Positions 1 to 35,996 of a stretch of DNA of 35,996 nt are shown one piece after another; the first letter of the stretch is position 1, and each line of letters starts with the position of its first letter. The position numbers and the translations under genes were made by a program. The DNA is taken from the NCBI GenBank assembly GCA_949516455.1, contig CATILC010000040.1, forward strand, positions 1-35,996, written 5' to 3'. The notes beneath the pieces are model-generated. The model did no database searches. It saw nothing but the letters and a program-made list of their open reading frames with translations, and was not told the origin of the DNA. This DNA is from Flavobacteriia bacterium. Its GTDB lineage: Bacteria; Bacteroidota; Bacteroidia; Flavobacteriales; Schleiferiaceae.

Positions 1-669
1 GAGTATCGTTTGCGCATCCAGAAAAACAACGGCAACCCCGACATTACAGCGGTCACCCGTGTGCTCGAGGATGATCTGCGCGTCGTCCGCCCCACACCGG
101 CACAGCTCATTGCGCTTGAACCACTCAAGGACTACACGATTCAATTCGATACCCAGGAAGGATCAAAGATCTTTCAGACCTATGTCACGCTGCGCTACAA
201 AGAACATCCGATCGGACAGCCCGGTCAGCTCAGCTACCACGAAGCAGTGGCCCGTCTCCCGGTGACGGATGTGAACAATACCGGTGGAGACGTCCGCGTG
301 ATCGTGGGCTACAATACAGAAAGTCTTCTTCAGAGCTTTCGCAACGAGGTGCCCTACGACCCCAATGTATGGCGCTATTTTCAGGCATTGGACTTCACCG
401 TTCTCGCAGGAGATGAAGACCTCCATACATTCATCAATGTCAATCAGCCAGCGACAGGCATTGTTTCGGAACGACCTGATTTCTCCAACATCGAGGGCGG
501 ATATGGTCTCTTCGCATCCCGCGCCTTAAATGGGCGTTACAATAAATCGTTCAACGAATCAGGACTCAATACATTGATCTTGAGTGATCTCACCTGCGAC
601 CTGAACTTCGTGAAGGTGACAACCACTGACACCTGTTTGTGCGATCAGGGCAATCTCGCCTGCCAGTAA
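1..669 (+). CDS. C-terminal part of a hypothetical protein (5' truncated by window edge; possibly a Bacteroidota surface protein)
   Basis: Frame is open to base 1 (EYR precedes the ORF-track start) and stops at 667-669. Cys-rich C-terminus (CDLNFVKVTTTDTCLCDQGNLACQ). No confident family. Confidence 0.6.
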   Translation, partial: EYRLRIQKNNGNPDITAVTRVLEDDLRVVRPTPAQLIALEPLKDYTIQFDTQEGSKIFQTYVTLRYKEHPIGQPGQLSYHEAVARLPVTDVNNTGGDVRVIVGYNTESLLQSFRNEVPYDPNVWRYFQALDFTVLAGDEDLHTFINVNQPATGIVSERPDFSNIEGGYGLFASRALNGRYNKSFNESGLNTLILSDLTCDLNFVKVTTTDTCLCDQGNLACQ

Positions 670-781
670 GCACACTCCCTGACACAATGTCTGCTTAACT
701 GCTGAATTCTGTGCCGCGGGCCTGACAGCTTCCTGTTGGCACAGCAATTGACCTTCCGAGGTGAATTTGAAAATCAACCCA

Positions 782-2689
782 ATGAGTAAAGTAATCGGAA
801 TCGACCTCGGGACCACGAATTCGTGCGTAGCCGTTATGGAAGGAAACGAACCTGTGGTCATTCCAAATAGCGAAGGACACAGGACCACCCCTTCTATGGT
901 CGCTTTTGTAGAAGAGGGTGAGCGCAAGGTGGGTGACCCCGCTAAACGTCAGGCCATCACCAATCCCACCAAGACCATTTATTCCATAAAGCGTTTCATG
1001 GGCAAATCCTTCTCGGATTCTTCCAGCGAGGTGGACCGCGTGCCCTACACGGTGAGTAAGGGGGACAACAATACACCTCGGGTAGACATCGATGGACGGC
1101 TGTATACTCCGCAAGAACTCTCCGCAATGATCCTTCAGAAGATGAAGAAGACCGCGGAAGATTATTTGGGCACAAGTGTCTCGGAAGCGGTGATCACAGT
1201 TCCTGCCTACTTCAACGACGCAGAGCGTCAGGCGACCAAGGAGGCGGGAGAGATCGCCGGACTCACTGTCCGTCGCATCATCAACGAACCTACAGCTGCC
1301 GCTCTGGCCTACGGTATCGACAAAAAGCAACAAGAGGAGAAGATCGTGGTCTTTGACTGCGGTGGGGGAACGCATGACGTCTCGATACTGGAATTGGGCG
1401 ACGGAGTCTTTGAAGTGAAATCCACCGATGGAGACGTCCACTTGGGGGGAGATGACTTCGACCAGAAGATCATCGATTGGCTGGCAGAGGAATTCAAGAC
1501 CCAAGAGGGAATCGATCTCAGAGGTGATGCCATGGCCCTTCAGCGGCTCAAGGAAGCAGCTGAGAAAGCCAAGATCGAATTGTCGAGCACCAGCTCAACG
1601 GAGATCAATCTGCCCTACATCACAGCCACTTCTAGCGGACCAAAGCACCTGGTGCGTCCGTTCAGCCGTGCGCAATTTGAGCAGCTCGCTTCAGACCTGA
1701 TCGACCGCACCATCGAACCCTGTCGCACAGCCCTTGAAAAGGCTGGACTCAGCACTGGAGATATCGACCAAGTGATCTTAGTGGGTGGCACCACACGCAT
1801 CCCGGCCATCCAGGATGCGGTCAAGAATTTCTTTGGAAAAGAAGCGTCCAAAGGGGTCAACCCCGATGAAGTGGTGGCCATTGGTGCAGCCATTCAAGGA
1901 GGTGTGCTCAGTGGAGACGTCAAGGATGTGCTCCTATTGGATGTCACACCGCTCTCCTTGGGCATCGAGACCATGGGCAGCGTGTTCACCAAATTGATCG
2001 AAAGCAACACGACCATTCCGACCAAGAAGTCAGAGACCTTCTCAACAGCAGCCGACAACCAGCCCAGTGTGGAGATCCATGTTCTGCAGGGCGAGCGCCC
2101 CATGGCAGGAGACAACAAGACCATTGGCAGGTTCCACCTCGATGGCATCCCTCCTGCGCCGCGCGGCACCCCACAGATCGAAGTGACCTTCGACATCGAT
2201 GCAAATGGAATCTTGAATGTATCTGCCAAGGACAAAGCCACCGGCAAGGAGCAGAGCATCCGGATCGAAGCCTCCTCCGGCCTCTCCAAGGACGAGATCG
2301 ACAAGATGAAGCAGGAAGCCGAGGCAAATGCCGACGCCGACAAGGCCGCCAAAGAAAAGGTGGACAAGTTGAATGCTGCTGACAGCATGGTCTTCCAAAC
2401 GGAAAAGCAGCTCAGCGAATTCGGAGAAAAGCTGCCGGCTGATAAGAAAGAACCCATCGAGACTGCACTGGAGGAACTCAAAAAGGCCCACCAAAGCCAG
2501 GAGCTCACGGCCATCGATGCCGCCATGGAGAAGATCAACGAGGCATGGAAGAATGCCAGTGAAGAACTCTACAAGGCGCAACAGGAGAATGGAGGTGCGC
2601 CCAATGACCCGACTGCAGGAGAAGCAGGCGCCGGAGGCGATGCAGATGTCACCGATGTGGATTTCGAAGAAGTAAAGGACGATAAGTGA
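782..2689 (+). CDS. dnaK: Molecular chaperone DnaK (Hsp70)
   Basis: [59 protein letters not shown] and an acidic C-terminus [17 protein letters not shown] at 782 preferred over the upstream GTG at 761. Confidence 0.98.
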
Positions 2690-2712
2690 TCCGTCCACAG
2701 ATTAGAATGTTC

Positions 2713-2737
2713 AGCCGGCCTCGTGCCGGCTTTTTTC
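2713..2737 (+). terminator. Rho-independent terminator after dnaK
   Basis: AGCCGGC-ctcgt-GCCGGCT followed by a T run (2731-2736). Confidence 0.85.
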
Positions 2738-2799
2738 TGCTCAAAAGCGACCAATGAACAAAGACCGCCTCCTCTCGTTCTTTTTCTAAACATTTGATT

Positions 2800-2964
2800 A
2801 TGTTATCATTATTCAAGAAAACAAGCGCAGCTGACCGCATGAGCAAGCAATATCAGCGTTTGATGCAGAGGGCCATGGAGGCCAGCAAGACCGACCGCCG
2901 AAAGGCTGACGAACTGTACGCTGAGGCCGAAGCACTTGCCCGGAAAATGGAAGGGGAAGCCTGA
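2800..2964 (+). CDS. Small Lacal_2735-like family protein (54 aa), absent from the ORF track
   Basis: Manual translation: MLSLFKKTSAADRMSKQYQRLMQRAMEASKTDRRKADELYAEAEALARKMEGEA*. The LFKK start, K.Y..L..A, DRRKADE.YAEAE pattern resembles the small Lacal_2735 family of Bacteroidota. Confidence 0.7.
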   Translation: MLSLFKKTSAADRMSKQYQRLMQRAMEASKTDRRKADELYAEAEALARKMEGEA

Positions 2965-3036
2965 ACCGAAGGCGACCTGATCAGGTGCACTGAAACTCCA
3001 TGGAGGGAGAAGTCAGTCTCAACGAATCCCTGCGTT

Positions 3037-3714
3037 TCATCTGATCCTTTCCTTTATTTCTTCCCTGTAGCTCGCACCGATCGGGATGTCTCGCCCCCCG
3101 ATCCGTAAAAAATTCCCCTCCATATACTCCAGGTGGGCCAGATTCACGGCATGCGAGCGGTGCACACGCAGCAGGACATCCTCCAGTTCCGTCAGGTACC
3201 CTGTCAGACTTCCGAGCAGCATATAGGATTTTTCTTCCAGGTAGAGATGCGTATAGTCCCCATCCGATTCGAGTGCATGAATACGCTCGACCGGAACGCG
3301 ATAGGTCCGTTTGTCCGCCTTGAATCCGAAAAAGCGATCGGCCTTCCCTTCAGCTGTTCGCTGTTCATGTGCAGACTGGGCTTTATTGACCGCCTTGAGG
3401 AAACGCGCAAATGGAATGGGTTTGAGCAGGTAATCGACCGCATCCAATTCAAATCCCTCGACTGCAAAATCGGTGTAGGCCGTTGTGAAGATCACGTTTG
3501 GCGCATCACTGAGGGACCTCAGGAAGGAAAGACCATCGAGGCCCGGCATCTGAATATCCAAAAAGAGCAGATCGATCTTTTGGTTTTTGAGGTACTCCAT
3601 GGCCGTAAAGGCATCGGGGCATTCACCCAGCACTTTCAAAAACGGGACGCGCTCCGCATGGTGCAGCAGAATGCTTCTTCCCTCAGGCTCATCGTCGACG
3701 ATCAGACAGCGCAT
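3037..3714 (-). CDS. LytTR-family response regulator (REC + LytTR)
   Basis: MRCLIVDDEPEGRSIL, LLFLDIQMPGLDG, KPIPFARFLKAV, then a LytTR domain (LRVHRSHAVNLAHLEYMEGNFLRIGGRDIPIGASYREEI). Confidence 0.92.
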   Translation of the reverse strand: MRCLIVDDEPEGRSILLHHAERVPFLKVLGECPDAFTAMEYLKNQKIDLLFLDIQMPGLDGLSFLRSLSDAPNVIFTTAYTDFAVEGFELDAVDYLLKPIPFARFLKAVNKAQSAHEQRTAEGKADRFFGFKADKRTYRVPVERIHALESDGDYTHLYLEEKSYMLLGSLTGYLTELEDVLLRVHRSHAVNLAHLEYMEGNFLRIGGRDIPIGASYREEIKERIR

Positions 3715-4769
3715 TTATCCAAATTCAGTTCCATACGCACCACGAATTGTTCATCCCTCTCCTCTGCATCCAGTTGATGTCCCTCTGGAAACAGTCGATG
3801 AAGCCGCTTGCGAAGATTGCTCAAACCCATGCCACCTGATGAAGCATCGGTTTCTGCCTTCGCCCGGGCATTCACTGAAGAGAAGATCAAGGTATTGCCT
3901 TTTTGAACCAGTTCCATACGAAGTTCAACCGCTCCTCTCTGGTCCAGAACACCGTGCTTGATCCCATTCTCTACCAAGGGCAGAAAGAGCAGTGGGGGGA
4001 TCTGTATATCGGTCCGGTCCAGCTGATGCTGCCATTTTATCTGTGACTCTGAGTGCATGCGCTTTTGACTCAGTGCGATATAGTCGTCGATCATCTTCAA
4101 TTCCGCATCCATCCGAACCATAGGCTGATTGGTCTGATACATCACATAGCGCAACAGATCGGACAGCTGCACGATGTGGTCAGGCAGATCGTCTGCCTTT
4201 TTGATCGACAAACTGTAAAGCAGGTTCAAATTGTTGAACAGGAAATGGGGGTTGATCTGTGCTTTCAATGCGTTCAGCTCATCGTCCAGACGTTCCTTTT
4301 CCATCTGCTCTTGCTGGCCCCGGAGGCGCTCTGAACGGAAGTAGTCCACACTCAACTGAAACAATCCGGTCACCACCAAATAGGCCAATACATACAGGCC
4401 GATCTCCCACCATTTGAGATAGCTGATAAAGTAATAACCCGGGAAGATCCAATCGGCCAAATGGCTCATTACCCAGTGGTGGATCAGGATGCTCGCTCCG
4501 ATGGTTGATGAGAATCCGAAGAAGTACAGAGCGAATCTTCGTTGTTGCAGGAGCCTGGGGATCAACAAGTGTCCGTTGACCGCCACCGCCGGGATCAGAG
4601 ATAAGTGAAAGAGCAAGGAGAACAGCCAGTCTATCGTTTCCCATTCGTTGCCTATTCGGAAAACACGTGCGATCAGCACCACGGATGCACTCCAAAAAAG
4701 AAGGAACTGAAAAAGGGAAACCCATGGGCTTCCCTTTCCAGTTTTTGTCTGAATCGACTCAGATGCCAT
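3702..4769 (-). CDS. LytS/YehU-type sensor histidine kinase (His_kinase family)
   Basis: Transmembrane N-terminus, LKAQINPHFLFNNLNLLYSL H-box, LFLPLVENGIKHGV N-box, SGGMGLSNLRKRL G-box. Overlaps the RR start by 13 nt. Confidence 0.92.
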   Translation of the reverse strand: MASESIQTKTGKGSPWVSLFQFLLFWSASVVLIARVFRIGNEWETIDWLFSLLFHLSLIPAVAVNGHLLIPRLLQQRRFALYFFGFSSTIGASILIHHWVMSHLADWIFPGYYFISYLKWWEIGLYVLAYLVVTGLFQLSVDYFRSERLRGQQEQMEKERLDDELNALKAQINPHFLFNNLNLLYSLSIKKADDLPDHIVQLSDLLRYVMYQTNQPMVRMDAELKMIDDYIALSQKRMHSESQIKWQHQLDRTDIQIPPLLFLPLVENGIKHGVLDQRGAVELRMELVQKGNTLIFSSVNARAKAETDASSGGMGLSNLRKRLHRLFPEGHQLDAEERDEQFVVRMELNLDKCAV

Positions 4770-5514
4770 GGATCTTCATCAATTGGGTCCGATTGGAGAA
4801 GGCCTTTTCTTCATCGGAGAATTTGATGATGAATTTCTGCAGATCCTCGGGCTGCGCGGTGAGTAAGACCTGGTCATCGCGCTCCACGTGTTCGAGTCGG
4901 GCTCTGTTCTGCTCAAAGAGCGTCTTGAGGAAGGACTCATTCATAAAGTTCAGCTCTAACGCATCTCCATTCTGGACAACTTGCGCAAAGGTGTGCATGG
5001 CCACATGGTCGAGTTCGCCCACAAACTCCACTTCTCCAGATGCATCCATGATTATGTTTGATAATCTCAGGCAATCTGCGTAGAGTTTGCCGTCAAGCTC
5101 CACCAGGTGCATTCCATGGATTTCAAAGCGGTCCGCACTGACCGAACGCTTTTCGCTCGGATCGAGCAAGGGCTCGTTGTCCCGGATGACAAAATAGGAG
5201 GGCTCCTCTTTACCATTACCTTCAGCCTCAATGCTCGTCAGAATTTGCGTCCATGGGGCAGGAAAGAGCATGCCCGATGGCATTTTGATGCGCTCCCCTT
5301 CGATGGAGTACTCTTTGTTGATCAGCTGGCTTCTCAACGCCGGACCAATGATGTATACGCTTTCTGAGCTGTCATTGGCCAGGTAGTTTCCTTCGATCGC
5401 CGATCGCTCGACCACGTGCTCTTTGCTTTCTGTGTAGAGCGGGAAAAAGCTCAAGACCTTACAGGAGCTCACTGAGAGCAGGAGTACGGCAATAAAAAAT
5501 GTGGATCGTTTCAT
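4759..5514 (-). CDS. Hypothetical lipoprotein co-operonic with the LytS/LytT pair
   Basis: MKRSTFFIAVLLLSVSSCK signal peptide/lipobox; overlaps the kinase start by 11 nt. Confidence 0.75.
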   Translation of the reverse strand: MKRSTFFIAVLLLSVSSCKVLSFFPLYTESKEHVVERSAIEGNYLANDSSESVYIIGPALRSQLINKEYSIEGERIKMPSGMLFPAPWTQILTSIEAEGNGKEEPSYFVIRDNEPLLDPSEKRSVSADRFEIHGMHLVELDGKLYADCLRLSNIIMDASGEVEFVGELDHVAMHTFAQVVQNGDALELNFMNESFLKTLFEQNRARLEHVERDDQVLLTAQPEDLQKFIIKFSDEEKAFSNRTQLMKIHGI

Positions 5515-5623
5515 GACTTTGTTTTTGATGATCGATGCAGCTAAACAACTTCAGCAAGAGAACGCACCAAAAAAAAATCGACCAACGGCCCAATATATTC
5601 GACGAATGCAGACCTGAGCTCGA

Positions 5624-5899
5624 TCAGTGGATCTCAGCACTCAGCCCACGTTCCAAAAGTGCGCTGCATTTGGGCTCCAATTCGTCGTAGGTTCCGTTCT
5701 TCACACCGCACTTGCCCGTTGTATGAACGATCAGTGCGCACTGCTCGGCCTGCTCGCTTTCGTGTTCGCAAATATCGATCAGAGATCTGATCACCCAGTC
5801 GAAGGTGTTCACGTCATCGTTGAAGAGAACGATCTCCCGCTCCCGCTCCTCGAGCGTAAGGACTTCAGATGCTTCCTGCGTCTTGGTAGATGCGAACAT
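5624..5899 (-). CDS. clpS: ATP-dependent Clp protease adaptor ClpS
   Basis: EREIVLFNDDVNTFDWVIRSLIDICEHESEQAEQCALIVHTTGKCGVKNGTYDELEP is a typical ClpS core. Confidence 0.93.
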   Translation of the reverse strand: MFASTKTQEASEVLTLEEREREIVLFNDDVNTFDWVIRSLIDICEHESEQAEQCALIVHTTGKCGVKNGTYDELEPKCSALLERGLSAEIH

Positions 5900-5932
5900 G
5901 AAACGAAAATAATACCTGCGCCCGCATTGACC

Positions 5933-8900
5933 TTAGAATTCGTTGATGAATCGCATGGCCTTTCCCTTGGATGCCTGCGATATGTTCAAAAACCCTTTCT
6001 TTTCCTCGATCCGGCGCTTTTTCTCGTCGAGTTTTTGGAATTCCGCCATCAGCTCCTTGTCGTTCGAATAGAATTGCAGGACGTTTCGCTTGTACCCAAA
6101 AAAGTAAAGAGTACCTGCACCATCTTCGAAGTAGAAATTGAGTTCATCCCCTCTTCTCTTTCGAATGAGTTGCACCGCTCCTCTGAGCTTTTTGTTGATC
6201 GGTTCCTTGAATATGCTCCCCAAGCCAATGTCGCCCACACTCAAAAATGAATTGGTGGCTGGATCCCATTCCATCTTGAGATCGCTGAAGGTGAATGTGT
6301 TCCTAAGCGCATCGGGCACTTCATCGGGTGCCCCATAGAGTTCGACCTCTTCATCGAAGTCATAGATGTCGTCGGCTGTCATCAGCTCATTCATGGCCAC
6401 ACGAAATGCCCGTCTGGAGAGGTCTACGGTTCCACGGCCATCGCCGGCAATGACCGCATCGGCTATGTCCTCAATGATGCCCTTGTCGAAGGGAAATTCA
6501 ATGCCCATCAGTGCATCGATCTCAATGCGATCGCTCTTCAGATCGTGCTGGACCCTTCCATAGGTGCCGATCTTGAGCAATCCCGTCTTTTCTCCCAGAC
6601 TCAAACTTCCCTGACCTTCTGTATAACAATCCTTGTTTTGAAGGATCAGATAATTCCCGGGATGGTCCTCGTCGTCGATCCGATCCTCACGAGCGATGAC
6701 GTAGGAGAACAGATCTTCGTCGTAAAGCAGCTGACCATCGGAACGGATGATCTCTATATCCGCCCGCTTGCTCGCCCGACTCAGGAAAGCCGAATAGGCC
6801 GAAGTCGAATCATTGGCGATGAAGATGCCGTTGAACAGCCGTTCAGCAGCTTTGTCCTCTCCAAACTTGGGCAGGTCGATCACAATGTTGTTCGGATCGA
6901 TGGGCGACCGAAAGGGGAACCAGGTGGTCGAGATATTGGCGCAGCTGCTTTGGATGTTCGTCTTGCCGTTAAAGGTCAGGTACTTCGCACTCGCCAGCAT
7001 TTCCACCTTTCCCTGGAACCCGAAGAATGGACTCATATAGAACTCGTCCTCCGGCTTCACATCGGCCGATCCCACCGTTTCGAGATCCCTGTTCACACCA
7101 AGCGTATGAAAATAAAGCGGCCAGGGGGTCTCGTCCTGATCGACATATTCCAGAATGCCATTTCCGCTGTAGCGATTCCTCGACTGGATCTTCAGAGAAC
7201 AATCATAGAGGTTGAAATGCCGGGTGAAACGATTCGCCACAAGAACAGACTTATCGAGCAGACGCATGTTGGCCGCCGTATCGATGGTCACACGGCCACT
7301 GTCTGGCTCAATGCGCGCATCGGCCACTTTGATCTGCTCCACTCCGTAGACTTCCAGCACCGAATTCAACAAGCTGAATTTGCTCGAAGCCGCGTCAAAA
7401 TGAAGGGAATCCTGAGCCTTATTGACCGATATCATGGGCGAGAGCTTTCCTTCCTCATGATTCCGCACATTGAAGGTTTTGGCCGCGATGTCCCAGTCTG
7501 CACGGTCCATGTAGGCGTCATACTGATTGACATCAAAGGCAAAGTGGTAGGATGAATCGAGCATTTCAAAACGACCGGCTTGCTTGTCGAAGTCTACTGA
7601 AGAACGTGCCTGCCAAGAGCTGAAAGCCCAGTCCGCCTCCGGGTATGGTCGGATCCTGAAGTCTGCGTGCTCAGCGTCAAAACGCCGGTTCTCAAATACG
7701 AAATCCTTTGAGTGCATTTGTGCATTGAGAAAATCTATCTGTCCTCTGCCCTCCAAGGCCGTGGGCGTGAGTGCCAGCGTTCCCGTACCGAGCATGTCGA
7801 CGTCATCGTACATCTCGAAGGGGCTTTCCCGGCTGCTTTGTTCCAAACGGTCTTCGCGGGGCAACCAACGCAAGAAGCTCCCCCTCCCGCGTACCGGTGG
7901 GTGGTATGCCGTCCCCTCCTCGGCCTTCAGATCGAATTCTTCGGTCGGACCCGTTGCTGAATCCGGGAAAAAGGTGATGGCCTTTCCACGGGAAAGAGAA
8001 GACAGATAGCGAATGGCGCCCATCCCCACCAAACCAGACTCATCCAGACTCAGACTATCGGTAAACTGACCCGCACCGTCATATGCAGACAGCCCTTCCG
8101 GAGGCGTGGCGATGCGAAAACCAAGGCTGTAGTCCCTCTGGACCTTCAGCGTCTGTTCCATTTCCGGAAAGATGCCTCCGGAGACGAATGTGCCGTCAAA
8201 GGAAAGCCCCTCCGCAGTCGTATTGTCCAAGCTGTCGATGGTGAACTGGTGGACCTCGACGAAAAAGGTTTCCCTGGGATATACGCGATCATAAATATCC
8301 CTTCGGTCGTAGTAGATATAATTCTTTTTGCCCGAGGTGAAGATCGGGTAGTCGTGGTAGACGCGCCTGCTGGATTTGTTGTTTGGTTTGTCTATGTACA
8401 GCTCACCATTGAAATCCTGAAGAGTGGTCCGGACATAGCGAAGAGGTCTTCGGCCCATGGCGTCCGGTGTAAAGGACTGCACCTTGAATTTCATGGAATC
8501 GATTTCGGTCATGCTGACCCTGAACTGATCGTAATTGAACAAGAATTCGTGGCCCCAATAGGTGAATCGGCCAGCTTGGATCACCCCGTCGAACTTGAAA
8601 TCAAATCCTTCATTCATTTCGATCTTACGTCCATAGGGGAACATGGCCACCTTTTGAGAATCCGAAACGGCGATCTGTCGGATCCCCTTGATCTCCAATT
8701 TGTGGTCGAGCAGACTCAGCCGTGCATTCTCTCCCTGTGCAGTTCTGCTCTGGAAGCGGATCACGTCGTAGTCTCTTTTTCCGCTGAAGTTCTTTAAGTA
8801 CTCAAAGGTCCGGGGGCGAACCGTGGCGCGCTGGCTGAGCGGATCGTAGTCCAGAAATCCGGCCACCATCATTTGCAAAAGGAAACGCTCGGCCTTGATC

Positions 8901-10312
8901 TTGGTCACCGGGAGAACGCGCTGTACTGTGGCCAAACCAAAATTGAGTGAATCAGCGAGCTGCGTCATTCGCTTCAGCTGAGCCAGTGGATGGACATTGC
9001 TCAAGCCCTGAAGGGCGCGCATCCGCTCGCCGCGGAAGTATTGATCCGACTCAAAGACCGAAGCACTCATCCCCTCAGATTGCAGATTGCCCATGCTGAT
9101 GACGTGCTTTTTCATGTTCCACTGGACCACATCCAGATACATAGCCATGTTGTGGTAGGAGTTGGCAAATGCCGTCTGTCCACTGCCCTTATCCGGACGC
9201 AGCAGGGTCAGGGTTTCTCTGGGGACGACGTACTGCACGGTAAGCCTTGGATGCGAGATGGAGTCGTCCTTGATATATATGGCCACCCGGGCATCCTCTG
9301 CGCGGATCACATCCCCCTTGAACTGGAACCGATCCGAACTCACGCGAACGAGCGGAACGCTGTCGTATTTGAAAAAGAGTTTGGAATCCTTAGACTCACT
9401 GGCGCTGCCGAACAATTTGTCCCCCAGCACATGAAATCCCCCCACGTAGTCGACATTGGGTACGATGTCCTTCAGTCTGATCTGGTTGCTGTAGGATTCG
9501 AATCGGGGAAAATCGGCCCGGTTGGCACTGAGCTGTTCCATGAAATGCCCAAGGGTCGGTTCCTGCAGGTAGATCTCACTGAACAGGGTCACACTGTCGG
9601 CTTGGAATCCTTCGTGGGCCAGATCGATAGTGGCCTTATTCAATTCGGCATAGAGCGTGTCTTCCCGAAAACCGGATCGGGTGAAATAAACCGTTCCTCC
9701 CTCTATTTGGAACTGGTTGCGCAAGGGATAAAAGATGCCCGATGTGCCCTCGATCAGTGTACTGTCCGTCCGAAAAAAGCCGATCAGATCAATGTCTGAG
9801 TAAAGGAACAGCGGTTCGGGTTCCATTCTGAATTCTCTGATCCCTCCTTCTGCCTTCCAACCGACATTGCGCATGTCGGAAACCAGACTATCGGTAAGGT
9901 TCAGCATGCAGGAATAGAGGTATTCCGATGTGATGCGTTTGGGGGACGAACCACTGAACTGCTTCAGGTGTACCAGCCAGCTGCTCAGCATCTCCTCTCC
10001 TTCCTGATCGTACAGAGCAAGTGAACTGGCCAGAAGCGAAACCCACGAACGATGATCCTTCACCCGCTTTCGCAACATGTGGTTGCAGCTGCTGATCAGG
10101 TCTTTTTGTTGTGTTTCACTCCATTCCTGAAGGAAGACGTCCCGAAACCGAAGGAATAAAGACTCTGAATCTCCATAGTCTTCGCTAAAACTCAGGAAGT
10201 AGTCGTTCAGGTCCGAAATGAAGCGGTCCGGTTCTTCATGAAACTTCTTCAGTTGTTGCCCGTGCAGTCCAACACTCAAAATGAAAGCAAAGAAGATCAG
10301 AATCTGTTTCAT
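5933..10312 (-). CDS. Very large (~1459 aa) exported protein of unknown function, beta-rich, with apparent internal repeats
   Basis: Start placed at MKQILIFFAFILSVGLHGQQ (signal peptide), giving an ATGA overlap with the prmA stop. The ORF-track start at 10438 lies inside prmA. Confidence 0.85.
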   Translation of the reverse strand: MKQILIFFAFILSVGLHGQQLKKFHEEPDRFISDLNDYFLSFSEDYGDSESLFLRFRDVFLQEWSETQQKDLISSCNHMLRKRVKDHRSWVSLLASSLALYDQEGEEMLSSWLVHLKQFSGSSPKRITSEYLYSCMLNLTDSLVSDMRNVGWKAEGGIREFRMEPEPLFLYSDIDLIGFFRTDSTLIEGTSGIFYPLRNQFQIEGGTVYFTRSGFREDTLYAELNKATIDLAHEGFQADSVTLFSEIYLQEPTLGHFMEQLSANRADFPRFESYSNQIRLKDIVPNVDYVGGFHVLGDKLFGSASESKDSKLFFKYDSVPLVRVSSDRFQFKGDVIRAEDARVAIYIKDDSISHPRLTVQYVVPRETLTLLRPDKGSGQTAFANSYHNMAMYLDVVQWNMKKHVISMGNLQSEGMSASVFESDQYFRGERMRALQGLSNVHPLAQLKRMTQLADSLNFGLATVQRVLPVTKIKAERFLLQMMVAGFLDYDPLSQRATVRPRTFEYLKNFSGKRDYDVIRFQSRTAQGENARLSLLDHKLEIKGIRQIAVSDSQKVAMFPYGRKIEMNEGFDFKFDGVIQAGRFTYWGHEFLFNYDQFRVSMTEIDSMKFKVQSFTPDAMGRRPLRYVRTTLQDFNGELYIDKPNNKSSRRVYHDYPIFTSGKKNYIYYDRRDIYDRVYPRETFFVEVHQFTIDSLDNTTAEGLSFDGTFVSGGIFPEMEQTLKVQRDYSLGFRIATPPEGLSAYDGAGQFTDSLSLDESGLVGMGAIRYLSSLSRGKAITFFPDSATGPTEEFDLKAEEGTAYHPPVRGRGSFLRWLPREDRLEQSSRESPFEMYDDVDMLGTGTLALTPTALEGRGQIDFLNAQMHSKDFVFENRRFDAEHADFRIRPYPEADWAFSSWQARSSVDFDKQAGRFEMLDSSYHFAFDVNQYDAYMDRADWDIAAKTFNVRNHEEGKLSPMISVNKAQDSLHFDAASSKFSLLNSVLEVYGVEQIKVADARIEPDSGRVTIDTAANMRLLDKSVLVANRFTRHFNLYDCSLKIQSRNRYSGNGILEYVDQDETPWPLYFHTLGVNRDLETVGSADVKPEDEFYMSPFFGFQGKVEMLASAKYLTFNGKTNIQSSCANISTTWFPFRSPIDPNNIVIDLPKFGEDKAAERLFNGIFIANDSTSAYSAFLSRASKRADIEIIRSDGQLLYDEDLFSYVIAREDRIDDEDHPGNYLILQNKDCYTEGQGSLSLGEKTGLLKIGTYGRVQHDLKSDRIEIDALMGIEFPFDKGIIEDIADAVIAGDGRGTVDLSRRAFRVAMNELMTADDIYDFDEEVELYGAPDEVPDALRNTFTFSDLKMEWDPATNSFLSVGDIGLGSIFKEPINKKLRGAVQLIRKRRGDELNFYFEDGAGTLYFFGYKRNVLQFYSNDKELMAEFQKLDEKKRRIEEKKGFLNISQASKGKAMRFINEF

Positions 10313-11142
10313 GCTCTTTGGAATTCTTGTGCGACCCATCCGTCCTGTTCTACGGAACGTCCGGCCTGCCATCCATATTTCGCGGCCTGCCTGCGGATAG
10401 GCTCTGCATCGTGGGCATAGAATCCACTGAGGATCCATCGCCCCCTTTCCGCGGTCATTTCATGGTAGATCGGGATGTGTTCAAGAAGAACGTTCCTATT
10501 GATGTTGGCCAGGATCAGATCGAAAGCCTTTTCCGATGCATCCAATGCTTCCGGACCACCGTGGACCACACGGCAGTGGCTGCAGCTGTTCCGAGCCATA
10601 TTCTCCTCCGTACTGGCACAGGCCCAGTCAAAATTGTCGGCAAGCACGACTTCCCGAGCCCCTTTCTTTTCGGCCAGGATGCCCAACACACCCGTTCCGC
10701 ATCCCATGTCCAGGACACGCTCCCCGCTGATCTCCATCTCCTCCATCAATCGGATGACCAAGGAAGTGGTGGCGTGATGGCCCGTGCCGAAGGCCATGGC
10801 TGGACGAACTTCCAATTCGAAGGAAAAGCGTTCAGACGGATCGTGGAAGGGTGCACGGATGCGGCAGTAACCTCCGATCTCCACAGCGGGATAATTCCTT
10901 TCCCACTCTTCGTTCCAATTGCGGTCTTCCAGGGGTTCGGTGCGGATCTCGCCTACTTTCAGACCCGACAGAACAGATCGTATCTGTTCGGAACCGGGAG
11001 CCGTATCCGGATCTTCCCAGTAAGCCAAAAGGGTGGACGACTGCTCCTCGAAATAAGAAAACCCAAGATTTTGGAGAAAGGCAGACGCGATCTCCACATC
11101 ACCGTCCTGAACCAGATCGATCTCAAAGGCGAGCCAGCTCAT
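10309..11142 (-). CDS. prmA: Ribosomal protein L11 methyltransferase
   Basis: FELEVRPAMAFGTGHHATTSLVIRLME, VLDMGCGTGVLGILAEKKGAREVVLADNF, DLILANINRNVLLEHIP. Confidence 0.95.
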   Translation of the reverse strand: MSWLAFEIDLVQDGDVEIASAFLQNLGFSYFEEQSSTLLAYWEDPDTAPGSEQIRSVLSGLKVGEIRTEPLEDRNWNEEWERNYPAVEIGGYCRIRAPFHDPSERFSFELEVRPAMAFGTGHHATTSLVIRLMEEMEISGERVLDMGCGTGVLGILAEKKGAREVVLADNFDWACASTEENMARNSCSHCRVVHGGPEALDASEKAFDLILANINRNVLLEHIPIYHEMTAERGRWILSGFYAHDAEPIRRQAAKYGWQAGRSVEQDGWVAQEFQRA

Positions 11143-11918
11143 CCCCCCATGGCGTAGATGATGCGAATGAAATCATCCGCTTTGAGACTGGCCCCACCGA
11201 CAAGGCCGCCGTCAATATCCGCATGTGCGAACAGATCGGCTGCGTTGCCAGGTTTAACGCTTCCACCGTACAAAATACTCGTGGCCTCGGCAGTGGCCGC
11301 ACCAAAGAGTTCCTCAAGCACAGATCGGATGAAGTGGTGCATGGATCCGGCTTGCGCTACAGTGGCTGTTTCTCCAGTGCCAATGGCCCAGACCGGCTCA
11401 TATGCAATGATCACATTTGTCATTTCATCGGCAGAAAAGTCTTTGAATGCCGTCCGGATCTGACCGCCCACCACCTCTTCGTGTGCATCGGACTTTCGCT
11501 CGTCCAATCGCTCTCCACAGCAATAGATGACACTGAGCTCATTTTTGAGTGCGGCCTTCATCTTTTTGGCGATCAGCTCATCGGTCTCTCCGAAGAACTC
11601 CCGGCGTTCCGAGTGGCCGAGGATGACGGCATCGGCATCGATGGATCGGATCATCTGTGCAGAGACCTCACCAGTAAACGCACCCGAAGCTTCTTCATGA
11701 CAGTTTTGAGCCGCCACAGCGATGCCTGGTGTGAACAGAAGCAACTCCGTAATGGGCTGAATGTGCAGAGAAGGAGGCGCTATGATCACGTGCGTATCGC
11801 CCATCTTTTCTTCTTGAAGTCCTTCCAGGAGGGCCTCGGCGAGTTCAATGGACTCTTCGTACACGAGATTCATTTTCCAGTTGCCGGCAACTATTTTTCT
11901 TCTGGGCATGGGTTTCAT
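11139..11918 (-). CDS. tpiA: Triosephosphate isomerase
   Basis: RKIVAGNWKMN, ILGHSERREFFGETD, IIAYEPVWAIGTGETAT, ILYGGSVKPGNAADLFAHADIDGGLVGGASLKADDF. Confidence 0.98.
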   Translation of the reverse strand: MKPMPRRKIVAGNWKMNLVYEESIELAEALLEGLQEEKMGDTHVIIAPPSLHIQPITELLLFTPGIAVAAQNCHEEASGAFTGEVSAQMIRSIDADAVILGHSERREFFGETDELIAKKMKAALKNELSVIYCCGERLDERKSDAHEEVVGGQIRTAFKDFSADEMTNVIIAYEPVWAIGTGETATVAQAGSMHHFIRSVLEELFGAATAEATSILYGGSVKPGNAADLFAHADIDGGLVGGASLKADDFIRIIYAMGG

Positions 11919-13273
11919 ATTGAAGGTTTCATTAAAAGAGATTCAGGCATATTCCACTTGCTTTGGGCGGGATAACGAATGTGGGCTCTCCAGATGAGTC
12001 CGCACACCAAGGGATCGAGCAGTACATGGGTCTCATTCTTGTTCACATGCGCTTCATCCAGCACTTCTTTTTCCAGACGGAAGAACAGGTAGCCACAACG
12101 GCCAGCATTGGCCTGTACCAGGACTTTCTCATTCGCATCCCTGCCCGGCAAACGGATCTGCAGGGAACCTGTTTCCAAGCGCATCGCCTGAAGCAGCTTG
12201 GATTTCTTGTCCGAAGACATCAATTCGGAATGTCGCTCTTTACAGCTTGAGGCACAGTCCCATTTTGCATGGAATGAACGGCATTTCCATTTGGCGTTCT
12301 TTGGTTTTTCGACCGTACAAAGTTTGAATCTGCGCAGCCAGTAACTCAACACCTTTTTTGCATCGGATGCCCGCAGAAAAAAGGCGAGCTGTTCTTCTTC
12401 TGGGGACACTCCGCTTCGCAAACACAACTGATCACACTCCTCATCCCAATACACGGCCGTTCCCCGAGCCTCTGCAGGCAACAGATCTCCACCGGCATGC
12501 AACTTCAGCTGCGCGATCATTTTGGATCCGGTGCGCTCACACTGCAGTTCGGCGACCTCCTGCTGAATGCGTACATCTTCTGCTTCAGGACTCAAGAATA
12601 TCTTCGAGAGTTCACCATTCAACTTTTCCGCAAGTCCGGACCTCAACAGCTGTCGGTCCTTGTCGTAGAGATAGTAGATTCCCGCCTCGTCTTTGATGTC
12701 CCGGATGAGCTTCTGATGACGCTCCGAAGGCTGTTCCTTGGCGTCGCCCAACTTTCCCATGGAACGGATACGGTTCTCCACATCCTTGTCCAATATCCTG
12801 CGAAAGAGATCGACCGTGGCCCGCGCGTCATCGCCTGCCCTGTGATTCCTCGGCAGCCAAATGCCCAATGAAGAGCACAGTGAGGTCAGCTTGTAGCTGT
12901 CTTCACCTGGAAAGAGCTTTCGACTCCAATTGACCGTGTCGATGGTAGACCGTTCGTAGTCGTAGCCCAAGCGTGCAAACTCCTGACGGACCATACGGTA
13001 ATCAAAGGAGACGCCGTGGCCCACCAAAATAGCGCCTTCAGTGATCTCCACTACGCGCTTGGCGATCTCCTGCCAGCGGGGTGCAGAGCGGATCATTTTA
13101 GGTGTGATTCCCGTCATGCGCTGCACAAAAGGCTGAATAGGTCTTTCTGTGTGGACCAGGGAGATCAGCTGATCGACGATCTTCTCCCCGTCAAAGCGAT
13201 ACAAGGCGATCTCGATGATCGCATCCTTGTCGATCGGACCACCTGTGGACTCCACATCGAGTACAACGTACAT
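11915..13273 (-). CDS. DnaQ-like 3'-5' exonuclease fused to a degenerate UvrC/GIY-YIG-like region
   Basis: MYVVLDVESTGG (ExoI), GHGVSFDYRMVRQEF (ExoII), HRAGDDARATVDLF (ExoIII). C-terminal part IKDEAGIYYLYDKDRQLLRSGLAEKLNGEL plus a Cys-containing segment. Start moved to MYVVLD. Confidence 0.85.
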   Translation of the reverse strand: MYVVLDVESTGGPIDKDAIIEIALYRFDGEKIVDQLISLVHTERPIQPFVQRMTGITPKMIRSAPRWQEIAKRVVEITEGAILVGHGVSFDYRMVRQEFARLGYDYERSTIDTVNWSRKLFPGEDSYKLTSLCSSLGIWLPRNHRAGDDARATVDLFRRILDKDVENRIRSMGKLGDAKEQPSERHQKLIRDIKDEAGIYYLYDKDRQLLRSGLAEKLNGELSKIFLSPEAEDVRIQQEVAELQCERTGSKMIAQLKLHAGGDLLPAEARGTAVYWDEECDQLCLRSGVSPEEEQLAFFLRASDAKKVLSYWLRRFKLCTVEKPKNAKWKCRSFHAKWDCASSCKERHSELMSSDKKSKLLQAMRLETGSLQIRLPGRDANEKVLVQANAGRCGYLFFRLEKEVLDEAHVNKNETHVLLDPLVCGLIWRAHIRYPAQSKWNMPESLLMKPSI

Positions 13274-13345
13274 AGAAGCGAAGATAGATGCGGGCAGGGC
13301 CGGCACAACAGGGCCGGCACATCAAGTTTTCCAAAGGTCGGATGT

Positions 13346-14005
13346 TCAATAGTTGCGGGGACCGAAAGCGGCCGTTCCCACACGAACCATCGTACTCCCC
13401 TCTTCCTGTGCGATCTGCAGATCTCCGGACATTCCCATGGAAAGTATGCCCAGATCGAATCCGGCTTTCCGCATGTCTTGAAACATTCTGTTCAAGTCAC
13501 GAAACTCCTTTCGGATCTGATCCTCATCCGGTGTGTTGGTGGCCATCCCCATCAGCCCCTGAATATTGATGTTCGGCCATTCTCCCTGATCGCTTCGCTG
13601 CAGGATCTCCTCGAGAAGTGACTCATCCATGCCCGTTTTGGTCGATTCTTGAGCGATGCTCATTTGAAGGAGCACCCCAATGACGCGATCGTTCTGTCGG
13701 GCGCGTTTATCGACCTCCTTCAGCAATTTCAAGCTGTCCACGCTGTGGATCAGATGGATGAAAGGTGCGATGTATTTCACCTTATTGGTCTGCAAATGAC
13801 CGATCATGTGCCAGCGGACATCCGAAGACATCTGCGGTTGCTTTTCGACGAGTTCCTGCACCTTGTTCTCACCGAAATCGCGCTGGCCGGCCTCATAGGC
13901 AGAAAAGAGTTTTTCGATGGGCTGCCTTTTGCTTACGGCCACGAGCAAGACGCCCGCATCCAATCGGTTCCGCAGGCGTTCGAGATATTCAGCGACTTCA
14001 TTCAT
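13346..14005 (-). CDS. yggS: YggS/PROSC family PLP homeostasis protein
   Basis: LLVAVSKRQPIEKLFSAYEAGQRDFGENKVQELVEK, WHMIGHLQTNKVKYI, LSMGMSGDLQIAQEEGSTMVRVGTAAFGPRNY. Confidence 0.95.
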   Translation of the reverse strand: MNEVAEYLERLRNRLDAGVLLVAVSKRQPIEKLFSAYEAGQRDFGENKVQELVEKQPQMSSDVRWHMIGHLQTNKVKYIAPFIHLIHSVDSLKLLKEVDKRARQNDRVIGVLLQMSIAQESTKTGMDESLLEEILQRSDQGEWPNINIQGLMGMATNTPDEDQIRKEFRDLNRMFQDMRKAGFDLGILSMGMSGDLQIAQEEGSTMVRVGTAAFGPRNY

Positions 14006-15200
14006 CTTCTAAAGAATAAACCAACAAACCACTCCTGAGTTTGGGTTCAACGTAGGTGCTCTTGGGCGGCATCACCCGGTCGGCATCTGCCACAGACTTG
14101 ATGTCCTCTACGCTCGGTCGGGGCATCCGAAATCCGAAGCTGCCCCCGGAAGCGTCGACATGCTCCTTCATTCCCGCACCCAGATCGGTGTCTGGAAGAA
14201 ATGTCATTCGCGGGTCGGTCCGTTCATCACTGATGGAAAAGACTTCGGCCAGGACATAACGGCTGAACTGTGCAGCGGAAAGTTCTTCCATCTCAGGCTT
14301 TGAACTGCGCTCTTTGAGTTTCATGTCCCACCATTCTCCTTGCGTATACAATTGAAATTCTCCAGCAGACAGCTCCCTTGGACCATTCGAGGGAGCGCAA
14401 TCAAAGTATTCGGACAGGGAGCGAAACACCTCATCTTTTGTTTCCGAACCTCTGCGTACGATCCTTGAGAATGGAGAGAGATGCAGTTCTTGCTCGTCCA
14501 TCAAGAATGCCATGAAGCGCTGGTTGACCTCATTGGGTGAGCGTTCACAAAGCAGAGCACTCGAGGCGATCCGGTGATGCCCATCCGCGATATACAATCG
14601 CTCGACCTGCGCATAGCATTTCTTTATTCCTTCTATTCGTTCTTTGGAGGTGACGGGCCAAAGAAGATGCGTCACCCTATCTGTCGTGGTGAATTCGTAA
14701 TCCGGACGCTCGGTCATGATCTCGTCGAGCATTTGGTTCAGATCGGGAAGAGGCCGATGACTGAGCAAGACAGGCTCTGCATTGAAACCAGTCTCCGACA
14801 GATACGAAGTGAACATTTCCTCTCTTTGTGGCAGAGTGTGTTCGTGCCGCATCACATGCCCCTTGTTGTAATCAGAAACACTGGCGGTGGCCACCACTCC
14901 AGCAAATGCCCTTTGCTCATGTAGCTGCTGGTAGACATAAAAAGCAGGGGTTTCCTCCATGCAGAATATGCCTGCTTCACGAAACTCGTTGAAGCGCGAC
15001 TGGACCTTTTTGTAACGTGCAGATCCAGAAGCACTGGACTTTCCGAATGGGTCGGGATGGATGACCTGAAGAAAGGAAAACGGATTGTAAAGCAACTTGT
15101 CCTTGAGTTTCTCCTCTTCGTAGGTCAAATATGATCGCGTGGCCACCAAGTGGGCCTTGTCACGCGTAGGGCGCAGTGCTCTAAAAGGTTGGACGTCCAT
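13998..15200 (-). CDS. DUF1015 family protein
   Basis: MDVQPFRALRPTRDKA, YLTYEEEKLKDKL, LYIADGHHRIASSALLCE; typical DUF1015 features. Overlaps yggS by 8 nt. Confidence 0.88.
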   Translation of the reverse strand: MDVQPFRALRPTRDKAHLVATRSYLTYEEEKLKDKLLYNPFSFLQVIHPDPFGKSSASGSARYKKVQSRFNEFREAGIFCMEETPAFYVYQQLHEQRAFAGVVATASVSDYNKGHVMRHEHTLPQREEMFTSYLSETGFNAEPVLLSHRPLPDLNQMLDEIMTERPDYEFTTTDRVTHLLWPVTSKERIEGIKKCYAQVERLYIADGHHRIASSALLCERSPNEVNQRFMAFLMDEQELHLSPFSRIVRRGSETKDEVFRSLSEYFDCAPSNGPRELSAGEFQLYTQGEWWDMKLKERSSKPEMEELSAAQFSRYVLAEVFSISDERTDPRMTFLPDTDLGAGMKEHVDASGGSFGFRMPRPSVEDIKSVADADRVMPPKSTYVEPKLRSGLLVYSLEDE

Positions 15201-15265
15201 GTTCAGCGGATGGGGGTCGTCAAATATAAAAGATGACGCGGCGGTTCACCCAACAGAACTTCTGT

Positions 15266-16087
15266 TCAGGGGGCGGGTGTGTAGTATCCGAGTGCTGAAG
15301 CCATTTGCGCCTCCAGATCGCGAATGCGGCGCTCGTCAGAAGGATGCGTACTTACGAATTCCGGCGGCTTCGCACCACCCTGAGCGGCCATTCTTCGCCA
15401 AAATTCAGGGGCCTCCCGTGGATCGTAGCCAGCAAGCGCCATAAAGATCAAACCCATTTGATCGGCCTCTGACTCGTGCTTGCGACTGAATGGCAAGAGA
15501 ACGCCCAATTGAGCCGCCGCACCAAAGGCTGTGAGATAAATGCTGCGCAATTCATCGGACTCCTCTACTGTGGCTGCTGTAATGACCTGCTGACCCATCT
15601 GAGCCAATACCTGCTGAGACATGCGTTCAGCACCATGACCGGCAATGGCATGGGCCACTTCGTGTCCCATGACGACAGCAATTCCCTTTTCGTCTCTGCA
15701 AATGGGAAGTATGCCCGTGTAGAAGGCCACTTTTCCCCCGGGCATGCACCATGCATTCACCTGATCGCTTTCGATCAGATTGAATTCCCACTCGAAACCT
15801 TCAAGCACTTCTGCATGGCCCGTACTGCTCATGTAGTTTTCAACGGCCGATTGTATGCGCTTACCCACCTTCTTGACCAACTGCACCTTATCGCGGTCCC
15901 CGCTCATATTGGCTTCCTCAAGCACATGCGCATATTGCTGAAAACTCATCGTCCGCACCTGCGATTCAGGCATCAGAGAAAGCTTTCGCCGACCTGTGAT
16001 TGGAACGGTCTTACAGGCTTGAAATATCCAAACGCCCAAGAGCAAGCATGCGATCAGCGGAGTCCATTTATTGAGCAGTGCAGTCAT
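15266..16087 (-). CDS. M48 family metallopeptidase, lipoprotein
   Basis: Lipobox LLLGVWIFQACK; zinc motif MGHEVAHAIAGHGAERM; downstream ESEADQMGLIFMALAGYDPREAPEFWRRM. Confidence 0.93.
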   Translation of the reverse strand: MTALLNKWTPLIACLLLGVWIFQACKTVPITGRRKLSLMPESQVRTMSFQQYAHVLEEANMSGDRDKVQLVKKVGKRIQSAVENYMSSTGHAEVLEGFEWEFNLIESDQVNAWCMPGGKVAFYTGILPICRDEKGIAVVMGHEVAHAIAGHGAERMSQQVLAQMGQQVITAATVEESDELRSIYLTAFGAAAQLGVLLPFSRKHESEADQMGLIFMALAGYDPREAPEFWRRMAAQGGAKPPEFVSTHPSDERRIRDLEAQMASALGYYTPAP

Positions 16088-16161
16088 AAGCGGTAACAAA
16101 ATTGGTCAAAGCACAAATTTAACCATGACCGCTCCCTTCTCGACGATGAAGAATTTATTAC

Positions 16162-16179
16162 CCCTGTGCCTGCACAGGG
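16162..16179 (+). promoter_or_regulatory. Terminator-like hairpin in the thrS leader (possible attenuator or operator dyad)
   Basis: CCCTGTGC-CT-GCACAGGG, perfect 8-bp arms, followed by TTTTA, ~30 nt before the thrS ATG. Confidence 0.5.
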
Positions 16180-16209
16180 TTTTACCTTTGGGGTCCAATT
16201 GATTCACAG

Positions 16210-18144
16210 ATGATCGCCATTACCCTACCCGACGGAAGCGTTCGCACATATGAAGAAGGTGCCAGCGCCCTTGATGTGGCCCGAAGTATTTCTGAAGGCC
16301 TGGCCCGTAATGTCCTTTCGGCTCAATGGAACGGACAAACCATTGAGGCCGGGGCAGAACTTCCAGGAGATGGTGAACTGAGGCTGTTCACATGGAACGA
16401 CCCGCAGGGAAAACAGGCCTTCTGGCACTCTTCTGCCCATGTCATGGCTCAGGCGCTGTTGAAACTCTATCCCGAGGCCAAACTCACCATCGGGCCGGCC
16501 ATCGAAAACGGCTTCTATTACGATGTCGATCTGGGGGAGCAGACCCTTTCTGAGAAGGATTTTCCGGCCCTCGAGGCCAAAATGATCGAACTGGCCAGAG
16601 AAAAAGCCGAATTCAAAATGCGTTCGGTGAGTAAAGAGGAGGCCTTGTCCATTTACTCGGGCAACGAGTACAAAAGCGAGCTCATTGAGCATCTGGAAGA
16701 CGGCAGTATCACCTTTTGCGACCACAGCGATTTTACGGATCTGTGCCGGGGCGGCCACATACCGAATACCGGTGTGATCAAGGCCATCAAGGTGATGAGT
16801 GTGGCGGGGGCCTACTGGCGCGGAGATGAAAACAAACCGCAGTTGACCCGGGTCTACGGAACGAGTTTTCCCAAAAAGGCCATGCTCAGCGAATACCTGG
16901 AGCATCTGGAAGAAGCGAAAAAAAGGGACCACCGAAAACTCGGAAGGGAATTGGAGCTCTTCACCTTCTCCCAAAGGGTCGGACAGGGGCTGCCCCTGTG
17001 GCTGCCCAAAGGTGCCGAACTGAGAGAGCGCCTCGAACAATTCCTCAAACTGGCCCAAAGGAAAGCAGGCTACAAGCCAGTGATCAGCCCGCACATCGGG
17101 TCCAAAGAACTCTACGAAACATCAGGGCATTACGCCAAATACGGAGCCGACAGCTTCCAGCCGATCCATACACCGGAAGACGGAGAAGAATATCTGCTCA
17201 AGCCCATGAACTGTCCGCACCATTGCGAACTTTACAAAAGCAAACCCCGCTCCTACAGAGACCTTCCCGTTCGCTTTGCAGAATTTGGAACCGTCTACCG
17301 CTACGAACAGAGCGGAGAGCTTCACGGCCTGACGCGGGTGCGCGGGTTCACACAGGACGATGCCCACCTTTTCTGCACGCCAGAACAGGTAAAAGAAGAG
17401 TTCAAGAACGTGATCGATCTGGTGCTCTACATATTGAAGACGCTCGATTTTCCTGAGTTCGTTGCCCAGATCAGTTTGCGCGATCCAAAGCAGCCCGAGA
17501 AGTACATCGGATCCACAGCGAACTGGGACAAGGCGGAGCAAGCCATCATCGAGGCTGCGGAGGAAAAGGAACTCAAAACAGTGGTGGAATACGGAGAGGC
17601 GGCCTTTTACGGGCCCAAACTGGATTTCATGGTCAAGGATGCGCTGAACAGAAGCTGGCAGCTGGGCACCATACAGGTGGATTACAACCTACCGGAACGT
17701 TTTGAACTGGAGTACAAGGGCTCGGACAATGAGGTGCACCGGCCGGTGATGATCCACAGGGCGCCCTTTGGATCGATGGAGCGATTTGTCGCCGTATTGC
17801 TCGAACACTGTGGTGGAAATTTCCCCCTTTGGCTCACCCCCGATCAAGTGGTCATTTTACCCATTTCAGAGAAGTATGTGGCGCACGCACACAGCCTTTT
17901 GAAATTGCTTGATAATTGCGATATTCGCGCCCTCGTTGACGAGCGCAACGAAAAGACGGGCAGGAAGATACGGGATGCTGAACTGAACAAGATCCCTTTT
18001 ATGCTGATCATCGGCGAAAAGGAATTGAATGAGGACACAGTATCGGTGAGAAGGCACGGAGATGGAGATATGGGCAGCATGGAATTGGAGGACTTCATTC
18101 ACCTGGTGAATGAAGCAGTGAAAAAGGAATTAGCAACGGATTAA
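16210..18144 (+). CDS. thrS: Threonyl-tRNA synthetase
   Basis: TGS N-terminus, [93 protein letters not shown]. Confidence 0.98.
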
Positions 18145-18159
18145 CCAAAACAGAACACA

Positions 18160-18723
18160 CTGAGGCGAGCACCCAGAAAGGAGCCGAAAAGGCGCGAGGA
18201 AGACAAGCACAGAGTCAACCGGAACATAACAGCACCGAAGGTGCGGTTGGTAGGTGACAATGTTGAGGAACAAGGTGTTTTTACGACAGCAGAGGCCCTC
18301 AGGCTTGCAGAAAGCCAGGAACTGGATCTGGTAGAGATCAGTCCAAAGGCAGACCCACCGGTCGCCAAGATATTGGACTACCGCAAATTCCTCTACGACC
18401 AGAAGAAGCGGCAGAAGGAACTTGATGCCAAAAACATCAAGGTGGTGGTGAAGGAAATACGGTTCGGGCCGAACACGGACGAACACGATTACGCGTTCAA
18501 AAAGAAGCACGCGATCAACTTCCTGAAGGAAGGATCAAAGATCAAGGCGTTCGTCTTCTTCCGGGGGCGTTCGATCGTGTTCAAGGACAAAGGAGAGATC
18601 CTTTTGCTGCAGTTGGCCCAGGACGTGGAAGAATTTGGGAAGGTGGAAAGCCTGCCCAAACTCGAAGGAAAGAGAATGATCATGATGCTGGCCCCTAGGA
18701 CGCTGGCTGGAAAAAAGAAATAA
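18160..18723 (+). CDS. infC: Translation initiation factor IF-3, probable non-canonical CTG start
   Basis: In-frame translation upstream of the track GTG (18241): [CTG][40 protein letters not shown]...; the conserved [13 protein letters not shown] lies upstream of any standard start. Confidence 0.85.
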
Positions 18724-18743
18724 GAACCTGAAAAAGGATCGAG

Positions 18744-18938
18744 ATGCCAAAAATGAAAACCAAGTCGAGTGCCAAGAAGCGCTTCAAGCTGACCGGCACG
18801 GGAAAGATCAAGAGGAAGCACGCCTTCAAAAGCCACATCCTCACCAAGAAAAGCACCGTACAAAAGCGACGCCTGACCCATGCCACCCTGGTGCATGAGT
18901 CTGATGAGAAGAATATCAAACAGCAACTGGTCCTCTGA
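18744..18938 (+). CDS. rpmI: 50S ribosomal protein L35
   Basis: [37 protein letters not shown]. Confidence 0.97.
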
Positions 18939-18945
18939 ACGGCCC

Positions 18946-18995
18946 GGTTCCAATCTGAACCCTGATGCCGGCACCTAAGAGCGGTTCCCGAACCG
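18946..18995 (+). promoter_or_regulatory. Twin short hairpins in the rpmI-rplT intergenic region
   Basis: GGTTC-caatct-GAACC (18946-18961) and CGGTTC-cc-GAACCG (18982-18995). Confidence 0.35.
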
Positions 18996-19022
18996 ACGCC
19001 GTCATCAAAAACAAACAACAAC

Positions 19023-19367
19023 ATGCCAAGATCGGTCAATCATGTTGCCTCGAGAGCCCGCAGGAAAAAGATCCTCAAGCTGGCCAAAGGCTCCTTCGGA
19101 AGAAGAAAGAATGTATGGACGGTAGCCAAGAACTCCGTCGAAAAAGGATTGCAGTATGCCTACAGGGATCGCCGAAACAAGAAGCGTTCTTTCCGGGCCC
19201 TTTGGATCCAAAGGATCAATGCCGGAGCCCGTCTTCATGGCATGTCCTATTCTCAGTTCATGGGCAAGATGAACAAGTCTGGGATCGAGCTGAACCGAAA
19301 AGTTCTGGCGGATCTGGCCATGAATCATCCAGAGGCCTTCAAAAAAGTTTGTGAGAGCATTCGCTGA
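19023..19367 (+). CDS. rplT: 50S ribosomal protein L20
   Basis: [70 protein letters not shown]. Confidence 0.98.
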
Positions 19368-19390
19368 AACTTTCCCCTCTGAAAGAATTG

Positions 19391-19414
19391 ACCACGCCCT
19401 GTGCGTGGTTTTTT
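19391..19414 (+). terminator. Rho-independent terminator after rplT
   Basis: ACCACGC-cctgt-GCGTGGT followed by a T run. Confidence 0.85.
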
Positions 19415-19425
19415 ATTTTCGCTGC

Positions 19426-20481
19426 ATGCAGAAATGCCTCTTGATCCTGTGCATGGTCGTTGGCGCTCATGCCATTGGACAACAGAGCGAAACATGCGAG
19501 GCTGATATTTTGTACGCCGTCCATACGCCATCTGGCCTCAAGCTGAGGTCGGGACCCAGTACGAAGGCCGAACACTTGGTCACGGTCCCTAAGGACAGTG
19601 TGGTGCTCGCCTGCAAAAAGACCTTCGGTACATTGGAAGTGGGCGATACGCAGGGCTACTGGCGATCTGTTCGATACAAGCAGTACGAAGGATTCATGTT
19701 CGATGGCTACCTCAGGCCACTTTTGGCTTCTTCACCCGACAGCATCAGCCTTGCTGCAGAAGATGGCGCATCAAATGATGCGGCCCGACCACTGGCACCT
19801 AGTTCCTTCACACTGGCCATGGAGACCTACAATTACTGTGGAAACTACGATCAACTCGACCCCTCCCTCCATTGGTACGGCATCTACCCGCCCGAGAATG
19901 GAAAATCCGCTTTTTCTCTCCAAGGCATACGTCTGGAACTCGTGCTCTTGGGCAAGAATGAAGCGGGCATTATGGAATTCGATGTTCGCACCGACCGGGA
20001 AGAAAAGTCCCTTTTCCTGATCGGAACGGACCAGCAGCTGGAAAGAGGGGATCTGCTCTATCTCTCATCTGCCTGGCAGAATGAACTTCCTGTATTGCTT
20101 CACCCCGGAAAGGAAACAAAAGTATTTGCTCGATCTGTGGCCGAAGACCCTAAAAACCTGCATGTTCAGGCATTTGGCGGTGTGATGCCCGGAACGGACG
20201 GGGAATGTCTCTCCCTTGTGAACTACCAGATACACCTGCAGACCGACGGCCCCGCGGACCAGAGAACGCAGGACATTGCTCCACTGATCGGCACAAAAGA
20301 CGCATGCGCACCTCCAGAGCTCATCTGGTTCGGCGATCTGAACCGCGATGGTTATTCCGATGCGCTCATGGCCGTTAAGAATCGAGATGGCGCCCGACTG
20401 AGCCTTTTGGTCAGTGGGCAGGAAAGCACAGATATTTGGGAACTTGCAGACAGCTGGACCATCAAAGACTGCCGACCATGA
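19426..20481 (+). CDS. Exported SH3b-domain protein with a C-terminal FG-GAP/EF-hand-like segment
   Basis: MQKCLLILCMVVGAHAIGQQ signal peptide; LKLRSGPSTKAEHLVTVPKDSVV SH3b-like; GDLNRDGYSDALMAVK. ATGA overlap with the next gene. Confidence 0.72.
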   Translation: MQKCLLILCMVVGAHAIGQQSETCEADILYAVHTPSGLKLRSGPSTKAEHLVTVPKDSVVLACKKTFGTLEVGDTQGYWRSVRYKQYEGFMFDGYLRPLLASSPDSISLAAEDGASNDAARPLAPSSFTLAMETYNYCGNYDQLDPSLHWYGIYPPENGKSAFSLQGIRLELVLLGKNEAGIMEFDVRTDREEKSLFLIGTDQQLERGDLLYLSSAWQNELPVLLHPGKETKVFARSVAEDPKNLHVQAFGGVMPGTDGECLSLVNYQIHLQTDGPADQRTQDIAPLIGTKDACAPPELIWFGDLNRDGYSDALMAVKNRDGARLSLLVSGQESTDIWELADSWTIKDCRP

Positions 20482-22109
20482 AAAAAGAACTCGAGTTCAA
20501 TAAAAATGAAGATGCGCTTAAGCTCTTGCTGACGGATGTCAAAAAACGGCTGGAGAAGGTCAAGCTGGGAGGGGGCAAAAAAAAGATCGAGAAACAGCAC
20601 GCACAGGGCAAGATGACCGCTCGGGAGCGCATTGCTTCGTTGCTCGACAGCGACAGGCCTTCTTTTGAGATCGGCGCCTTTGCTGCGGAGGGCATGTATA
20701 GCGAACACGGGGGGTGTCCTGCGGCTGGTGTAATAGTCGTAATCGGCTGGATCGAAGGCAGGCAATGCATTGTTGCGGCCAATGATGCCACCGTCAAAGC
20801 CGGTGCCTGGTTCCCTATGACCGGTAAAAAGAATCTTAGAGCCCAGGAGATCGCCCTTGAAAACCATTTGCCCATCATCTACTTGGTGGACAGCGCGGGC
20901 GTCTATCTCCCCATGCAGGACGAGATCTTCCCGGACAAAGAACACTTCGGTCGCATCTTCAGGAACAATGCGGTCCTTTCCTCAAAAGGCATCACACAGA
21001 TCTCAGCAGTGATGGGCAGTTGTGTTGCAGGAGGGGCCTATTTGCCCATCATGAGTGATGAGGCGCTCATTGTTGAGAAGACAGGAAGCATTTTTCTGGC
21101 GGGTTCCTATTTGGTCAAAGCCGCCATTGGTGAAGACATCGACAATGAAACCCTTGGAGGTGCCGACACACATTGTGAGATCAGTGGGGTAACGGACTAC
21201 AAAGCCAAAGACGATCAGGACGCGATCAACACCATCAAAGGCATCATGGGTAAAATGGGAAGTTCACCCAAAGCCGGTTTCGATCGCAGCGCGCCCAAAG
21301 CGCCAAAAAAAGACGAAAAAGAGCTTTACGGCATGTTGCCAGAAGATCGATCAAAGCCCTACCGCAGCCTGGACATCATTGAACGCCTGGTGGATGACAG
21401 TGATTTCCAGCAGTACAAGGAGGGTTTTGGGAAGACGCTTCTCTGTGGTTATGCACGGATCGATGGATGGGCCGTGGGCATCGTCGCCAATAACCGGGAG
21501 ATCATCCGAACCAAAAAGGGTGAAATGCAACTGGGCGGAGTCATTTATTCCGATTCCGCCGACAAAGCAGCACGCTTCATCGCCAACTGCAACCAAAAAC
21601 GGATTCCACTGCTCTTCCTTCAGGATGTCACCGGATTCATGGTGGGATCGCGTTCTGAGCACGGCGGGATCATCAAAGACGGGGCAAAAATGGTGAACGC
21701 CATGAGCAACTCTGTCGTCCCCAAATTCACTGTGATCATTGGGAATTCGTTTGGCGCTGGAAATTATGCCATGTGCGGCAAGGCCTATGACCCACGCCTG
21801 ATCGTGGCCTGGCCCTCTGCACAACTTGCCGTCATGGGAGGAGAACAAGCCGCCAAGGTGCTTCTTCAGATCGAAAAAGCCCGATTGAGCAAAGAGGGGG
21901 AATTCGGCGAGAAAGAAGAGCAGGAATTGCTCGATCGCATCGAAAAGCGATATAAAGATCAGATGTCTCCGTATTACGCAGCCTCGCGCATGTGGGTGGA
22001 CGCCATCATCGATCCCATGGACACCCGTGGCTGGGTGAGCGCGGGCATCGAAATGGCCAACCACAATTCCGAAGAGAAGGCCTTCAACACGGGCATACTC
22101 CAAACCTGA
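20478..22109 (+). CDS. Acyl-CoA carboxylase beta (carboxyltransferase) subunit
   Basis: QGKMTARERIASLLD, EHGGCPAAGVIVVIGWIEGRQCIVAANDATVKAGAW, GSCVAGGAYLPIMSDEALIVEKTGSIFLAG, GNSFGAGNYAMCGKAYDPRLIVAWPSAQLAVMGGEQAAKVL. Confidence 0.95.
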   Translation: MKKELEFNKNEDALKLLLTDVKKRLEKVKLGGGKKKIEKQHAQGKMTARERIASLLDSDRPSFEIGAFAAEGMYSEHGGCPAAGVIVVIGWIEGRQCIVAANDATVKAGAWFPMTGKKNLRAQEIALENHLPIIYLVDSAGVYLPMQDEIFPDKEHFGRIFRNNAVLSSKGITQISAVMGSCVAGGAYLPIMSDEALIVEKTGSIFLAGSYLVKAAIGEDIDNETLGGADTHCEISGVTDYKAKDDQDAINTIKGIMGKMGSSPKAGFDRSAPKAPKKDEKELYGMLPEDRSKPYRSLDIIERLVDDSDFQQYKEGFGKTLLCGYARIDGWAVGIVANNREIIRTKKGEMQLGGVIYSDSADKAARFIANCNQKRIPLLFLQDVTGFMVGSRSEHGGIIKDGAKMVNAMSNSVVPKFTVIIGNSFGAGNYAMCGKAYDPRLIVAWPSAQLAVMGGEQAAKVLLQIEKARLSKEGEFGEKEEQELLDRIEKRYKDQMSPYYAASRMWVDAIIDPMDTRGWVSAGIEMANHNSEEKAFNTGILQT

Positions 22110-22624
22110 TGGAAGCCCATTTCGAACTCGGATACATCAAAAAAACAAGCGGACTGCAGGGTGTGCTGCTCGTTCAACCGGATACCGACCGACCTGAACA
22201 CTACCTCGGGGCTGAGGCATTCTTCCTTGAAGAAAACGGACAGGCGGTCCCCTACTTCTTGAAGGAATGTACGCTGGACAACAAGGGCCTCATGCGCGTT
22301 CAATTCGAGGAGGTCGAGGATGCCGATTCAGCAAGTCGGTTTGTGGGAAAGAAGGTCTTTCTGCCCCTCCATCTGCTTCCATCTCTTGAGGGGAAGCAAT
22401 TCTATTTCCATGAGGTGATCGGATGGAATGCGATCGATGAAAACAACCAGACCATCGGGTCCATTGTGGATGTGCTCGACAGGGGGCCACAGGAATTGCT
22501 CCTGGTGAAAAGTGCGGAGAACAAAGAGATCTACCTTCCTCTGGCAGACGACTTTCTCCTTGAAGTGGACCGCGTTAAAAACGAATTGAAACTCATTGTG
22601 CCCGAAGGCCTGCTCGATCTCTGA
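22109..22624 (+). CDS. rimM: Ribosome maturation factor RimM
   Basis: MEAHFELGYIKKTSGLQGVLLVQPDTDRPEHYLGAEAFFLE...FVGKKVFLPL...IGSIVDVLDRGPQELLLVK...EIYLPLADDFLLEVD. Shares one base with the previous stop (TGATG). Confidence 0.88.
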   Translation: MEAHFELGYIKKTSGLQGVLLVQPDTDRPEHYLGAEAFFLEENGQAVPYFLKECTLDNKGLMRVQFEEVEDADSASRFVGKKVFLPLHLLPSLEGKQFYFHEVIGWNAIDENNQTIGSIVDVLDRGPQELLLVKSAENKEIYLPLADDFLLEVDRVKNELKLIVPEGLLDL

Positions 22625-22669
22625 CCGCAGCATCCTTCGATGGATTCAGACAGACTGTTTCCAACCGGC

Positions 22670-23716
22670 CTATGCTTTTGGGCCAACTCTTGGATAAAAT
22701 CGCTTCCGAAGGGCTGCGGACAAACGAACCAAAAGGATCAAGGCGGGAACTTCGACCAACGGACCGACCACTCCTGCGAAAGCTTCACCCGAATTCAGGC
22801 CAAAGACCGCAATCGCCACAGCAATGGCCAACTCAAAGTTGTTTCCTGCTGCGGTAAAGGAAATGGCCGCATTCTGATCGTAGCGGGCACCCATCATTTT
22901 ACTGATGAAGAAACCGATGAGAAACATCAGAGAGAAATAGATCAACAAAGGGATGGAAATACGCAGGACATCCAAAGGAATGTCCACGATCATTTCACCC
23001 TTGAGTGAGAACATCAATACGATCGTAAAAAGAAGGGCAATGAGCGTCAGGGGTGCAATCCTCGGCAGATAAGTGGATTCATACCATTCCAAACCCCTGG
23101 ATCGGATCAGCCACCAACGACTCAGCGCACCTGCCAAAAAAGGTATGCCCAAATAGATGGCTACACTCCCTGCAATGGTTTGAATGGAAATGTCGACCAG
23201 GGCTCCCGGGTAACCGAAATAAGGAGGAAGCACCGTGATGAAGAGCCATGCATAGAAGCTGTAGGTGAACACTTGGAATAGACTGTTGAGCGCCACCAAC
23301 CCTGCCCCATATTCTGGACTGCCATCGGCCAGATCGTTCCAAACCAACACCATGGCAATGCACCTGGCCAAGCCGATCAGTATGAGCCCGACCATGTAGT
23401 GCGGATGGTCTTGCAAGAAAAAAAGCGCCAGGCCGAACATGAGTAAGGGACCGATGATCCAATTCAGTAAAAGAGAAACGGACAGCATCCGCACATCTTT
23501 GAAAACCTCTGGCAGCAGTCGATAATTCACTTTCGCCAAAGGCGGGTACATCATGATGATAAGCCCGATGGCAATTGGAATATTGGTGCTTCCAAAACTC
23601 AGGACTTCGATACCACTTGCAACAGAGGGCACAAAGTAGCCGAGGCCGACGCCCAAGAACATGGCCAAAAAGATCCACAGGGTCAAATAGGTGTCTTGGA
23701 AACCGAGTCTTTTCAT
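22670..23716 (-). CDS. ACR3-family arsenite efflux transporter
   Basis: [106 protein letters not shown]. Confidence 0.94.
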
Positions 23717-23820
23717 TAGTAGGGTGGCGGTTTCAATTCAAAAGATTCATCGCTCACATACTCATTAAGCCGACGGCCCATGGTCTGAAACAGTTCTCTT
23801 TGTTGCTGCGCAAACGACAT
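23716..23820 (-). CDS. Candidate 34-aa small ORF overlapping the ACR3 start (TAATG)
   Basis: Manual translation: [34 protein letters not shown]; stop shares one base with the ACR3 ATG; lies downstream of lpd on the same strand. Confidence 0.5.
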
Positions 23821-23862
23821 CTTGTCAAATCATTTCATGAATTCCCCAGACCTCAGAGACGG

Positions 23863-25251
23863 CTACAGATGGATCACCTCGTCATATGCGTCGGCAGATG
23901 CCTCCATGACCGCTTCACTCATCGTCGGGTGCGGGTGTACGCTTTTCACGATCTCCATTCCCGTGGTCTCCAGTTTTCGCGCCACCACGGCCTCAGCGAT
24001 CATTTCTGTGACATTGGCTCCAACCATGTGGCAACCGAGGAATTCACCGTATTTCTTATCGAAAATGACTTTGACAAAGCCATCCTTATGTCCGGCTGCG
24101 CTGGCCTTTCCACTGGCTGAGAAGGGAAACTTACCCACGCGGAGTTCGTAGCCCGCCTCTTTGGCTTGTTTTTCGGTCATTCCAACAGAAGCGATCTCAG
24201 GCGAACAATAAGTGCATCCTGGGATATTTCCGTAGTTCAGCGGTTGGGGATGATGCCCGGCGATCTTTTCTACGCAAATGATGCCTTCCGCACTGGCTAC
24301 ATGCGCGAGCGCCTGTCCGGGAACACAGTCACCGATGGCGTACACACCGCCCACGCTGGTCTGGTAGTACTCATCGACCACGATCTTGCCCTTCTCGGTC
24401 TTGATCCCCAGTTCCTCGAGCCCTATGCCCTCGATATTCGCCTGAACGCCCACGGCTGAAAGGACCACATCGCATTCGATCTGCTCTTCGCCCTTTGGGG
24501 TTTTCACGTGTACCACACACTGTTTGCCCTTGGTGTCCACAGAGGTCACCTCGCTTTTGGTCTTGATGGCGATGCCCTGTTTCTTGAAACTTCGCTCGAG
24601 CTGTTTGCCCACTTCCTCGTCTTCCAATGGGACGATCTGTGGCAGATATTCCACAATGGTCACATCGGTTCCCATGGCGTTGTAGAAGTAGGCAAATTCG
24701 ACCCCGATCGCACCTGAACCAACAACGACGAGCTTCTTGGGCTGCTTGGGCAGGGTCATGGCCTCCCGATATCCGATGATCTTCTTACCGTCTTGCGGCA
24801 AACTGGGCAATTGGCGGCTTCTGGCGCCCGTTGCAATGATGATGTGCTTGGCTGTATGCTCCGTTTGCTTTCCGGAAGCATCTTTGACCTGCACTCTTTG
24901 GGGGGAAACCAATCGGCCATCTCCCATGATCACCTCGATCTTGTTCTTCTTCATTAGGAATTGAACTCCGTTGCTCATGCCCTCAGCCACTCCCCTGCTC
25001 CTTTTCACTACCGAGGAAAAGTCGTGCTTGGCTTCTTTGATATCGATACCGTAGTCGCCTGCGTGGCGGATGTAATCAAATACATTGGCACTCTTGAGCA
25101 AAGCTTTGGTCGGTATGCAGCCCCAGTTCAGACAGATTCCACCCAGACTCTCCCGTTCGATCACGGCAGTCTTGAGACCGAGCTGTGCCGCGCGAATGGC
25201 TGTAACATATCCCCCAGGGCCGCTGCCCAATACGATGACGTCAAAATTCAT
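23863..25251 (-). CDS. lpdA: Dihydrolipoyl dehydrogenase
   Basis: FDVIVLGSGPGGYVTAIRAAQLGLKTAVIE, GGICLNWGCIPTKALLKSA, YAIGDCVPGQALAHVASAEGI, C-terminal HPHPTMSEAVMEA. Confidence 0.97.
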   Translation of the reverse strand: MNFDVIVLGSGPGGYVTAIRAAQLGLKTAVIERESLGGICLNWGCIPTKALLKSANVFDYIRHAGDYGIDIKEAKHDFSSVVKRSRGVAEGMSNGVQFLMKKNKIEVIMGDGRLVSPQRVQVKDASGKQTEHTAKHIIIATGARSRQLPSLPQDGKKIIGYREAMTLPKQPKKLVVVGSGAIGVEFAYFYNAMGTDVTIVEYLPQIVPLEDEEVGKQLERSFKKQGIAIKTKSEVTSVDTKGKQCVVHVKTPKGEEQIECDVVLSAVGVQANIEGIGLEELGIKTEKGKIVVDEYYQTSVGGVYAIGDCVPGQALAHVASAEGIICVEKIAGHHPQPLNYGNIPGCTYCSPEIASVGMTEKQAKEAGYELRVGKFPFSASGKASAAGHKDGFVKVIFDKKYGEFLGCHMVGANVTEMIAEAVVARKLETTGMEIVKSVHPHPTMSEAVMEASADAYDEVIHL

Positions 25252-25316
25252 GAATAGCTAGTTTTGCGATCGCACAAATTTACGTCAAGGCCCATCATTA
25301 TCCATCCGCAGAATTC

Positions 25317-25787
25317 ATGACCGATAAGCTTCAGGAACCCTTCAGAAAGGAGGAAGGAAAAGAACGACCCCAAGGACCGGAATGGATGTCTGAAAGACCC
25401 AGGAAAGCGCTGGAACAGCTGTACAAGTGGACCCGCTTCATAGGGATCTCCGGCAGCATCATTTCGGCATTCATCTTGCTCAATGGGCTTGCTTTATTTG
25501 CCAATCCTGCAGCAGCCGAGCAAGCCCTCGGCGGAGCACTTCCAGGAGTGGACCTCAGGGGCATCGCTTTGCTTTACGTTGCATTTGGTGCAGCATACAT
25601 CTTTCCCATGCGCCATCTTTTGAAATTCAGCCGTCAGATCGAACTCTATTTCAAACGCGAACAGATGGAACAGGCCGTAGAGGCCCTGATCAGTATCAGC
25701 AGCTTCTTCAAGATCATTGGCGTGGTGATCCTCCTCTTCCTGGGCGTCTACATCCTTGGAATGATGGGGAGCATCGTCAGTCTTTGA
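25317..25787 (+). CDS. Small integral membrane protein (DUF5362-like)
   Basis: About three hydrophobic segments (FIGISGSIISAFILLNGLALF; GIALLYVAFGAAYIFPMRHLL; FFKIIGVVILLFLGVYILGMMGSIV). Confidence 0.6.
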   Translation: MTDKLQEPFRKEEGKERPQGPEWMSERPRKALEQLYKWTRFIGISGSIISAFILLNGLALFANPAAAEQALGGALPGVDLRGIALLYVAFGAAYIFPMRHLLKFSRQIELYFKREQMEQAVEALISISSFFKIIGVVILLFLGVYILGMMGSIVSL

Positions 25788-26157
25788 TGGCCACGGCGCT
25801 GATCTCCACATTCACCCCAAGGGGCAATCCTGCCACAGCCACTGTCTCGCGTGCCGGCTGAGCTTCTCCGAAATAGGTCGCATAGACCTTGTTCACGATG
25901 GGAAAATGCTTCATGTCAGAGAGAAATATGCTGCACTTGACGACCTCTTCCATGGCCATTCCACCCGCATGAAGAACCGCTTTCAAATTTTCTAGGACTT
26001 GTCGGGTCTCCTCTTCTATGCTGGCCATTTTCAATTCACCTGTTTCGGGATCTGAGGCGATCTGTCCGCTGCAAAAGAGCATATTGGCCGATTTGACAGC
26101 CTGACTATACGGACCGATGGGTTCGGGTGCATGATGAGTGAATACGGTAGATGACAT
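25777..26157 (-). CDS. RidA family (reactive intermediate deaminase) protein
   Basis: PEPIGPYSQAVKSANMLFCSGQIASDPETGEL, VVKCSIFLSDMKHFPIVNKVYATYFGEAQPARETVAVAGLPLGVNVEISAVA. Start at MSSTVF. Confidence 0.95.
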   Translation of the reverse strand: MSSTVFTHHAPEPIGPYSQAVKSANMLFCSGQIASDPETGELKMASIEEETRQVLENLKAVLHAGGMAMEEVVKCSIFLSDMKHFPIVNKVYATYFGEAQPARETVAVAGLPLGVNVEISAVAIKD

Positions 26158-26202
26158 GTGAATTGGATTAGGTGAAGGAAAAGTAAAATATTTGTCCATC
26201 GC

Positions 26203-26766
26203 ATGAAGCCACACATTTTACTGCTCGACAACTTCGACAGCTTCACTTACAATTTGAAACACCACCTTTCCTCCTTGGGGGCCAAGGTGGAGGTGGTCCG
26301 CAACGACCGAAAAGACTGGCGTTCTTTCCAGGGCAGCCACATTGTGCTGTCACCAGGCCCGGGCCTCCCGGGATCTTCAGGGGCGCTGATGGACTGCATT
26401 GCCCATTACTCAGGCAAGAAGCCCATCCTTGGCGTCTGCCTCGGTCATCAGGCCTTGGCCGAATACAACGGAGGTTCCCTGTTCAATCTGGATCATGTCC
26501 GCCACGGCAAGCAAAAGAAGATTGACATCCTTTCCGAAGGAGTGCTGTTCCGGGGGCTCACAAAGGATCTTTCCGTAGGGCTGTATCATTCGTGGGCGGT
26601 GCGCGATGTTCCCGAGGGCTTCAAGCTCACCGCTCTGGACGAAGACGGCGTCGTCATGGGTATGGAAAATGAGCGAGACGGCAGTTTCGGTGTCCAATTC
26701 CATCCCGAGAGCGTCATGTGCCCCGGTGGTATCGATCTGTTGGCCAATTTCTTGGCCTTCAGCTGA
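26203..26766 (+). CDS. Class I glutamine amidotransferase (PabA/TrpG type)
   Basis: ILLLDNFDSFTYNLKHHL, VLSPGPGLPG, ILGVCLGHQALAEYNGG, FGVQFHPESV. Confidence 0.93.
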   Translation: MKPHILLLDNFDSFTYNLKHHLSSLGAKVEVVRNDRKDWRSFQGSHIVLSPGPGLPGSSGALMDCIAHYSGKKPILGVCLGHQALAEYNGGSLFNLDHVRHGKQKKIDILSEGVLFRGLTKDLSVGLYHSWAVRDVPEGFKLTALDEDGVVMGMENERDGSFGVQFHPESVMCPGGIDLLANFLAFS

Positions 26767-28210
26767 TGCGCGAGAGCACCAAGCAGAGATAATTCCACAC
26801 TTTTTCGGCCGAACCAATGTGTGCGCACTCGTCGGGACTATGGGCATTGCGTATGGTGGGGCCAAAACTGATCATCTGCATCTCAGGCATGGCTTCGCCG
26901 ATCAATCCACATTCCAATCCGGCGTGACATGCAAGGACCTTGGGCGGACGTCCAAACGATTCTTCATGCAGCTCGGTCATAAGCCGTACCAGCGATGAAT
27001 CAGGTTGCGGAGTCCATCCAGGATAACTCCCTTCTGTGCGAACCTCGGCCCCCATTGCCCGAAACGGAGAAGCGACCGTGTCAGAAACATCCCACTTGGC
27101 CGACTCCCGGCTGCTCCTTTGCAGGCTCTGTACATCCAACTGGCCATCGGAAAGTCTCACCCGGGCCAGATTGCTCGAAGATTCCACAAGGTCTGCCACC
27201 TCAGGACTGAGCCGATAGATGCCGTTGAAGGTGGCCTGAAGCTGATGAATGAGGCTTCTCTGATCGTCCGGCTTCAATCCGATCTCGGGTCGTTCGATCT
27301 CAAGACAGCGAAGAGACAGCTCAGGATCGGTGAAGCTGTATTCCCGCTGAAAGACCTCTTCCATTTCACGGATGATTCTGTCGATCCCAGCGCTTTGGTC
27401 TTGTGAACAGGAAATATGAGCGACTGCTTCCCTCGGGATGGCATTCCTCAGACCACCGCCATCCACTTCATTCAATGTGAAGACGCACTGCTGCTGCAGC
27501 CGATGCAAAAGACGAAACAACAGTTTATTGGCGTTTGCGCGACCCAGGTGAATGTCCGTTCCGGAATGTCCGCCAAAGAGCCCCTTCAACTCAATGGCCC
27601 AGCCGACATATGAATCTGGTACGGACTCCGTATCAAAAGTGTGTTCAACGAGGGTATCCACCCCGCCAGCACAACCGATGGTCAATTCGTCGTCCTCTTC
27701 CGTGTCGATGTTCAACAGATACTTCGCCTCCAGCCAATTCTTCTGAAGGCCTTTGGCACCCGTCATCCCAGTTTCTTCATCGATGGTGAACAAGGCCTCT
27801 AAACGCGGATGCGCCACACGATCGCTGTCCAATACTGCCAGCATATAGGCCACCCCCAATCCATTGTCCGCGCCCAGCGTGGTTCCCTCCGCCTTGAGCC
27901 ACGCTCCTTCCACCTTCATACGGATGCCTTCGGTGGCAAAGTCAAATGCCACAGATGCATTCTTCTGGTGCACCATGTCCAAATGCCCCTGCAACGCCAC
28001 GATCGGCCGATCCTCCATTCCCGGGCTGGCCGGCTTACAGATCAGCAGATTGCCCGCCTCATCCTCTTTGATCTCAAGATTTCTTTCGCTCGCAAAGGCC
28101 CTTACAAAACTGCAGGCCGCTTCTTCCTTTTTACTCGCTCTTGGGATGTCATTCAATTGGATGAAAAAATCCCAAAAGTTGCTCTCAGGTAAGTCGTTTC
28201 TATTCAGCAT
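26759..28210 (-). CDS. pepD: Aminoacyl-histidine dipeptidase (M20, PepD)
   Basis: PRASKKEEAACSFV, VALQGHLDMVHQKN, GTTLGADNGLGVAYMLAVLD, LFTIDEETGMTGAKGL, GGHSGTDIHLGRANANKLL. Confidence 0.95.
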   Translation of the reverse strand: MLNRNDLPESNFWDFFIQLNDIPRASKKEEAACSFVRAFASERNLEIKEDEAGNLLICKPASPGMEDRPIVALQGHLDMVHQKNASVAFDFATEGIRMKVEGAWLKAEGTTLGADNGLGVAYMLAVLDSDRVAHPRLEALFTIDEETGMTGAKGLQKNWLEAKYLLNIDTEEDDELTIGCAGGVDTLVEHTFDTESVPDSYVGWAIELKGLFGGHSGTDIHLGRANANKLLFRLLHRLQQQCVFTLNEVDGGGLRNAIPREAVAHISCSQDQSAGIDRIIREMEEVFQREYSFTDPELSLRCLEIERPEIGLKPDDQRSLIHQLQATFNGIYRLSPEVADLVESSSNLARVRLSDGQLDVQSLQRSSRESAKWDVSDTVASPFRAMGAEVRTEGSYPGWTPQPDSSLVRLMTELHEESFGRPPKVLACHAGLECGLIGEAMPEMQMISFGPTIRNAHSPDECAHIGSAEKVWNYLCLVLSRIS

Positions 28211-28298
28211 GTGGCTTTTTTAATCGCAAGCAAAGTAATTGAAGTCTGACGAAAAAGCCCCTGCTCTTCCATTGCTACAATTTTGATATTTGCAACTC

Positions 28299-30455
28299 AT
28301 GCGCTTTCGGCATTTACATATCGTTTTCCTGCTTATCGGGATCGCAGGATCCCTGAGGGCGCAGCCTATCGAATTGTCCGATCTTTCGTCAGGCAATCCA
28401 CGGCTCATCGGGGATCGGGCAGAATACATTGCTGACCGCAGTCACCAATTGGACTGGGAGGATCTGTCTTCTGTAGAAATGAAGCCATCGGACCAAGCGG
28501 TGATCACCTTTTCCGAGGCCTCCACGACCTACTGGTTTCGATTCCGTCTGCACTCGAATCAATCTATAGATGGAAACTACGTACTGGACATTCGCAATCC
28601 ATTGCTCGATTCGGTAGATGTGTATCTCGTCCAGTCCGGGCAACTCATTCGCTCTTACCACACGGGTGACCGACATCCCTACAAGAGCAGGCCGCTCGAA
28701 TACAATTCGTTTGCCTTCCCGATCTTTTCTCTGCAGGAAGGAGAATTCGAGATCCTTGTTCGGATCCGATCGACCGATCAGTTGCTGATCCCCTTCTACT
28801 TGGGCGAATCCCATTGGGTGTCGGCCATCAAGAACAATCAGGAACTTATTTTCGGCATATACATCGGGCTCATGCTCGTCATGTATCTATACAACGGCTT
28901 CATTTGGATATCCACGAGGGACAATGCCTATCTCTACTATGTCTCCTATGTGGGCTGTCTAATGATGGCGCAAATGATCCTCGAGGGAACTGCTTTTCAC
29001 CGGTTGTTTCCCGAAAGTCCGGAAATACACAATTTCGGGGTGGTTCTCTTCAGTGCATTGACGGGGTTGGCGGCCATCAAATTCACCCGAAAATTCCTCA
29101 ATCTCAAGGTCAGAGCGCCACGGTTGAGCAATGGTCTGTACCTCTTTGAAGGCCTGTATGTACTGGCTGTAATATTCCGCCTATTTGGCTTGTATGCCCT
29201 GAGCTTTCGAATGCTGGATGTCGGTGGGCTTCTGTCGTCCCTGTATGTGCTCGGCCTCTCCATTGCGCTGGTCCGCAAAGGATTTTCTGAAGCCAAATTC
29301 TATTTGGTCGCCTGGATATTCTTCATCCTCGGTGTCCTGGTCTACGTCTTGAAGAATTTTGGCTTGCTGCCTTTCAATACGCTGACAAGCAGCGCCATTC
29401 AAATTGGTTCAGCGATCGAGATCGTACTGCTCTCTTTCGCACTGGCCAACAGGATCAACAGATTGAGAAGGGAAAGAGAACAAGCCCAAAGAGAGCGATT
29501 GGAGGTGACCCGGGAAAACGAGCGGCTGATCAAGGAACAAAATGTGGTGCTGGAGCAAAAGGTCGAAGAGCGAACCAACGAATTGGAGGAGACGCTCAGC
29601 GACCTGAAGGAGACACAGGCCCAGCTGGTGGACGCAGAGAAAATGGCCTCCCTCGGACAATTGACAGCTGGAATCGCCCACGAGATCAACAATCCCATCA
29701 ATTTTGTTTCCTCCAACATTTCGCCTTTGAAGAGGGACATCAAAGACATGTTGGACCTGATCGAGAATTACGAGCGACTTGAAGATGCCGATCTCAAAAA
29801 GGAACAGAGGCATGCGATCCTCGAGGAGATCAAGGACTTCAAGGAAGAGATCGACCTGAGTTTCCTCAAAACAGAAATAGACGCTCTCCTGGACGGCATT
29901 GATGAGGGCGCAACTCGAACGGCAGGGATCGTCAGCAGTTTAAAGACCTTTTCGCGTTTGGATGAAGAGGATTTCAAAGACACGAATATCGAAGAGGGGA
30001 TCGACTCGACTTTGGCCATCCTGAACTCGAAGATCAGCGGTCAGATCGAACTGGTGAAGGAATACGCGGGCTTGCCTCTGGTCTATTGCAATTCTGGGAA
30101 AATGAATCAAGTATTCATGAATCTATTGAGCAATGCCATTTTTGCGATCAACGAGAACCGCTCGCAAGGGCATATCGACCATGGTTTGCTTACTGTGCGT
30201 ACGAGGGAGTCCAAGAGCAGCTACATGATCGAGATCGAGGACAACGGCATAGGCATGAGCGACGAAGTCAAACAAAAGATCTTTGAGCCCTTCTTTACAA
30301 CCAAAGAAGTAGGAGAAGGCACCGGGCTCGGACTGTCGATCGTCTACACCATTCTGCAGGAGCATCAGGCCAAAATGACCGTTGTTTCCGAAGAAAAGAA
30401 GGGAAGCCGGTTCAAGTTGAGTTTGCCGAAAGATCTAGAATCCAGGACCTCATGA
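28299..30455 (+). CDS. 7TMR-DISM sensor histidine kinase
   Basis: Signal peptide; 7TMR-DISMED2-like ectodomain ([22 protein letters not shown]...[10 protein letters not shown]); multiple TM helices; [56 protein letters not shown]. Confidence 0.92.
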
Positions 30456-31546
30456 TCGTCGATAAGAACATACGTGTGCTTTACCTTGACGATGAGCCAT
30501 CAAACCTCAATTCGTTTCGCGCCGCATTCAGAAGGCAATTCACCGTATATGTGACGGACAACCCCGACGATGCCCTGGAATTGGTAAGAGAAAAAAGACC
30601 GCAGTTGGTCTTCTCCGATCAACGGATGCCCGAGGTGAATGGAACAGATTTTCTGCGCACCGTTCACGAGCTGGACAGCAACACCATCAGGGTGCTGATC
30701 ACAGCGTATACAGATGCAGCAGAGATCATCAACGCGATCAACCGGGGACGCATTTACCGATTCATTTCCAAGCCGTGGAATGAAGAAGAATTGCGGCAGA
30801 CCATCATCAACGGCTACGAAATACATTCTACACGCAGAAAGCTGGAAGAGAAAGTCGAAGAACTTGAAAAGACAAATGAGGAGCTCAATAAGTTCATCTA
30901 CAGTGCTTCCCACGATCTCAGGGCACCGCTCATGTCGATCCTCGGAGTGGTCAAACTCTCCGAGCTCGATCCACTGGACGAGGGCGCCCGCAATCTATTT
31001 CAGTTGATCGAGAACAGTGTGATGCGTATGGACGCCTTCATTTCAAGCATCATTGAATACTATCAAAATACGCGAAGCGAAAAAGAACTCAAGGAGATCG
31101 ACTTTCGAGGACTGGTCGATGAGATCCTCGGGAATTTGAAATTTTTCGAGGGCGCTCGTGAGATGCAATACGACCTGCGCATCGATACGTGCCCAGGCTT
31201 TGTAACAGACCTCTTCCGCTTGCGCATTGTCTTGAGCAATCTGATATCCAATGCCATGAAATTCAATCGCCTCGATCCAAAAGAGCACAGGGTGGGCATT
31301 GAGATCATTTGCAACGAATCAGAGGTAAAACTCAAGGTGGAGGACAATGGACTCGGCATTGCGGAAGATCAAAGAGAGCTCGTGTTCAATATTTTCCATC
31401 GAGCGGATGCCAAAAAGAGCGGTTCAGGTATCGGCCTTTACATAGTGAAGGAAGCACTCGAAAAGTTGAATGGCAGCATCGAACTCGAATCCATTCCCAA
31501 CCAAGGCAGCACTTTTTCCTGCACCATCCCCAACCTCAAAAAATGA
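30452..31546 (+). CDS. Response-regulator/histidine-kinase hybrid (N-terminal REC, C-terminal HisKA-HATPase)
   Basis: VLYLDDEPSN...LVFSDQRMPEVNGTDFL...LITAYTD...FISKPW; FIYSASHDLRAPLMSILG; VEDNGLGIAEDQRELVFNIFHRADAKKSGSGIGLYIVK. ATGA overlap with the upstream kinase. Confidence 0.93.
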   Translation: MIVDKNIRVLYLDDEPSNLNSFRAAFRRQFTVYVTDNPDDALELVREKRPQLVFSDQRMPEVNGTDFLRTVHELDSNTIRVLITAYTDAAEIINAINRGRIYRFISKPWNEEELRQTIINGYEIHSTRRKLEEKVEELEKTNEELNKFIYSASHDLRAPLMSILGVVKLSELDPLDEGARNLFQLIENSVMRMDAFISSIIEYYQNTRSEKELKEIDFRGLVDEILGNLKFFEGAREMQYDLRIDTCPGFVTDLFRLRIVLSNLISNAMKFNRLDPKEHRVGIEIICNESEVKLKVEDNGLGIAEDQRELVFNIFHRADAKKSGSGIGLYIVKEALEKLNGSIELESIPNQGSTFSCTIPNLKK

Positions 31547-31944
31547 ACAAGGTGATTAAGCGCATTTGGATGATCGACGACAGCTCGACCGATATGTATC
31601 TGCAGGAGGAGCTGATGCGTCGAAGAAACATCGGTACATCATTTTCTCATTTTATCTCAGCCGAGAAAGTGATCGAACTTCTGAATATCCTGGCAGAAAG
31701 GGAAGAACAAGAACTGCCGGACCTCATCCTCCTGGACATACACATGCCCAGGGTCGATGGTTTCGGTTTCCTCGAGGCATATTCAAAAGCTGTTGATTCC
31801 TTCAAAAAACACCCCGTCCTCGTGGTCATTTCTTCTACCATCATGAGCAGTGACATTCAAAAGATGAAAAACCACCCGCTGGTGAGTGGCGTATTGAAAA
31901 AACCGCTGGAGGTGGATCAACTCAGAGCTATTCTTGAAGCCTAA
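31543..31944 (+). CDS. Single-domain response regulator
   Basis: IWMIDDSSTDMYLQEEL, DLILLDIHMPRVDGFGFLEAY, VVISSTIMSSD, GVLKKPLEVDQL. ATGA overlap; the track ORF from 31309 runs upstream. Confidence 0.92.
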   Translation: MNKVIKRIWMIDDSSTDMYLQEELMRRRNIGTSFSHFISAEKVIELLNILAEREEQELPDLILLDIHMPRVDGFGFLEAYSKAVDSFKKHPVLVVISSTIMSSDIQKMKNHPLVSGVLKKPLEVDQLRAILEA

Positions 31945-31958
31945 GGGTTTCCAGCCGG

Positions 31959-33539
31959 TCAGTCTTCGGACTTGAGTCGGAATTGCAGCTTATCGTACTT
32001 CTCTATGGCCATCTGGAGACTGAAAGACGAATCTGCCAAATACACCAATCGTTCAAATTTGTCACGGGCGATGAAACGCTGTTTGAGTTTTTTGAATTCC
32101 TCAAGCTGACGCTCATCCTCAGAAGTCAGCCAGCATGCTTTGTGTGCCGGATAGGGCTCATAGCTGCATCGAGCACCGTACTCGTTTTCCAGTCGATATT
32201 GAATGACCTCGTATTGCAACGCCCCCACCGTGCCAATGATCTTCCTTCCATTGGACTCAAGGATGAATAGCTGGGCAACCCCCTCGTCCATCAGCTGATC
32301 GATACCCTTGGCCAACTGCTTGGATTTCAGCGGATCCTCATTGTTGATGAAGCGAAAATGTTCGGGGCTGAAACTTGGTATTCCTTTGAAGTTCAAAGAT
32401 TCTCCGCTGCTCAGACCGTCACCGATCCTGAAATTGCCTGTGTCGTGGAGCCCGATGATATCCCCAGGATAGGCCCGATCCATAATGGCCTTGCGGGAGG
32501 CCATAAAAGTGGTCGGACTGGAGAACTTGAGGTCTTTACCCAGGCGTACGTGCTTATAGGGTTTGTTTCTTTCGAACACCCCTGACACAACTTTTACAAA
32601 AGCCAGGCGGTCCCTGTGTTTGGGGTCCATATTCGCATGGATCTTGAAAACGAAACCAGAGAAGCCTTTTTCATTGGGGTGAACGATCCGTTCTTCTGCC
32701 ATTTTCGGCTGGGGATGGGGGGCGATCCGAACGAAGCCTTCCAAGAGATCTTGCACGCCAAAATTATTCAAGGCACTTCCGAAGAAAACAGGGGATTGTT
32801 TGCCTTGCTGGTATGCCTCCACATCAAATGATGGATATACACCCTGGATCAATTCCGCTTCTTCTTTGAGCTGTTCAAATGCTGGCTGCCCCAGAAAGTC
32901 CGCAAAGCGGATATCTTTGAGTCCATTCAATTCCACCTGCTCCCCTACCTTCTGCTTGAGCTGCTCGGTAAAGAGCAACAACCTGTCGTCCTGGAGATTA
33001 TAAACGCCCTGAAAATCCTGACCCATCCCAATGGGCCAACTCATCGGCGTCACATTCAGACCGAGTTTCTGCTCCACTTCATCGAGCAGGTCGAAGGCGT
33101 CTCTGCCCTCCCGATCGAGTTTATTGATGAAAATGATCAGCGGTATGTTGCGCATCCGGCTCACTTCCACCAATTTTTCGGTCTGGGCTTCCACTCCCTT
33201 GGCCACATCGATCACAACAATCGCAGAATCGACAGCAGTCAGCGTTCGGTAGGTGTCTTCTGCAAAATCCTGGTGACCCGGTGTATCGAGGATATTGATC
33301 TGTCGGCCTTGGTATTCAAAGGCCATAACCGATGTAGCCACAGAAATACCTCTTTGCTTTTCGATCTCCATGAAATCGGAGGTGGCGGTTCTCTTGACCT
33401 TATTTGATTTGACCGCACCCGCTTCTTGGATGGCTCCGCCAAAAAGAAGAAGTTTTTCTGTTAAAGTGGTCTTCCCCGCATCTGGATGAGAGATGATTCC
33501 AAAGGTCCTTCTGCGCTTGATTTCTTCTTCGGGCGACAT
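31959..33539 (-). CDS. prfC: Peptide chain release factor 3
   Basis: RRTFGIISHPDAGKTTLTEKLLLFGGAIQEAGAVK, ATSDFMEIEKQRGISVATSVMAFEY, NILDTPGHQDFAEDTYRTL, IIFINKLDREGRD. Confidence 0.97.
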   Translation of the reverse strand: MSPEEEIKRRRTFGIISHPDAGKTTLTEKLLLFGGAIQEAGAVKSNKVKRTATSDFMEIEKQRGISVATSVMAFEYQGRQINILDTPGHQDFAEDTYRTLTAVDSAIVVIDVAKGVEAQTEKLVEVSRMRNIPLIIFINKLDREGRDAFDLLDEVEQKLGLNVTPMSWPIGMGQDFQGVYNLQDDRLLLFTEQLKQKVGEQVELNGLKDIRFADFLGQPAFEQLKEEAELIQGVYPSFDVEAYQQGKQSPVFFGSALNNFGVQDLLEGFVRIAPHPQPKMAEERIVHPNEKGFSGFVFKIHANMDPKHRDRLAFVKVVSGVFERNKPYKHVRLGKDLKFSSPTTFMASRKAIMDRAYPGDIIGLHDTGNFRIGDGLSSGESLNFKGIPSFSPEHFRFINNEDPLKSKQLAKGIDQLMDEGVAQLFILESNGRKIIGTVGALQYEVIQYRLENEYGARCSYEPYPAHKACWLTSEDERQLEEFKKLKQRFIARDKFERLVYLADSSFSLQMAIEKYDKLQFRLKSED

Positions 33540-33640
33540 ATGTCTGATTCAACGGCTGGCAAAAATATGCAGTTTGTGAACCAAGCACCTTCTTTGGCGT
33601 TCATTTCTTATTAGTTAAGTCCATTTAAGAGCTTATTCCT

Positions 33641-34555
33641 GTGGAAGTTCAATACAGCATTAGCGACCTGGAGCGCATCAGCGGCGTGAAAGCACATACC
33701 ATTCGCGTATGGGAAAGTCGCTACGGACTGATCATTCCGCAGCGTACTGAAACCAATATTCGTTTCTATTCAGACGGCGACCTCAAGAAGATCATGAATG
33801 TGGCTTTCCTTGTGAATACTGGATTGCGCATCAGCAAAGTTGCTGGTATGACGGACAAGGAGCAGCGGGCGTTGGTTCTCGATAAGTCAAACGGAGGTCA
33901 CGACCACCAGGGCACTTTGACGGCCCTTAAAGTTTCCATGATCGATTACGACCAAGACACCTTTGAACGCATCCTCAACCGTTGCCTGTTGAATATGGGC
34001 GCAGAGGAGGCCTTCAATTCGGTTTTGGGTGATTTCATTCGGCATCTGGGAATCTTGTGGCAAACGGGCGCGATCAACGTGGCCCACGAGCACTTTGTGA
34101 CAGGCATCATCAAACAGAAGCTCTTCTCGCTGATCGATCAGCTTACCGTCGCCCCATCGGCCCACTCCAAAAGGCACTTGCTCTTTTTGCCCGCTGGCGA
34201 ATTGCATGAGCTTGGATTGCTCTACATTCATTTCCTCCTGAGAAAGAACGGTCAGTCCAGTCTGCTTCTGGGACAGGACGTGCCCATCGAATTCGTCAAG
34301 GAGGCGGCCGATAAATTCGAGCCCGAAGTCATTGTAAGCATATTCACGACCCACCCTGAAGAGGAGAACGTCGAAAATTACCTCCACGAACTCGGTTCTA
34401 CATTTCCCGAAAAGAAAAAGCAGTTCTTTTTGGCCGGTTATCCCCTGCGCAACTTCCGGGGGCCACTCAACGACAAGCGCGTGAATCTATTCCGTACCAT
34501 GGAAGATCTGCGCTCCTTCGTGGTGAACACCTACGCTGTAAAGCAGTCTACATAA
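33641..34555 (+). CDS. CarH/LitR-like MerR-family regulator with a B12-binding domain (GTG start)
   Basis: MerR HTH (YSISDLERISGVKAHTIRVWESRYGLIIPQRTETNIRFYSDGDLKKI); W-x9-EH (WQTGAINVAHEH); cobalamin-type ExHxxG (GELHELG) followed by LLRKNGQSSLLLGQDVP. Confidence 0.9.
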   Translation: MEVQYSISDLERISGVKAHTIRVWESRYGLIIPQRTETNIRFYSDGDLKKIMNVAFLVNTGLRISKVAGMTDKEQRALVLDKSNGGHDHQGTLTALKVSMIDYDQDTFERILNRCLLNMGAEEAFNSVLGDFIRHLGILWQTGAINVAHEHFVTGIIKQKLFSLIDQLTVAPSAHSKRHLLFLPAGELHELGLLYIHFLLRKNGQSSLLLGQDVPIEFVKEAADKFEPEVIVSIFTTHPEEENVENYLHELGSTFPEKKKQFFLAGYPLRNFRGPLNDKRVNLFRTMEDLRSFVVNTYAVKQST

Positions 34556-34580
34556 GGCTTCCAGCTTCCTTAGCGCCTTT

Positions 34581-34612
34581 TTGTTTAATTCTTTGTGTTA
34601 AATATTAAACAA
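34581..34612 (+). promoter_or_regulatory. Inverted repeat 1 upstream of the ECF sigma gene (candidate operator)
   Basis: TTGTTTAAT (34581-34589) and ATTAAACAA (34604-34612): perfect 9-bp inverted repeat, 14-nt spacer. Confidence 0.65.
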
Positions 34613-34633
34613 AACCTTGGCTCCCTGCCTTTC

Positions 34634-34666
34634 TTGTTTAACTTCGTCCCTGTAAAGATTAAACAA
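34634..34666 (+). promoter_or_regulatory. Inverted repeat 2 upstream of the ECF sigma gene (candidate operator)
   Basis: TTGTTTAAc (34634-34642) and aTTAAACAA (34658-34666): same half-site, 8/8 core match, ending 6 nt before the sigma ATG. Confidence 0.65.
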
Positions 34667-34672
34667 ACGGCT

Positions 34673-35179
34673 ATGTCTACCATCGAATTCAACCGCTTGA
34701 TCGTCTCTCACCAAGAGTTTCTCAACCAACTGGCTATGAAACTGACCAAGAGTGTAGACGATGCAGAAGACCTCCTGCAGGATACGCTTTTCAAGGCTTT
34801 AAAGAATAAAGACAAGTATCAGGAGGGTACCAACCTGAAAGGCTGGCTTTACACGATCATGAAGAACACCTTCATCAATAACTACCGAAAGAAGAAAGTG
34901 CAGAACACCTTCATTGATGAAACAGACAACAAGTATTTCATCAACAGCAGAGAAGCCGAAAAGGACGCACGTACCGACTCAAGGGTGGATCGCGATTACC
35001 TCATGCGTCAGATCGACTCGGTGGATAAGCACTACGTGGACACTTTCATGATGCACTACAACGGGTACAAGTACGAAGAGATCGCTGAGATACTTGATAT
35101 TCCGCTTGGCACCGTGAAAAGTCGCATTTTCCTCGCTCGTCGTAAGATGATGGAGAAACTCATGGACTACCGAATCTGA
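34673..35179 (+). CDS. ECF-type RNA polymerase sigma factor
   Basis: MSTIEFNRLIVSHQEFLNQLAMKLTKSVDDAEDLLQDTLFKALKNKDKY...NLKGWLYTIMKNTFINNYRK...YKYEEIAEILDIPLGTVKSRIFLARRKM. Track start 34595 lies inside inverted repeat 1. Confidence 0.94.
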   Translation: MSTIEFNRLIVSHQEFLNQLAMKLTKSVDDAEDLLQDTLFKALKNKDKYQEGTNLKGWLYTIMKNTFINNYRKKKVQNTFIDETDNKYFINSREAEKDARTDSRVDRDYLMRQIDSVDKHYVDTFMMHYNGYKYEEIAEILDIPLGTVKSRIFLARRKMMEKLMDYRI

Positions 35180-35190
35180 GCCGTCCTTTC

Positions 35191-35996
35191 ATGCCAAACC
35201 TCCCCCACGCATGTGTCATAGGCGCAGGATTTGCAGGCCTTTCTGCAGCTTCGCATCTTTCCAAAAAAGGCTTCCGAGTCACCCTGGTCGAGAAGAACGA
35301 TCAGGCCGGCGGCCGAGCGCGTCGCTTCGAGTCTGAAGGATTCACCTTCGACATGGGCCCCTCTTGGTATTGGATGCCCGATGTTTTCGATCATTTTTTC
35401 AACGCACTGGATTCGGAAACCCAGGCGCATTACGAATTAAAAAGGCTCGACCCATCTTATCGCATCTTTTTTGAAGGATCCGAAATAATGGATGTTCCTG
35501 CCTCCATGGATGAACTCTATGCCCTTTTTGAGCAGTATGAAAAAGGGAGCTCGAGGGCACTGAAGAAATTCCTCAAAGAAAGCGAATACAAGTACGATGT
35601 CGGGATCAACGACCTGGTGTACAAACCAAGCAGGTCTCTTCTGGAATTTGCTGATTCACGCGTACTCAAAGGGCTGTTCAAAATGGATCTGTTCTCATCC
35701 ATGAGCAGCTATATACGCAAACACTTCACCGACTCAAGGCTGATCCGACTGCTCGAGTTTCCTGTTCTTTTTTTGGGAGCCACAGCGAAAAAAACACCAG
35801 CTCTTTACAGTTTGATGAACTACGCGGATCTCTGTCTGGGCACTTGGTATCCCATGGGCGGAATGCACAAGATCGTAGAGGGAATGGTTCGTGTTGCAGA
35901 GGAAAAAGGAGTGGAACTTCGGCTCGATGAAGAGGTGACTGGATTTTCTTTCAAAGAGGACGGCACCATCGGCTCCATTCGTACTACAAAAGGAGA
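35191..35996 (+). CDS. crtI: Phytoene desaturase (CrtI family), 3' truncated by window end; absent from the ORF track
   Basis: Manual translation: MPNLPHACVIGAGFAGLSAASHLSKKGFRVTLVEKNDQAGGRARRFESEGFTFDMGPSWYWMPDVFDHFFNAL..., FAD GxGxxG motif, GGRARRFESEGFTFDMGPSWYW, TPALYSLMNYADLCLGTWYPMGGMHKIVEGM. Confidence 0.93.
   Translation, partial: MPNLPHACVIGAGFAGLSAASHLSKKGFRVTLVEKNDQAGGRARRFESEGFTFDMGPSWYWMPDVFDHFFNALDSETQAHYELKRLDPSYRIFFEGSEIMDVPASMDELYALFEQYEKGSSRALKKFLKESEYKYDVGINDLVYKPSRSLLEFADSRVLKGLFKMDLFSSMSSYIRKHFTDSRLIRLLEFPVLFLGATAKKTPALYSLMNYADLCLGTWYPMGGMHKIVEGMVRVAEEKGVELRLDEEVTGFSFKEDGTIGSIRTTKG

Follow-up and report, generated by a model that had tools for sequence, protein, structure and literature searches.

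A gene for a MerR-type regulator with a cobalamin-binding domain, followed by genes for an ECF sigma factor and the phytoene desaturase CrtI, raises the question of which genes such a regulator governs in the Bacteroidota, and whether it reaches them directly or by way of the sigma factor. The three genes lie at the end of the stretch of DNA analysed here (the window; 35,996 nucleotides), which constitutes contig C40 of a Flavobacteriia draft genome of 1.97 Mb in 276 contigs. An initial interpretation made from the letters of the window (the sequence-only reading) had proposed a carotenoid locus controlled by B12 and light, in which the regulator may act through the ECF sigma factor and thereby exert two tiers of control. 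The present analysis points to an operon that probably serves photoprotection, is induced by light and is held off by a CarH/LitR-type repressor, with the ECF sigma factor as a possible second tier, and with the same regulator acting directly on proteorhodopsin-blh and on the gene of a fasciclin lipoprotein.

Gene content of the locus and the contig join

Open reading frames and Pfam matches place the three genes on one strand in the order that had been read from the sequence, i.e., the regulator (33641-34555), the ECF sigma factor (34673-35179) and crtI (from 35191), and the observation is thereby confirmed. The features of the window are as follows:

31959..33539, minus strand: prfC (RF3), a divergent conserved neighbour outside the system (RF3_C, E 1.9e-43)
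33641..34555, plus strand: CarH/LitR-type MerR regulator with a cobalamin-binding domain, 304 aa (Pfam, PDB, AlphaFold, signature residues)
34581..34612, unstranded: predicted operator O2, TTGTTTAA-N16-TTAAACAA, preceding the -33 element (0 mismatches)
34617..34619, plus strand: predicted RpoD-type promoter, -33 TTG, N19 to the -7 element (consensus match)
34634..34666, unstranded: predicted operator O1, TTGTTTAA-N17-TTAAACAA, overlapping the -7 element (0 mismatches)
34639..34646, plus strand: -7 element TAACTTCG (consensus TAnnTTTG), inside O1 (sequence)
34673..35179, plus strand: ECF sigma factor, 168 aa, no adjoining anti-sigma gene (Sigma70_r2/r4; orthologues)
35191..35996, plus strand: crtI (phytoene desaturase family), incomplete at the end of the contig (Pfam Amino_oxidase/NAD_binding_8)

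The crtI gene is truncated at 35996, with its N-terminal half present in the window. At its end, C40 overlaps contig C200, read in reverse, by exactly 119 bp, and the join yields a CrtI of 495 aa, whose C-terminal half on C200 matches CrtID (E 1.4e-115) and crtI_fam (E 2.6e-56). Another join in the same assembly, that of C11 and C239, also involves a 119-bp overlap, the equal length being what would be expected from the assembly graph. Beyond the joined crtI, and on the same strand as this gene, follow eight further genes, most of which abut or overlap (coordinates on L003):

12410-11571, minus strand: crtB
11567-11037, minus strand: idi
11052-10642, minus strand: PTPS (queD-like)
10682-9960, minus strand: folE
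9963-9262, minus strand: SDR
9265-8636, minus strand: flavin-reductase-like
8667-7339, minus strand: photolyase
7342-6821, minus strand: peroxiredoxin (bcp)

This gene order is kept on single contigs in about 20 related genomes, which confirms the C40/C200 join and indicates that the arrangement is not a product of chance. The synteny comparison and the downstream crt genes to which the sequence-only reading had looked forward are thereby provided, since crtB and idi are contiguous with crtI across the join and form with it a carotenoid cluster in one apparent operon; the photolyase and pterin genes had escaped that reading. The pterin genes probably supply the folate/pterin cofactors of the photolyase.

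The divergent arrangement of the RF3 and merR genes is found in most family members, and an Rfam scan of the window and C200 returned no cobalamin riboswitch and no other RNA. Elsewhere in the window, a row of genes for a 7TMR-DISM histidine kinase, a response-regulator/histidine-kinase hybrid and a response regulator lies just upstream of prfC (28290-31944), while the minus strand at 5933-10438 encodes a 1501-aa protein with a likely signal peptide, presumably the giant exported protein mentioned in the sequence-only reading.

The regulator as a candidate adenosylcobalamin photoreceptor

The regulator carries Pfam domains MerR_1 (E 3.9e-14) and B12-binding_2 (E 4.1e-11), and a comparison with the PDB identifies CarH (3whp/5c8d, E ~1e-18). 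Its AlphaFold model (pLDDT 88.7) returns full-length CarH (5c8d/5c8e, E 1e-16) as top fold matches, and the modelled architecture, consisting of an N-terminal MerR helix-turn-helix, a helical bundle and a cobalamin-binding domain, is that of CarH and class I LitR. The light-response signature of cobalamin photoreceptors has been described as GxxW, EH, GxxH and GxxxP (PMC11796333), and all of it is present in the window regulator as GILW, EH, GELH and GQDVP. These motifs cover the equivalents of W131, E141, H142 and H177 of Thermus thermophilus CarH (TtCarH), the reference positions of which agree with the PDB chain sequence, and W140, E150, H151 and H189 in the numbering of the window protein are invariant among 26 homologues. 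The assignment to the CarH type made in the sequence-only reading is thus borne out, the domains and the adenosylcobalamin (AdoCbl) photoreceptor signature being intact. Against the NCBIfam CarH equivalog NF052513 the protein scores 95 bits, below the cut-off of 400, and on such sequence comparisons it is a CarH homologue and not the same equivalog. A cob(I)alamin adenosyltransferase (PF01923, E 5e-61) is encoded in the same genome, and in 37 of the 40 genomes searched, so that imported cobalamin can be converted into AdoCbl.

His132 of TtCarH, which forms the bis-His light state of that protein, is matched by Gln in the window regulator and in most family members. An H132A mutant of TtCarH is unable to monomerise (PMC11796333), and the release step must consequently differ here. 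As the Gln breaks the bis-His mechanism of Thermus CarH (PMC11796333), and as no experiment was found that shows the Bacteroidota protein to sense light, it could be argued that the switch depends on B12 but not on light, or that the repressor senses cobalamin supply or redox state, with the operon answering cobalamin status. Such a switch is considered improbable, given that photoactive cobalamin proteins have been reported with Arg (CtMerR), Gln (SasPcob) or Tyr at position 132 (PMC11796333), meaning that His132 does not define the wider family, and given that the predicted targets are related to light (photolyase, carotenoid, rhodopsin) and not to B12. A light-responsive, AdoCbl-dependent repressor is therefore the preferred reading.

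Two variants of the regulator were encountered among the related genomes. In the regulator at L054:4407-5294 (G037), Asn replaces the cobalt-ligating H177 while the ECF gene, crt genes and operator are retained, and this protein is possibly a B12-blind, i.e., B12-independent, CarA-like form. Short homologues of ~200-240 aa are found in the small-genome family f11 (G143:C2, G175:C3, G136:C3, G187:C39, G159:C18, G179:C3 and G125:C15); these match positions 3-183 only, without the cobalamin Rossmann half, and resemble class II LitR.

Predicted operator, promoter and targets

The gap between the regulator and sigma factor genes contains the inverted repeat TTGTTTAA-N16/17-TTAAACAA twice, around a predicted Bacteroidota RpoD-type promoter, with the inverted half-sites about 24 bp apart from centre to centre. 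Across the 1.97 Mb of the assembly, O1 and O2 alone match the core exactly, and the reversed-pattern control gave 0. The repeat recurs in the regulator-ECF gaps of relatives, often in two copies. Furthermore, among 80 named loci sampled from the Flavobacteriales, Cytophagales, Chitinophagales and Bacteroidales, it was found with at most two mismatches, and with a spacing of 16 or 17 only, in 58 of 60 regulator-ECF gaps (0.72 in dinucleotide shuffles), where this count, like all operator-site and co-occurrence counts given here, takes related genomes as they stand and ignores kinship. Using the flavobacterial RpoD promoter consensus (PMC3587595) for comparison, a TTG-N17..23-TAnnTT[N]G pattern was observed in 18 of 22 homologous gaps, the form in the window being TTG-N19-TAnnTTTG. 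The merR promoter of the window itself has no good operator, unlike the merR promoters of relatives. Successive operators in the regulator-ECF gaps of L175-L254 are mostly 21, 44 or 63 bp apart, compared to 53-56 bp in the family of the window, which suggests arrays that differ in length and are in phase with the DNA helix.

The -7 element TAACTTTG overlaps a half-site, and conservation of the repeat is thus partly that of a promoter, which would suit a model in which some other regulator, encoded elsewhere, binds the TTGTTTAA repeats without any part being played by the MerR protein. This model is very unlikely to be correct, since the element adjoins the regulator gene in almost every lineage and its second half-site is conserved at a fixed spacing that no promoter explains, while its bases change along with the recognition helix of the regulator. 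For example, clades in which the K-A-H-T of this helix is replaced lack the TTGTTTAA form, and the repeat present at the merR, SDR and rhodopsin genes of these clades is TTGTATAA-N16-TTATACAA. This tracking of the recognition helix by the half-site represents the best evidence, at the level of sequence, for binding of the repeat by the regulator itself.

Sites with at most two mismatches in the same genome comprise the two before the ECF gene, one before the fasciclin lipoprotein gene on C165 (1 mismatch) and one before proteorhodopsin-blh (2 mismatches), which ends 46 bp before the ATG and became visible after the C11/C239 join; at three mismatches, operator matches in this genome were no commoner than in the control. 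The proteorhodopsin gene, a target beyond the reach of the sequence-only reading, which was confined to the window, adjoins blh, encoding a beta-carotene 15,15'-dioxygenase. In the family of the window, the operator is present in 17 of 51 proteorhodopsin upstream regions (0.23 expected) and missing from the other two thirds, whereas a second family of the order has it in 14 of 14 (0.08 expected); three other families have it in 0 of 13, with a variant site in seven. The regulator was detected in 66 of 70 rhodopsin-bearing genomes versus 82 of 228 without rhodopsin, although these genomes are related and the comparison carries no independent p-value. Operator sites in relatives precede genes for proteorhodopsin, fasciclin, SDR, lycopene cyclase, TspO, DUF4397 and heme-oxygenase proteins, and those before a pyrB-like gene in L101 and a peptidase gene in L103 resemble chance matches or are unexplained. 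The upstream regions of crtY, which served as a negative control, contain the operator in 0 of 30 cases; an operator before crtY was accordingly rejected as a general rule, a single relative (L105) having a site before its lycopene cyclase gene.

With regard to individual predicted targets, fasciclin-domain lipoproteins are found under the operator in four genomes (L167:308-1393, L092, L100 and L106), and sites in L096 and L099 stand directly before genes for secreted DUF4397 proteins that carry Por sorting tails. A 659-aa frame at L297:1489-3468, divergent from proteorhodopsin, fuses a lycopene cyclase to a blh-like C-terminal half, and similar frames of 650-700 aa recur in the same family. 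The genome of the window (G000) has no match to the lycopene cyclase family PF05834 though blh and proteorhodopsin are present, and its cyclase is either missing from the draft or of another type.

The ECF sigma factor possesses regions 2 and 4 (Sigma70_r2, E 1.4e-15; r4_2, E 4e-12) and no region 3, and is 58-84% identical to 21 syntenic orthologues, nearly all of which begin at the position of ATG 34673. A GTG at 34595 was rejected as its start, as it falls in the operator region and relatives start at 34673. The gene sits under the predicted operators O1 and O2, and no conserved ECF promoter motif was found in the ECF-to-crtI or ECF-to-folE/PTPS gaps. The crt genes are predicted to be under direct control, to which the ECF sigma factor may add a tier without replacing it, because one promoter with its operators appears to serve both the ECF and the crt genes, and because the operator precedes crtI where the ECF gene is lacking: in four relatives from the order crtI comes immediately after the regulator gene and is preceded by the full element or the left TTGTTTAA half-site. 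Control purely via the ECF sigma factor was rejected on the latter ground. The two-tier proposal of the sequence-only reading thus holds in part, in that the ECF gene lies under a predicted operator and may add a tier, while the crt genes are predicted to be controlled directly as well.

The shared promoter with its two operators and the operator before crtI in ECF-less relatives, together with the fact that proteorhodopsin has an operator of its own and needs no ECF sigma factor, would also agree with a single tier, in which both the operon and proteorhodopsin are repressed by the regulator itself and the cotranscribed ECF sigma factor only amplifies its own operon or answers another stress, adding no light tier of its own. 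This is regarded as possible, yet the less likely arrangement, since the ECF gene adjoins the regulator in 60 of the 80 loci sampled from the phylum, among them Bacteroidales loci in which no crt gene follows and where it must act elsewhere, which argues for action in trans. Two tiers are therefore retained in the proposed mechanism, which is modelled on CarH. In the dark, AdoCbl-loaded regulator would occupy the two operators around the one RpoD-type promoter and keep the ECF sigma, crtI, crtB, idi, pterin and photolyase genes off as a single operon. Green or blue light would break the Co-C bond, releasing the repressor and turning the operon on, and newly made ECF sigma factor, with no anti-sigma factor encoded nearby, would activate further genes as the second tier. 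The same regulator would control proteorhodopsin-blh and the fasciclin lipoprotein gene directly through the same operator, such that carotenoid/retinal supply, rhodopsin and DNA repair would be switched on together.

Wider meaning and comparison with known systems

Light induction of proteorhodopsin occurs in some marine flavobacteria. Its regulation in these bacteria has been called unresolved (PMC3587595), and RpoS1 of Vibrio was the sole named regulator of a proteorhodopsin gene (PMC3380642); the current analysis supplies a candidate sensor, an exact predicted binding site and predicted targets. On balance, we favour the broader view that a B12 photoreceptor repressor is a direct proteorhodopsin switch in a large part of the Flavobacteriales, coordinated with carotenoid/retinal supply and photolyase via one operator type, and that in most other Bacteroidota it controls a dedicated ECF sigma factor, free of an anti-sigma factor, on which a light response of the whole phylum is centred. 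If this is true, the supply of cobalamin, in its role of sensory cofactor, would determine whether these abundant marine bacteria can grow on light, and a B12-ECF light circuit would be common to the Bacteroidota, testable in genera that can be cultured, for example Algoriphagus, Pontibacter or Hymenobacter. Lineages without the ECF gene, those with changed half-sites and those with rhodopsin but without the site offer natural controls. A search that covered few subscription papers, and whose outcome is not proof of absence, found no publication that describes this operator in Bacteroidota, the module of regulator and ECF gene or the proteorhodopsin link.

The window regulator shares with Thermus thermophilus CarH and class I LitR the MerR domain, four-helix bundle, cobalamin-binding fold and W-x9-EH and ExHxxG sites, as well as the linkage to carotenoid genes. 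It differs from Thermus CarH in having about 24% identity to it in the fold alignment, Gln for His132 and another operator, and in its control, predicted from sequence, of an ECF gene, pterin/photolyase genes and proteorhodopsin. Another B12-type MerR regulator accompanied by an ECF sigma factor is LitR of Streptomyces coelicolor, to which the LitS gene is linked. LitS directs light-dependent crt transcription (Takano et al. 2005, as cited in PMC3380642), and a regulator-ECF-crt cascade is thus not new in kind. The present system belongs to another phylum, combines the ECF and crt genes in what appears to be a single operon preceded by two operators, and has rhodopsin as a predicted target. 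Light-inducible genes under class II LitR of Pseudomonas (PplR1/PmlR2) include photolyase, folE and folM-type genes (PMC9758184), so that photolyase and folE are common to both sets; however, class II LitR is without the cobalamin-binding half that the window regulator has, PmlR2 works with a LOV partner, and the class II operator T(G/A)TACA-N12-TGTA(C/T)A differs in geometry from the window repeat.

Within the Bacteroidota, the crt clusters of Echinicola marina have the same gene neighbourhood as the window, merR and rpoE being annotated beside them, and the passage concerned presents this as annotation, without operator, mechanism or regulon (PMC8683446). RpoS1 regulates the proteorhodopsin gene of Vibrio campbellii in a light response (PMC3380642); it comes from another phylum and is unrelated to the window regulator, the shared feature being light-responsive control of proteorhodopsin. 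In comparison with these systems, the phylum-wide regulator-ECF module, its operator and its link to proteorhodopsin appear to be new.
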